Source of the DNA: Planococcus shenhongbingii
Lineage (GTDB): Bacteria; Bacillota; Bacilli; Bacillales_A; Planococcaceae
Direction of reading: 5' to 3'
Length of the DNA: 64,000 nucleotides
Assembly: GCF_030413635.1 (NCBI RefSeq)
Contig: NZ_CP129235.1
Location: forward strand, 3,162,001 to 3,226,000
Shown: piece by piece, positions 1 through 64,000 of the stretch
Numbering within the stretch: position 1 is the stretch's first letter
Layout: the number at the start of each line of letters is the position of its first letter
Notes under the pieces: generated by a model
Seen by the model: the letters and a program-made list of their open reading frames with translations, nothing else
The model's database searches: none
What the model was told of the DNA's origin: nothing
Translations under genes and position numbers: made by a program

Positions 1-1480
1 CAGGCGCCTGCAATTGCTTCATCGCCTGGAAAGGGATGTTGTACAAGTCACCATACACCGGTGTATTTTTTTCGTAGGTGATCCAACCGCCATTCTGGTC
101 GGTGTAATTGACATAACTTAAATCCGATATGCCGTTAAAGTAATGGATTTGTTTCATTTTCAATCCGAATTTATTCATGGCATTAGTTGTCACTTGTTCA
201 ACGCAGCGCTTGACGAGTTCGTTTTCCGACGAGTTTACTGGCGGGTAATAAGGCGGCGCATACAGCAGCACAGTCGCCGGTGTAAGCTCCTGGCAATTGA
301 TCAGCAGGATATCGACGATGTGCATCGACTTGTCCCGCACGTCCCATTCCGGGTGCATCATGGTATCATACAAGGCTTCATTGACGTATTCGATGCCAAA
401 TTTATCAATCGCGTATTTCATCAGTTCTTCAAAGCGAAGCACCCGGATGTCTCCGACCGGTTCGATGTTTTCGCGCTCGCACATTGCGCGGTAATCACGC
501 GTGCAATGTTCCATCGCTTCGATGGCTACTTTCTCGAATTGATCGAATACTTGTTCCGCCGTTTTTTCCATCAAAAAGACATTGTACATGGCGCTGGTCC
601 GGTACGGCGTCTGTGCCGAGTACTCTTCTTTCATGTCCCGCTGCATCAAAGTTACAGGCACAGGCGTCTTTTCGCCATAAACGGTTTCAGTAAAACTAGT
701 ATTCCATTCCATCCGGTGCGTCAGATATGTCGAGATATAGCTCGACGTGATGCCGGACAGCGGTTCACCAACATGCGTTTCTTTGCCGTAGAATAAGGCA
801 GATGGCATTATTTTACCAATCGATCCGGTATAGACGTAATGGTTCATGTCGCCCGGATGGTGGGCAAACACCGGTTCACCGTTCAAGAATAAGATGTATT
901 CCAAACCGTGCTCCCGCTCCAGGTCCAGCAGTTTCGAAACCCCGTAGCGCATGCCGGCTGAATTTACTTCTTCGTCGGCCACTGTCACCAGCAGCAAATT
1001 GATTGGCCATTCTTCGGCAGCCGCTTTCTCAATCATTGCCATGTGAAGCGCCAATCCTGCTTTCATGTCCATGGTGCCGCGTCCGAATAAGTATTCACCT
1101 GACTCAAGGTCCGCCCTTGCATCTGGATCCAATTCATCCCGCACTTTCTTGAACGCTTCCGCCAATTCCAGTGGGCTGCAGGCAATCGGCTCCAGGTCGC
1201 CATATTCCGATGTATGGACGGTATCGTAATGGCTGATGAGCACAATTGTTTCTTTGGCTTCAGGATGTTTATACAGCGCAGTGACGTTCTCGCGCTCCCA
1301 GTTCACTTGGCTAAACGCCAAGTTTTCAGGATGCTCCTGGAAATACGGAATCATTTCCAGTTTTTCTTTCAATTTATAAGCGAATTGAACTTCGCCTTCT
1401 GTTAACGTCATGCTTTTCCAGCTAACCAACTCGCATAACAATTCCTGCAGCTTTTCGGGAGTCCCCCATAATGTAGCCAT
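1..1480 (-). CDS. M20-family peptidase, RocB-like (3' end cut by window edge)
   Basis: The frame stays open from an ATG at 1480 to the left edge, so about 493 residues are visible and the C terminus is missing. The start is set by AGGAGG eight bases upstream. The M20 metallopeptidase core is visible: SHYDTVH (H84, D86, the first metal ligand and its partner), then GRGTMDMKAG and VADEEV, which carry the bridging aspartate and the catalytic glutamate pair. The length and sequence match the RocB group of Bacillus arginine-utilisation proteins rather than short di- or tripeptidases. The role is probably cytoplasmic hydrolysis of a peptide or amide-linked amino acid; the substrate is not deducible. 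The aminotransferase gene follows downstream at 67 bases on the same strand. Confidence 0.85.
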   Translation of the reverse strand, partial: MATLWGTPEKLQELLCELVSWKSMTLTEGEVQFAYKLKEKLEMIPYFQEHPENLAFSQVNWERENVTALYKHPEAKETIVLISHYDTVHTSEYGDLEPIACSPLELAEAFKKVRDELDPDARADLESGEYLFGRGTMDMKAGLALHMAMIEKAAAEEWPINLLLVTVADEEVNSAGMRYGVSKLLDLEREHGLEYILFLNGEPVFAHHPGDMNHYVYTGSIGKIMPSALFYGKETHVGEPLSGITSSYISTYLTHRMEWNTSFTETVYGEKTPVPVTLMQRDMKEEYSAQTPYRTSAMYNVFLMEKTAEQVFDQFEKVAIEAMEHCTRDYRAMCERENIEPVGDIRVLRFEELMKYAIDKFGIEYVNEALYDTMMHPEWDVRDKSMHIVDILLINCQELTPATVLLYAPPYYPPVNSSENELVKRCVEQVTTNAMNKFGLKMKQIHYFNGISDLSYVNYTDQNGGWITYEKNTPVYGDLYNIPFQAMKQLQAP

Positions 1481-1511
1481 CTCTATGTCCTCCTCTTGGA
1501 TCAACTAACAC

Positions 1512-1535
1512 TCAGCGGGGGTTGTATCCCCGCAA
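1512..1535 (-). other. GC stem-loop between rocB-like and aminotransferase genes
   Basis: A GCGGGG/CCCCGC stem with a short loop lies in the 67-base gap between the peptidase start and the aminotransferase stop. There is no T run on either side, so it is not a convincing terminator; it may be an mRNA 3' stabiliser. Confidence 0.35.
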
Positions 1536-1546
1536 AATGATATTCC

Positions 1547-2710
1547 TCATTTCTTCTCCAGCGTTTCCATCCATGCTGCCATGCGTTCCATTGCCCGTTC
1601 TAGTGTCGGCATGGAATAGGCGTATGAGATGCGGAGAAAGCCTTCTCCGGCTTTTGTGAACGCTGACCCGGGTACAGCTGCCACGCCTCCTTCTTTCAAT
1701 AAAGCGCTCGCGAACTCGAATGACGTCATGCCGTATTTTGTGATGGAAGGGAAAATATAAAATGCGCCTGCCGGTTTCACGACATCAAGCCCCATCTCGG
1801 TCAGTTTTCCGTAGACAAAATCACAGCGCTCCCGGTATGCCCGGTTCATCATTTCCGGTGCGTCGCGGTTATTTTTCAATGCTTCGATTGCGGCATACTG
1901 GCTTGGCACGGATGCACACACGGTATTGTACATATGCACTTTCAGCACTTGCGTGACATATTGTTCCGGCCCCAGCAAAAAGCCCATGCGCCATCCGGTC
2001 ATTGAATGGGATTTGGACAAACCGTGCACGAGGAAGGTGCGGTCTTTAATGGCATCAAAACAGGCAAACGAAGTATGGCTGCCTTCAAATGTATTTTCAC
2101 TGTAGATTTCATCTGTCACGACAAAAATTTCATGCTTGCTGAGCTCTTCCACCAGCGGCTCCATTTGGGCCTTTGTCAATGTAACACCTGTCGGGTTGGA
2201 AGGGAAATTAAATAAAATCGCTTTTGTTTTATTGGTAATCAATGCTTTAATCGCTTCTGCTGTCGGTACCAGGCCGGTATCGGATGTATCCAGCAGGACA
2301 GGTTTTCCGCCATTAAGTTCAATAATCGGTTCGTATCCTGCAAAACAAGGTGCCGGAAGGATCACTTCATCGCCTTCCTGCAAAATGGTGCGGAAAACAG
2401 CATCAAGCGCTTCGCTTGCCCCGTTTGTGGCAATAATTTCAGTTAGCGGATTATAAACCAGGTTATATGTATCTTGAAAGAACGCAGAAATTTCCTGGCG
2501 CAGTTCAACGAGCCCTGCATTATGGGAGTAACCGGTCAGATTAGCTGTAATCGCCGCTTTTCCGGCTTCCTTAACCTTTTCCGGCGTCGGAAAGTCAGGC
2601 TGCCCGATTGTCAGGTTAATCGCATCCGGATAATTGGGCAGCTGATTGAAAAATTGGCGGATTCCTGAGATTTTAAGCGCTTCTGCACGTGGATTCAATG
2701 TTAATGACAT
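1547..2710 (-). CDS. PLP-dependent aminotransferase, class I/II (PatA-like)
   Basis: A 387-residue fold-type I aminotransferase. The PLP-binding set is visible: NFPSNPTG (N172), D200 and Y203 in TDEIY, and the Schiff-base lysine K233 in LSKSHSMTGWRMG, followed by the conserved Arg. Length and motifs fit the Bacillus PatA group, which transaminates N-acetyl-L,L-diaminopimelate in lysine and peptidoglycan precursor synthesis; related enzymes use aromatic or branched amino acids, so the substrate is inferred. The start has GGAG nine bases upstream. It stands alone between an EamA transporter and a peptidase. Confidence 0.85.
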   Translation of the reverse strand: MSLTLNPRAEALKISGIRQFFNQLPNYPDAINLTIGQPDFPTPEKVKEAGKAAITANLTGYSHNAGLVELRQEISAFFQDTYNLVYNPLTEIIATNGASEALDAVFRTILQEGDEVILPAPCFAGYEPIIELNGGKPVLLDTSDTGLVPTAEAIKALITNKTKAILFNFPSNPTGVTLTKAQMEPLVEELSKHEIFVVTDEIYSENTFEGSHTSFACFDAIKDRTFLVHGLSKSHSMTGWRMGFLLGPEQYVTQVLKVHMYNTVCASVPSQYAAIEALKNNRDAPEMMNRAYRERCDFVYGKLTEMGLDVVKPAGAFYIFPSITKYGMTSFEFASALLKEGGVAAVPGSAFTKAGEGFLRISYAYSMPTLERAMERMAAWMETLEKK

Positions 2711-2794
2711 AGATTAAAACTCCGTTTCGTATTTCGACTTGTTTCTATTATATTGCAAATCACTTGAAAATAAACTGAGACAATCGGCATAGAC

Positions 2795-2825
2795 AAAAAG
2801 CGGCTCACACGTTAAGCCGCTTTTT
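2795..2825. terminator. Bidirectional intrinsic terminator, EamA gene end
   Basis: Perfect 11-bp arms, AAAAAGCGGCT and AGCCGCTTTTT, around a nine-base loop. The stop codon of the transporter gene lies at the edge of the left arm. A and T runs on the two sides would let it work in both directions. Confidence 0.85.
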
Positions 2826-3719
2826 CCGTTTTTTCAATAAATCTTCCGCAGCACCGGATCCGAACAGCACTCCGATAACAATCAGCACAAGTCCGAAAAT
2901 ATGGCGGGAGGTGATGATTTCACCAAGAATGACCGCGGAGCCGACCAGCGAGAAAAAAGTATTCAAATTCATGAAAATAGCTGCTTTTGTCGGTCCCGCC
3001 TGTCCGATGGAGTAATTGTAAAGCATATGGGTAACAGCGGTCCCGAGCACTGCTGAAAAGAAAAATGTTAGCCAGAAGATAGGGGTCACATCTGCAAAAG
3101 CCCCGATTTCCCCTGGCTCCTGAATCAGCGAAATAATGAATAAGATGATGGCTCCCACAATGAACATATACGCCGTCAGCAGGCGAGGATCCATGGAACT
3201 CGCCGATTTTGAAATGATGAGAAAGCTGAGCACTTGGGTAAGTATTGACAGAAAGACGAAAACGTCGCCGATATTCATGCCGGCCGCTGCTCCGCTTCCT
3301 ACCATCACGGTGGCTGACACACCGGCAAGCCCAATAACCACACCCACCCATTGCAGTTTTGAAGGATAGCTTCGAAGGATTAAAGAAACAAGCACGGCTG
3401 TCAGCATCGGCCCTGTCCCTAAAATCAGCCCTGCGTTCGTACCAGATGTAATTGCCAGTCCACTGGACAAAAAATAATGATGTCCGACCACATTGAGAAG
3501 CGCGCCTAGCACAATAAACGTCCATTCATTTTTGCGCGGCAAGCGAAGCAATTTCATGAAGGCCAGGATGATAAAAACGGTGATGCCGGCTGTCAGTATG
3601 CGGAATGCGGTTAAAGTTACCGGATCGACAAATTTCACCAAGTATTTCACTGAAGGCAAATTAAAGCCCCAGACGAGCATAACAAATGTTAAAATGGCAT
3701 AAATTTTCCATTGATTCAA
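2805..3719 (-). CDS. DMT-superfamily transporter, EamA domains
   Basis: A 304-residue integral membrane protein with about ten hydrophobic helices arranged as two EamA repeats (roughly residues 5-135 and 150-290). It starts MNQWKIYAILTFVMLVWGFN, typical of the drug/metabolite transporter superfamily, and ends in a basic cytoplasmic tail (KKRKKRLNV). Members export amino acids, purines or other small metabolites; nothing here fixes the cargo. It is a single gene bounded downstream by a terminator that overlaps its stop. Confidence 0.85.
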   Translation of the reverse strand: MNQWKIYAILTFVMLVWGFNLPSVKYLVKFVDPVTLTAFRILTAGITVFIILAFMKLLRLPRKNEWTFIVLGALLNVVGHHYFLSSGLAITSGTNAGLILGTGPMLTAVLVSLILRSYPSKLQWVGVVIGLAGVSATVMVGSGAAAGMNIGDVFVFLSILTQVLSFLIISKSASSMDPRLLTAYMFIVGAIILFIISLIQEPGEIGAFADVTPIFWLTFFFSAVLGTAVTHMLYNYSIGQAGPTKAAIFMNLNTFFSLVGSAVILGEIITSRHIFGLVLIVIGVLFGSGAAEDLLKKRKKRLNV

Positions 3720-3777
3720 TCAAGTCAAGCCTTCTTTCGAGTTCCGAATTATCCATTCATTTTACGCCGCTTCTACG

Positions 3778-3807
3778 AAAAAGTAAACGCCGCTGCGGTT
3801 ACTTTTA
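3778..3807. other. Imperfect A/T-flanked hairpin upstream of EamA gene
   Basis: AAAAGTAAACGC and GCGGTTACTTTT form a 12-bp stem with one mismatch. It lies between the adaptor-gene terminator and the transporter start, so it could be a second terminator or part of the transporter leader. Confidence 0.4.
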
Positions 3808-3876
3808 GCCTTCTCCACATAATCCCATGCTTTTTAGTTGGTCAATAAGCTGAATCCTGTCAAATAGTCCCTTACA

Positions 3877-3905
3877 GAAAAAACCCGAAAGCAGCAGCTT
3901 CCGGG
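3877..3905 (-). terminator. Terminator after adaptor gene
   Basis: On the minus strand CCCGGAAGC and GCTTTCGGG pair with one G-T wobble around a TGCT loop and are followed by six T. It lies just past the stop of the HlyD-like gene. Confidence 0.75.
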
Positions 3906-3920
3906 GTCGGTTTTTGTGAA

Positions 3921-5219
3921 TTATCTTGCCAATAAAAATTCTACGTACTTGCGCCAATTGGTATTTTTGGCAAATTCGTAATCCGGCTGTTCACTGGGGA
4001 ATGGCATAAAGACATTGGGCGGCGTTTTGAAATCACTCAACGTGCTGTCTTTCAGCATCACAGTTCCTGGTGCAATACCGTCGCTTAAGACCGCTTTGCC
4101 ATCCACTTCGAAGTTGACCGTAACCGGAACGACAGCTGCATTGCCCTGCTCGGCTAGAACATAGGCGAAGCCGCTTGTATCGTAGCGGTTGAAAATCCAA
4201 GGCTGCGGCATTGCCACTGCCTCGGCCGCTTCGTTAATGATCACTTCAGCATTTGCTGAACTGCCAAATGGCAGTTCGCCGTTGATCGGCTCATCTGCCA
4301 TGATTTGAACTTCGTAAAAAGCGATCGGGTTGGCCTGCTTTTTCGGATCAAGCGCCCGGTAAGCCTCGAGCCACCTGGAATCTCCCGCCGGAATCTGGGA
4401 AACACTCATGACTGTCCCTGGAATGGCTTGCTCCAGCCCTTCCGCTTGAACCATTACACGGTCCTGAGCAGCGACATCTTTCCATTCATCTTCCAATACA
4501 TACGTGACAAATGTCTTTTCCTCCGAATAGATTTCCACACTCAGCGGTGAAGAATCCCGGTTGACTTTGGCTATAATGCCTTCCACCGGGCTGACCAAAG
4601 CCGGCCTCGCCAAACTTTGGCTCAACTGGGCGTTGATGACAGCCAATTGCGATTCGATAGCTGCCAGGCGCTGTTCCGCTTGGGCAATTCCTGCTGCGAA
4701 CGAGCCGTCTTGTGGCACTTCGACGCCAACAGAAAAATCGAAATTGTATTCAATGATGTCGCCGTCTTCGTTGGTTTCGGTCGATTGGTCCGAAGTATTT
4801 TCAGATTCTTTGCCGCTTTGGCTGGAACGGGCAGACTCGAGTGCGCTCAATGAGCTTTGCACTTCGCTTTTTTCTGATTCCAATGCGCTTTTTTCTGATT
4901 CCCAAAGCGCCCGCTGCCCTTCCGATTCCGCTTCGTTCAGCAAAGCGATTTCTGAGCCGGCTTGGACAGCGTCGCCTTCATTGACCGTCCATTGATCGAT
5001 TGCTTCCCTTTCCTGCACATAAATCTGAGTGCTGGCACGCGGCGCCACAATCGATTCTTTTGGCAGTTTTTCTGTATATGTATTGGAGTATGCCCGTTCA
5101 TATTCACTGACGTAGACATTTTTCGAGATGCTGCTTTTCTCTCCAAACAGCAATAAAGCATTAGCGGAGATAAAAGCAGTCACCGCAACAGAGAGCCCGA
5201 TGAAAAAGAACCTATTCAA
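3921..5219 (-). CDS. HlyD/YknX-like membrane-fusion (adaptor) protein
   Basis: 432 residues with one N-terminal membrane anchor (about 5-25), then an extracytoplasmic part with a lipoyl-like half (VNEGDAVQAGSEIALLNEAE), an acidic Ser/Glu/Lys-rich coiled coil (about 98-140), a second coil near 180-205 and a returning lipoyl half (SPVEGIIAKV), then beta-barrel domains. This is the layout of periplasmic-adaptor or membrane-fusion proteins such as YknX. The coiled coil is unusually rich in ESEKS repeats. The gene overlaps the preceding membrane-protein gene by eight bases, so the two are translationally coupled. No ABC ATPase or permease gene is next to it. The exported cargo is unknown. Confidence 0.75.
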   Translation of the reverse strand: MNRFFFIGLSVAVTAFISANALLLFGEKSSISKNVYVSEYERAYSNTYTEKLPKESIVAPRASTQIYVQEREAIDQWTVNEGDAVQAGSEIALLNEAESEGQRALWESEKSALESEKSEVQSSLSALESARSSQSGKESENTSDQSTETNEDGDIIEYNFDFSVGVEVPQDGSFAAGIAQAEQRLAAIESQLAVINAQLSQSLARPALVSPVEGIIAKVNRDSSPLSVEIYSEEKTFVTYVLEDEWKDVAAQDRVMVQAEGLEQAIPGTVMSVSQIPAGDSRWLEAYRALDPKKQANPIAFYEVQIMADEPINGELPFGSSANAEVIINEAAEAVAMPQPWIFNRYDTSGFAYVLAEQGNAAVVPVTVNFEVDGKAVLSDGIAPGTVMLKDSTLSDFKTPPNVFMPFPSEQPDYEFAKNTNWRKYVEFLLAR

Positions 5220-5922
5220 TAGAAGCTCCCCCTCTCGTGAAATCGCTCAGCATCTCACCCAGCGGCACATAGGCACTAAATGCTGCAATAGCCAGTGCCG
5301 CCACAATATGAATCAAAATCAGCAGCAATAAAATCAGCTTGGGTGAAAACGCCGTAAAGCTGCGGACATAACGGTATTGGACTGCAATAATCAGCGATGT
5401 GAAAATAGTCAATTGATTAAAGAAAAAAATCAGGAAAGAATGGTTCATCAATGTATTGTCCAAAAACGTAACCGCTAAAGGGCCAAACGAAAATAGCGAT
5501 ACCGGCATCGTAAAGCCCGTTACGGCAAACAGGAAAAATGTCAAGGCTTTTTCAATAACCAGTAAAGCCACTACGTACGCCTGCATCACGATTGCTGCCC
5601 GAAAAGTCATTTTCGTCAGCTTGCTGAAGAGAAAAGCCACACCATAGGAATGGAAAGCTAAATAAAACCCGGCCCAAATCAATGTACCCGCTAGCGAAGT
5701 CCAGCGGGCAAGCGTGTAGGCATCCCAAGACGCCTCCGTTAAATAAGGAGTCAAGGATGAGGTATTCATCCCCCAGATTTCACGCAGCGCAAAGAGAAGC
5801 ACCCCTAAAACAAAAATCCAGGCAAGGCGCTGGTTGAATTTCCGCATTTCGTTTTCTTGCAAATTATGTATTAACTCTCCCTGTCGGGTAAAATAATGCC
5901 AGAATTTAAAATCAAATATCAT
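5212..5922 (-). CDS. Multi-pass membrane protein, YIP1/YknW-like
   Basis: About 236 residues with five to six hydrophobic segments and few polar motifs. The chosen start is the ATG at 5922, preceded by AAAGGA at nine bases; an in-frame GTG at 5985 extends the frame but lacks a ribosome site. The order membrane protein then HlyD-like adaptor, with an eight-base overlap, recalls yknW-yknX of Bacillus, where YknW is a Yip1-domain protein assisting an adaptor/ABC exporter. Family assignment rests on topology and context, not on a clear motif, and is an inference. Confidence 0.6.
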   Translation of the reverse strand: MIFDFKFWHYFTRQGELIHNLQENEMRKFNQRLAWIFVLGVLLFALREIWGMNTSSLTPYLTEASWDAYTLARWTSLAGTLIWAGFYLAFHSYGVAFLFSKLTKMTFRAAIVMQAYVVALLVIEKALTFFLFAVTGFTMPVSLFSFGPLAVTFLDNTLMNHSFLIFFFNQLTIFTSLIIAVQYRYVRSFTAFSPKLILLLLILIHIVAALAIAAFSAYVPLGEMLSDFTRGGASIE

Positions 5923-6150
5923 GTATGTGATTCCTTTCAGCGCAAATGATGGTTCTGCTCCCTTTAACTTTACCAAAAAAAACACCGCTTTGAAACGATA
6001 AAGCTGTCACATTTTTTAATATTTCAGTCTTTAAGCTAAAAGCGTATCAAATATCACAAGCATCCCGGCGCCGTTTGTTAAGCATTAAAAAAGAAGCTCC
6101 TTTAAGAAAGCTGCCGGAACCGTTCATATTTGTTCTTCTTAAATATGAAA

Positions 6151-6175
6151 AAACTCCTGCAAACTGCAGGAGTTT
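6151..6175 (-). terminator. Terminator after ykvS-like gene
   Basis: AAACTCCTGC and GCAGGAGTTT form perfect 10-bp arms with a five-base loop, followed on the minus strand by a T run. Confidence 0.85.
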
Positions 6176-6185
6176 CTAAAAAATC

Positions 6186-6407
6186 TTATACGATTTTGTA
6201 TTTCTTATGTGAAATTACGGTCATGTTGGATGCTGCACCAATTTCCTTTGCATCTTCATGTGAAATCTCGACAATCACCGAGTTGTCCATAATTTTAAAG
6301 ATCGTTCCGTTAACTTCCACTCCGTTGCGAGTGAAGGAAATCCATTCACCAATTCTGCGGGCTGCTACAAATTCCGATACCTCTTTTTCATGTGGTTGAA
6401 ATGCCAT
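6186..6407 (-). CDS. YkvS-family (DUF2187) small protein
   Basis: A 73-residue soluble protein with an SH3-like beta pattern: WISFTRNGVEVNGTIFKI, then NSVIVEIS, then MTVISHKKYKIV. This matches the DUF2187/YkvS family of Firmicutes, whose function is not established. GAGG seven bases before the ATG sets the start. It forms a monocistronic unit ending in a strong hairpin terminator. Confidence 0.8.
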   Translation of the reverse strand: MAFQPHEKEVSEFVAARRIGEWISFTRNGVEVNGTIFKIMDNSVIVEISHEDAKEIGAASNMTVISHKKYKIV

Positions 6408-6585
6408 CGTTATCCTCGCCTCTCTTTAGTAGAAACAATATCTATTTATTATATCATAAAAAAGACAGAATTTCACCTCTTAAGCTGCATAGATTTTAAC
6501 CGGCAGTTCCAGGCCCCCCATCCGCAATCAGCTGTACCCGCATACTCCTGCATCTTGTACGCCACCAGGCTTTTTCAACTGTTTT

Positions 6586-7509
6586 TCACTCGACTCCCGG
6601 CAAAATGGTCAAGGTTTTAGCGTCAGCATCCAGCTGGGCTTCCACTCCAAGCGGGACAGAAAAATGCGGTTCACAATGTCCAATTTTAAAGCCTTTGACG
6701 ACCGGCACTTTCAATTCACTGAAGTAATCATCAAACACTTGATCCAGCGTCAACGATCTTTCTTTTTTCTTCGGTTCCGAATTTTTAAAGTCTCCGATGA
6801 CAATTCCGGCCACTTCATCAAATTTTCGGGCCATCCGCAAATGGTTCAGCAATTCGTCCACTTGATAAGGCTCTTCGTCGATGTCTTCTATCAACAAGAT
6901 CTTGCCTTTCACGTCCAGCTCGAACTTGGTGCCGATGGCGCTTCGCAGCAGCGATAGATTTCCCCCGACCAGTTCCCCTTGTGCCATTCCTGCGCTGAGC
7001 GCTGTAAGCGGAGAAATTTCTTCGGAATAATGCAATTCGAAAGGCCCGAACAACTGGCCGAACATCCGGGCGCTGCGTTCATGAAATTCCTCTTTGCCCA
7101 CATCCGACGCCAGCATCGGCCCATGAAATGTCACCAACTCCGAGTATTGGCCAATTGCCGAATGTAAAAACGTAATATCTGAATAGCCCCAGAATATTTT
7201 CGGATTTTCTTTGATCATCTGGAAATCGATGCTTTCCGCCAAACGCGCTGATCCATATCCGCCGCCTGCACAGATGATGCCTGAAATTTCCGGGTCTTCG
7301 AACATGGCATGCAAATCCGCAAGCCGCTCGTCATCCGTTCCAGCCAAATGGCCGTTCTTCGCTTCCACTGATTTTCCCATTTTCACTTTCAGCCCCAATT
7401 GTTCCAAAAACGGCAAAGCCTTCTTCAAATTCTCTAAATTTGGCGGGCTTGACGGTGAAATCACTCCTACCGTATCCCCTTTTTTCAAACGCCTTGGTTT
7501 GATTCGCAC
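6586..7509 (-). CDS. LD-carboxypeptidase, peptidase family S66
   Basis: About 307 residues of the S66 family (LdcA/YkfA/MccF), serine peptidases that remove the terminal D-amino acid from L,D-linked muropeptides or cleave related amides. The nucleophile elbow is WGYSDIT (Ser112 in the longer numbering), with the acidic partner in LLIEDIDEEPYQ and the histidine in GHCEPHFSVPLG. AGGAG is nine bases before the GTG at 7509 but only three before the ATG at 7515, so the GTG is preferred. The role is probably cytoplasmic recycling of cell-wall peptides. It is a single gene. Confidence 0.85.
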   Translation of the reverse strand: MRIKPRRLKKGDTVGVISPSSPPNLENLKKALPFLEQLGLKVKMGKSVEAKNGHLAGTDDERLADLHAMFEDPEISGIICAGGGYGSARLAESIDFQMIKENPKIFWGYSDITFLHSAIGQYSELVTFHGPMLASDVGKEEFHERSARMFGQLFGPFELHYSEEISPLTALSAGMAQGELVGGNLSLLRSAIGTKFELDVKGKILLIEDIDEEPYQVDELLNHLRMARKFDEVAGIVIGDFKNSEPKKKERSLTLDQVFDDYFSELKVPVVKGFKIGHCEPHFSVPLGVEAQLDADAKTLTILPGVE

Positions 7510-7539
7510 AAGCATCCACTCCTATTTTAACTAGTCTTC

Positions 7540-7824
7540 ATGTATGTAAGCATACCGCTTTGCTGCAGAAAGTAAAACTCCTGCGAAATTCATATTCATG
7601 AACACAGAAATTTTCATGTAAGGAATTCTTTTTTTGTTGCTCCACTTTAACAATTAGTGGATCTTCAAGAACTTCATCAAACTAAATCTCTCAATACAGC
7701 GGCCGAATTTCAATAAATTCCTTTAAGAAATCTTCATTAATTTAATAAAAATTGGAAAATATTAATTAAAAACAACGATAATTTAGAATTTTTAGTCATT
7801 TTGGTCCATGATAAGAAATTGATC
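7540..7824. other. AT-rich intergenic stretch, no gene seen
   Basis: About 285 bases rich in A and T between the S66 gene and the promoter of the 34-residue ORF. No frame with a ribosome site was seen on either strand. It probably carries the promoter of the S66 gene. Confidence 0.5.
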
Positions 7825-7853
7825 TTGCTATATGATTAAAAACAAGTTATAAA
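7825..7853 (+). promoter_or_regulatory. SigmaA promoter of the 34-residue ORF
   Basis: TTGCTA at 7825-7830 and TATAAA at 7848-7853 are separated by 17 bases, with a predicted start of transcription near 7860. Confidence 0.7.
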
Positions 7854-7879
7854 ACGGCTTACCAAAACCTTATAACTTG
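7843..7879. promoter_or_regulatory. Dyad over promoter -10 and start site (putative operator)
   Basis: CAAGTTATAA at 7843-7852 and TTATAACTTG at 7870-7879 are perfect inverted repeats with a 17-base spacer. The left arm covers the -10 box and the centre falls at the predicted +1. As most of the left arm would not be transcribed, a repressor site is likelier than an RNA hairpin. Confidence 0.6.
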
Positions 7880-7925
7880 CAGGGAAGATCTTCTTTTATA
7901 AAACCAACACAGGGAGTGGATATGT

Positions 7926-8030
7926 ATGAATTTTGATAAAGTGCTTGAACTAGAGTGGGAAGATCTTGCAATTGGATTAGCCGGTTCAACTGCCTTAATG
8001 CTGTTCCTGAATTTCTTCACATTAATGTAA
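7926..8030 (+). CDS. 34-residue putative membrane peptide
   Basis: ATG at 7926, TAA ending at 8030. The N terminus is acidic (MNFDKVLELEWEDL) and the second half hydrophobic (AIGLAGSTALMLFLNFFTLM), long enough for one membrane pass. It has its own promoter, a ribosome site (AGGGAGTGG, eight bases upstream), a dyad over the promoter and a strong terminator 28 bases after the stop, so it is a complete small transcription unit. I do not recognise the family. It could be a regulatory small membrane protein or a toxin-like peptide; nothing in the sequence decides. Confidence 0.6.
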   Translation: MNFDKVLELEWEDLAIGLAGSTALMLFLNFFTLM

Positions 8031-8057
8031 GAGGTGACTTATGCATATCGGAGTATA

Positions 8058-8098
8058 TTAAAAGCCCTTTTCCGGAAATCTGGAAAGGGGCTTTTATG
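8058..8098 (+). terminator. Terminator of the 34-residue ORF
   Basis: AAAAGCCCTTTTCC and GGAAAGGGGCTTTT pair over 14 positions with one G-T wobble and an eight-base loop; a T run follows after ATGCG. Confidence 0.8.
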
Positions 8099-8116
8099 CG
8101 TTTTTTTATGTATACA

Positions 8117-8153
8117 AAAACGCCTGCTCTCAATTGATCCGGGCAGGCGTTTT
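8117..8153. terminator. Bidirectional terminator before IDEAL-domain gene end
   Basis: AAAACGCCTGC and GCAGGCGTTTT are perfect 11-bp arms. On the minus strand the hairpin ends in TTTTTG and closes the IDEAL-protein unit. Confidence 0.8.
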
Positions 8154-8173
8154 ATCCATAGGCTAAATTCACT

Positions 8174-8632
8174 TTACAAACCTCCATTTTCCTGTTGTTG
8201 TTTAATCAAGTCATTGAACATCGCTTCATCGTGTGCGGCCAAAGCGTAATCAATCATACGGTTAAAGTTTTCCTGTTCAAGAAAATGAATAGCTTCTTCC
8301 GCTTCCTGTTTTGCTTGGTCGTTCACTTCCAGCAGACCTTCTCTCTCTTCCTGCAATATGGCTTGCAGATGCATGTGGATATCAGACACTAACAGCAACT
8401 GATATAGCGGCAATCGGATAAATCTGTTGCCTTTTTGGAACACAAACACTTCAGATAGATTCTCTACTTGAAATGTATTTAAATTGACGACTATCTCTTT
8501 GCCTTCTACTGGAATAAAATGAAACAGTTCATCATCTTTAAGAATCGAGAAGTATTGATAGGCAAATACGAACCTTACGAGATGATCTTCTTTCTTTGTA
8601 TAAAAAGGTTTCATCAATTTAACATGCAGCAT
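8174..8632 (-). CDS. IDEAL-domain protein
   Basis: 152 residues. The C-terminal segment FNRMIDYALAAHDEAMFNDL fits the IDEAL motif (named for the I-D-E-A-L consensus), found in Bacillales YpiB and in small adaptor-like proteins. The first 90 residues are beta-rich and not recognised (FIPVEGKEIVVNLNTF, VFVFQKGNRFIRLPLY). An acidic helix (EEREGLLEVNDQAKQEAEEA) links the two. The start is supported by GGGGGGGAG at five to seven bases. Function is unknown; the motif suggests protein-protein contact. Confidence 0.7.
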   Translation of the reverse strand: MLHVKLMKPFYTKKEDHLVRFVFAYQYFSILKDDELFHFIPVEGKEIVVNLNTFQVENLSEVFVFQKGNRFIRLPLYQLLLVSDIHMHLQAILQEEREGLLEVNDQAKQEAEEAIHFLEQENFNRMIDYALAAHDEAMFNDLIKQQQENGGL

Positions 8633-8736
8633 GACACTCCCCCCCTTTTCAAAAAGAATTTGAATATTCTTACTACACTCATAATATCATATATCTCTCA
8701 TTTCCGATACAAAAAAGCACAGGGCTAATCAAACCA

Positions 8737-9099
8737 TTATGCCAAATTGTGACGGCGCTGCTTCTTTGGAGACACAATAAAATGCATCTCATTGGAGGGG
8801 ATTAGAATAAATAAAGAATCCATTAGAGAGCGGAGAAATATTTCGAATTCCTGTTCTTCCGTTTCCCTTTTTTTGAAGATGATGCAATTGGCATGAAAAT
8901 CGATGCGCACTTCTTTTAAAGGGCTATCCGGAAATAGCTCATTGTTGGTAAATACGAAACTATCATGCGACGCAGCCGCCTGCCATTCCACTTTTGGGAA
9001 GCAGCTGTCTGCATGCCGCCAGAAAAGCTCCCACCGGCTGATTGCCTCTGGAGTTATTACATACCTTAAATCCGGAATTGCTAAAACATAGGAATCCAT
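8737..9099 (-). CDS. Hypothetical protein, about 120 residues
   Basis: A soluble alpha/beta protein without a motif I recognise; it ends in a basic tail (PKKQRRHNLA). The AAAGGAG at 9110-9116 is one base from the ATG at 9108 but ten from the ATG at 9099, so the shorter form (MDSYVLAIPDLRY) is preferred. It is separate from the IDEAL gene by about 100 bases and is followed upstream by a repeat-rich gap. Confidence 0.6.
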   Translation of the reverse strand: MDSYVLAIPDLRYVITPEAISRWELFWRHADSCFPKVEWQAAASHDSFVFTNNELFPDSPLKEVRIDFHANCIIFKKRETEEQEFEIFLRSLMDSLFILIPSNEMHFIVSPKKQRRHNLA

Positions 9100-9177
9100 C
9101 AAGTCCATTCTCCTTTCGTTATTGTTTTTTAGGTTTACACGGATTGGACAAGTTATTTACAGCAGCAGATATTTCAC

Positions 9178-9216
9178 AAAACAGCTCCGCTTGCCATGGG
9201 CGTCTCTGCTGTTTTT
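9178..9216. repeat. Short form of dispersed element B
   Basis: AAAACAGC and GCTGTTTT arms enclose TCCGCTTGCC and GGCGTCTCT. The same body occurs at 46261-46300 with different but still paired arms, and a long form lies at 21704-21819. Confidence 0.65.
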
Positions 9217-9285
9217 CTTCGGATTTAAGTGATCAATCATCAAAAAGCTGTATCAATGGTCCTCTCTTTTCCAGAAAGCTTCTCT

Positions 9286-9375
9286 AGCGCCGACGCGTCC
9301 ACGGGCAAGGTGGAGCGATGAGACGAGTGTCCTTCCCGGCTTATCGTGGAAGTCCTCCCCATAGCGGCCGAAGCG
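9286..9375. repeat. Dispersed 90-bp element A, copy 1
   Basis: It begins AGCGCCGACGCGTCCACGGG and ends GCGGCCGAAGCG, with a central hairpin. It is one of four copies (others at 21841, 38040 and 43376), all in the same orientation. This copy sits between divergent genes and is the most diverged. Confidence 0.75.
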
Positions 9376-9564
9376 GGATTTTCAAAAATCATTTTTCAGT
9401 TCAACTGATATAAAACAGAACCAAATTCACGCCGCCGGCAGCAGAAATCCGTCAGTGAAAACCCACAGATCCATCAAAAGATAAGCACTAAATTTTCTTC
9501 ATCGTTTACGGAGCTCTCTGAAAGCCGTATAATAGAAGGAAAGTTTTTATTTGGAGCGATGCAT

Positions 9565-11097
9565 ATGGCTACGGTTCAATCCCTAGCAAAACGGTTCGAT
9601 GACACGATACACAATTATATGGCTGCTATCGACAAATCACTCAATCCATCGCGTGAGCAGGATGAGGAAATGGTTCGAAAAGCAGTCTTTTTAGTGCGCC
9701 ATGACGGAGTGCAGATTTTGTCGTTCAATGAAGAGCGGCTATTGCTTGAAGCAATCGTCAAAGATGCCCATACAGTTAAAGTTCTGTTAAACTTCGATAA
9801 ATTGAACGCCGCTTGCGCTTGTCCGCAGGAAGAGATGTGCCGCCATAAATTGGCTGTGGTTTTTGCGCTTTACCAGAAAATCGGCTCTCTATCAGAATGG
9901 GTAGCTGACTGGCGATCCCGCCCTTCTGATCCCCTTAGTCTCCTTACCAGCAAACGGTCACCTGATCAATGGACACAGCTTATCCGCAATGCCTGGCGCG
10001 ATCCAGTTCCGGATTACACAACACGCAATTATTTTTATTTTGAACAGATGTATGAAGGGCGTTTGAAAAATGCGCTTTCCTTTGTGCCTCTTGAACGGGA
10101 ATGGAAAGTGTTTTACCGCACCTACGCCCATCTAATTTCACTTATGGAAGTCTGGAACACGTATATCGCCGGAACGACTGAAGTGCACCATTCTTTCTTT
10201 AAGACTTGGTTTGAAGATGAACTCCACGCCATCCGCGATTTGCTTGAGCAATTGCGTGTCCAGCACCGCACATTTGAAGCAGATGATTTCTTAAAGCATT
10301 TGCGGCAGCTGGTCCGTTCTTTTGTCCAAGTGAAAGGCGGTTCGTTTTCACAGCGCTTTACGGTTTACCGTTTGTTTTGGACCACTCTTTTTACAACGAA
10401 TAAACTGCGGATGGAAGAGATATCTGCTTTTGACCGGCCTGAAAACCGGATTGAGGCGTTTTTCGCAATTTTGTTGCAAGACGATGTTTCAGTGAAGAAA
10501 ATTTCACCGGAAGAGACGCCCGATTGGGTGCAGCTTGCCATCCTGGCAGAAGAAGAACAGCATGAACAGGCATTGGCGGCTATTTTAATGGCCGTTAAAC
10601 CGAACGTAAAAACATTCCTGTTCGATGGTTTATATACACAATACCGCCATCAGTATGTCCGTGTTTTGAGCCGCCTGTTTTCACAAATCCATTTAAGCGA
10701 AACGGATTGGGAAGACTTGTTCAAACAATTTGGCCATTACGGGCTGCCGGCTTACTCTACTTACCTGATTGAAAAACAACTTTATAAACAATGGGCGGAA
10801 TTGCACCATCTTCATAATTCACCGCTGTATTTTGCCGAAGAATGCGGCTTGAAAGAAGTTCAGGAAGCCGCTCCAGACTACGTATTGCCGCTTTTCCACC
10901 GGTATGCAATGGATTACTTGGAAGAACGCACCCGGCCGAGCTATAAACAGGCGGTCCGGATCTGGAAGCGAATGAAAGCCGCCTGTAAAAAAAGCGGTCA
11001 AATGGAGTTTTGGAAAGCCTATATGACTGAAATCCGGACACAAAACAAACGTCTGCGGGCACTCCAGGAAGAGATCGAGAAAGGACATCTTGTATGA
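9565..11097 (+). CDS. SWIM zinc-finger protein, YwqB-like
   Basis: About 510 residues. Near residue 85 the sequence ACACPQEEMCRHKL gives the C-x-C ... C-x-H pattern of a SWIM zinc finger, a predicted DNA- or protein-binding module; the rest is helical. GGAG lies eight bases before the ATG at 9565 and only two before the ATG at 9559, so 9565 is chosen. The stop overlaps the start of the SNF2 helicase gene by four bases (ATGA), matching the ywqB-ywqA pair of Bacillus. The two products probably act together on DNA; the process is unknown. Confidence 0.8.
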   Translation: MATVQSLAKRFDDTIHNYMAAIDKSLNPSREQDEEMVRKAVFLVRHDGVQILSFNEERLLLEAIVKDAHTVKVLLNFDKLNAACACPQEEMCRHKLAVVFALYQKIGSLSEWVADWRSRPSDPLSLLTSKRSPDQWTQLIRNAWRDPVPDYTTRNYFYFEQMYEGRLKNALSFVPLEREWKVFYRTYAHLISLMEVWNTYIAGTTEVHHSFFKTWFEDELHAIRDLLEQLRVQHRTFEADDFLKHLRQLVRSFVQVKGGSFSQRFTVYRLFWTTLFTTNKLRMEEISAFDRPENRIEAFFAILLQDDVSVKKISPEETPDWVQLAILAEEEQHEQALAAILMAVKPNVKTFLFDGLYTQYRHQYVRVLSRLFSQIHLSETDWEDLFKQFGHYGLPAYSTYLIEKQLYKQWAELHHLHNSPLYFAEECGLKEVQEAAPDYVLPLFHRYAMDYLEERTRPSYKQAVRIWKRMKAACKKSGQMEFWKAYMTEIRTQNKRLRALQEEIEKGHLV

Positions 11098-13820
11098 ATC
11101 AGTTCCAAATAGAAGGAAGCCGCACTTATTACTTGAAAATCAATCGCATGGAAGATTTTCACATCCAGGCAACAAATGAATTGGGAAACCGGATACCTCC
11201 GGAAATTTGGAAACCGTATTTGTATTTTCTAGATAAAGAAAGCTTTTATGGATTAACCGCGCGAATCGATGGATTAGACCTGCTTTTGACGCCGGCGGAA
11301 TTTGTCCGATTGTTTCAGCAGGCTCCCCATCATTATGTTTCATTCTTAGGGCAGCGCGCCGAAGACGACACCTGGCTGAAACTGGCCGGAAAAGTGGCCG
11401 ATTCGCTGAACGACCCAGACTTATGGAACCATATATCAGTGGACGGTGAAGATATCCTGTTCGACCCGGCTTATGGCGATCCGGAAATCCAGGCCTTCCT
11501 TATCGATACCATTCAACACCAATTACGGCAAAAAGGGTTGACTCCCGCACAATTGCCATTTATCCAGCATTTTGTTCAGCACGCGGGTTGGCAAGGCCTA
11601 CAAGCAACTGAAGATTACGTTATAGCTGCACAATTGAGCGAACCGGATACGGATGCTTTTTGGTCTTTTAAAGTAGTGCTGCGTCCAAAACGCGGTACGG
11701 TCTACTGGTCTCCGTCAAAACGCCGCGCTGATCAGCCGATTGAAAAGGTCCTTCCTGAGAAATGGAAAGTCCATTCCCAGGAAATCAGACAGCAGCAGAT
11801 CCTGCTGCTAAGCCTATGCCCGTCGGTGGAGAGCTATGACGAAAGCCGTCTTTTCCATGAAGAATGGACAGATGCCCAAGTGCTTGAGTTTTTGCGCAAT
11901 GATGCAGAAATCCTGCAGGCATTCGGCATCGAAGTCTCCATTCCGTCTTGGCTGAAAGCTGTCCAGGAATCGAAAGTACGGGTGCGGGCAAATATCCACT
12001 CCCCTGTCAAAAAGGCATCGGTGGTAGGTCTGGATCAGATCGTCCGTTTTGACTGGCAGTTTTCATTGAACGGCCATGAACTCAGCATGCAGGATTTCCA
12101 GCAGCTTGTTGCTGAAAACAAGGAATTTATCCGCATCGGCAATGAATGGGTCCGCGTCGATTCAAATCTGCTGATGCAATTGCGGAAAATGATTGAAGAA
12201 GCCGATGATGCGGAATGGACGATCAAAGACATGCTGTTCCAGAATGTGCCGGAAATCATGTTCAATGAAGAATCCGAAGAAGAAGACGACCCATTAGTCG
12301 AATTCCATCTGAACAAATCGCTTCGTTTGCTGCTCGATAAGCTGCTCGACAAACGTGATTTGCCGGAAACGCCGATCCCTCCAAATTTACTGACAGAACT
12401 TCGGCCGTACCAAAAAACCGGATTCGATTATCTGGTCTTTATGCGGCAAGAAGGATTTGGCCTTTGCCTGGCGGATGATATGGGTCTTGGAAAAACGGTG
12501 CAGTTGATTGCTTATCTCTTGCATGTACACGGAAAAAATCCGGAACAGCCGTCACTGATCATTTGCCCGACTTCCGTACTCGGCAACTGGCAAAAAGAGC
12601 TGGAGCGCTTTGCTCCTGATTTGAAAGTCGTCACCCATTACGGCAGCACTCGCCCGAAAGAAGGGGAATTTTTACACTTCTTGAATGACGAAAAACCGGA
12701 TGTTGTGTTGTCGACTTATGGAATCGCTTCTTCTGATGCGGTGGAAATCCAAGCGGTCCATTGGACCAGCATCACTCTCGATGAAGCGCAAAACATCAAA
12801 AACATGTATACGAAACAGTCACGGACCATCCGTAAATTTAAAGGGAATCACCATATAGCGCTGACTGGTACACCGATTGAAAACCGGCTTTCTGAATTAT
12901 GGTCAATTTTCGACTTTATCAATAAAGGCTACTTATATCGCATCAAACAATTCCAAGAGAACTTTATGATTCCGATTGAACGCGATGATTCAGAAGAACA
13001 TAAGGAAAAACTGCGCAAACGCATTCAGCCTTTCTTATTGCGCCGGACGAAAAAAGATCCCGACTTGCAGCTGAACTTGCCGGAAAAGCTAGAGCAGTTG
13101 GAATACTGTCCGCTTACTCCGGAACAAGCTGCTTTATACGAAGGTTTGGTCCAGGATACGGTGCAGAAAATGGAGACGCTCACAGGCTTCGAGAAAAAAG
13201 GGCTTGTGCTGAAAATGTTAAGCAAATTAAAGCAGCTATGTAATCATCCAGCACTGTATCTGAAAGAACCTTATAGTTCTGCTGAAGAAATACTGCCTAG
13301 ATCTCAGAAGCTGGAGCGTATTGTGACTCTCGCCGGGGAAATTGCAGAACGCGGGGAACAATGTTTGATTTTTACGCAATACATCGGCATGGGCCATTTG
13401 CTGCAGCAAGCGATCAATGAATTATATGGCCATGAAGTTCCGTTCTTGACAGGAAGCATGCCAAAAAATCAGCGGGATTCGCTGGTCGCTTCTTTCCAAG
13501 CAGGTGAATTCCCAATCTTTATCCTATCTCTGAAAGCAGGTGGCACCGGCCTGAACTTGACTGCTGCCACTCATGTCCTGCATGCAGACAGATGGTGGAA
13601 CCCTGCTGTTGAAAATCAGGCGACTGACCGTGCTTACCGCATTGGCCAAACGCAATTTGTCCATGTCCATAAATTTGTGACCATCGGGACGATCGAAGAG
13701 AAAATTGACTCCCTGCTGACGCAGAAGCAGTCAATGTCCGAGCAGTTTATCCAATCCAGCCAGTGGATGACGGAACTGTCAGATCACGAACTAAAAGAAT
13801 TGTTTTCTTATAATTTATAA
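11094..13820 (+). CDS. SNF2-family DEAD/H helicase, YwqA-like
   Basis: 908 residues. The SNF2 ATPase core begins near 430: motif I DDMGLGKT (about 462), motif Ia ICPTSVLGNW, motif II DEAQ (about 563), motif III LTGTPIENRL. The C-terminal helicase lobe carries FTQYIGM, LSLKAGGTGLNLTAA and DRAYRIGQ. The N-terminal 400 residues resemble the SNF2 N-terminal region of bacterial SWI/SNF proteins. These enzymes translocate on double-stranded DNA and remodel bound proteins. Coupled to the SWIM-protein gene and closed by a perfect 12-bp terminator. Confidence 0.9.
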   Translation: MNQFQIEGSRTYYLKINRMEDFHIQATNELGNRIPPEIWKPYLYFLDKESFYGLTARIDGLDLLLTPAEFVRLFQQAPHHYVSFLGQRAEDDTWLKLAGKVADSLNDPDLWNHISVDGEDILFDPAYGDPEIQAFLIDTIQHQLRQKGLTPAQLPFIQHFVQHAGWQGLQATEDYVIAAQLSEPDTDAFWSFKVVLRPKRGTVYWSPSKRRADQPIEKVLPEKWKVHSQEIRQQQILLLSLCPSVESYDESRLFHEEWTDAQVLEFLRNDAEILQAFGIEVSIPSWLKAVQESKVRVRANIHSPVKKASVVGLDQIVRFDWQFSLNGHELSMQDFQQLVAENKEFIRIGNEWVRVDSNLLMQLRKMIEEADDAEWTIKDMLFQNVPEIMFNEESEEEDDPLVEFHLNKSLRLLLDKLLDKRDLPETPIPPNLLTELRPYQKTGFDYLVFMRQEGFGLCLADDMGLGKTVQLIAYLLHVHGKNPEQPSLIICPTSVLGNWQKELERFAPDLKVVTHYGSTRPKEGEFLHFLNDEKPDVVLSTYGIASSDAVEIQAVHWTSITLDEAQNIKNMYTKQSRTIRKFKGNHHIALTGTPIENRLSELWSIFDFINKGYLYRIKQFQENFMIPIERDDSEEHKEKLRKRIQPFLLRRTKKDPDLQLNLPEKLEQLEYCPLTPEQAALYEGLVQDTVQKMETLTGFEKKGLVLKMLSKLKQLCNHPALYLKEPYSSAEEILPRSQKLERIVTLAGEIAERGEQCLIFTQYIGMGHLLQQAINELYGHEVPFLTGSMPKNQRDSLVASFQAGEFPIFILSLKAGGTGLNLTAATHVLHADRWWNPAVENQATDRAYRIGQTQFVHVHKFVTIGTIEEKIDSLLTQKQSMSEQFIQSSQWMTELSDHELKELFSYNL

Positions 13821-13822
13821 AT

Positions 13823-13852
13823 AATTCGGTCAGGCCCCCACCTGACCGAATT
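13823..13852. terminator. Terminator after SNF2 helicase gene
   Basis: AATTCGGTCAGG and CCTGACCGAATT form a perfect 12-bp stem with a CCCCCA loop, three bases after the helicase stop and seven before the end of the convergent small gene. Confidence 0.85.
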
Positions 13853-13858
13853 CCCATT

Positions 13859-14017
13859 TTAGACGGAAAGACCATCACCCTTTTGGACGGAACGGAAAAT
13901 TGCTTTTAACTCACTTAGTTCCCGCTCCGCCTCTGCCAATCGCCGATGAAGCTGAGCCGTCATTTTGATCAATTGCTCCATATGCACTTCCAATTGCAAC
14001 TGCGCGTCTTTTGGCAT
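13859..14017 (-). CDS. 52-residue coiled-coil protein
   Basis: ATG at 14017, TAA at 13859. The ribosome site AAAGGAGG is well placed. The product is almost one helix with heptad spacing (LQLEVHMEQLIKM, then AQLHRRLAEAERELSELKAI). It starts 25 bases downstream of the ssbB stop and is probably cotranscribed with it. I do not recognise a family; it is likely a small oligomerising or partner-binding protein. Confidence 0.6.
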   Translation of the reverse strand: MPKDAQLQLEVHMEQLIKMTAQLHRRLAEAERELSELKAIFRSVQKGDGLSV

Positions 14018-14042
14018 TCCTAAGTGCCTCCTTTGTTTGGCG

Positions 14043-14453
14043 TTAAACGTTTACTCCATCCGTCCCAGGCGGCTGGAAGTCAAAGTCTGCTTCAGACTCG
14101 GGCTCCGGCTGTCTGTGGGCGGATTCTTCTTTTTCTTTCCTTTTGTCCAAAAAGCGGATTTGATCACCCAACACTTCAGTGACATACACACGCGTTCCGT
14201 CTTCTTTGTCATAATGCCGGGACTGCAGCCGGCCCGTGACAGCAATAAGCGACCCTTTCACACAGTATTTCGAAATGTTTTGGGCTGGACGGCCCCATGA
14301 CGAACAAAGGACAAAATCGGTTTCTATTTCCCCTTTCTGATTTTTATAGTTCCGGGACACCGCTACAATGAAAGAAGTATGTATGCGGCCTTCACTCATG
14401 ACACGGCTTACCGGATCTTTCGTTAATCGACCTACAATTCCGACTTGGTTCAT
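14043..14453 (-). CDS. ssbB: Single-stranded DNA-binding protein, SsbB-like
   Basis: 136 residues with an OB fold (MNQVGIVGRLTKDP, then YVTEVLGDQIRFLD). The C-terminal tail is acidic but ends FQPPGTDGVNV, without the DDDLPF-type tip that housekeeping SSB uses to recruit partners. This fits the competence-associated SsbB paralogue, which coats incoming ssDNA, as does the neighbouring ywpF-like gene. The ribosome site AAAGGAGGTGA is strong. A promoter with nearby A/T boxes lies upstream. Confidence 0.85.
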   Translation of the reverse strand: MNQVGIVGRLTKDPVSRVMSEGRIHTSFIVAVSRNYKNQKGEIETDFVLCSSWGRPAQNISKYCVKGSLIAVTGRLQSRHYDKEDGTRVYVTEVLGDQIRFLDKRKEKEESAHRQPEPESEADFDFQPPGTDGVNV

Positions 14454-14480
14454 TTACTCACCTCCTTTGGAATTACAGAA

Positions 14481-14510
14481 AGCATACTAAGCAAAGTGAA
14501 TATTGTGCAA
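14481..14510 (-). promoter_or_regulatory. ssbB promoter with upstream A/T boxes
   Basis: On the minus strand TTGCAC (14505-14510) and TATGCT (14481-14486) are 18 bases apart. Just upstream, AAAA-N5-TTTT at 14517-14529 and AATA-N5-TTTT at 14547-14559 resemble ComK half-sites. Confidence 0.5.
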
Positions 14511-14734
14511 AATACCAAAAATTATTTTTGCCGCATTTATGCCTGCAATATTTTATTTTTGAATACTGCTGAAAAAGATTTTTATCTATGCATGAGGATG
14601 GAATGCCCAGTTGGTAAGCTTTCTCCATCTTGTGAAAAATAATATTTAGCATATTTCCAGAATATTTTATGCTGATAGCCGGAGAAATTATGGCTGTGAT
14701 ATACTGTAAAAAAGTGATGTTTGGAGGGATTTCC

Positions 14735-15172
14735 ATGAAGACATTTAAAATGCTGTCTTTGGGCGTGGTAAACGACGAGGAAGTAATCAACTATCCGCTG
14801 CAGGACGGCATCATCATTAACCAGGAAAATAGCCATCGTTCATGGGTGCTCGAAATGCTCATGGACCTTGAGTATCAGGAAACTTTCCAAAAGATGATGA
14901 ACTCCGGTGACATATATGATGTAAAAGTGGTCATCTCCTACCCTGACAACGAGCCTGCTACTTTCCAAGTAGCGATATACGGCGTCAAAGTGATGGGTGA
15001 CCAGATTTCTGTGCTGATGAAAGGCACCTTGAAACGGGTACGCCGCAAATATGCGGAGTCCTTGCTGTCTGAGCTTCTTGAAGACGGCCTTGAAGGTACG
15101 GAATTGCTGGAACGCTTTGAACACGACATGCGGACACGCCCAGGGCTGCGGAAAGACGGAGCAAAAACGTGA
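14735..15172 (+). CDS. YwpF-like protein
   Basis: About 145 residues starting MKTFKMLSLGVV, with GGAGGG eight bases upstream of the ATG at 14735; upstream in-frame ATGs lack a ribosome site. The predicted beta-rich N terminus and long C-terminal helix (ESLLSELLEDGLEGTELLERF) match the YwpF family of Bacillus, which also lies next to ssbB. Function is not established. A good -10 (TATACT, 14700-14705) precedes it. Confidence 0.7.
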   Translation: MKTFKMLSLGVVNDEEVINYPLQDGIIINQENSHRSWVLEMLMDLEYQETFQKMMNSGDIYDVKVVISYPDNEPATFQVAIYGVKVMGDQISVLMKGTLKRVRRKYAESLLSELLEDGLEGTELLERFEHDMRTRPGLRKDGAKT

Positions 15173-15176
15173 ATAG

Positions 15177-15223
15177 AAAAAAGAGGCTGCCAGGAATATT
15201 TCACTCCTGGCAGCCTCTTTTTT
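15177..15223. terminator. Bidirectional terminator between ywpF-like and fabZ genes
   Basis: Nineteen paired positions (A6 GAGGCTGCCAGGA against its exact complement ending T6) around a nine-base loop. It serves both convergent genes. Confidence 0.9.
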
Positions 15224-15228
15224 CTGTT

Positions 15229-15672
15229 TTACTGCTTTTCGCCTACTACAGGCCCTAAAGCAAAAAGGATATCGCATTCGCATACCAATTCTCCATCTAC
15301 AGAAGCAATTGCATGCCCTTTGCCCATAGAACCGCGGACTTTGGTCAATTCAACTTCCAGTCTTAACTGATCGCCAGGAACCACTTGGCGTTTGAACCGG
15401 CAATTGTCGATTCCCGTGAAAAATGCCAAACGGCCTTTATTTGCTTCCATTTGCAGAACTGCTGTAGCTCCTACTTGCGCAAGTGCTTCAACAATCAGCA
15501 CCCCCGGCATAACCGGGTAGCCTGGAAAATGGCCGTTGAAGAATTCTTCATTTGCCGTTACGTTTTTTAATCCGACCGCTTTTTTTCCTTCTTCAATTTC
15601 TAAAATCCGGTCTACCATTAAGAACGGATATCGGTGCGGCAAAATTGCCTGAATTTGTTCAACTGTTAACAT
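15229..15672 (-). CDS. fabZ: 3-hydroxyacyl-[acyl-carrier-protein] dehydratase
   Basis: 147 residues, the usual FabZ length. It dehydrates 3-hydroxyacyl-ACP in type II fatty-acid synthesis in the cytoplasm. The hot-dog fold signature [14 protein letters not shown] carries catalytic H48, and E62 follows in VEALAQVG. The start is preceded by AAGGAG. It lies downstream of the epuA-like gene with a 42-base gap, the same order as in Bacillus near mbl. Confidence 0.95.
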
Positions 15673-15714
15673 TGTTCCAGCTCCTTAATAAATGAAATAA
15701 AACAGGAGCGGAAG

Positions 15715-15981
15715 TTATTTCTTTCCGCTCATGATATCAATGATATGCTGCCACGTTTCCCATTTCAACGCGTCCTGCGGATTGCCATCTCCAATAACGC
15801 CATATCCGACCATAACTCCGAGAACCATTGCTAATGCTATCAAAGCTATGACAATTACAATCCGCAGCCAAATAGGAAACAGGCGAATTTGTACCCACTT
15901 GCGCTGTTTCGGTTCCGCTTTTGCAGTTGTTTCTTTTTGTTCCTTTTCCTGAAGGCTTACCTTCTTTTTCGAATCAACCAT
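15715..15981 (-). CDS. EpuA/RNA polymerase beta-like small membrane protein
   Basis: 88 residues: a basic N-terminal cytoplasmic tail (KKKVSLQEKEQKE, EPKQRKWVQIRLFPIW), one membrane helix (LRIVIVIALIALAMVLGVMV) and a short outer part (GDGNPQDALKWETWQHI). This is the EpuA (PF11772) type, often misnamed DNA-directed RNA polymerase subunit beta; it has no polymerase motif. It lies between mbl and fabZ, as in many Bacillales. Function is not established. Confidence 0.75.
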   Translation of the reverse strand: MVDSKKKVSLQEKEQKETTAKAEPKQRKWVQIRLFPIWLRIVIVIALIALAMVLGVMVGYGVIGDGNPQDALKWETWQHIIDIMSGKK

Positions 15982-15984
15982 TCA

Positions 15985-16265
15985 CTCAGTCAACCTTTCC
16001 ATCGATGCATGCCGCTTATTGAACCAAGGTTTTATCCCGCTTTAACGGTCAATAAACTCCCTCTTCGCCACTTGGGAGATCACTGGCAGCAAAAGCCCGA
16101 CTGGATCAACCAACAATCAATAGGAGATAAAGCTCCCATCGGTCGAAGTTTCTCTTTAATGCCCAGAACTCAACTATTGGTGCTGAATTGAACTTGCATC
16201 TTCATTAGTTGTCATTATACTAAATAATTTTATCAATGCCATCTGACATTCGTCACGTACCAGAT
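15985..16265. other. Unassigned gap between mbl and epuA-like gene
   Basis: About 285 bases. In Bacillus flhO and flhP occupy this position; neither is present. On the minus strand it holds several short paired segments (for example GGGAG/CTCCC), and TATAAT at 16213-16218, but no ORF with a ribosome site. Confidence 0.4.
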
Positions 16266-16270
16266 CAAGT

Positions 16271-17326
16271 TCACTCGGTGGTGGCTTTTTTCTCTTCGCT
16301 GGACCGCATTTGGAAATTTTTTAACAAGCCTTGTTTGCGCAAGGAGAATCTATCCATATTGTCCAATATGATTCCTGTGCCAAGAGCGACGCTGTTCATC
16401 GGCTGCTCTGCAACCATGACAGGCACTTTCAAATGCTCTGCAAGAAGGTGGTCGAGGCCATGAAGCATTGCTCCTCCACCAGTCAATACCACTCCGCGAT
16501 CAATAATGTCTGCAGAAAGTTCCGGTGGTGTTTTTTCCAATACTTTCCTAGCAGCAGCGATAACCAGGTTAACGGATTCTTTTAATGCTTGCTCAATTTC
16601 TGCAGAATGAACGATAATGACACGCGGAAACCCGGTGGCCATATCCCGTCCGCGCACTTCCATTTCCTCTTTCCTGCCGTTTGAGAAAACCGATCCAATT
16701 TTTATTTTGATGTCCTCAGCAGTTCGTTCGCCGATAATTAGTTTATGATGGCGTTTGATGTATTGAAGAATATCGTTGTCAAAGACGTCTCCCGCAACTT
16801 TGATGGATTCGCTTGTGACGATTTCCCCCATGGATAAGACAGCAACATCTGTAGTTCCACCGCCCATATCAATGACCATATTGCCGCTGGGCTGATAAAT
16901 ATCCATTCCTGCTCCAATTGCAGCCACTTTTGGTTCTTCTTCCAAAAACACTTTTTTGCCGCCGGATTTTTCTGCAGCTTCACGGATTGCTTTTTGTTCA
17001 ACACTTGTGATATTGGTCGGGCAGCAAATCAAAATGCGGGGTTTGGTCATAAAGCCTTTTACTTTTAAAAGATCTAAAAAGTATTTAAGCATAATTTCTG
17101 TCACATCAAAATCAGCAATAACTCCATCTTTGAGTGGACGGATAACCATTATATTATCAGGCGTACGGCCGATCATTTTCTTTGCTTCTTCTCCAACTGC
17201 TAAAATCTGGTTTGTCTTTCGATCTATTGCCACTACTGACGGCTCATTCAAGACAATTCCTTTTCCTTTGACGTGAATCAGGACATTGGCTGTACCGAGA
17301 TCAATTCCGATATCTTTTGAGAACAT
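16271..17326 (-). CDS. mbl: MreB-like actin homologue, Mbl
   Basis: 351 residues of the MreB/Mbl family, filament-forming actin homologues that guide lateral wall synthesis. The actin-fold motifs are clear: phosphate 1 DIGIDLGTANV, phosphate 2 VIDMGGGTTDVAV, adenosine loop VVLTGGGAMLHGL. The gene order (murA, mbl, epuA-like, fabZ) points to mbl rather than mreB or mreBH. The start has GGGAGGGG nine bases upstream. It is directly downstream of murA here, without spoIIID. Confidence 0.9.
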   Translation of the reverse strand: MFSKDIGIDLGTANVLIHVKGKGIVLNEPSVVAIDRKTNQILAVGEEAKKMIGRTPDNIMVIRPLKDGVIADFDVTEIMLKYFLDLLKVKGFMTKPRILICCPTNITSVEQKAIREAAEKSGGKKVFLEEEPKVAAIGAGMDIYQPSGNMVIDMGGGTTDVAVLSMGEIVTSESIKVAGDVFDNDILQYIKRHHKLIIGERTAEDIKIKIGSVFSNGRKEEMEVRGRDMATGFPRVIIVHSAEIEQALKESVNLVIAAARKVLEKTPPELSADIIDRGVVLTGGGAMLHGLDHLLAEHLKVPVMVAEQPMNSVALGTGIILDNMDRFSLRKQGLLKNFQMRSSEEKKATTE

Positions 17327-17567
17327 TTATCCGTTTCCCCTCCCACCAATAACGCACGATATATACGAGTCAAAAAAGACTCTCCTAAGTGAACATTTTA
17401 GCATAGTCCCACTAGAAAAGAAAAAGAATCATCTAGGAAGTAAGACCAGTTTTGTAATTTTCAAAGAATATTACCAGACGTTTCATTCTCACCATTGGCG
17501 CTGTTCAAAGATTGGCTGCTTGAATCCTAAATGGTTCAGGCTTCTCTTCTTCCCCATCAAATAACAA

Positions 17568-17597
17568 AAAGCCTGCCAACAAAAGCTGACAGGCTTA
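17568..17597 (-). terminator. murA terminator
   Basis: AAGCCTGTCAG and TTGGCAGGCTT pair imperfectly and are followed on the minus strand by five T. Confidence 0.8.
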
Positions 17598-17609
17598 GAA
17601 TATAATGTA

Positions 17610-18908
17610 TTAGGCCATTTGTTCTTCTTTTACTTCTGCTTCTGCAGTGGTGACACGTTCGATGTCCGCACCCAATGAAGCCAGTTTCAAGTGGAAATCT
17701 ACATAGCCACGGTCCAGATGATACAGTTCATTGACCCGTGTGATCCCCTCAGCCGCCAGACCAGCTAAAATCAGCGCTGCAGCTGCTCTTAGGTCCGTTG
17801 CTGACACTTCAGCACCTTGCAGCTTAGAAGGCCCTTCCATGATCACTGAGCGCCCCTCGATTTTAACAGAGGCATTCATGCGGCGGAATTCTTCAACGTG
17901 CATAAACCGGTTTTCAAAAACTGTTTCAGTTAAGATCCCATTTCCAGTGGCCGTAAGCATCAACGACATCATTTGAGATTGCATGTCTGTTGGGAATCCT
18001 GGATGCGGCATCGTTTTGATATCAATAGAACGCAGCGGATGATTCGAGCGCACACGAAGCCCTTCTTCCGTCTCCTCGATGTCTACACCCATTTCACCCA
18101 TTTTAGAAATTAATGCGCGCATATGTTCAGGTACCGCATTTTCAATAATGACATCGCCTTGGGTAATAGCTGCTGCCACCATGAATGTTCCAGCTTCTAC
18201 ACGGTCAGGTATGATGTAATGCTCAGCGCCATGCAATTCTTTAACGCCTTCAATGCGCAAAGTATCTGTTCCGGCACCAATCACCCGGCCGCCCATTTCA
18301 TTGATGTAATTTGCCAAGTCAACAATTTCAGGTTCTTTCGCAGCGTTTTCGATAATGGTTACTCCGTCAGCTAAGGCAGCTGCTGTCATAATGTTTTCAG
18401 TAGCTCCGACACTTGGGAAATCCAAATAGATTTTTGCGCCGCGCAAACGGCCATTAACTTCCGCTTCTACAAAACCGTTCCCGAAAGTAATTTGTGCACC
18501 CATTGCCTCGAACCCTTTTAAGTGCAGTTCAATCGGACGTGATCCAATTGCACAGCCTCCCGGCAAAGCAACACGAGCGAATCCATTACGTGCAAGCAAC
18601 GGCCCCATTACCAAGATTGATGCGCGCATCTTTCTGACGTATTCAAATTGCGCTTCACTTGATAATGTCTGTGATGAATCAATCACCATTTCATTTTTCT
18701 CCGGAAAGTATTCAACCGTAGCATTTAAACTTTTCAGTACTTCTTGAATCGTATACACATCCGCCAAGTTAGGTACCTCTTTAATAATGCTTTTTCCGTT
18801 TGAAGCAAGAAGTGATCCGGCAAGAACTGGCAATACTGCGTTCTTAGCCCCTTCTACTCTAACTTTCCCTTTTAATTTTTGGCCGCCTCGTACAATAATC
18901 TGATCCAC
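17610..18908 (-). CDS. murA: UDP-N-acetylglucosamine 1-carboxyvinyltransferase 1
   Basis: About 432 residues; transfers enolpyruvate from PEP to UDP-GlcNAc, the first committed step of peptidoglycan synthesis. The fosfomycin-reactive cysteine lies in [11 protein letters not shown] (Cys119 from the preferred start), and the N terminus carries the KNA motif [14 protein letters not shown] is seven bases before the GTG at 18908; the upstream ATG at 18923 overlaps that site, so the GTG start is preferred. It corresponds to murAA next to the atp operon; a second copy is at 41.7 kb. Confidence 0.92.
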
Positions 18909-18923
18909 TGATATGCCCTCCAT

Positions 18924-19311
18924 CTGTTAAGTATTCATACATCTATATGTAATTCCGAAATTTAAAAGTCCAATGTCATAAATTAGAAACAAAACCTTTT
19001 TTATAATACCTGTTTTATACTAATATAACAAGTATCTATCCAATGTTTTCTATAATTTTATTCTTTTTGACGCTATATGTTTCGAAAGTCGTTCACATTT
19101 TATGTCCGTATGTCCTATATTTAAGTATATCTGTCTGAGCTTGCTGTATGTATAACAATATATTACATTTTCATTACAGACTTAATTTTCCCTTTTTTTC
19201 CACTGGTAAACCTGGAAATTAATTTTATTTCCCGGGAAATAAAGATTTCTGTAATCCTGCTAAACTAGCTGGAAACAGAGAACTATTGGAGAAAGAACAT
19301 TGAGGCAAATA
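18924..19311. other. AT-rich gap upstream of murA
   Basis: About 390 bases between murA and the DUF1146 gene. No ORF with a ribosome site. It contains a 20-bp perfect palindrome at 19224-19243. Confidence 0.5.
19224..19243. promoter_or_regulatory. 20-bp perfect palindrome upstream of murA
   Basis: TTTATTTCCCGGGAAATAAA reads the same on both strands without a spacer. It lies about 315 bases upstream of murA, so a dimeric regulator site is possible; no known consensus was matched. Confidence 0.4.
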
Positions 19312-19372
19312 AAAAAATTTGCCCTTTTGCCATGTGCACGAAAATCGTTCTCATGGCAAAAAAGCAAATTTT
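19312..19372. terminator. Terminator of the DUF1146 gene
   Basis: TTTTGCCATG/CATGGCAAAA extended by AAATTTGC/GCAAATTT with a two-base internal loop; seven T follow on the minus strand. The gene stop lies at its edge. Confidence 0.85.
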
Positions 19373-19604
19373 AAAATAAGTAAGGCAGTTGTCTAGACCA
19401 TGAGGAGATATTCAAAAAGAATGTCGATACTCCTGTACCAATGGCAATGCTCAGGAAAATATATAAAATCTGTGCTTGAAGCACATGCTGTTTACGGATC
19501 CATTTTTCAAACATTACCGCCCGCAGCGCGTAAAAAGCGACGCCGGTAAAAAAGATATGGCTGAAAATAGAAATCAAGGCAGTCTGTCCAATCATAGCTT
19601 CCAT
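19371..19604 (-). CDS. ywzB: DUF1146 membrane protein, YwzB-like
   Basis: 77 residues with two hydrophobic helices (about 8-30 and 42-65) joined by a basic loop (EKWIRKQHV). The DUF1146/YwzB family occupies this place between atpC and murAA in Bacillus. Function is unknown. AAGGAGAG precedes the ATG. It has terminators on both sides and is likely its own unit. Confidence 0.8.
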   Translation of the reverse strand: MEAMIGQTALISIFSHIFFTGVAFYALRAVMFEKWIRKQHVLQAQILYIFLSIAIGTGVSTFFLNISSWSRQLPYLF

Positions 19605-19625
19605 GCTGCTCTCTCCTTATAGTAA

Positions 19626-19666
19626 AAAAAACGGGCAAAAGTCAATTGCCCTTCTGCCCGTTTTTT
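19626..19666. terminator. atp operon terminator
   Basis: AAAAAACGGGCA and TGCCCGTTTTTT are perfect 12-bp arms. It lies 144 bases past the atpC stop, beyond a repeat element. Confidence 0.85.
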
Positions 19667-19688
19667 GAATTTTTTATTTCTACATTTA

Positions 19689-19806
19689 GTGTCCAGACTC
19701 CAACGGCCAACTCCTCGGCCTTAAGCTGCCCTTCCTGTGCGGCAAAAAACGCCGCTTCGGAAGTTAATCTTAAGTCTCCCGGAGCTGAACGGCCGTTTTC
19801 GCTTTT
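19689..19806. repeat. GC-rich structured repeat after atpC
   Basis: AACGGCC at 19702 pairs with GGCCGTT at 19791, and an inner GCGGC/GCCGC hairpin is visible. The opening GTGTCCAGACTCC and the layout resemble a dispersed repeat I recall from many Bacillales intergenic regions. It is the only copy in this window. Confidence 0.5.
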
Positions 19807-19809
19807 CAA

Positions 19810-21702
<1,893 letters not shown>

Positions 21703-21703
21703 T

Positions 21704-21819
21704 CAAAACAGCTGCGCTTTCCTGCGGGCGAGCGCCAAGCCTCCTCAGTCGCTTCGCGCCTTGCGGGGTCTCGGCTTTCTCGTCGCTTACGCTGCTCCGC
21801 GGGAGTCTCCGCTGTTTTG
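21704..21819. repeat. Long form of dispersed element B in the atpG-atpD gap
   Basis: The ends CAAAACAGC and GCTGTTTTG pair, and the interior is GC-rich with several short palindromes. Short forms at 9178 and 46261 keep the two ends and lack the middle. Confidence 0.65.
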
Positions 21820-21840
21820 CTCCATATCAAGAGATCTCTT

Positions 21841-21930
21841 AGCGCCGGCGCGTTCAGGGGCTAGGCGTAGCTGGAAGACGAGTGTTCTTCTCGGCTTCTA
21901 GCGGGAGCCATGCCCAAAGCGGCCGAAGCG
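21841..21930. repeat. Dispersed 90-bp element A, copy 2
   Basis: AGCGCCGGCGCGTTCAGGGG to GCGGCCGAAGCG. It directly follows a B element and ends 40 bases past the atpG stop. Confidence 0.75.
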
Positions 21931-21969
21931 ATGTGTAAAAGGATGATTCTTTAATTCAACTTATAATTT

Positions 21970-22839
<870 letters not shown>

Positions 22840-22948
22840 TTATTATTTTTTCTTCATATTCGAACAAAGTTATTGCCCTGCCTTATTCAGCAGTTTAGAT
22901 CAACCGGCATTCAGCGGAATTAAGAAACTCAGCTGTACACAGTTTCTC

Positions 22949-25012
<2,064 letters not shown>

Positions 25013-25016
<4 letters not shown>

Positions 25017-25534
25017 TGTATGTCGCCTGCCTTCGCAATCGTTTCATTAATCAATTGGCGGTTGTCTTCTACACTGATTTCTTTGTTAAGTACTTTAGAT
25101 GCTGCAAGCATTGACAATGCCACAACTTCTTCGCGTACTGCCGCTAGAGCTTTTTCTCTCTCGTTAGCGATTTCTTGAACTGCAGAATCTTTCATGCGGC
25201 CAGCTTCAGTACGCGCTGTCGCGATAATGTCCTGACGCGAAACTTCGCCTTGCTTTTTAGCCGTTTCTACGATTTCCTGCGCTTGAGTACGCGCTTCTTT
25301 TAACAAGCTGCGCTGTTCTTCAAGCAATTTCTGTGATTCCTGGCGGCTGTGTTCAGCCGTTTCGATTTCACTGGCGATCAAATCTTCACGCTGTTGCATT
25401 ACGCCCATCAATGGGCCCCATGCGAATTTTTTCAATAGCAACATCAACAAGATGAAAATTACAAGAGTTGCTATGATATCTCCGATGTTTAAAAATTCCC
25501 CGGCCGCGCCGAGTACGAGGTGATCAAAAAACAC
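25013..25534 (-). CDS. atpF: F1F0 ATP synthase subunit b
   Basis: 173 residues: one N-terminal membrane helix (about 15-38) and a long polar coiled coil ([19 protein letters not shown] onward) that forms the peripheral stalk. The start is a GTG at 25534 preceded by AGGGAG at ten bases. Coupled to atpH by ATGA. Confidence 0.94.
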
Positions 25535-25648
25535 GATTGTTTCACTCCCTTCAAGAGCTTAAAGTTCAGTTTCGTTGAGTTTCTTCTATAATAAGATCTT
25601 TTAACGTAAAAGAATAGGTTTTCGAAATCATAAGGTCATACAAACATA

Positions 25649-25683
25649 AATGGCGAAAAACCTGCCGAAGCATTCCCGCCATT
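25649..25683 (-). other. Hairpin in the atpE-atpF gap
   Basis: AATGGCG and CGCCATT pair in the 173-base gap downstream of atpE. There is no T run after it on the minus strand. Such structures can stabilise the upstream cistron and support the higher c-subunit copy number; this role is inferred. Confidence 0.4.
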
Positions 25684-25707
25684 CTGCTTAATGTATGAGA
25701 GCCGATA

Positions 25708-25947
<240 letters not shown>

Positions 25948-25993
25948 TCAGGATAGTTGTTTTTTGTTTTTGCTCAATATGAGCAATTTATAC

Positions 25994-26728
<735 letters not shown>

Positions 26729-26731
26729 TTA

Positions 26732-27103
26732 TTAATGGTGTTTCACATGATAAACAATCCGTTCTGCCAATAACAGAACATACGGGATCATCAACCCAAT
26801 TACCGTACTGACCAAGTGAATGTACTCAGCGAAAAGAATTGCTATCGCCACTGCTGCAACACCTGATGCAAACCGTAATGCCGTTCCGAGCGAACGAACC
26901 TTCGAGCCTTCTGCCACCGCCCGGTCAAATCCTTCCATCCGGCGAACCAGAATCCACATATTATAAATGCCGAACAAGGAACCGATGATCAGGCCCGCGA
27001 AAACTTCTTGATAAGGGGTAAACCCCCAACCAATAACGAATGCCGCAAGGATGAAGTACATCATCTTCTTAAGCCTTGTATAAATCTCCCTTAGTCCATC
27101 CAT
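26732..27103 (-). CDS. atpI: ATP synthase subunit I
   Basis: 123 residues with four hydrophobic helices, and the family motif GSLFGIYNMWILVRRM. AtpI proteins assist assembly of the c ring and may help magnesium uptake. It lies between atpZ and atpB, the usual place. Confidence 0.85.
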   Translation of the reverse strand: MDGLREIYTRLKKMMYFILAAFVIGWGFTPYQEVFAGLIIGSLFGIYNMWILVRRMEGFDRAVAEGSKVRSLGTALRFASGVAAVAIAILFAEYIHLVSTVIGLMIPYVLLLAERIVYHVKHH

Positions 27104-27106
27104 TTT

Positions 27107-27328
27107 TTACTGGTCTCCTGAGTCGAATTTTCGGATAGTTTGAAACATTGCCCATATACCGATGGCTAATCCTGCGAATAGGCAAATGATCAAGAAAAGC
27201 GGGGCGGTTCCGAATTGATCATCGAGCCACATACCTGTAAATGTACCGATGAGTACGGACCCGACAAGTTGTGAGAGGATGGCACTGTAAAGGGCCATCG
27301 CTTGTAAGGGACTTTTTGTTGGGCGCAT
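27107..27328 (-). CDS. atpZ: AtpZ/AtpI-family protein
   Basis: 73 residues with two membrane helices (about 10-32 and 40-62) separated by LDDQFGTAP, typical of AtpZ, which acts with AtpI in assembly or ion supply of the synthase. GAGGGG lies six bases before the ATG at 27328. A second ATG at 27361 also has AGAGG four bases away and would add eleven residues; the shorter form fits the family better. Confidence 0.75.
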   Translation of the reverse strand: MRPTKSPLQAMALYSAILSQLVGSVLIGTFTGMWLDDQFGTAPLFLIICLFAGLAIGIWAMFQTIRKFDSGDQ

Positions 27329-27445
27329 GATAAACCCCTCGAGTTTCGTTTGATTTGACATTTTACCTCTAAAAAGAGCAGTCGCATCAGGCTTTCAGAA
27401 CAACTTCTTCTATGTAAGAAAACCTTCTCATGCATACCCTTTGTA

Positions 27446-27474
27446 AGCATACAATAGGGGTAAAATCATGTCAA
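27446..27474 (-). promoter_or_regulatory. SigmaA promoter of the atp operon
   Basis: TTGACA (27469-27474) and TATGCT (27446-27451) on the minus strand with a 17-base spacer; start near 27440, about 110 bases before atpZ. Confidence 0.85.
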
Positions 27475-27482
27475 TTCCTAGA

Positions 27483-27498
27483 AGTGAAATTGTTCACA
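27483..27498. promoter_or_regulatory. Rex-like operator upstream of atp promoter
   Basis: On the minus strand TGTGAACAATTTCACT matches TGTGAA-N4-TTCACA at 11 of 12 fixed positions. It lies eight bases upstream of the -35 box. Rex senses NADH/NAD+; its action here is inferred. Confidence 0.4.
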
Positions 27499-27566
27499 AG
27501 CGATTTTCATCTGTCATATTGTCGACAAATTTCCAAAAAGTATTCTCTCAACACAACTATAATGCT

Positions 27567-28685
27567 TTACTTCGCAGAAAAGTATTCGATCAAGGCTTCA
27601 ACTATTCGGCGGGAAGCTTCACCATCTCCATATGGATTGGATGCTTGGGACATTGCTTTATAGGTCTCTTTGTTTGTCAGCAATTCTTTTGCCAATCCAT
27701 ATATTGTTTCTTCATCTGTCCCCGCAAGTTTAAGTGTACCAGCTTCAATGCCTTCAGGCCGTTCAGTGGTATCCCGCAACACAAGGACCGGTTTGCCGAG
27801 CGACGGCGCCTCTTCCTGAATGCCGCCGGAATCCGTCAAAATAATGAATGAGCGGGCAGCGAAGTTATGGAAATCCAACACTTCCAGCGGTTCAATCAAA
27901 TGGATTCTCGGATCACGCCCCAGAATTTCATCCGCGACTTCACGCACTGCCGGATTCATATGAACCGGATAAACCACTTGGATATCGTCATGTTCCGCAA
28001 GAAGGCGCTTGATGGCCCGGAACATATTGCGCATTGGCTGCCCCAGATTTTCACGGCGATGGGCCGTCAATAAAATCATGCGGTCTGAACCGATTTTTTC
28101 AAGAATGGGATGGCTGTAAGTTTCGCGCACTGTTGTTTTCAATGCATCTATAGCCGTGTTGCCAGTGATATAAATGCTTGTTTCCTGTTTGTTTTCCGAG
28201 CGCAGGTTCTGAGCGGATTTTTCAGTCGGCGAAAAGTGGATATCAGCAAGGACACCCGTCAATTGACGATTCATTTCTTCTGGATAAGGAGAATACTTAT
28301 TATGTGTGCGCAGCCCAGCTTCTACATGGCCAATAGCAATCTGGTTGTAGAAAGCGGCAAGGCTCGCCACAAATGTCGTCGTCGTATCGCCATGCACAAG
28401 TACGATATCCGGTTTTGCTTCTTTCATGATGCCGTCAAGCCCAATAAGTGCCCGAGTGGTAACATCACTTAATGTCTGCCGGTCTTTCATAATATTCAAA
28501 TCGAAATCCGGAGTAATCTGAAACGTTTCCAGCACTTGGTCAAGCATTTCTCTATGCTGGGCAGTTACCGCAACAAGCGGCTCGATGGTTTCAGGATGCT
28601 TTTGGAGTTCGAGTACAAGCGGCGCCATTTTAATGGCTTCAGGCCGCGTGCCAAAAATCGTCATCACTTTCCACTTTTTCGACAA
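27567..28685 (-). CDS. mnaA: UDP-N-acetylglucosamine 2-epimerase (non-hydrolysing)
   Basis: 372 residues. Interconverts UDP-GlcNAc and UDP-ManNAc for teichoic-acid linkage units. Family motifs: FGTRPEAIKMAPL at the N terminus, HGDTTT, GHVEAGLRTHNKYSPYPEE, TAHRRENLG and LTDSGGIQEEAPSLGKP. The start is a TTG at 28685 with GAGGG six bases upstream. It lies between upp and atp, an arrangement seen in several Firmicutes. Confidence 0.93.
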   Translation of the reverse strand: MSKKWKVMTIFGTRPEAIKMAPLVLELQKHPETIEPLVAVTAQHREMLDQVLETFQITPDFDLNIMKDRQTLSDVTTRALIGLDGIMKEAKPDIVLVHGDTTTTFVASLAAFYNQIAIGHVEAGLRTHNKYSPYPEEMNRQLTGVLADIHFSPTEKSAQNLRSENKQETSIYITGNTAIDALKTTVRETYSHPILEKIGSDRMILLTAHRRENLGQPMRNMFRAIKRLLAEHDDIQVVYPVHMNPAVREVADEILGRDPRIHLIEPLEVLDFHNFAARSFIILTDSGGIQEEAPSLGKPVLVLRDTTERPEGIEAGTLKLAGTDEETIYGLAKELLTNKETYKAMSQASNPYGDGEASRRIVEALIEYFSAK

Positions 28686-28721
28686 ATAAATCCCTCACTT
28701 CTTATATGTCTAGACTCCGGC

Positions 28722-28756
28722 AAAAAAACCCTCTTCGCAGCTATTACCCGAGGGTT
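28722..28756 (-). terminator. upp terminator
   Basis: AACCCTC and GAGGGTT pair around a 16-base loop; seven T follow on the minus strand. Confidence 0.75.
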
Positions 28757-28778
28757 GGATTGCCTGCATTTTTCTTGC

Positions 28779-29408
28779 TTATTTTGTACCGAACAACCGG
28801 TCGCCTGCGTCACCGAGACCTGGAACAATGTAGCCATGCTCGTTCAGCTTCTCGTCCAAAGCCGCTATGTAGAGATCCACATCCGGATGAACTGATTGGA
28901 AAGCTTCTACGCCTTCTGGTGCTGCAATGATGCACATGAAACGAATTTTCGTCGCACCGCGCTTTTTCAATGAGTTTACAGCTTCAATCGCTGAACCACC
29001 TGTTGCAAGCATCGGATCTACTACAATAAATTCACGTTCTTGCACATCGGATGGCAGCTTCAAATAATACTCAACCGGCTGTAGAGTTTCTGGATCCCGG
29101 TATAGACCGATATGGCCCACTTTAGCGGCAGGAATCAATTTCAAAATGCCATCTACCATGCCGATGCCTGCACGCAGAATTGGCACGATGCCTAATTTCT
29201 TGCCCGCCAACACTTTGGAAGTCGCCATCTGGACCGGCGTTTCCACTTCAATTTCCTTTAGCGGCAAATCGCGGGTGATTTCAAAAGCCATCAACGTCGC
29301 AACTTCATCAACCAATTCACGGAATTCTTTCGTTCCTGTCGACTTATCACGGATATACGTCAATTTATGCTGAATCAGTGGATGGTCAAATACATATACT
29401 TTCCCCAA
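28779..29408 (-). CDS. upp: Uracil phosphoribosyltransferase
   Basis: 209 residues from the TTG at 29408, exactly the Bacillus length; AAAGGAGAG lies seven bases upstream, while the ATG at 29432 precedes that site. It makes UMP from uracil and PRPP in pyrimidine salvage. The PRPP-binding loop is [11 protein letters not shown] and the uracil-binding C terminus [20 protein letters not shown] -10 box is visible near 29440. Confidence 0.96.
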
Positions 29409-29531
29409 GGCATATCTCTCCTTTTCTAACATTTATCTTATATAGTATAACAGAATTTTTCTTCTGAAAGTTGCTGCTGAGAGCATTGCGACTTTTCAGT
29501 TTTTTCTCCCCTGTAAAAGAATCAGAGCACG

Positions 29532-29559
29532 AAAAAAATCGAAGCCCTTTGGCTTCGAT
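29532..29559 (-). terminator. Terminator after EAL-domain gene
   Basis: ATCGAAGCC and GGCTTCGAT form a perfect stem with a CTTT loop, followed by seven T on the minus strand. Confidence 0.9.
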
Positions 29560-31728
29560 TCATAGTAAATTTGCTTCATCCAGCGACATCGGACGGTAGT
29601 AGAAATAACCTTGGCCGATGCGGCATCCAAGCGCTATTAAAATCCGCCGCTGCTCCTCGGTTTCGATTCCTTCCGCTACAACACGCATATTCAAGTTCTC
29701 TGCCAGCTGAACAATCGTGCGCACAATCGCTAAAGTCTGAGGTTCCTGCATATTGGAAATGAACGAACGGTCAATTTTGATTTCGGTGACAGGCAGCTTC
29801 TGCAAATAACTCAAAGAAGAATATCCTGTACCGAAATCATCGAGTGAACTTGTGAAACCATAATTATTCAGCTGCCTAAAAACTTTATAAGCTGTATCAA
29901 TGTCAACAAAACCGATGCGTTCCGTAATTTCTAATTGAAGCCATTTCGGTTCAATGCCATATTCTGCCGTCTTATCGACAAGATAGGGAATAAAGGAATG
30001 ATGGAAAAAATGATCGGTTGAAATATTGATCGCCACTTGGCTTAACTCCAAACCTTGGTCTTGCCGTTTTTTCAACCACGTCAAGACACGTTTAAGCACC
30101 ACTTGCTCCAATACCCGGATCTTGCCGTTCTTTTCCGCAACGGGAATAAAAACATCAGGAGCAATAACACCAAGCTCTGGGGAAGACCAGCGAGCCAAAG
30201 CTTCAAAGCTTAGAATTTTCCCAGTCTTCAATTCCACTTTCGGCTGCAGGTAAACATCGACTTCTTCACGCTTGATCGCTGCCGTCAATTCATTGGCGAT
30301 CCGCAAATCTTTCATCATCGATTCATCGTGTTCGTTTTCGTAATAACAAATGGATTCCCCTGCCCGCAATTTGGCTTTGGACAATGCGCTGTCTGCATGG
30401 CGTATCAGTTCGTCCGCATTTTGCTGGTTCGGCGTAATCAGGGCTACTCCCATTTTCAAGGTCAGGAACAGTTCCATATCCTGAATGCTGACCGGATCCA
30501 ATTGGGCCAGCAGCTCCAAATAATCCGGCACTTTACCAAGAGGCGTTAAGCAAAACAACGCAATGGTCGAATCAGAAAAGCGGGCAATCACATGATCCGA
30601 CGGCAATTTCGCCCGAAGAAACCGTTTGCCGACTTCGCGGACGAGTGAATCCCCTGCCCGATGTCCGTACTGATCAACCACTTTTACGTATTCATCTGCA
30701 GAGATGAATGCAATAAATCCTTCTTTTTGTTCTTTTAACAGTTCTTTTATTTCATTTATGAAATAGTTCCGGTTCGGCAAATTCGATTCTTTATCGGTAT
30801 AAGCCAATGCCAGAATATCTGCTTGCTGTTGGGAATATTTGATGATCAATGCCACTGCCGGCGCCATCTGTTCTATAAATTCCAATTCCTTGGGAGCCGG
30901 AAGAGTGCGTGCAGGGAAATAAATGCCAAACGTGCCGATGGGTTTGCCTTCAAGATCATGAATCGGGACAGACCAGCTTGAAACAAGGCCAAGCGTTTCC
31001 GCAAGTTGCTGGTGGTTCTTCCATAAAGGATCAATTGTTATGTCTTCCACCACTACGGTTTCATCACGATAAAAAGCTGCTCCACAAGTGACTGCTGTTT
31101 CTTCTGCTAAAACTCCGTCCACTGCTTCATGAAATTCCTTCGGCATAGAATTTCCTGCCGCAATCCGGAAACGATCATTTTCATCCACCAGCATGACCGT
31201 ACATTTTGCACCATCTTGGAAAAAAGACTCAACTGCCATACAGGCTTTTTGTAAAAGAACGCTCAGCATATAGCCTTTTTCAATATCATTATAAGTTTCC
31301 TGCTGCAATTTGATCAAAGCTTCCGTCCGCTTACGGTCCGTGATATCCCGTTGAAGCATCAATGTAAAAGTTACTCCTTTTTCCTGGATGCTAATGGGCT
31401 GGACGGTAATTTCATTCCAAAAAGGGCTGCCGTCTTTCCGGTAGTTAATGATTTCATATGTGCATGCAGTACGGGCATCAATGCAGTCTCTTATTTTCCG
31501 GACTACTTCCGGATCGGTTTTTGACCCGTGCATAAACCTTCCATTAAATCCGACTATTTCATCTTCTGAGAAGCCGCTCATCTCACAAAAAGCCTGATTC
31601 GCATAAATGATCGGGGTGTCTTCTACATCATGGTTCAACACAACAAAACCAGTTTGAAATTCTACCCCCAGACGGCGCAGCCACTCAATGATTATTCGCT
31701 TTTCTTTCCTTAATTGGTACGTTGGCAT
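29560..31728 (-). CDS. LOV-like PAS / GAF / degenerate GGDEF / EAL protein
   Basis: About 722 residues, cytoplasmic. Domains in order, counted from a TTG five codons upstream: PAS of the LOV type (25-138), GAF (150-315), degenerate GGDEF (320-460), EAL (475-725). In the PAS domain the LOV signature reads GFNGRF: glycine 68 replaces the adduct-forming cysteine, while N100, N110 and Q131 of the flavin pocket are kept. The GGDEF signature is replaced by SDSTI, so cyclase activity is unlikely. The EAL domain keeps FEALARW, the Asn in AINIS, LEITE, LDDFGTGYSS, KIDRSF and EGIE, so c-di-GMP hydrolysis is likely. The start ATG at 31728 has GGGGGA upstream. It has its own terminator and looks like an insertion between glyA and upp. 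Confidence 0.88.
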   Translation of the reverse strand: MPTYQLRKEKRIIIEWLRRLGVEFQTGFVVLNHDVEDTPIIYANQAFCEMSGFSEDEIVGFNGRFMHGSKTDPEVVRKIRDCIDARTACTYEIINYRKDGSPFWNEITVQPISIQEKGVTFTLMLQRDITDRKRTEALIKLQQETYNDIEKGYMLSVLLQKACMAVESFFQDGAKCTVMLVDENDRFRIAAGNSMPKEFHEAVDGVLAEETAVTCGAAFYRDETVVVEDITIDPLWKNHQQLAETLGLVSSWSVPIHDLEGKPIGTFGIYFPARTLPAPKELEFIEQMAPAVALIIKYSQQQADILALAYTDKESNLPNRNYFINEIKELLKEQKEGFIAFISADEYVKVVDQYGHRAGDSLVREVGKRFLRAKLPSDHVIARFSDSTIALFCLTPLGKVPDYLELLAQLDPVSIQDMELFLTLKMGVALITPNQQNADELIRHADSALSKAKLRAGESICYYENEHDESMMKDLRIANELTAAIKREEVDVYLQPKVELKTGKILSFEALARWSSPELGVIAPDVFIPVAEKNGKIRVLEQVVLKRVLTWLKKRQDQGLELSQVAINISTDHFFHHSFIPYLVDKTAEYGIEPKWLQLEITERIGFVDIDTAYKVFRQLNNYGFTSSLDDFGTGYSSLSYLQKLPVTEIKIDRSFISNMQEPQTLAIVRTIVQLAENLNMRVVAEGIETEEQRRILIALGCRIGQGYFYYRPMSLDEANLL

Positions 31729-31764
31729 ACGAAGGTCCCCCAAGATCTTTTATGTAGACAGTAA

Positions 31765-31804
31765 AAATACAGCTGCCTAAATCAAACTTTCGGCAGCTGT
31801 ATTT
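31765..31804 (-). terminator. glyA terminator
   Basis: AAATACAGCTGCC and GGCAGCTGTATTT are perfect 13-bp arms with a T run on the minus strand. Confidence 0.88.
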
Positions 31805-31806
31805 CC

Positions 31807-33042
31807 TTATTTGTACAATGGAAAACTAGCTGTTAACTTAGCTGTTCGTTCTGCAGCTTCTTTTTTCACATTTTCGTCTTCTGGATTTTTCAATAATTTC
31901 GCCATGATCGAAGCGATTTCTTTCATTTCCGCTTCCTTAAATCCTCGGGAAGTCACCGCTGGCGTACCAAGGCGTATTCCTGAAGTCACAAATGGGCTTT
32001 GCGGATCAAAAGGAATGGTGTTTTTGTTTGTTGTAATCCCTACTTCATCAAGTACATGCTCCGCTACTTTACCAGTCAAGTTTAGAGAACGAAGATCAAC
32101 CAGCATTAAGTGGTTGTCAGTTCCGCCTGAAACGATATCAACGCCTTCAGCTTTTAAACCTTCAGCAAGCGCTTGTGCATTTTTTACGACTTGGTCAATA
32201 TATGTCTTGAATTCAGGCTGTTGCGCTTCTCCAAATGCCACCGCTTTTGCAGCAATGACGTGCATTAGAGGGCCCCCTTGAATTCCAGGGAAAATGGTCT
32301 TGTCGATTTTCTTCGCGAATTCCTCTTTGCAAAGGATCAATCCTCCACGAGGGCCGCGAAGCGTTTTGTGTGTAGTCGAGGTTACGAAATGTGCATGCGG
32401 CACTGGATTCGGATGAGCGCCAGTTGCGACTAATCCTGCAATATGCGCCATATCAACCATTAGGTAAGCTCCGATTTCATCAGCGATTTCACGGAATTTT
32501 TCAAAGTCCAAAACGCGGGAGTAAGCACTAGTGCCAGCTACGATCATTTTCGGTTTATGCTCAAGCGCTACTTGGCGCACGATTTCATAATCGATTAATT
32601 GCGTTTCTTCATTTACTCCATACTCCACGAAATTATATTGCATTCCGCTGAAGTTCACTTTGCTGCCGTGTGTCAAGTGTCCGCCGTGGTTTAAATTCAT
32701 GCCTAGGATTGTGTCGCCTTTTTCAAGCACTGCTGTGTAAACCGCCATATTGGCTTGTGATCCTGAATGTGGCTGAACGTTCGCATGTTCTGCGCCAAAA
32801 ATTTCTTTCAGTCGGTCACGCGCAATGTTTTCTACTACATCCACAAATTCACATCCGCCATAATAGCGTTTTCCAGGGTAACCTTCAGCATACTTGTTAG
32901 TAAGGACTGAACCCTGTGCCTCCATTACTGCCTGCGATACAAAGTTTTCAGAGGCGATTAGTTCAATATTCGCTTCCTGACGCCCTTTTTCTGCCTTAAT
33001 TGCTTCGAAAACTGCCGAGTCCTGCGTTTTAATCAATTCCAT
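31807..33042 (-). CDS. glyA: Serine hydroxymethyltransferase
   Basis: 411 residues; converts serine and tetrahydrofolate to glycine and methylene-THF. The PLP lysine lies in [15 protein letters not shown]; the N-terminal [19 protein letters not shown] is typical. AGGAGGG is eight bases before the ATG at 33042; the longer frame would overlap ywlG further. It overlaps the ywlG-like gene end by 14 bases. Confidence 0.96.
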
Positions 33043-33613
33043 CAATGTATCCCTCCTGTAGTTGGACAAGCTCACGATCGTAACTTGCGCGTTTCCCACC
33101 AATCAGTTTCGGACGGGTAGTTGCAGCTGACACAATCGCTTCACCTATTAGTTTAACAGAAGTTCGCACAGGAACGGCTACTCTTTTTAAATGCATGCCA
33201 ATCATTGTCTGTCCAATGTCGATTCCAGCATGTGCTTGAATTTCTTCAACCACCACCGGATCCTTCATATTTGAATAGGCGTAAGCGCTCATGGAGCCGC
33301 CGGCTTTAGCAACAGGGATGACCGTAACCGGTTCCCAGCCATATTTTTCAGCTGCTTGGCGTTCGACCGTCAGTGCCCGGTTGATATGTTCGCAGCCTTG
33401 AAAAGCCAGAAAAATACGGTGGCGTGCCGCAAATTTTTCAAGCGGCTCATAAAGGCTTTCTGCAATATCAAGGCCGCCGCCTGTGCCAATCCGTTTCCCT
33501 GCGACTTCTGAAGTGGAGCAGCCGACTACAAACACTTGGCCCTTTTTAAATTGAATTTGCTGTTCCAATTCACTTAACGTTTCTTCAAGCTGCAGTTGCC
33601 ATAAGGTTTGCAT
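33029..33613 (-). CDS. ywlG: TIGR01440/YwlG-family protein
   Basis: About 194 residues starting [12 protein letters not shown], with AAAGGAG eight bases upstream of the ATG at 33613. Conserved glycine-rich segments [17 protein letters not shown] and [16 protein letters not shown] are characteristic. This family sits between rpiB and glyA across Bacillales; no function is established to my knowledge. Confidence 0.85.
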
Positions 33614-33630
33614 ATCGACCACTCCTTTTA

Positions 33631-34068
33631 TTATTGTTCGAGATCTGTTATTTTCTGTATGCGTTTCTCGTGTCTGCCGCCTTCGAATTCTTCTGTAAGC
33701 CATGTTTTGGCAATTTCACGTGCCAATCCAGGCCCGATTACGCGTTCACCCATCGCTAGAACGTTTGAATTATTATGGCCTCTTGTCGCTTTCGCACTGA
33801 ATACATCATGAACCAATGCGCAGCGGATGCCTTTAACTTTATTGGCAGCAATCGACATGCCGATTCCTGTGCCGCAAATGAGGATTCCGCGATCGAATTC
33901 ACCTTTTGCCACTGCTTCCGCCACCGGTTTTGCATAGTCCGGATAATCCACTGAATCGTCTGTATGCGGACCAAAATCCTGATAATCCATACCCAATTCA
34001 TTTAATAAATTAACGATTTCTTTACGCAGGTTATTCCCGCCGTGATCTGATGTTATAGCAATTTTCAT
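33631..34068 (-). CDS. rpiB: Ribose-5-phosphate isomerase B / RpiB-LacAB family
   Basis: 145 residues. [12 protein letters not shown] at the N terminus and [15 protein letters not shown] (with the catalytic Cys) mark the RpiB family; [16 protein letters not shown] follows. It isomerises ribose-5-phosphate and ribulose-5-phosphate. First gene of an rpiB-ywlG-glyA run, in the order of B. subtilis ywlF-ywlG-glyA. Confidence 0.92.
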
Positions 34069-34221
34069 GTAAAGCCCTCTTTTCTATTTTCGATTGAAGC
34101 GAAATGCTTTTTAAATGCATTATTCACTTTTCTTTTATTCTAACATCAATATCCTAAAAATCCTATAAACCCGCTGTGTACCGAAGAAACAATGGATTTT
34201 CAGCTATTTGAAAGGTTCCAT

Positions 34222-34250
34222 AAAAAAACCATTTGCGTATTCGCAAATGG
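34222..34250 (-). terminator. Terminator after ywlE-like gene
   Basis: CCATTTGCG and CGCAAATGG, perfect, TATT loop, then seven T on the minus strand. Confidence 0.9.
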
Positions 34251-34264
34251 CCCAATTTAAACAA

Positions 34265-34717
34265 TCATTTCTTTTCTGTCTGTTCTTCTTCAGCCAGCTT
34301 TTCTACAAGCAGCTGAATCAATCTTTTCAATTCATTGAACGTCTGCTGATAAGTGGATAAAGATCCGCCGTATGGATCGCTGACATCCGCCGCCATTTCA
34401 CCGGTAAACTCTTTTAATGTATATAGTTTGCTGGCATATTCCGGATAATGCTGCAGCAGGAATTGTCTATGGGAAGCAGTCATCGTTAAGATTAATGTTG
34501 CCCATTCCATATCTTCCGACACCAATTGTCTGGAAGTATGCTCAAATGAAATTCCTTCTTCGTCCAAGACGGTTTGAGCATTGAATGACAAAGGAGCTTC
34601 TCCAGCGAAGATACCGGCTGAACGGACTTCAATTCCCGGCAATTTTTTCGCTGATAATATGGCTTCTGCCATCGGGCTTCTGCATGTGTTGCCTGTGCAT
34701 ACAAAGAAAATCTTCAT
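34265..34717 (-). CDS. ywlE: Low-molecular-weight phosphatase, protein-arginine phosphatase type
   Basis: 150 residues starting MKIFFVCTGNTCRSPMAEA. The C-x5-R phosphate loop is CTGNTCRS; the threonine after GN is the residue that makes Bacillus YwlE specific for phosphoarginine rather than phosphotyrosine. The general acid is in DVSDPYGGS. It would reverse McsB phosphorylation. The ATG at 34717 follows a purine-rich GGTGGGGG. The sua5 stop lies just inside the longer frame. Confidence 0.88.
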   Translation of the reverse strand: MKIFFVCTGNTCRSPMAEAILSAKKLPGIEVRSAGIFAGEAPLSFNAQTVLDEEGISFEHTSRQLVSEDMEWATLILTMTASHRQFLLQHYPEYASKLYTLKEFTGEMAADVSDPYGGSLSTYQQTFNELKRLIQLLVEKLAEEEQTEKK

Positions 34718-34740
34718 TGTACCCCCACCTTTAGAATGAT

Positions 34741-35733
34741 TTAGCTGAACCACTTGTGGTCAGCCGCTTTTTCCAATCTGTTCATCATGGCATCACTTCG
34801 GTTCGAAGCTGTTGAAACAGTGGCCAAAATCAAATCGGCATCCGTCTGGTCACATTTGCGCAAACTATCGTAAAGAGTTTCTGCCGATAACGGGAAATGG
34901 TAATCTGCCACTGGGAAATCGGCGGTGCTGAGAACTGCTACTTTCTTTCCTTCTTTTTGTACATGCTGAATCGCTTTTCCAACTAATGCTTCATCGTTCT
35001 CGATCAAGTAGACAGGCACATCAGGCGCATAATGTATATATTTCATCCCGGGAGATTTTGGGGCATTCCCTTGGATTTCAGAAGACAGCCGGACTGTGCC
35101 AATTACGAGTTCAAGATCTTCTTTTGTGATTTCCCCTGGCCGTAAAATAACTGGCGGTTCGCTTGTCATATCGAGAACGGTCGATTCGAGTCCGATGGTT
35201 GTCTGTCCACCGTCAAGTATAAGCGGAATGATGCCAGCCATATCGTGATAGACATGTTCTGCCAGCGTTGGACTCGGTTTGCCGCTTGTATTGGCACTTG
35301 GCGCGGCAATTGGAACGTTTACCCGTGCCAGCAAATCCAGAGCAACTCGATGATTTGGTACACGAATACCGACTGTCTTAAGATTTGCTGTAACATTCTC
35401 AGCAAAAGCGCCCGGTTTTGACTCCAGTATGATCGTTAATGCTCCAGGCCAAAAAGCATCCATGCACTGAATTGCTTTTGCCGGAACATTTTGAACCCAG
35501 TTCAAGGCGCTTTCCTTAGAATCGACATGTACTATCAATGGATTGTCTGACGGCCGCCCTTTTGCAGTAAATATCTTTTCAACGGCTTGCGGATTCGTGG
35601 CATCTGCACCTAACCCATAGACGGTTTCAGTGGGAAAGGCCACAATGTCTCCATTTCGAAGGATTTCCACAGCCTGTGAATAAGTTTCTTCTTTATTCAC
35701 AGAACTATCCACAAGTACGATTTCCGTTTCCAT
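34741..35733 (-). CDS. ywlC: L-threonylcarbamoyladenylate synthase, Sua5/YwlC
   Basis: 330 residues: YrdC domain (about 14-205) with KGRPSDNPL (the K-x-R nucleotide site) and SANTSGKPSPT, then the Sua5 C-terminal domain (about 235-330) reached through a linker with SPGMKYIHYAP. It makes the TC-AMP intermediate of t6A37 tRNA modification from threonine, bicarbonate and ATP. AGGAGATG precedes the start. Its 5' end and leader hold a DnaA-box cluster. Confidence 0.93.
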   Translation of the reverse strand: METEIVLVDSSVNKEETYSQAVEILRNGDIVAFPTETVYGLGADATNPQAVEKIFTAKGRPSDNPLIVHVDSKESALNWVQNVPAKAIQCMDAFWPGALTIILESKPGAFAENVTANLKTVGIRVPNHRVALDLLARVNVPIAAPSANTSGKPSPTLAEHVYHDMAGIIPLILDGGQTTIGLESTVLDMTSEPPVILRPGEITKEDLELVIGTVRLSSEIQGNAPKSPGMKYIHYAPDVPVYLIENDEALVGKAIQHVQKEGKKVAVLSTADFPVADYHFPLSAETLYDSLRKCDQTDADLILATVSTASNRSDAMMNRLEKAADHKWFS

Positions 35734-35822
35734 GTGAACATCTCCTATTTTCGCTTGTTTTTTATAATTCTATCCACAAATTGTGGATAATTCATAGCGA
35801 TTTGCTCACAATTTGTGAACAA
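35675..35822. promoter_or_regulatory. DnaA-box cluster at the ywlC 5' end
   Basis: Perfect TTATNCACA boxes at 35675-35683 (minus), 35693-35701 (plus) and 35782-35790 (minus), and 8-of-9 boxes at 35705-35713, 35770-35778 and 35814-35822. They cover the first 60 bases of ywlC and the gap to prmC. Bacillus has a DnaA-binding cluster at ywlC, so the site seems conserved. Confidence 0.7.
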
Positions 35823-35823
35823 G

Positions 35824-36681
35824 TTAATTGTTTATGCAAAAAACCATGCGGTCTTGATTGTTGATATCTTTTTTTATATACACTGTTGCATCCGGAAAAG
35901 CTTTTTTTAATAAGTTTTCCACAACCGGCCCTTGTTTATAACCGATTTCAAAGCCGACAATCCCCGGTTTATTCAGCAAATGCGGCAATTGATCTGCCAT
36001 TTTTTCGTATAAAGCCAAGCCGTTATTATCCGCAAATAATGCGTTATGCGGTTCAAAATCACGGACAGTATCAGATAAATCCGCTGCTTCTTCATAGCTG
36101 ATATACGGTGGGTTCGATAAAATGATATCCCATTTCTGATCACGGATCGGTTCAGTTAAATCCCCGAGCTTAAAATGGACATCTGCCTCCAGCCGATGTG
36201 CATTTTGCTTGGCCATAGTTAACGCTTTTTCCGAAATATCAGTCGCTGTGACAAGCGATCCAGGAAGCTCACATTTCATCGTAATCGCAATGATGCCGCT
36301 TCCTGTTCCAATATCCGCAACCGTCGGATATTTATCAGGGAACATCTCCTTGACCAGCCTTAAAGTTTCTTCCACCAGTTCTTCAGTTTCCGGCCGGGGA
36401 ATTAAGACGTCTTCATTGACCTGAAATTTCCGGCCATAAAATTCTTCGGCTCCGGTCAAATGCTGAACAGGAATTCCTTTTGCATGCTGCTCAATTTTGC
36501 TCCAGTAGCGCTCAAATACCGCTTCATCCATTTCATCACGCATGGCAGACAGCAGGCCAGCATGTGATAAACCGAGTTCATGCTGAAGCAGGATTCGCGC
36601 GACCGCTTCTTCCCGGCCCTTGCTTTTTAAAAAAGAAGAAGCCCCGTTAAGGGCCTCATACAATCGTCTACTTTTAGTCAT
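35824..36681 (-). CDS. prmC: Peptide chain release factor N5-glutamine methyltransferase
   Basis: 285 residues. An N-terminal helical domain (about 1-85) precedes a Rossmann methyltransferase with [13 protein letters not shown] (SAM site) and the catalytic NPPY. It methylates the GGQ glutamine of release factors. The start overlaps the prfA stop by eight bases, coupling the enzyme to its substrate gene. No spoIIR follows it, unlike in Bacillus. Confidence 0.94.
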
Positions 36682-37747
36682 TGTTCAAGCTTTCCATTTT
36701 TGCAGACTGTTCTTCCACAACCAAAGCTTCGATGACTTCATCCAGCTTGCCTTGCATGATCTGGTCAAGTTTCTGGATAGTCAACCCGATGCGGTGATCC
36801 GTCACCCGGTTTTGAGGGAAATTGTACGTCCGGATCCGTTCAGAACGGTCCCCGGTTCCGACAGCAGATTTCCGCACTGCGTCATATTCAGCTTGTGCTT
36901 CCTGCTGGAATTTATCATAAACGCGTGCGCGGAGGACTTTCATTGCACTGGCTTTGTTTTTGATTTGAGATTTTTCATCTTGACAGGTAACGACCGTATT
37001 GGTCGGAATGTGCGTCAATCGCACTGCCGACATCGTCGTGTTAACGGATTGTCCGCCCGCTCCAGATGAAGCGTACGTGTCTACCCGGATATCGTTGTCG
37101 TGGATTTCCACTTCGACTTCTTCCACTTCCGGCAAACAAGCCACTGTCGCTGTTGACGTATGGATGCGGCCGCCCGATTCAGTTTCCGGCACACGTTGCA
37201 CACGGTGCGCGCCGTTTTCGTATTTCAGTTTCGAATAAGCGCCTTTTCCAGTAATCATGAATACCAATTCTTTAAAGCCGCCAAGGCCAGTTGGATTGGA
37301 ATCCATAATGGTCACTTTCCAGCCGTTCGATTCGGCATATCTGCTGTACATGCGGTAAAGGTCACCGGCAAATAATGCCGCTTCATCTCCACCAGCTGCT
37401 CCGCGCACTTCCATGATGACGTTTTTGTCGTCGTTCGGGTCTTTTGGTATCAATAAAATATGGAGGCGTTCTTCAATCGCCGTTAATTGCGTTTCCAAAT
37501 CATTGACTTCTTCCTTGACCATTTCGCGCATTTCAGGGTCCAGTTTATCATCAAACATCGCTTTCGCTTCGTTCAATTGAGCTGTAAGTTCTTTATATTC
37601 ACGGTAAGCTTCCACCGTATCCTGCAAATCGGATTGTTCTTTGGAATACTCTCTAAGTTTATTGGTATCACTGACAATTTCAGGATCGCTCAACAGTTCA
37701 TTTAAACGGTCATAACGGTCTTCTACAGCTTGTAATCGATCAAACAT
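36674..37747 (-). CDS. prfA: Peptide chain release factor 1
   Basis: 357 residues. Domain 2 carries the PATE-like anticodon motif (PETESGG) and domain 3 the GGQ tripeptide in [11 protein letters not shown]. Terminates translation at UAA and UAG. The start is the ATG at 37747 ([13 protein letters not shown]), eight bases after GAGGTG; the earlier ATG is too close to that site and the N terminus then matches Bacillus RF1. Confidence 0.95.
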
Positions 37748-37807
37748 TCCCATATCACCTCTTTTTTCTATTTTCTTTTCTTCTTCATATTGCAAGTAGG
37801 GTTGAAG

Positions 37808-37922
37808 AAATCGCTCCAGGCGGACGCTTTCCGCGGGTATGGCCTCAGCTTCCTCGTCGCTTCGCTCCTGCGGGATCTTCGGCTCATACTATTCCCGCTG
37901 GAGTCGCCGCCTTCCGCTCTTT
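37808..37922. repeat. Dispersed GC-rich element, type 2, forward copy
   Basis: It begins CGCTCCAGGCGGACGCTTTC and ends GAGTCGCCGCCTTCCGCT, with inner palindromes. A reverse-oriented, longer relative lies at 46391-46567. It is upstream of prfA, followed by element A copy 3. Confidence 0.65.
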
Positions 37923-38039
37923 CCTCTATGTTTCGTCTATACTTAAAAACTTACTTTAAGATTATCGATATGATTCTTGTAACTAAGAAATAATCAGCAA
38001 GTTATATAAATGATTCTCTCTTTTCCAAGAAGCGTATCC

Positions 38040-38129
38040 AGCGCAGGCGCGTCCACGGGCTAGGCGGAGCTATAAGACGAGTGTCTTTCTCGGCTTATAG
38101 CGGGAGCTCTGCCCAAAGCGGCCGAAGCG
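38040..38129. repeat. Dispersed 90-bp element A, copy 3
   Basis: AGCGCAGGCGCGTCCACGGG to GCGGCCGAAGCG; the central GCTATAAG/CTTATAGC stem is perfect. It ends 45 bases past the tdk stop. Confidence 0.8.
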
Positions 38130-38174
38130 TTTCAAAAAGTTAACCTCTCTAGCCAATCTATATAAAAAACTTTT

Positions 38175-38768
38175 CTATTTCGAAATCGTCACACCGGCCG
38201 GCACTTCGTGGTGATGACGGCAGCGCGGTTCGTATGCTTCTGATGCGCCTACTAAAATCGTCGGGTCGTCAGAGCCAGCTGGCTTGCCGTCAATCAAACG
38301 CTGTGTCCGGCTTGCAGGGGATCCGCAAACAGTGCAAACCGCTTGAAGTTTCGTTACTTGTTCTGCAATGGACAATAATGTCGGCATCGGGCCAAAAGGG
38401 CGTCCTCTGAAATCTTGATCCAGGCCTGCTACAATGACACGGAATCCGTGATCAGCCAGTTTCTGAACATTATCTATAATTTCTTCATCAAAAAATTGAG
38501 CTTCATCAATGGCAATGACATCATATTCATCTGTGATAAACTGCCACATTTCTTTTGAATGCTCAATTGGCAAGGCAATAACAGTAGTGCCATTATGGGA
38601 AACAACCGCTTCTTCGCTATAACGGTCATCAATTTTCGGTTTAAATACAGCAATTTTTTGTTTTGCGAATTGAGCGCGCCGTATGCGCCGGATCAATTCC
38701 TCCGATTTTCCTGAAAACATACTTCCGCAGATCAGCTCTACCCAGCCTGATTGTTTCATAACGTACAT
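38175..38768 (-). CDS. tdk: Thymidine kinase
   Basis: 197 residues. P-loop [13 protein letters not shown], the DEAQFFD catalytic segment and zinc ligands in [13 protein letters not shown] and CRHHHE. Phosphorylates thymidine in dTTP salvage. The ATG at 38768 (MYVMKQSGW) lies eight bases after AAAGGGG; the longer frame to 38813 has no ribosome site. Confidence 0.95.
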
Positions 38769-38878
38769 AAGTGGGACCCCTTTCAAACGCTTTTTCATTA
38801 TAATCATACCCAAATTTGGTTAGTAATTCTGCTTTTTTCTGCTATGTAAGGCGAATTAAACAGCTATTAAACGAAAAA

Positions 38879-38912
38879 ATACCTGCTTGGCGTTTTCGCG
38901 CAAAGCAGGTAT
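38879..38912 (-). terminator. rpmE terminator
   Basis: ATACCTGCTT and AAGCAGGTAT with an inner GCG/CGC pair; six T follow on the minus strand. Confidence 0.85.
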
Positions 38913-38921
38913 ATTTATCAA

Positions 38922-39137
38922 TTACTCAGCAATTTCTTCTTTTATGCCGTATTTTTTGTTGAAACGGTCTACGCGGCCATCTGCTGCAGCAAACTTCTGA
39001 CGTCCAGTGTAGAATGGATGACATTCTGAGCAAAGCTCAACGTTAATGTTTTCTTTTACAGAACCTGTAGTGAAAGAGTTCCCACATGAGCAAGTTACTG
39101 TCGCTTGTTTGTACTCTGGATGAATACCTGTTTTCAT
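38922..39137 (-). CDS. rpmE: 50S ribosomal protein L31, zinc-binding form
   Basis: 71 residues. CSCG near the N terminus and CSEC in the middle are the zinc ligands of the C+ type of L31; the [20 protein letters not shown] segment is typical. It links the ribosomal subunits. It has its own promoter inside the end of rho, a long structured leader and a terminator. Confidence 0.95.
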
Positions 39138-39193
39138 AATATTTTCTCCTCCCGCCCTGAACCATCTGGAACAGAGTTTGATAATCTATTTTA

Positions 39194-39233
39194 CTATTGC
39201 CTTACACGGCTCTTTAGGCCGTATATGCAATAG
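39194..39233 (-). promoter_or_regulatory. Structured leader of rpmE (L31-type candidate)
   Basis: CTATTGC at 39194-39200 pairs with GCAATAG at 39227-39233, enclosing an ACGGC/GCCGT stem with an internal loop. It lies in a leader of about 110 bases between the promoter and rpmE. Leaders of this kind allow L31 to control its own gene; matching to the known family is an inference. Confidence 0.5.
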
Positions 39234-39256
39234 CACTGTTTTAAATCACTCTCAGT

Positions 39257-39285
39257 ATCATAACAAATATTAGGTCATATTGCAA
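39257..39285 (-). promoter_or_regulatory. SigmaA promoter of rpmE
   Basis: TTGCAA (39280-39285) and TATGAT (39257-39262) on the minus strand with a 17-base spacer. The -35 box abuts the rho stop codon. Confidence 0.8.
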
Positions 39286-39289
39286 CTAT

Positions 39290-40573
39290 TTAAATCATCT
39301 TTTTGTTGCTGCGGTGAGCCTTCATTTCATTGTTCAATTGCTCGAAAAATTCTTCATTGGTCTTTGTTTGACCCAGCTTTTTCAAGAAGCGTTCTCCGAA
39401 ATCCGGTGAATCTGAGAAGGTTTTGCGGATTGCCCACAGTTTCTCCAATTGAGCTGGATTAAGAAGCAACTCTTCTTTTCTGGTGCCCGAACGGCGGATA
39501 TCCAGTGCTGGAAAAATGCGGCGCTCTGCCAAGCTGCGATCTAAATGCAGCTCCATATTGCCGGTTCCTTTAAATTCTTCGTAAATCACTTCATCCATAC
39601 GCGATCCGGTATCAACCAAAGCAGTAGCTAAGATTGTCAAACTGCCGCCTTCTTCGATATTGCGGGCTGCCCCGAAAAAGCGTTTTGGACGGTGGAAAGC
39701 TGCAGGGTCTATTCCTCCTGACAGTGTACGGCCACTTGGCGGAATAACCAAATTATATGCTCGGGCCAATCGTGTAATGGAATCCATTAGAATGATAACA
39801 TCCCGTTTATGCTCTACAAGGCGCATTGCGCGTTCTAAAACTAGCTCTGCCACTTTTACATGATTTTCCGGTACTTCATCAAATGTTGAAGATACAACAT
39901 CTGCGTCAACCGAACGTTCGATATCCGTCACTTCTTCCGGACGTTCATCAATGAGCAGAACAATCAGCTCGGCTTCCGGGTGATTTGTGGTAATCGAGTT
40001 GGCAATTTCTTTTAACAGCATCGTTTTACCGGCTTTTGGCGGAGCAACGATTAAACCGCGCTGGCCAAATCCGACAGGCGCCACTAAATCCATGATGCGT
40101 GCAGAAAGATGTTTCGGCGTTGTTTCAAGGCGGATATGACGGTCCGGGTAAAGTGGCGTCAAGCCTGGGAAGTGGACACGTTCTTTAGCGACTTCCGGAT
40201 CTTCCCCGTTTACCGCTTCTACTTGCAATAAGCCAAAATAGCGTTCGTTTTCTTTTGGCGGACGCACTTTCCCTGAAACTTTATCGCCATTCCGCAAGTC
40301 AAACCGGCGGATTTGGGAAGCGGAAATATAAATGTCCTGTGAACTTGGTGAGTAATTGATCGGACGCAAGAAACCGAAACCTTCCGATTGGATGATTTCA
40401 AGAACGCCTTCCATAAAGAAGAAGCCTTCTTGTTCTGCTCTTGTTTTTAAAATAGCAAAAATCAATTCTTTTTTCGATAATTTACTGTAATTGGTCAGCT
40501 TGTATTCTTTCGCCAAAGTGTAAAGCTCTCTCAGCGTCATGTTCTCCAAAGAGGAAATTGTTATTATTGTCAT
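39290..40573 (-). CDS. rho: Transcription termination factor Rho
   Basis: 427 residues. N-terminal Rho_N helices ([20 protein letters not shown]), the primary RNA-binding cold-shock domain (EGFGFLR, about 63-125), and the hexameric ATPase with Walker [10 protein letters not shown], Walker [17 protein letters not shown]-loop and R-loop. The N-terminal insertion domain of actinobacterial Rho is absent. The ribosome site is weak (GAGTGGTG). Upstream of rpmE. Confidence 0.95.
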
Positions 40574-40657
40574 TAATTGGACACCACTCTTACTCTTTTT
40601 TTAGGGTTTCGTATGTTGAGGATCAGTCGTTGATTTGATTGGAAAGATCTTTAAAGA

Positions 40658-40682
40658 AGGAGTCCGGCAAGATACCGGACTC
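40658..40682 (-). terminator. glpX hairpin terminator
   Basis: GAGTCCGG and CCGGACTC with a seven-base loop, 19 bases past the glpX stop; the tail after it is only moderately T-rich. Confidence 0.6.
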
Positions 40683-40700
40683 AATTTTGAAGTTGGATCA

Positions 40701-41666
40701 TTAATCATGCATAACGAGATCTGGTTTTTTCTTCATGCTATGGCGCCCTTCAACAAAACGGACGGTGCCTGATTTCGCACGCATTACCAATGTATGGCTT
40801 TCTGCAAAACCGCCTTTTAGCTGAACTCCGCGAAGCAGTTCACCGTCCGTAACGCCTGTTGCTGCAAAGATGGCATCGTCCCCTTTTACAAGGTCTTCCA
40901 TTTTAAGAACTTTGCTGACATCCAAGCCCATATCCAAGCAGCGCTGTGCTTCTTCATCTGACTGAGGCATCAACTTCCCTTGAAGTTCGCCGCCTAAGCA
41001 TTTCAAGCCAACAGCCGCGATTACGCCTTCAGGGGCTCCGCCTGTGCCGAATAAAATATCAACACCGGTTTTTTCAAAAGCGGTATTGATCGCTCCTGCC
41101 ACGTCTCCATCATTAATCAATTTAATACGGGCTCCTGCAGCACGAATTTGCTCAATAATGTGTTTGTGGCGCGGGCGATCCAGAATAGTTGCTACAACGT
41201 CTTCAATATCTTTGTTTTTTGCTTTCGCAACTGCACGAAGATTATCAATCACTGGTGCATTGATGTCAATTTTACCGACCGCTTCAGGTCCTACTGCAAT
41301 TTTATCCATATACATATCAGGTGCATTCAATAAATTGCCACGGTCAGCAATCGCAAGAACTGCAAGCGCATTCCAGCCGCCAGCTGCTACGATATTCGTT
41401 CCTTCTAAAGGATCGACTGCAACATCCACTTCCGGTCCTTGGCCAGTCCCGAGTTCTTCTCCGATATAGAGCATTGGTGCTTCATCCATTTCACCTTCAC
41501 CAATTACTACCACACCGCGCATCGGAATTGTATCAAAAACTTTCCGCATGGCACTAGTTGCCGCGTCATCCGCTTCAATCTTCAAACCGCGGCCCATCCA
41601 TTTTGCCGAAGCAATTGCTGCCGCTTCCGTAACACGCACAAGTTCCATTGACAAACTTCGTTCCAT
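40701..41666 (-). CDS. glpX: Class II fructose-1,6-bisphosphatase
   Basis: 321 residues. [19 protein letters not shown] and [11 protein letters not shown] hold the metal ligands of GlpX-type FBPase, and GTGGAPEG follows. It hydrolyses fructose-1,6-bisphosphate in gluconeogenesis. GGGAGGA precedes the ATG. It lies between murAB and rho as in Bacillus. Confidence 0.94.
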
Positions 41667-41740
41667 AGTTTCTTTTCCTCCCGTTCAGCTGAAAATCTAT
41701 ACTTCATAATTGTAGCATATATCAACAAGCTGGAAAGAAG

Positions 41741-43039
41741 TCAGTTTGCGCTCTGTCCCAGGTCGGACTTTGCACTTGTGACCGGATCAATTGTTTCTCT
41801 GCGGATATCTGCGCCAAGCCCACGAAGCTTATTGACAATATTCGAATATCCGCGTTCGATATGATAAATTTCCCGTATTTCTGTTTCGCCTTCTGCAAGC
41901 AAACCGGCAATAACCAATGCCGCACCTGCCCGTAAATCAGAAGCCACCACAGTTGCCGATGTCAACGGAGTCGGCCCGGTAATTACCGCTGCGCGCCCTT
42001 CAACCCGTCCACTTGCATTCATGCGGCGCAATTCATCAATATGCTTGAAACGGGCCGAATAAATCGTATCCGTGATCATTGAAGAACCCGTCGCTTGCGT
42101 CATTAATACTGAAAATGGCTGCTGTAAATCCGTTGCAAATCCTGGATATACCAGTGTCTTCACATCAATTGCCTGAAGTGAGGCCGATTTTGGAATATAA
42201 ATGGATTCTTCGTTTTCTTGTACATCGACTCCCATTTCACGCAATTTTGCTGTTAAAGCTTCCATATGGAATGGAATAACGTTATCAACCAGTACGCCAT
42301 CTCCAATTGCAGCTGCCATGATCATGAATGTTCCTGCTTCTATACGGTCCGGGATGATTGTATGGTTTGTTCCGTGCAGCTCTTCAACGCCATCAATGCG
42401 GATTACGTTCGTACCCGCTCCTTTGATTTTTGCTCCCATGTTTGTGAGAAGCGTTGCCACATCGATAATTTCAGGTTCTTTTGCTGCGTTCTCAATAGTT
42501 GTCTGGCCTTTAGCAAGAACTGCCGCCAACATGATATTGATAGTCGCTCCTACACTGACAACATCCAGGTAGATTTTCGCACCGCGAAGTTCATCCGCAC
42601 GCAAATAAATGGCACCATGTTCGTTCGTCACTTTTGCTCCGAGCGCTTCAAAACCTTTGATGTGCTGGTCAATCGGGCGAGGCCCTAAAAAGCATCCGCC
42701 TGGCAGCCCGATTGCCGCATGTTTAAAACGGCCAAGCATAGCACCCATCATATAGTAAGAAGCCCGCAGTTTTTTCACATTCCCGTTTGGCAATGGCATA
42801 TCAATCATATGAGTCGGATCGATTTTCATAGTGCCATCTTCAAATGACACCTCGCCGCCGATTTCTTCTAAAATACTTTTCAGTGTCCAGACGTCAGAAA
42901 TTTCCGGTAAGCCTTCAATTTGCACAGGTGAGTTCGCTAAAATGGACGCAGGAATCAATGCCACTGCGCTGTTTTTTGCCCCATTCACTTTAATCGTGCC
43001 GGATAAGCGTTTACCGCCTTTTACTTTATATACATCCAT
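41741..43039 (-). CDS. murAB: UDP-N-acetylglucosamine 1-carboxyvinyltransferase 2
   Basis: 432 residues; a second MurA. The catalytic Cys is in [15 protein letters not shown] and the N terminus carries [10 protein letters not shown]. It catalyses the same enolpyruvyl transfer as murA at 17.6 kb; Firmicutes commonly carry both. AAAGGAG lies 12 bases before the start. Upstream there is a 108-bp tandem repeat. Confidence 0.93.
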
Positions 43040-43062
43040 GCGATTTAATTTCTCCTTTATCC

Positions 43063-43350
43063 CACTTTAAATGACAGTACGACTTCCGCTTTCACGGAAA
43101 TCTACTGTCTTTAAAAGTCCGATTGGTTCAACTAGCTTTCAGCTTTGCTGAAAGCAGTTTCTCTGTATTCCACTTTAAACGACAGTACGACTTCCGCTAT
43201 CACGAAAATCTACTATCCTTAAAAGTCCGATTGGTTCAACTAGTGTTCAGCCAAGCTGAACACAGTTTCTCTGTATTCCACTTTAAATGACAGTACAATT
43301 TCCGCTTTCGCAAAAATCTACTGTCTTTAAAAGTCCGATTGGTTCGACTA
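43063..43350. repeat. 108-bp tandem repeat, 2.7 copies, with covarying hairpin
   Basis: Copies begin at 43063, 43171 and 43279, exactly 108 bases apart, each opening CACTTTAA. The first two carry a perfect 9-bp hairpin (GCTTTCAGC/GCTGAAAGC and GTGTTCAGC/GCTGAACAC); the third stops before it. It fills the gap between tal and murAB. Confidence 0.9.
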
Positions 43351-43375
43351 TCTAACTAAAACTAATTATCTTCAC

Positions 43376-43470
43376 TTGCCGACAAAGGCATGTCCACGGG
43401 CTAAGCGAAGCAAGAAGACAGGCGGTCTTCCTGTCTTCTTGCGGGAGCTCTGCCCAAAGCGGCCGGAGCG
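43376..43470. repeat. Dispersed 90-bp element A, copy 4
   Basis: The 5' part is diverged, the rest matches (GTCCACGGGCTAAGCG, CTGCCCAAAGCGGCC). The central stem GCAAGAAGACAG/CTGTCTTCTTGC is 12 bp and perfect. It ends 40 bases past the tal stop. Confidence 0.8.
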
Positions 43471-43509
43471 ACATGTAAAAGTTGATTTTTCATTTCAACA
43501 TATATAGTT

Positions 43510-44172
43510 TTATTTTACTTCTTCTTCAATAGAGCGTTTTTCCCAGTCTGCCAGGAATGCTTCGATTCCTTTGTCAGTCAATGGGTGCTTGAACATTTGC
43601 TGCATTACTTTGATCGGCATTGTACCGATATGCGCTCCGTTCAGTGCTGCTTCTGTTACGTGCTGTGGATGGCGGATGGAAGCTGCAATGATTTCTGTTT
43701 TGATGTCATGGATAGCAAAAATGTCAGCAATTGTCGCGATCAAGTCCATGCCATTGTGTCCGATATCATCTAAACGGCCAAGGAAAGGAGATACATAAGA
43801 TGCGCCTGCACGTGCTGCAAGAAGTGCTTGGTTCGCACTGAAAATCAATGTTACGTTGACTTTTGTGCCTTCTGCCGCAAGAACTGAACAAGCTTTCAAA
43901 CCGTCCGGCGTCATTGGCAATTTCACGGTAATGTTAGGTGCCAAAGCAGCCAATTCACGACCTTCTTTGATCATACCTTCTGCATCAAGTGCGATAACTT
44001 CCCCGCTGATTGAGCCATCAACAAGTGCTGCAATTTCTTTTAAACGGTCGTGGAAAGAAACATTTTTTTCTTTCGCCACTAGAGAAGGGTTTGTCGTTAC
44101 ACCTGAAAGAATCCCCCATGAGTGTGCTTCTTTAATCTCTTCGAAGTTTGCTGTATCGATAAAAAATTTCAT
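43510..44172 (-). CDS. tal: Transaldolase / fructose-6-phosphate aldolase family
   Basis: 220 residues, the short TalC/FSA type. [16 protein letters not shown] at the start, Schiff-base lysine in NITVKLPMT, then [14 protein letters not shown]. Bacillus YwjH of this size is a transaldolase; fructose-6-phosphate aldolase activity cannot be excluded. AGGAGG precedes the ATG. It follows fbaA. Confidence 0.92.
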
Positions 44173-44196
44173 CTTCTTTTCCTCCTAGTTATGTGG

Positions 44197-44233
44197 AAAA
44201 AAGAGAAGAGACCCTTCGGACGCTTCTCTCTTT
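44197..44233 (-). terminator. fbaA terminator
   Basis: AGAGAAG and CTTCTCT with partial inner pairing, followed by six T on the minus strand. Confidence 0.7.
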
Positions 44234-44251
44234 CATCCAGTATTGTTGTTA

Positions 44252-45109
44252 TTAAGCTTTTCCTGAGCTGCCGAATTCACGCATTTTCCCAATGACAGTC
44301 GCTTTGATCGCTTCACGGGCTGGCCCCATATATTTACGTGGGTCGTAAACATCCGCATCCTTATTCAATACTTCACGGACCGCTTTCGCTGAAGCAATCT
44401 GGCTTTCCGTATTGACGTTGATTTTCGCTGTTCCTAAAGAAACCGAACGCTGAATATCTTTTACCGGAATTCCTGTTCCTCCGTGCAATACAAGTGGGAC
44501 ATCACAAAGCTGAGAAATTTCTTCCATCTCTTCGAAGCCTAAGTTCGGTTCGCCTTTGTATGGTCCGTGGACAGACCCAAGAGCCGGCGCCAGGCAATCA
44601 ATGCCAGTTTCTTCAACCAATTGCTTGCATTCTTGAGGGTCTGCATAAATTACGCCATCTGCAATAATGTCGTCTTCTTGTCCACCGACAGTTCCTAATT
44701 CCGCTTCCACGGATACATTATGTTTATGTGCATATTCCACAACTTGTTTTGTGATTTCAATATTTTCTTCAAACGGGTGATGAGATGCATCAATCATGAC
44801 AGAAGTGAATCCAGCATCGATAGCTTCTTTACATTTTTCAAAGCTGGAGCCGTGGTCTAAATGAATAGCCACTGGAACTGTAATTTTGTAATCGTGCATT
44901 AAGCCCTTCACCATATGTACCACTGTAGTGAATCCGCCCATATAACGAGCTGCACCTTCAGATACCCCTAAAATAACAGGAGAATTTTCTTCTTGTGCTG
45001 CCTGTAAAATCGCTTGAGTAAACTCAAGATTATTTAAGTTAAATTGTCCGATTGCATAACCTTCTTGTTTCCCTTTTATCATCATTTCTTTCATTGAAAC
45101 TAACGGCAT
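44252..45109 (-). CDS. fbaA: Class II fructose-bisphosphate aldolase
   Basis: 285 residues from the ATG at 45109 ([10 protein letters not shown]), nine bases after AGGAGG. Zinc ligands in [16 protein letters not shown] and LVLHGGTG; substrate phosphate site KINVNTESQ. Cleaves fructose-1,6-bisphosphate in glycolysis. It lies between spo0F and tal. Confidence 0.95.
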
Positions 45110-45194
45110 TACAAAATTCCTCCTCAGCTGTATATTACCCAAATATCCTTTTTACTATACCAAAAACAGCATGCTTTCGCTACTTTCGTGTGTA

Positions 45195-45554
45195 TCAGTC
45201 TCTTAACAATTGCTTTACAGCATCGCGTATTTCAAATACATCAAATGGTTTTGTGAAATAACGGGCTGCTCCGCTGTCAATCGATTCTTCAATCAAATCA
45301 AGTTCGCCATATGCCGTCATCATGATTACATGTATCTCTTTCTGTAATTCCTTCAAGCTTTTCAAAATTTCAATGCCATCCATTCCCGGCATTCTCATAT
45401 CCAACAATACCAGATTCGGCTGTGTTTCCATCGCTTTTTGTATGGCTTCTTTGCCGTTTGCAGCCATTAAGGTATGGAAGCCTTCCTTTTTAAATACTTC
45501 ATTCAATAAAAGTCGGATGCCTATCTGGTCATCTACGATCAATACCGTTTTCAA
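45195..45554 (-). CDS. spo0F: Response regulator, Spo0F-like single-receiver protein
   Basis: 119 residues, one receiver domain with no output domain. Acidic pocket VLIVDDQ, phospho-acceptor Asp in LVLLDMRMPGMDG, Thr in IMMTAYGE and Lys in FTKPFD. The start is a TTG at 45554 after AAGGGA. In Bacillus Spo0F passes phosphate to Spo0B; with sporulation genes missing nearby, it may serve another relay. Position before fbaA is conserved. Confidence 0.88.
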   Translation of the reverse strand: MKTVLIVDDQIGIRLLLNEVFKKEGFHTLMAANGKEAIQKAMETQPNLVLLDMRMPGMDGIEILKSLKELQKEIHVIMMTAYGELDLIEESIDSGAARYFTKPFDVFEIRDAVKQLLRD

Positions 45555-45671
45555 GAGGAGCCATTCCCTTCTTTTTTCCAGCTTCAACGTACCTTTTCAT
45601 TCTACTAGACAATGGCGCTCTTTTCTACATCCCAGTACCTTCTGCTATAATCTGTTTATGAGGTGAAAGAA

Positions 45672-46160
45672 ATGAAAATGTTAACAACCCAATTAAGCGG
45701 CTTATTTCAGCGGCTTGCCCAGCAAGAAGAAGCGATTGAAGATACAGCTCGTGTTCTTGCCCAAGCAGCCATCGGCGAAGGAACTATCTTCATTGCCGCA
45801 TTCGGTGAAATGAAAGCAGTGGCTGCCAGTGCAGCTGAAGGAATTGAACCGCTCCAAAGCTGTGCCCGGTGGCAGCCGGACAGTGTTATTACCAGCGCCG
45901 ACCGTGTATGGATTCTTGCGAAAAACAATGAAGGCGACGAACTCGCCGGACGATTAAATGATGCCCACCTGCCATTTGCTATGCTAACGGCAGAGAATCG
46001 TAATAATGAAATGGAAGCGGATGCCTTTATTTCATTGAAAATCGACAAAGGCCTGCTGCCGGCAGAAGACGACAGCCGGACAGTGGTGCCCCATGCAATG
46101 GGCGCGTTATTTGTTTATCATGCAGTCAAAATGGCCATCGATGAAATGCTGGCTGAGTAA
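45672..46160 (+). CDS. ywjG: DUF2529 protein, YwjG-like
   Basis: 162 residues from the ATG at 45672, eight bases after GAGG; an in-frame GTG at 45663 overlaps that site. SIS-like alpha/beta pattern: IFIAAFGEMKAVAASAAEG, then SADRVWILAKNNEGDELAG. The family lies divergently beside spo0F in Bacillus. Function is unknown. Confidence 0.8.
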   Translation: MKMLTTQLSGLFQRLAQQEEAIEDTARVLAQAAIGEGTIFIAAFGEMKAVAASAAEGIEPLQSCARWQPDSVITSADRVWILAKNNEGDELAGRLNDAHLPFAMLTAENRNNEMEADAFISLKIDKGLLPAEDDSRTVVPHAMGALFVYHAVKMAIDEMLAE

Positions 46161-46260
46161 TGAAGTTCTAACAAACCGTTTGCAGAATGAAACTTTAGAC
46201 AGTCAAAATGTCGAGAAAGTTGAAAATCGTTTTAGCTTTCATCACTTAATCGATATTTCG

Positions 46261-46300
46261 CCAACCAGCTCCGCTTGCCGCAGGCGTCTCCGCTGGTTGG
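46261..46300. repeat. Short form of dispersed element B
   Basis: CCAACCAGC and GCTGGTTGG arms around TCCGCTTGCCGCAGGCGTCTCC-type body; see 9178 for the sister copy. Confidence 0.65.
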
Positions 46301-46390
46301 CTCCATATCTAGAGAGCAAGCACAAACATTAGAAAGCTTTCCAAAACAATCACAATTTTAGAGAATCTCTAGAAGTGGCAAAAGGAAGCT

Positions 46391-46567
46391 GAATGCAGCG
46401 GAAGGCGGCGAAGGGCAAAAATGTGCTCTTGTTTCTGCATCGCTCCGCTAGCTTCGAAACATGAAAGGGCGTTGCAGCGCCAAGCGCTTCGTCGCAGGAG
46501 CACACGGTCTTCGCTAGCGAGCGAGGAGGCTCAGGCCGCACCCCGCGAAAAGCGTCCGCCTGAAGCG
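46391..46567. repeat. Dispersed GC-rich element, type 2, reverse copy
   Basis: It opens GCAGCGGAAGGCGGCGA and ends AAAGCGTCCGCCTGAAGCG, the reverse complement of the ends at 37808-37922. The middle is replaced by GCATCGCTCCGCTAGCTTCG-type sequence. Confidence 0.55.
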
Positions 46568-46712
46568 AAATGGAAGAGCATAGAAGTTTCTCGACAGTCA
46601 AACCGTTTACAGAGTGAAACTGTAAAACGGTTTTGGTTTATCAAACTGACGTTTAAGTTCGCCGTGATTTAAAATTTGCAACCGCTTGATGAATCAAAGC
46701 TGAATCCAAAAT

Positions 46713-46749
46713 AAAAACCTTCCTGCAATAAAAAAGCAGGAAGGTTTTT
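46713..46749 (-). terminator. pyrG terminator
   Basis: AAAAACCTTCCTGC and GCAGGAAGGTTTTT are perfect 14-bp arms. Confidence 0.9.
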
Positions 46750-46807
46750 CAACGTGATTATTTATTTTTTATTATCCAACTGCAATTCATGGGTTTAAGA
46801 ATCTGAA

Positions 46808-48528
<1,721 letters not shown>

Positions 48529-48534
48529 AATAAA

Positions 48535-48563
48535 ATCTTATCCAGTCTAGCCGCTTAAGTCAA
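48535..48563 (-). promoter_or_regulatory. SigmaA promoter of pyrG
   Basis: TTGACT (48558-48563) and TAAGAT (48535-48540) on the minus strand with 17 bases between; GGGC starts six bases past the -10. Confidence 0.8.
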
Positions 48564-48581
48564 GGTAAAAAATTGTTCAGA

Positions 48582-49172
48582 CTACTTAAGGTCGTCTTCT
48601 AAGTCGTCCTCTTCTTCTTCATCATCGATAATGTTGCCGTCCAGGTCTTCGACCAATACATCCACGTCTACCTCATCATCGTCATCGTCATCTACATCCA
48701 CATCGAAATCAATGACTTCCGCTTCTTCGTCTTCGACTGGCGGAATGACCAATACTTCATCATCTTCATCGTCGTCTTCGTCATCCACTTCATCAAAGTC
48801 GTCAAATTCCAATTCATCTTCGAGTTCGAGATCCATGTCATCGAAGTCCTCGTCGCTGGATACTTTCGTTTTCTTCTTGCGTGCTTTAACCGTTGGTGCG
48901 GATTCTTCTTCAATTTGCTCTACTGGATACCATTCACGAAGTCCCCAGCGATTTTCACCCAATATCAAGAATCGGCCATCAATGTTCATGTCTGTGTAAA
49001 ACTGAACAAGGCGCGCTTTCATATCTTCTTTCGATAAACCGAGTAATGCTTCAATTGCTGAAACAATCTCCGAATAAGTTTTAGTTTCATGTGTTTCTTC
49101 TAAAATTGCATAGGCTAAGTCGACAAACGACTCTTCCACTAATTCATCTTGTGATAATTCACGGATATTCAA
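48582..49172 (-). CDS. rpoE: RNA polymerase delta subunit
   Basis: About 196 residues. N-terminal HARE-HTH domain (about 1-75 with FYTDMNIDGRFLILGENRWGLREWYP) and a very acidic, disordered C-terminal half of Asp/Glu runs. Delta speeds RNA polymerase recycling and tunes promoter selectivity. The start is probably the TTG at 49172 with AAGGGA ten bases upstream; an ATG at 49220 would add 16 basic residues absent in Bacillus delta. Confidence 0.9.
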   Translation of the reverse strand: MNIRELSQDELVEESFVDLAYAILEETHETKTYSEIVSAIEALLGLSKEDMKARLVQFYTDMNIDGRFLILGENRWGLREWYPVEQIEEESAPTVKARKKKTKVSSDEDFDDMDLELEDELEFDDFDEVDDEDDDEDDEVLVIPPVEDEEAEVIDFDVDVDDDDDDEVDVDVLVEDLDGNIIDDEEEEDDLEDDLK

Positions 49173-49235
49173 TCTGTGCACGTCCCTTCTTCTATCTTCA
49201 ACTTTATTCATTATATACAAAGTAGGTGCACTCCG

Positions 49236-49397
49236 CTACCGTGTTTTCTTTTTTCTGTCAGTAAGCTGTGTCCAGCCAAAATAAAACAAATAAAATGACA
49301 GGATCAAAAAAGGAATTGATGCAAGTGCTTTATTGTACAGAAATAAAGTAAATACGATGCAGAGGATGATGATTATGTAATGGAAGTATTTAGACAT
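49236..49397 (-). CDS. 53-residue membrane protein
   Basis: ATG at 49397, TAG at 49236. Two hydrophobic helices (YIIIILCIVFTLFLY and ASIPFLILSFYLFYFGW) and a basic tail (DRKKKTR). AAAGGATGA is well placed upstream. It lies between icmF and rpoE on the same strand. I do not recognise the family. Confidence 0.6.
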   Translation of the reverse strand: MSKYFHYIIIILCIVFTLFLYNKALASIPFLILSFYLFYFGWTQLTDRKKKTR

Positions 49398-49611
49398 AGA
49401 GTATCATCCTTTGCTGTGGCTACATTGAACTTTCTTCTATTATACAGAAAACTTCCGTTCAAAGCGACTCACCGGGGTTTTGATTTTCAGATTTGCCTTA
49501 CCAAAAATTTGAAATGGACCATAGATTTGGCTGAACGCAAATAAAAAGCCTTTCCACTTCTCTCTAAAGCCGTTTTCGCAAAAATATCGCTTATTATTCA
49601 CATGTCCAAAT

Positions 49612-49649
49612 AAAAAGCCGTGTGTGGAAGGCTCCACACACGGCTTTTT
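49612..49649. terminator. icmF terminator
   Basis: Perfect 17-bp arms (AAAAAGCCGTGTGTGGA and its complement) with an AGGC loop, functional in either direction. Confidence 0.92.
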
Positions 49650-49668
49650 CGTTCATTATCCATTAGAA

Positions 49669-52600
49669 TTACATATTTCTTCTATATTGCCCGCCTACTT
49701 CGTATAAAGCTGTGGTGATTTGGCCGAGGCTAGCGACTTTTACGGTTTCCATCAATTCTTCGAAGATGTTGCCGCCTGATTTCGCTACGTGTTTCAAATG
49801 AGCCAATGCTTCATCTGATGCGTTGCGTTCCTGGAAAGCGCGCAAATTGGCGATTTGTGTTTCTTTTTCTTCAGTTGTGGCACGTGCGATTTCCATCGCG
49901 TTGATATCTGCGTCACTTTGCGGATTCGGGTTCAAGTACGTGTTGACTCCAATAATCGGCAGTTCGCCTGTATGTTTCTTCATTTCATAGAACATCGATT
50001 CTTCCTGGATCTTGCCGCGCTGGTATTGGGTTTCCATTGCACCCAAAACGCCGCCGCGGTCATTGATTCGGTCAAATTCCGTCAGCACTGCGTCTTCCAC
50101 CAATTGCGTCAGCTCTTCGACAATGAATGCGCCTTGCAGCGGATTTTCGTTTTTCGATAAGCCATGCTCTTTTGTGATGATCATCTGAATAGCCATCGCG
50201 CGGCGCACTGATTCTTCAGTCGGCGTCGTGATCGCTTCATCGTAAGCGTTAGTGTGAAGCGAGTTGCAGTTATCCTGAAGCGCCATCAATGCCTGCAGAG
50301 TCGTCCGGATATCGTTAAAGTCGATTTCCTGGGCGTGCAAGCTGCGGCCAGACGTCTGGACATGATATTTCAGTTTTTGGCTGCGGTCATTGGCGCCGTA
50401 TTTATCACGCATAACCACTGCCCAGATGCGGCGTGCCACGCGGCCAATCACTGTATATTCAGGATCCAGGCCGTTCGAGAAGAAGAACGACAAGTTCGGA
50501 GCAAAGTCATCGATGTTCATGCCGCGGCTCAAATAATATTCAACATAGGTGAAGCCGTTCGACAAAGTGAACGCAAGCTGTGAAATCGGATTCGCTCCCG
50601 CTTCCGCGATATGGTAGCCCGAAATCGACACGGAGTAATAGTTGCGCACTTTGTGGTCGATAAAGTATTGCTGGATATCGCCCATCATGCGAAGCGCAAA
50701 TTCCGTCGAGAAGATGCACGTGTTTTGCCCTTGGTCTTCCTTCAAGATATCTGCCTGCACTGTTCCACGCACGACTTGGAGCGTCGACTCGCGTACTTCC
50801 GTGAACTCTTCGAGCGTTAGCGGACGGCCGAATTTTTCTTCGTTGATTTTCACTTGCTGGTCGATAGCCGTGTTCATGAACATCGCCAGGATAATCGGCG
50901 CTGGTCCGTTGATCGTCATCGATACCGACGTAGAAGGTGCACAAAGGTCAAAGCCGTCATACAGTTTCTTCATGTCATCGAGCGTACAAATCGACACACC
51001 TGATTCTCCGACTTTCCCGTAAATGTCCGGACGGTGATCCGGGTCTTCTCCGTAAAGCGTCACGGAGTCGAACGCTGTTGATAAGCGTTTCGCATCGTCG
51101 TCTTTCGACAGGTAATGGAATCGTTTATTTGTGCGTTCCGGCGTTCCTTCTCCAGCAAATTGGCGCTTTGGATCTTCCCCTTCACGTTTGAACGGGAATA
51201 CCCCAGCTGTATAAGGGAATGAACCGGGAACGTTTTCCAGGTAGACCCATTTAAGAATCTCACCGTAATCTTCAAACTTCGGCAAGACAACTTTCGGAAT
51301 TTTCAAGCCGGAAAGGCTTTCTGTCCTCAAAATCGTCCGGATTTCTTTGTCTCGTACCGTAGTGACGAATTCATCGCCTGCATAAGCTTCTTTCAGCGCT
51401 TTCCAATTTTCCAGAATGCGCTTTGATTCAGCTGACAGCTCATCGCGGACGCCATAAGCCAATGATTGAAGCGACGCTACTAAGGCATCATCCGGCGCTT
51501 TTTCTTTTACCGCTTCGATTGCTCCTTCTAATTGGAACAAACGGCGTGCAAATGCAGATTGCTCTTTCGCTTTCGCGTGGTAGCTGCGCACAGTGTCCGT
51601 AATCTCCCGTAAATAATAGCGGCGGTCATTTGGAATGATCAAATTTTCTTTTTGCGTTTTGATAAACTGATCATAACTTGTGGTCCATTCAGTATTGCAT
51701 TTTTCATTTACTGTGTGAACCAAAGCCGCAAACAGGGAATTGGTGCCTTTGTCATTAAACTGGCTGGCGATTGTGCCGAATACCGGCATCGTGTCAAGTT
51801 CTTTGTCCCATAATAAGTGGCTGCGCTGGTACTGTTTCTGAACTTGCCGAAGCGCGTCTTCCGAGCCTTTGCGTTCGAATTTATTGATGACAATCAAATC
51901 TGCGTAATCAATCATGTCGATTTTTTCAAGTTGTGTCGGTGCACCGAATTCACTTGTCATGACGTACATCGATACGTCCGCGAAATTAGCAATTTCCGCG
52001 TCTCCTTGCCCGATTCCGCTGGTTTCCACAATAATCAAATCGAACCCTGCCGCTTTTACAACATCTAAAACGTCGCCTAAAGCGCCTGAAATTTCCGTTC
52101 TTGAGCCGCGTGTCGCTAAACTTCTCATGAAAACGCGTTTATTGAAGATGGCATTCATGCGGATGCGGTCGCCCAAAAGCGCGCCGCCGGTCTTTTGCTT
52201 TGTCGGATCGATTGATAAAATGGCAATTTTTTTGTCTGGCAGCTCTGATAGGAAACGGCGGATCAGCTCGTCTGTCAGCGAACTCTTCCCGGCGCCGCCT
52301 GTCCCTGTAATTCCAAGGACTGGCGTATTTTTCGTCTGAGCACGGACTGCTTGAAGCAAGTCATCCGTATCAATTTCATGGGTATGCGCCTCTTCAGCAG
52401 CGGTAATCAGATTGGCCAAGGCCACCGGATGGTCTGCAGACACTCCTTCAAAAGACAAGTCTTCTTTTACAGTTGAAAAATCGCATTCTTTGACAATTTC
52501 CTGGATCATTCCTTCAAGCCCTAATTTCCGTCCGTCTTCAGGAGAAAAAATACTGGCGATGCCGTATTCTTCCAATTCCTGGATTTCGCGAGGCAAAATA

Positions 52601-52920
52601 ACGCCTCCACCTCCGCCGTAGATCCGGATGTGTCCCGCTCCTCTTTCCTCCAGTAAATCGTGCATGTACTTGAAGTATTCCATGTGTCCGCCTTGATATG
52701 AGGAAATACAGATGCCCTGGACATCTTCCTGAATCGCCGCATTGACAACTTCTTCCACTGAGCGGTTGTGCCCAAGATGAATCACTTCTGCTCCAGCTGC
52801 CTGCAAAATTCGGCGCATGATATTGATTGATGCATCATGGCCATCAAAAAGACTTGATGCGGTTACAAAACGGACATGATTTTTCGGCTTATACTTTGTT
52901 TCTTCTTGTAAAATCGCCAT
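49669..52920 (-). CDS. icmF: Fused isobutyryl-CoA mutase, IcmF
   Basis: 1083 residues in four parts: B12-binding domain (about 15-145, [14 protein letters not shown] with the cobalt-ligating His, then GGGGVI), a MeaI-type chaperone G domain (about 200-420, Walker [24 protein letters not shown]), linker, and the mutase TIM barrel (about 560-1083, [12 protein letters not shown] substrate region). It interconverts isobutyryl-CoA and butyryl-CoA using adenosylcobalamin. The start has GGGGG upstream. Last gene of the fatty/branched-acid oxidation cluster; the cobalamin genes at 61-64 kb could supply its cofactor. Confidence 0.95.
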
Positions 52921-52926
52921 TTTATA

Positions 52927-53568
52927 TTAAGCCCCCTGTATCGTGATTTTTTCTCCTGCCATCCCCTGCAGCAGAAATTGAGTTTGAAGCTTGGTGAATT
53001 CCTGAATGGTGAAATCCCGCAATGCCCAACGCCGAAACGCCCACATCTGCCCCTGTACGAATAAATGATGGGCCGCCAGTTTGATTTCTTTCGCCGTCAG
53101 TTTGATCTCACCGCTTGCGGCGCATTCTGCAAGCAGACGCTCAAATAAAGAAACCATTTCAATCTCTTTCTTCAGTACATATTGCAGCGCGTCTTTCGGC
53201 AATGATTTCGATTCCTGGTACATGACCACAAATTCATCCTGCATATCGTCAATCAAGCCGTAATAATGTTCGAGTGCGGTCACCAGCACTTCCAGCGACC
53301 CTTTTTCAATATCAATCGCATCCAGCCTTGCATGGACTTCATCGTAGATCGAGTCACAAACCAAGTACAGAACATCTTCTTTCGTCCGGATATATTCATA
53401 TAAAGTTCCGATGCTGAAGCCCGAAGCTTTAGCGATTTCCCTTGTGGTTGTCCGGTGAAAGCCCTTTTCTTTAAAAAGCGTAACAGCACCCCGGATCATC
53501 TGCGCACGGCGCTTTTCAATCAGGCTTTCGTCTTTTACGGAGGACTGTACTTCACGCTTTTTGTTCAT
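52927..53568 (-). CDS. TetR-family regulator, FadR-like
   Basis: 213 residues from the ATG at 53568 (MNKKREVQSSVK) with GGAGGG upstream; a longer frame lies inside the acyl-CoA dehydrogenase gene and is rejected. HTH near 24-70: AVTLFKEKGFHRTTTREIAKASGFSIGTLYEYI. The C-terminal ligand domain is helical. Placement in the oxidation operon and a FadR-like box at the fadF promoter suggest it represses the cluster and is released by acyl-CoA. Confidence 0.85.
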   Translation of the reverse strand: MNKKREVQSSVKDESLIEKRRAQMIRGAVTLFKEKGFHRTTTREIAKASGFSIGTLYEYIRTKEDVLYLVCDSIYDEVHARLDAIDIEKGSLEVLVTALEHYYGLIDDMQDEFVVMYQESKSLPKDALQYVLKKEIEMVSLFERLLAECAASGEIKLTAKEIKLAAHHLFVQGQMWAFRRWALRDFTIQEFTKLQTQFLLQGMAGEKITIQGA

Positions 53569-53584
53569 GGGCGAATCCCTCCAG

Positions 53585-54724
53585 TTACTTAGTGACCATC
53601 CGGGAAATGACCAAACGCTGGATTTCCTGAGTGCCTTCATAAATTTGCGTGATTTTCGCATCACGCATAAAACGCTCAACCGGATAATCTTTCGTATAGC
53701 CGTAGCCGCCGAATACTTGAACCGCTTCAACCGTTACTTTCATCGCCGTGTCGCCAGCCATCAATTTTGCCATCGCCGATTCTTTGCTATAGGACAGTTT
53801 GTTCGATTCAAGCCATGCCGCCTGATAAGTCAACAAACGTGACGCTTCGATTGAAGTCGCCATATCTGCCAGTTTGAACGAAATGCCTTGGTTTGCCGAA
53901 ATCGGCTTGCCGAATTGCTCGCGTTCTTTCGCATAATTTACGGATGCATCCAAAGCGCCTTGAGCGATGCCGACTGCTTGGGCTGCGATGCCATTGCGGC
54001 CGCCGTCAAGCGTCTGCATCGCAATTTTAAATCCTTGTCCCAATTCACCCAACATGTTTTCTTTTGGTACGCGGCAATTATCGAAAATGATTTCAGTTGT
54101 CGGACTTGAACGAATGCCGAGTTTTTTCTCTTTCTTGCCAACTGAGAAGCCTTCAAAATCTTTTTCAACAATAAAAGCAGTTGTGCCTTTATGTTTTGAA
54201 TCCGGGTCAGTTACCGCAAAAACAATATAGATATCGGCAATGCCGCCGTTTGTAATGAAGATTTTCGAACCGTTTAAAATGTAATGGTCGCCGTCTTCTT
54301 TGGCATTTGTTTTCATTCCGCCAGCATCAGAACCTGATTGCGGTTCAGTCAAGCCATATGCGCCGATTTTTGTTCCTTCAGCCATCGGGCGCAGGTATTT
54401 CTGTTTCTGCTCTTCTGTGCCGAATGTGTATACCGGCCAGCCAGCAAGTGAAGTATGGGCTGAAAGCGTTACGCCTGTTGATGCACAGACACGGGACAAC
54501 TCTTCAACAGCAATACAATATGCCAAATAATCCGAGCCGATTCCGCCGTATTCTTCTGGCCAAGGAATTCCTGTCAGTCCCAGTTCCGCCATTTTATCAA
54601 AAATTTCGCGGTCAAAACGCTCTTCTTCGTCGCGTTCTTCAGCAGTCGGCGCCACTTCATTGTTTGCAAAATCGCGTACCATTTTACGGATCATTTCATG
54701 TTCCTCGCTCAATTGAAAATTCAT
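53585..54724 (-). CDS. acdA: Acyl-CoA dehydrogenase (first)
   Basis: 379 residues, homotetrameric FAD enzyme of the short/branched-chain type. [15 protein letters not shown] (FAD site), the [15 protein letters not shown] segment and the catalytic Glu in [11 protein letters not shown] are present. Oxidises acyl-CoA to 2-enoyl-CoA and passes electrons to ETF. 16 bases upstream of tetR and 16 bases after the next dehydrogenase gene. Confidence 0.92.
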
Positions 54725-54740
54725 TGTCCCATTCCTCCAA

Positions 54741-55877
54741 TTATTTTAATAGTTGCTTACTAATAACAATTCGCTGTATTTCACTCGTGCCTTCGTAGAT
54801 TTCGGTGATTTTCGCATCGCGGAACAGACGCTCGACCGGGTAATCTTCTGTATAGCCGTAGCCGCCAAATACTTGGACGGCTTCGATGGCGTTGTCCATT
54901 GCCGCTTTTGAAGCGAACAGCTTCGCGATCGAAGCCTCTTTATTGCAGTCTTTGCCTCTGGCGTATAAGTCGGCTGCGTTGTAAACGAGCAGTTTTGCCG
55001 CTTCCACTTGCGTTGCCATGTCTGCCAGTTTAAAGCCGATGCCTTGGTTGTCCGCAATCGATTTTCCGAATTGCTGACGTTCTTTTGCGTATGCTACCGA
55101 ATATTCGTATGCTGCTTCGGCAATCCCTAAAGCTTGTGCGGCTATGCCGATGCGGCCGACATTTAAGTTCGCCATCGCTATGCTGAAGCCTTTGTTTTCT
55201 TTGCCGAGCAGATTTTCAACCGGTACTTTCAAATTATCGAATGTCAATTGCACCGTTCTCGAACCGTGAAGCCCCATTTTCTTTTCATCTTTGCCGACGA
55301 TTAAACCCGGAAATTCTTTCTCGACGATAAAAGCAGAAATCCCCCGTGTTCCCGCTTCCGGTTTTGTTGAAGCGAACACAATATATGTATCAGCTTCACC
55401 GCCATTGGTAATAAACACTTTCGAGCCGTTCAAAATATAATGATCGCCATTCAAGACCGCTTTTGTTTTTAAGCTTCCTGCATCCGATCCTGCTGAAGGC
55501 TCAGTCAGTGCGAAAGCACCCAAATAGTCACCTGACGCCAGTTTCGGAATATATTTTTGAATCTGTTCTTCTGTCCCAAAGTTCAAGATCGGATTTGTGC
55601 CGACTGAAGTATGAACTGAAAGAATCACGCCGATCACCGCACTCACTTTCGACAATTCATGAATCGCGATGATGTAGGAAGTAAAGTCCATTTCAGATCC
55701 GCCGTATTTATCAGGAGCGGTAATCCCCATTAAGCCCAAATCTGCCATCTTCTTTAATATTTCTCTTGGAAACGCCCCTTGTTCCATCTGCTCGATAAAA
55801 GGAGTAATTTCTTCTTTTGCAAAATCACGGACCATATTTCGCATCATCAACTGCTCTTCAGTAAAACGCAAATCCAT
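54741..55877 (-). CDS. Acyl-CoA dehydrogenase (second)
   Basis: 378 residues from the ATG at 55877 ([13 protein letters not shown]) after AGGGGG. Same motifs as its neighbour ([41 protein letters not shown]), clearly paralogous. The pair presumably differs in chain length or branching of substrate; which is which cannot be read from sequence. B. subtilis MmgC is a comparable enzyme. Confidence 0.92.
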
Positions 55878-55893
55878 TGTGGTGCCCCCTAAT

Positions 55894-56745
55894 TTAACTG
55901 TATTCATAGAAACCACGCCCTGTTTTCTTGCCGAGCCATCCAGCTTTCACATATTGGCGCAGAAGCGGACTTGGGCGGTATTTGCTGTCGCCAAATCCAT
56001 CATGCAGCACTTCCATGATATAAAGACATGTATCAAGTCCGATAAAATCCGCCAATTCGAGCGGGCCCATCGGGTGGTTCATCCCAAGGCGCATGATGTT
56101 GTCGATCGCTTCTTTCGTGGCCACTCCTTCTTGCAAGGTGAAAATTGCTTCATTGATCATCGGCATCAAGATGCGGTTTGAAACAAAGCCCGGAAAGTCG
56201 TTGCATTCCACTGGAGTTTTGGATAATTTCACAGTCATTTCTTCGACTGTTTTATAAACTTCATCTGTTGTTGCCAGGCCACGGATTATTTCAACCAGTT
56301 TCATAACCGGAACCGGATTCATGAAATGCATGCCAATCACTTGTTCCGGACGGTTTGTGACGGCTGCGACTTCCGTAATAGGAAGTGAAGATGTATTCGA
56401 AGCCAGAATTGCGTGCTTTGGAGCTACTTCGTCCAAGGTTTTGAAGATGCTGTGTTTGATTTCCATGTTCTCCACTGCCGCTTCAATGACAATATCTGCA
56501 TCATGTGCATCTTTCAAATCAAGGGAAGAAGAAATACGGCCAAGAACAGCCGTTTTTTCTTCTTCCGTCATGCGTCCTTTTTCCACATTGCGTGACAGGT
56601 TTTTTGTAATTGCCGCGATGCCGCGGTCATATGCTTCTTGTTTCATATCATTCAATTTCACATTAAACCCTGATTGTGCACAAACTTGTGCAATGCCGGA
56701 ACCCATCTGGCCGGCTCCGATTACCATTACATTTTGAATTGCCAT
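55894..56745 (-). CDS. mmgB: 3-hydroxybutyryl-CoA dehydrogenase
   Basis: 283 residues. NAD-binding [16 protein letters not shown], catalytic His in [17 protein letters not shown], Asn in ASNTSSLPI, and C-terminal [13 protein letters not shown]. Oxidises 3-hydroxyacyl-CoA to 3-ketoacyl-CoA. Two bases separate it from the thiolase stop, so the genes are coupled. Confidence 0.94.
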
Positions 56746-56747
56746 TT

Positions 56748-57944
56748 TCAGTTTGCCTCCTGTTTTGGAACTTCAATCATGATTGCATCGCCTTGTCCGC
56801 CGCCTGAACAGATGGCTGCGATTCCAATACCGCCTCCGCGGCGTTTCAATTCGTATGCAAGTGTCAAAATGATGCGTGCCCCACTCGCCCCGATTGGATG
56901 GCCAAGTGCAACAGAGCCGCCATTGACGTTCACTTTTTCAGCATCCAAATTCGCAATTTGCGAACTTGCCAACGCTACTGCTGCGAAGGCTTCGTTGATT
57001 TCCACCAAATCAATGTCGTCGAGCGTCTTGCCTGTTTTCTTCAATAATTCATTAATGACGATTCCTGGAGTTTCCGGGAATCGATGCGGTTCAATCGCTA
57101 CTTCTGTGTGCGCCAAAATATGCGCCAGTACATTTTTTCCTTCTTTTTGCGCCCGCTCTTCATTCATCAATACAAGGGCTACTGCTCCGTCGTTGATGCC
57201 TGGTGCGTTGCCGGCTGTGATGGTGCCGTCTTTGCCGAACGCCGGTTTCAGTTTCGCCAGCGCTTCAATAGTCGAATTGGCACGAGGTGCTTCATCGAAA
57301 TCGACTGTAATCGGATCGCCTTTTTTCTGCAGAATTTCAATCGCTACAATTTCTTCTGCAAATAACTCTTTCGCTTTTACCGCGCGTTCATGCGAACGGG
57401 CAGACCATTCGTCCTGTGCTTCACGCGTCAATGCGAATGCTTCAGCTGTCGAGTTGCCGTAAGTCCCCATATGGACGCGGTCCGGATGGAATGAACAAGA
57501 CAATCCGTCATGGACCATGCCGTCGACTACTTGCGCATCCCCCATGCGAAGCCCCCAACGTGCTCTCGGCAAATAATACGGTGCATTCGACATCGATTCC
57601 ATGCCGCCTGCCACGATGACTTCTTCATCGCCCAAGCGGATGATCTGGTCTGCAAGCGTAACGCTGCGCATGCCGGAAGCACATACTTTATTGATTGTTT
57701 CTGATTTGACGTTGTACGGGATTCCTGCTTTTTTTGCTGCTTGGCGTGATGGAATTTGTCCCTGGCCAGCTTGCAGCACGTTCCCCATGATTACTTCCTG
57801 CACTTCTTCCGGTTGGATATCCGCACGGCTCATTGCTGCTTTAATCGCTTCTGCCCCTAATTCGCTTGCTGACAAAGTGCTTAAGTTGCCCCCAAACTTC
57901 CCAAATGCTGTACGTGCCCCATCGACAATCACTGTTTTTGCCAT
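56748..57944 (-). CDS. mmgA: Acetyl-CoA C-acetyltransferase (thiolase)
   Basis: 398 residues from the ATG at 57944 ([15 protein letters not shown]). The nucleophile Cys is in [11 protein letters not shown], with [19 protein letters not shown] and CSGGGQGDA at the C terminus. Thiolytic cleavage or Claisen condensation of acetoacetyl-CoA. GGGAGG precedes the start and a perfect cre lies 18 bases further upstream, suggesting CcpA control as reported for the Bacillus mmg operon. Confidence 0.94.
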
Positions 57945-57962
57945 GATCTTTCTTCCTCCCTT

Positions 57963-57976
57963 TGTAAACGTTTTCA
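57963..57976. promoter_or_regulatory. cre site upstream of thiolase gene
   Basis: TGTAAACGTTTTCA fits TGWAANCGNTNWCA at every position. It lies between the gene and its likely promoter, so CcpA could block elongation or initiation. Confidence 0.7.
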
Positions 57977-58036
57977 ATTATGTGTAAAAAAATTATGCTT
58001 GTTGTGATTCTTCGCCTAAAACGGCGACAGTTGACG

Positions 58037-58110
58037 TGAACGAAGATAAATGATGATTGACCGTAGATAAAACTTTTTGAACGCAGATAAACTAATCTGA
58101 ACGTTGAAAA
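58037..58110. repeat. Four 20-21 bp direct repeats before thiolase gene
   Basis: Units start at 58038, 58059, 58079 and 58099: GAACGAAGATAAA, GACCGTAGATAAA, GAACGCAGATAAA and GAACGTTGAAAA. Confidence 0.6.
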
Positions 58111-58309
58111 GATGCTTCTTTGCTGTTTCGAAACATGAAAGTGCGTTGCATCGCTTCGCTAGCTTCGAGGCAAACCATTTGCTCCTGCATCAGCTCCGCT
58201 GCTTCGTCGCAAATCTAAACCCAGCATCACGTTATACTATTGCCTCTGCATCGCTTCGCTAGCTTTTATTTAAGTCTTTGCTCCTGCATCGCTTCGCTGC
58301 TTCGTCGCA
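58110..58309. repeat. Cluster of GCATCGCTTCGCT-type GC-rich repeats
   Basis: GCATCGCTTCGCTAGCTT occurs at 58148 and 58248, exactly 100 bases apart; a TTTGCTCCTGCATC...GCAAATC unit occurs at 58178 and 58277. Related sequence lies inside the element at 46391. Confidence 0.6.
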
Positions 58310-58345
58310 AATCATATTGGCCGAACCGGTTCGGCCAATATGATT
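58310..58345. repeat. 36-bp perfect palindrome
   Basis: Arms of 18 bases with no spacer, centred on ACCGGT between 58327 and 58328; left arm reads AATCATATTGGCCGAACC. It lies about 35 bases beyond the fadF terminator. Confidence 0.85.
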
Positions 58346-58378
58346 GACTGAACGCTCGCTCGGTTTTAATTCAAAACA

Positions 58379-58402
58379 AAAGGGAGCAATGCACTCCCTT
58401 TC
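58379..58402 (-). terminator. fadF terminator
   Basis: AAAGGGAG and CTCCCTTT with a seven-base loop, about 55 bases past the stop, followed by a TTGTTTTG tail. Confidence 0.7.
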
Positions 58403-58454
58403 ATTTTCTTGCTTATAAGCCTATCTTATAGAATTTTCTTTCTTTTGGCAATTA

Positions 58455-60593
58455 TTATTGAATGGTTGCCGGCTCTAATTCTGCTGTGCGATTTCCGATA
58501 ACTGCCATTTCAAGCAATTCAGCAACATCGTATGTGCCGACTTTATCTTCGACTTCTTTCGCTTTTGTGCCGTCTGACAACATTGTCAAACAGTATGGAC
58601 AGCCGGAGGAAATCATTGTCGGGTTCACTTCCAGTGCTTGTTCGGTGCGGGCAACGTTGACGCGGTGACCTGCATCTTCTTCCATCCACATCAATCCGCC
58701 TCCGGCTCCGCAGCACATTCCGTCCTGGCGATTACGTACCATTTCAACCAATTCTACGCCTTCGATCGCTTTCAGAATTTCACGCGGTGCGTCATAGACA
58801 TCGTTGTAGCGGCCGAGGTAGCAGGAATCATGGAATGTAATGCGTTCGTTTACCGGGAATTGCGGTTTCAAGCGGCCTTCCTGCACCAACTCGAATAGCA
58901 TCTCTGTATGGTGGTAAACTTCGGCTTTAAATCCGAAATCAGGGTATTCATTTTTAAAGATATTGTAGGCGTGCGGGTCAATCGTGACGATTTTCTTGAT
59001 TCCCGCTTTTTCAAACTCCTGGATATTTGCTGTCGCCAGTTCCTGGAATAAGAATTCATTCCCTAAACGTCTCGGTGTATCCCCGGAGTTCTTTTCTTTA
59101 TTGCCAAGAATCGCGAATTTGACACCAGCTTCGTTCATCAATCGTGCAAATGATAACGCGATTTTTTGAGAGCGGCTGTCGAACGAACCCATTGAACCTA
59201 CCCAGAACAAGAATTCAAATTCTTCTCCGGCTTTGTTCATTTCTTTAACAGTTGGAATGCTGATATCTGGACGTGCATCTCTCCAGTTTTCTTTTTCTTT
59301 GCGGTTAAGACCCCATGGATTGCCCTGCTTTTCGATATTTGTCATTGCGCGCTGTGCATCTTTGTCCATTTTCCCTTCCGTCATTACCAAGTAACGGCGA
59401 AGGTCGATGATTTTATCCACGTGTTCATTCATTACCGGACATTGGTCTTCACAGTTGCGGCAAGTCGTGCATGCCCAAATTTCTTCTTCTGTGATGACGT
59501 CTCCAATCAAGCTCGGGCTGTAAAGTTCGTCGATACTGATCCCTTCAGCACCAGCAGCCATCGCCAGTTGGTTTCCTTTGGTGTTATTGAATGCGAGTGC
59601 AGGCACCCAAGGCTTTTGGCGGGTCGTGACCGCACCTGTATTGGTTAAGTTATCCCGAAGTTTTGTAATCAGATCCATCGGCGAAAGCATTTTTCCTGTG
59701 CCAGTTGCCGGACACATATTTGTGCAGCGTCCGCATTCTACGCAAGCGTAGAAGTCGATCATCTGCGACTGGCTGAAGTCCGTGATTTTGCCGACACCGA
59801 ATGATGGCATGGCTTCTTCGTCTTCATTGTCTTCCATTTCTTCAAAGTTGATTGGTTTCAAGCGGCCCACATGGTCTACACGGTGGAACCATGTATTAAC
59901 CGGCCCGAAAATCAAGTGAGCGTGCTTCGATTGCGGCACATAGACCAGGAATGTTAATAGACACAATAGATGCACCCACCACATAGCGTAGAAGATAACG
60001 CCTGCCGCAGTTACAGGAAGCGCTGAGAATGCAGTCGCAAATACAGATGCTACTGGTTCGGTCCAAGCTGTTTCATGGCCTTGCCAAATCATGGCTGCAC
60101 CATTTCCAACTAGCACAGAAACCATCAGTGTGCCGAGGAAGATCAGCACCAAGCCTGCTTTCCAGCCTCGTTTTAAACGAACTAATTTCTCGATATATCT
60201 TCTATAGAATGCCCATACGACAGCGACCAAGATCGTCAAAGTGACGATTTCCTGGAAAAATGTGAACGCCGGATAAAGCGGCCCGAGCGGCAAATGCGCT
60301 CCTGGCACCAAGCCTTTGATGATGAAATCAATGGCACTTGCCTGCACCAATAAGAACCCATAAAAGAATATGACATGGATCGTTCCGCTCTTCTTATCTT
60401 TCAATAGTTTCTTTTGGCCAAAAACGTTGACCATGACTTTGCGGAAACGTTCTTTAAAGTTTTCCTCAAACTCCACTTTCTTGCCAAGCTTTATGAAATC
60501 ATACCTAGTTTTCAATAAATAGAGAAACAGGTAAACTGCATAAACCGTTACTGCAAGAAACAAAATCCAGTTTGCTATGAGCAATGGCTCCAT
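58455..60593 (-). CDS. fadF: Membrane-bound (Fe-S) oxidoreductase, FadF-like
   Basis: 712 residues. The N-terminal 240 residues hold five to six membrane helices. Two 4Fe-4S clusters follow: CVECGRCTNMCP and CTTCRNCEDQCP. The C-terminal part has two CCG-type domains (HDSCYLGRYND, CCGAGGGLMWM, SGCPYC) as in heterodisulfide reductase HdrD. YwjF/FadF of Bacillus lies beside acdA and is thought to pass electrons from ETF to menaquinone. AAGGGGG precedes the start; a separate terminator divides it from the thiolase unit. Confidence 0.9.
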   Translation of the reverse strand: MEPLLIANWILFLAVTVYAVYLFLYLLKTRYDFIKLGKKVEFEENFKERFRKVMVNVFGQKKLLKDKKSGTIHVIFFYGFLLVQASAIDFIIKGLVPGAHLPLGPLYPAFTFFQEIVTLTILVAVVWAFYRRYIEKLVRLKRGWKAGLVLIFLGTLMVSVLVGNGAAMIWQGHETAWTEPVASVFATAFSALPVTAAGVIFYAMWWVHLLCLLTFLVYVPQSKHAHLIFGPVNTWFHRVDHVGRLKPINFEEMEDNEDEEAMPSFGVGKITDFSQSQMIDFYACVECGRCTNMCPATGTGKMLSPMDLITKLRDNLTNTGAVTTRQKPWVPALAFNNTKGNQLAMAAGAEGISIDELYSPSLIGDVITEEEIWACTTCRNCEDQCPVMNEHVDKIIDLRRYLVMTEGKMDKDAQRAMTNIEKQGNPWGLNRKEKENWRDARPDISIPTVKEMNKAGEEFEFLFWVGSMGSFDSRSQKIALSFARLMNEAGVKFAILGNKEKNSGDTPRRLGNEFLFQELATANIQEFEKAGIKKIVTIDPHAYNIFKNEYPDFGFKAEVYHHTEMLFELVQEGRLKPQFPVNERITFHDSCYLGRYNDVYDAPREILKAIEGVELVEMVRNRQDGMCCGAGGGLMWMEEDAGHRVNVARTEQALEVNPTMISSGCPYCLTMLSDGTKAKEVEDKVGTYDVAELLEMAVIGNRTAELEPATIQ

Positions 60594-60680
60594 GATGATA
60601 TCCCCCTTGTGTTTGTATATTCAAAAAATTCCTTATACAAAGTTTACGTGACTGATAAAAGATTGTCGATACTATGTTCT

Positions 60681-60709
60681 ATAATAAATATGAATGAGCA
60701 TTCAGTCAA
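60681..60709 (-). promoter_or_regulatory. SigmaA promoter of fadF
   Basis: TTGACT (60704-60709) and TATTAT (60681-60686) on the minus strand with a 17-base spacer, entirely overlapped upstream by the FadR-like box. Confidence 0.8.
60691..60708. promoter_or_regulatory. FadR-like operator
   Basis: TGAATGAGCATTCAGTCA matches TGAATGA-N-TA-N-TCATTCA at 14 of 16 fixed positions. It covers the -35 box and part of the spacer of the fadF promoter. Confidence 0.6.
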
Positions 60710-60718
60710 TAGATAATA

Positions 60719-60732
60719 TGAAAGGGTTTTCA
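60719..60732. promoter_or_regulatory. Near-consensus cre upstream of fadF promoter
   Basis: TGAAAGGGTTTTCA differs from TGWAANCGNTNWCA only in the central C. It lies ten bases upstream of the -35 box. Confidence 0.4.
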
Positions 60733-60827
60733 TTTCCTATTATATACACCCGGCTAGTAAAATGAACCAATAATTTATTATGAATGTTCAAAGAATAACT
60801 GTGAATAATCATCTAAATTACTGGAGT

Positions 60828-60905
60828 GATCATAGAACTCCCCATTCTGCTCTTAGAATTTCGTCGAGCGATCATAGAACCCCGTGTTCCGCTCATAGAA
60901 TTTCA
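60828..60905. repeat. Four 21-bp direct repeats upstream of fadF
   Basis: CATAGAA, CTTAGAA, CATAGAA and CATAGAA begin at 60831, 60852, 60873 and 60894, exactly 21 bases apart; the intervening bases are partly conserved. Confidence 0.7.
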
Positions 60906-60912
60906 CTTCATT

Positions 60913-60940
60913 AAAAAAAGCACCACTCATCGTGGCGCTT
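60913..60940 (-). terminator. Cobalamin operon terminator
   Basis: AAGCGCCAC and GTGGTGCTT pair with one G-T wobble and are followed by seven T on the minus strand. The cblS-like stop lies in the loop. Confidence 0.8.
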
Positions 60941-61610
60941 CCATCTCTAAAGGAAAAACATATTGGCCGAAATGCAGCTTCAACGATTCAATCTGTTCCG
61001 GCCGAACGCCAATCAGCACGCAGCTCGCTGGTCCGCCTGAAACTTCAAGATCCACTTCAGCGGCCATTGAAATTTTCCGGCCGAATAAATGCTCCGCTTC
61101 CTTGGCAATGCCTTTCGAGCCGACCGGCCAAATTTGGGCAGCAAGCCTTTCTCTCAACGCTTCATAAATTTTTTTCATGTCCGCAATTTGTTCCCTTTTT
61201 TCCAGCACCTCTTTGCCGACCAAAGGCATCCCGTAAATAAACCATTGCAGGCTTTCGGAGTTTATTTCCTCGCGTCTCCTGCCGAGCATGGTCACCGCTA
61301 GACCCGACTGCAGCGTTTCCATATTGGTTTCAGAACTGCCGGCAATTTTAGGCGCTTCGATTCCAATTTCGGCGAACAGCTCATGGATTCCTTCTGCATA
61401 CCGGTTCCACTGAGTTTCGCCGCTGAAGTTATGCAACAGGATCGCTTCCGGATCGCTTCCGGCTGCCCACTGCTCAAGCAGTGCCACCCGTGCAGCAAAT
61501 TTAGCCGTAATTTTATCAGAAGCCGCCACCACATCGTGCGGTTTTTCTCCGATTGCTGCTGAGTTGTCGGATGTGATCACCCATTCCCCCATTTGCAATT
61601 CATGGCGCAT
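60927..61610 (-). CDS. PurM-like kinase, alpha-ribazole kinase (CblS-like)
   Basis: 227 residues with features of the AIR-synthase/ThiL superfamily: SDNSAAIGEKPHDVVAASD near the N terminus, HNFSGE, and GSSETNMETLQSG. Next to an ECF S component in a cobalamin operon this fits CblS, which phosphorylates alpha-ribazole in Firmicutes that lack the CobT route; assignment is by context and fold. The start overlaps the upstream stop by one base (TAATG). Confidence 0.6.
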   Translation of the reverse strand: MRHELQMGEWVITSDNSAAIGEKPHDVVAASDKITAKFAARVALLEQWAAGSDPEAILLHNFSGETQWNRYAEGIHELFAEIGIEAPKIAGSSETNMETLQSGLAVTMLGRRREEINSESLQWFIYGMPLVGKEVLEKREQIADMKKIYEALRERLAAQIWPVGSKGIAKEAEHLFGRKISMAAEVDLEVSGGPASCVLIGVRPEQIESLKLHFGQYVFPLEMEAPR

Positions 61611-62092
61611 TATAAAACCTTCTCTCCGACTTTATTCATAAACGGCAGAACGATTGCTGCTCCAACTGCATTAATAGTCGCAGCCATCAGCAGCCCCAGT
61701 ACTGACGCATAGAAAAATGCCGGAGACAATAGAAAGTAAAATGGAATCGCCGCGAGTAACCCGTTGCAGATAATGAATACCGGCCATTTTAAGGCCGTTC
61801 TGTTTGCATTGTGCAGCTTGGCAAAAAGCCAGACCGCCGCCCACATTTCCAATGCAATGATAATATGGAAAGGTCCTAGTGGCATGCCGCCAAATAATGC
61901 AGAAAGTAAATGTCCGAAAGCTGCTACTGTTCCAGCAAGCGGTGCGGAAAGGAACAAAACTGCTACAAGAGCCGGCAAGGAATCGAGGGCAATCGATGCG
62001 ATTCCGAGCGGGATTTTAATCATGCCGCCGATAGCCGATAAGCTGATGAACAAAGCAGCCAGCGTGATTTTGTTTGTCGATGGATTAGTCAT
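61610..62092 (-). CDS. ECF transporter S component, CblT-like
   Basis: 160 residues, five to six membrane helices (ITLAALFISLSAIGGMIKIPLG onward), with the S-component features SLPALVAVLFLSAPLAG and GAFGHLLSALFGGMPLG-like helix. The start is the ATG at 62092, overlapping the pduO stop by eight bases. Context suggests uptake of alpha-ribazole or a cobamide precursor; the shared ECF ATPases would be encoded elsewhere. Confidence 0.65.
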   Translation of the reverse strand: MTNPSTNKITLAALFISLSAIGGMIKIPLGIASIALDSLPALVAVLFLSAPLAGTVAAFGHLLSALFGGMPLGPFHIIIALEMWAAVWLFAKLHNANRTALKWPVFIICNGLLAAIPFYFLLSPAFFYASVLGLLMAATINAVGAAIVLPFMNKVGEKVL

Positions 62093-62672
62093 TTTTCTTC
62101 GCACGTCCACCGTTCCTGAATACTTTCGCACTGCGGACGTATTCATTATCCGGAACCCCTGTCCGTGAATTGGCAACGCGCGCTGCAGCGAATAAATAAT
62201 CCGACAAGCGGTTCAAATAGCGCTGGACGACCAGCGGAAAATCTTCCCCCACTTTCATCAATGTAACTGTCTGGCGTTCTGCCCGGCGCGTAATCGTACG
62301 GGCAATGTGGAGAGTCGCTGCTGCAGGCGTACCGCCAGGCAAAATGAATCGCTCCAATAGCGGCGGCTCTTCCATCAAATCATCAATGCGCGATTCCAGC
62401 ACTTCCACCGGCTGTTCAGTCATTTTATATTGAGGCTCTTTGCGGACATCCGCCAAATCGCCGCCACAATCGAACAATTCGTTCTGAATCGCTTCCAGAT
62501 CAGCCAGCAAATCTGCAAATTTCTCCGGATCAAGCTCCGTCATCGCCTTGCCAATAAATGAATTGACTTCATCAATCGTGCCGTAAGCTTCAATCCGCGG
62601 TGCATCTTTGTCAGCGCGAGCGCCTATCAAACTAGTCTGCCCTTTATCACCGGTTCTCGTATAAATTCTCAT
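62085..62672 (-). CDS. pduO: Cob(I)alamin adenosyltransferase, PduO type
   Basis: 195 residues starting MRIYTRTGDKGQTSL. ATP site TRTGDKG...GTIDEVNSFIG, and ITRRAERQTV and YLNRLSDYLFAAAR at the C terminus (the Arg and Asp of the active site). It makes adenosylcobalamin. The ATG at 62672 follows GGGGCGG by six bases; a second ATG two codons earlier is too close. Confidence 0.92.
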   Translation of the reverse strand: MRIYTRTGDKGQTSLIGARADKDAPRIEAYGTIDEVNSFIGKAMTELDPEKFADLLADLEAIQNELFDCGGDLADVRKEPQYKMTEQPVEVLESRIDDLMEEPPLLERFILPGGTPAAATLHIARTITRRAERQTVTLMKVGEDFPLVVQRYLNRLSDYLFAAARVANSRTGVPDNEYVRSAKVFRNGGRAKKND

Positions 62673-63072
62673 GTTCATCCGCCCCTTTGATTGTTTGTGG
62701 TATACCGTACCATATTCGTGTAATATGGTCTGCTTTCTTGAATAAATGCTGATACAGCCGGCCGATCACATCCCGCAGCTCCCGCTCCAACGGATCCACT
62801 GGGACGATGCCCCGGTTCATGTCGGTCAAAATCCAAATTTGCTGATTGATCGGCTGCAATGAAATGGCCTGCTCAATCCCTCTAGTAATATCTTTTTCAT
62901 CTATTCCTTTGTCGAGCTGAGCTTTAACCCACTCCTCAATTCCGGCAATTACCAGAAAAGATGCAGCTTGGTCCGGCAACTTTCCTTCATACCAGACATA
63001 TTTCCGATTCTCCAATAACTCTTTTACATATTGGCGTTTGCCGTTAAAGGCTCCACCGAACACGATATGCAT
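62647..63072 (-). CDS. cobU: Adenosylcobinamide kinase/guanylyltransferase-like, CobU
   Basis: 141 residues from the ATG at 63072 after GGAGGGAG. The P-loop reads GGAFNGKR, with Arg in place of the usual Ser/Thr. DMNRGIVPVDPLERELRDVIGRLYQ resembles the EVGMGIVP...GR.NQ segment of CobU. It is shorter than classical CobU (about 180). It would phosphorylate cobinamide and attach GMP. It overlaps cobC by 49 bases and pduO by 26. Confidence 0.75.
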   Translation of the reverse strand: MHIVFGGAFNGKRQYVKELLENRKYVWYEGKLPDQAASFLVIAGIEEWVKAQLDKGIDEKDITRGIEQAISLQPINQQIWILTDMNRGIVPVDPLERELRDVIGRLYQHLFKKADHITRIWYGIPQTIKGADEHENLYENR

Positions 63073-63608
63073 GGCGCTCCCTCCTCGAATGCTTCTCGGC
63101 TTTGCCAGACCAGCGTATAGCAATGTCCGTGGAGTGCCATCTGCCGCTGAAAAGGCTGCCCACTTCCTTTGGCCAATAAATACCGGATCGGTCCGCCGTG
63201 GGCAACAATATAAAATTCATTGCCTTCTGGAAGAGACTGCACTGCGTCGTCCACCCTCTGCATGACTGTCATCAAACTTTCTCCGCCAGGAGGTGCCAGT
63301 TCGGCCGGATTATCAATCCAGTCCCTATAGTTCTGGGCGTCTTTCAATTCTTCATACGTTTTCATTTCCCAGTCCCCAAAATGGCATTCCCGAAAGTTTG
63401 GATCAGCGTGATAAATAGCGTTTGGAAAAAGGATTGCTGCCGTCTGGCGGCAACGTGCCAAATCGCTTCCCCAGACCTGCTGCACCGCCGTATTCTTTTT
63501 GCCGTCAAAAGGCACAATCGCTTCATCGGTCCAGCCGACGTATTGCTTCAAGCCATTTCCTTTTGTCGGTGCATGGCGAATCAGATGAACAATAAAAGCA
63601 CTGTCCAT
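63024..63608 (-). CDS. cobC: Histidine-phosphatase family protein, CobC-like
   Basis: 194 residues. LIRHAPTKGNG carries the RH of the phosphoglycerate-mutase fold, ECHFGDWE the Glu region and IVAHGGPIRYL the second His. In a cobalamin operon this is the phosphatase that dephosphorylates adenosylcobalamin-5'-phosphate or alpha-ribazole phosphate. It overlaps cobS by 28 bases. Confidence 0.8.
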   Translation of the reverse strand: MDSAFIVHLIRHAPTKGNGLKQYVGWTDEAIVPFDGKKNTAVQQVWGSDLARCRQTAAILFPNAIYHADPNFRECHFGDWEMKTYEELKDAQNYRDWIDNPAELAPPGGESLMTVMQRVDDAVQSLPEGNEFYIVAHGGPIRYLLAKGSGQPFQRQMALHGHCYTLVWQSREAFEEGAPCISCSVEPLTANANM

Positions 63609-64000
63609 AGCAGCAATTCAGCCCCTTCTATATAAGCTCCGAACAAATCTCCCGTCACGCCGCCAAACTGGCGCAGGCACCACTTCCGGTATAGCCAGAG
63701 ACTCAACAGGAAAGCGGCGGCAAAAAGTGCCGCATTTACTGCACCTGCATAATAAACAAGAAACCCTGCTGCAATCAGCAGATAAAGGCAAGCCGCTAAA
63801 ATCAGCCATTTGACATTGGCACGCTGGCGAAAAAAAGCGCCCAGTCCCGTTTTCTTTGCGGTCTTGGTAGTGCCGAATAGCATCAGCAAACCGATTCTTG
63901 AAAAAAAAGGAACCACAATAAGCAAAACCAGCGGAATTTTGTAGACTAGTTCTGACATAACAATGATTTTGCCAAGGACCGCGAACAATAAAACCATCGC
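63581..64000 (-). CDS. cobS: Adenosylcobinamide-GDP ribazoletransferase, CobS (5' end cut)
   Basis: The frame is open to the right edge, so the N-terminal part is outside the window; about 139 residues are visible. Four membrane helices and the family ending GGVTGDLFGAYIEGAEL identify CobS, which joins the nucleotide loop to adenosylcobinamide-GDP at the membrane. Confidence 0.85.
   Translation of the reverse strand, partial: AMVLLFAVLGKIIVMSELVYKIPLVLLIVVPFFSRIGLLMLFGTTKTAKKTGLGAFFRQRANVKWLILAACLYLLIAAGFLVYYAGAVNAALFAAAFLLSLWLYRKWCLRQFGGVTGDLFGAYIEGAELLLWTVLLLFI

Follow-up and report, generated by a model that had tools for sequence, protein, structure and literature searches.

The 108-bp tandem repeat located between tal and murAB in Planococcus shenhongbingii is a local pile-up of a dispersed, hairpin-forming mobile element and not a local feature. 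This element is most probably (probability of about 0.8) a non-autonomous mobile DNA repeat of the bcr1-like kind in Bacillales, with insertion at ATAAA (TTTAT) and this pentamer left on both sides. It is dispersed and flanked by pentamers, empty sites are present at two loci, and its structure is constrained across the family. What looked like a local RNA becomes in this way a mobile repeat found across Bacillales, for which a target is defined, empty sites are known and covariation is clear. Coordinates are given in the window, the whole stretch of 64,000 nucleotides that was analysed, unless another locus is named.

One tandem array was detected at 43049-43350 by Tandem Repeats Finder (period 108, 2.8 copies, 87% matches, 0% indels). 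The element cores were found 108 apart as well (43112, 43220 and 43328, converted from genome coordinates), which confirms the 108-bp tandem repeat described in an earlier sequence-only reading. The array lies between two ORFs of the minus strand, 41741..43039 (432 aa), which we take to be murAB, a UDP-GlcNAc carboxyvinyltransferase, and 43510..44172 (220 aa), presumably the transaldolase-like tal, both names following that reading. On the minus strand the order of the unit is ATAAA-GWGAAACT-HP1-TAGTTGAWCCAATCGG-HP2-GCGGG-ATAAA. Two ATAAA (TTTAT) pentamers enclose a hairpin with variable letters (HP1), then the conserved core (TAGTTGAWCCAATCGG) and then another, long hairpin (HP2), and the length in the family is mostly 120-160 bp. 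HP2 is longer than HP1, is present in each unit and was absent from the earlier description.

All three units are on the minus strand and were scored with R1, a covariance model built from 24 copies of this genome. Unit 1, adjoining murAB (43056..43168; 110.7 bits, E 3e-24), is a full element with both hairpins and with the pentamers ATAAA on the right and ATACA on the left. Its core, TAGTTGAACCAATCGGACTTTTA, is at 43112..43134 and its HP2 at 43059..43123 (minus strand; fold z = -6.2), with an end a few bases 5' of the murAB Shine-Dalgarno. The right-end ATAAA (43056..43060, TTTAT on the plus strand) is located within ATAAAGGAG, the Shine-Dalgarno itself. Unit 2 (43169..43276; 78.1 bits, together with the sequence) is also full, with a core at 43220..43242 and a left pentamer decayed to ATACA. 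Unit 3, adjoining tal (43277..43361; 43.5 bits), is cut and has neither the left part nor HP1, and its core (43328..43350) carries one mismatch. Another full copy was found in the window at 16031..16159 (minus strand; R1 87.6 bits, and 90.5 bits with a further model, R2). Two weak and decayed R1 matches were also observed on the minus strand at 22804-22953 (29.4 bits) and 1472-1553 (26.8 bits).

The element is widespread in this genome, a single contig of 3.98 Mb. The array used as a BLAST query gave 30 matches, itself included. The 23-base core was found at 33 sites with at most 3 mismatches versus 0 for a reversed control, and R1 gave 48 matches. Alignment A1 contains 24 of the 27 copies with both ends found, the irregular L012, L025 and L029 being left out. 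In Rfam 15, the sole match in the window at gathering score was an L31 leader located elsewhere in it. Six other copy-bearing loci searched at a relaxed E-value yielded only a sub-threshold STnc540 match; it overlaps the start of one copy (L005, 1403-1523) and was taken as chance, given its 22.5 bits against a gathering score of 38.

Mobility was addressed by searching the joined flanks of 7 loci, of 12 prepared, in six genus genomes; six junctions were read, L010 being left out, and 2 of the 6 showed clean empty sites. At the first of these loci (L014), the element is absent from all six compared genomes. The empty sites read ..TTCTTATAAAACGGGAGGG.. in G032 and ..TTCTTATAAATTGGAGGG.. in G060, each with a single ATAAA, versus two ATAAA in the filled site of this genome, ..TTTTTATAAA-element-ATAAAACTGGAGGG.., and the remaining four genomes have diverged at this site. 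The second locus, flanked by genes that we take to be rpsO and pnp, is filled in three genomes (this one, G006 and G029) and empty in four, with ATATA in G033, G008 and G060 and ATAAA in G032. The single ATAAA or ATATA at these empty sites in related genomes indicates that the family moves. The compared genomes lack the element, or have a diverged one, at the other four junctions (L004, L006, L023 and L025), where the sequence is too different to show the pentamer. Among 168 copies with both ends found, the left pentamer is ATAAA in 149 and the right one in 131, and base preference weakens beyond these pentamers, none of that strength being observed there. Such flanks are compatible with target-site duplication as well as with site-specific exchange at ATAAA. 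Several of the insertions are located at ATAAAGGAG or at a TAA stop codon, and many copies consequently take up the interval separating two genes.

The host range is broad. R1 found copies in 35 of the 36 genus genomes, at 1 to 48 each, and none in the remaining one. At class level, R2 matches were found in 38 of 299 genomes and 18 of 118 genera, with copy numbers that are lower bounds since at most 10 candidates were scored per genome; in the own family, 18 of 28 genomes had R2 matches among the matches listed. Model matches at E up to 0.5 were also seen in two genomes from other families of the class, 38 in G052 and 15 in G057, and may be diverged relatives. An exact-core scan of named genomes returned at least 119 stretches. 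The 80 listed include Lysinibacillus, Sporosarcina, Rummeliibacillus, Neobacillus, Cytobacillus, Peribacillus, Domibacillus, Psychrobacillus and others, which we take to be Bacillales; none of these 80 loci is named as a B. cereus-group species, and several are Bacillus sp. Outside Planococcus, most copies measure 150-160 bp (range 120-192, n = 73) and the HP2 loop is longer; this collection leaves out 10 sites that lacked a clear end, together with any site less than 70 bases from the end of its locus.

Mobile replicons were searched as well. In IMG/VR, the exact core was found in none of the stretches, and clear copies were present in 3 of the 5 retrieved with a looser pattern. These copies are on contigs classed as viral (L427, L429 and L430), and the element may on that account ride in prophages. 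Phages gave no match to either of two different copies. Plasmids gave none to a Planococcus copy, and 5 plasmid records matched a Sporosarcina copy. A 73-base match (82%) was noted at 221556-221624 of plasmid CP079755.1, named as Klebsiella grimontii, for which a mislabelled or mixed assembly is possible.

A covariation test, of the kind proposed in the sequence-only reading, was performed on 48 copies (alignment A2, made of 40 of the 73 both-ended copies from outside Planococcus and 8 from this genome). Doubly changed cells numbered 75, compared with 12.9 +/- 3.0 after shuffling and 7-18 when partners were slid; the structure was itself predicted from this alignment, and a cell represents a sequence and not an event. 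With the same reservation, 96.2% of cells were paired versus 89.0% in shuffles, and 19 of 31 pairs showed double changes versus 8.6 in shuffles and 5-12 with slid partners. The earlier proposal, that what is kept is pairing and not sequence, thus holds for the family as modelled. Pairing could alternatively be kept by mutation, through template switching, and not by need, and the hundreds of copies make the family a good natural test of paired stems kept by selection against template switching.

In the two window copies, two HP1 stem positions and their partners have changed together, as had been described, between the inner stem of unit 1 (GCTTTCAGC-TTT-GCTGAAAGC, 43135..43155) and that of unit 2 (GTGTTCAGC-CAA-GCTGAACAC, 43243..43263). 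For these two copies alone, a single template-switch event explains this change about as well and is an adequate rival. In such a quasi-palindrome mutation, one arm would be copied from the other during replication, several letters changing at once with pairing restored, and no selection on pairing would be needed at tal-murAB. This origin is a serious possibility for the two units, if one slightly short of an even chance. The units differ at 13 of 108 positions and 7 of these differences are clustered within the 21-bp hairpin (Fisher p = 0.003), where they make up two adjacent pairs and the entire loop. The mechanism is documented (PMC8794818), and at one locus the two HP1 arms now form a complete palindrome on either side of two unread bases. 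This locus (L129, Neobacillus kokaensis, 1754-1896) may hold a template-switch footprint or an assembly fault. Full-arm conversion is however rare, as it was seen at 1 of 272 sites, and it would erase a tandem G.A mismatch outside the HP1 variable stem, which persists in 160 of the 175 copies that were located independently of its left-arm letters (320 sites, 184 with a paired inner arm, 175 copies scored; an earlier count of 203 of 214 used a pattern that already contained those letters). Loop inversion must be rare as well, since HP1 loops on the sense strand are pyrimidine-rich in 168 of 219 distinct HP1 strings and purine-rich in 9, the others being short or mixed.

These 219 strings match G[AT]GAAACT with at most 2 changes and have at least 6 of 10 Watson-Crick pairs, a filter that inflates two proportions, that of paired cells and that of A or T in the outer pair. 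Read with this bias, the pair beyond the tandem G.A is T-A in 151, A-T in 44, C-G in 5 and A.A in 10. The window copies are of the A.A kind, both having this mismatch as the outer closing pair of HP1. Mismatches in HP1 are G.T in 54 cases versus A.C in 45 (binomial p 0.42), a ratio that should be unbiased by the filter; no folded strand is singled out, which counts against strand-specific selection on an RNA. In HP2, changes between units 1 and 2 read against the predicted fold are uncompensated, two C-G having become U.G and an A.A mismatch G.G.

The sequence-only reading had also implied a tandem RNA at tal-murAB. This part found no support, the unit being a dispersed mobile element and the 108-bp array being restricted to this genome among the 30 tal-murAB loci read, from 40 genomes in which the gene pair was matched. 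Absence of the unit from relatives had been set beforehand as what would refute the sequence-only reading, which passes this test, since the core is kept beside murAB in 22 of the 30 regions with at most 4 of 14 letters changed. Two of the genomes carry an extra, separate copy beside the old one. In G062 (L245), a full element with ATAAA on both sides is inserted at the Shine-Dalgarno ATAAA, between the old HP2 and the murAB Shine-Dalgarno, and in L259 the separate element is found upstream of the old copy. The G062 case shows one way for neighbouring copies to arise. The array units are alike at 87%, compared with 71-83% between other copies and the array when matches exceed 70 bases (71-100% for the complete set). 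They are thus somewhat closer to each other than to other copies, so that a local duplication is, from these identities, also a likely origin. The array could accordingly have formed from an old copy that abuts the murAB ribosome-binding site, by a new insertion at the shared ATAAA or by local duplication.

The conservation of this old copy raises the possibility that it has been co-opted as an RNA leader in which HP2 tunes murAB translation or mRNA life, and that it is kept for this reason. In any case, a cell-wall gene offers here a genus-wide example of a ribosome-binding site with a mobile hairpin placed on it. A leader role fits with the 22 of 30 regions that keep the core and with predicted folds in which the HP2 base pairs just 5' of the Shine-Dalgarno in 22 of 22 cases, a CTTT-like arm with an AAAG-like arm, despite a stem interior that varies; these are single folds, the murAB leader alignment being too gappy for pair counts. 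The folds reach z <= -2.0 in 14 of 22 leaders but are weak, with z above -2.0, in the other 8. Moreover, the core is absent in 8 of the 30 regions, and in six of these tal and murAB are only 19-26 bp apart, which indicates that the leader is dispensable. On balance such a role for the modelled hairpin is unlikely.

A repeated transcription terminator or insulator was considered as well and is very improbable. On the plus strand, AGTTTCTCT comes after HP1 and two units were flagged as terminator-like, yet on the sense strand the sequence that comes after HP1 is TAGTTGAACC, with no T run. In this genome, 20 independent loci are co-oriented with both neighbours versus 3 opposed (two-sided binomial p 0.0005), or 27 versus 3 by copy, of 33, genes being taken as long ORFs and not from annotation. 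This bias would suit a terminator but is not seen in other Bacillales loci, where the counts are 25 versus 20 copies. It may stem from the presence of ATAAA on the sense strand at stop codons and Shine-Dalgarno sites.

Concerning the mode of spread of a bcr1-like mobile repeat, the element encodes no protein, shows no visible terminal inverted repeats and carries HP1 and HP2 at its ends. It would insert at ATAAA (TTTAT) and leave the pentamer on each side, an enzyme would presumably recognise the folded hairpins during movement, and copies that lose pairing would stop spreading. No mobilising enzyme was found, and Y1 transposases do not track copy number in the 36 genus genomes with both counts. 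In these, the 21 genomes with Y1 average 6.3 copies and the 15 without it 8.5, and G006 and G029 have 23 copies each and no Y1 protein. These counts speak against a REP-type repeat moved on single-stranded hairpins by a Y1 (RAYT/IS200-like) transposase, which is highly doubtful even though a Y1 protein is encoded in 24 of 40 genus genomes. The two end hairpins and the fixed pentamer of the element also recall IS200/IS605 ends. The Y1 matches of the genus are RAYT-like in their low copy number, at one to three per genome in those 24 members, and the single Y1 transposase-like match of this genome is at G000:C1:3099622-3099957. A structure-guided element class, in which a non-Y1 enzyme would read two hairpins by their shape and base pairing would itself be the inherited condition for moving, throughout much of Bacillales, with the HP1 stem letters free and the tandem G.A mismatch, the core and the TTTAT target fixed, is distinctly unlikely.

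The element can be compared with several known families. REP/REPIN elements are dispersed intergenic hairpins that occur in tandem clusters and are associated with RAYT transposases. The element resembles them in its dispersed intergenic hairpins and tandem clusters, but it is much longer and has two different hairpins, a TTTAT target and no tie to Y1 genes. Like MITEs, it is short, non-coding, dispersed and mobile, with a short direct repeat at its target and two loci with clean empty sites. Unlike MITEs, it uses one fixed target pentamer and has no visible terminal inverted repeats, its consensus ends GTGAAACT and GCGGG not being inverted copies when compared by eye.

The closest likeness is with bcr1. 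In the literature, bcr1 is described as a MITE-like, TTTAT-linked repeat of 147 or 167 bp restricted to the B. cereus group (PMC2267715, PMC6542083, PMC3446304), intergenic, in tens of copies, with conserved stem-loops and often located in UTRs or operon gaps (PMC6542083, PMC3446304, PMC2267715, PMC8725734). By these descriptions, the Planococcus element is similar in being short and intergenic, with tens of copies, a TTTAT motif, MITE-like mobility and stem-loops. Both are flanked by TTTAT, a single one being left in the two clearest empty sites here. Both also have a conserved secondary structure, which is compared as a trait and not as a shared structure. The element thus appears to work like bcr1, a likeness drawn from published features and not from sequence. 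It differs from bcr1 as published in spanning many Bacillales genera. Given its presence in many other Bacillales, either it is not bcr1 or the published restriction of bcr1 is wrong, and repeats of the bcr1-like kind are not confined to the B. cereus group. Strings of the core were not found in the open-access papers searched, and none of the titles and abstracts returned there for repeats of Planococcus or Bacillales, for bcr1, for MITEs with TTTAT and for REPs describes this element family.

Finally, the full tal-murAB gap (470 nt) folds strongly compared with dinucleotide shuffles (z = -11.4, 0 of 100 shuffles as good), in part owing to a second repeat beside tal, whose hairpin lies in the gap too. 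This second dispersed structured repeat (43385-43490, minus strand) has 25 matches in this genome and many in other genomes of the genus, and two of its loci gave no Rfam match up to E 0.5. It has its own paired, letter-variable hairpin between conserved flanks.
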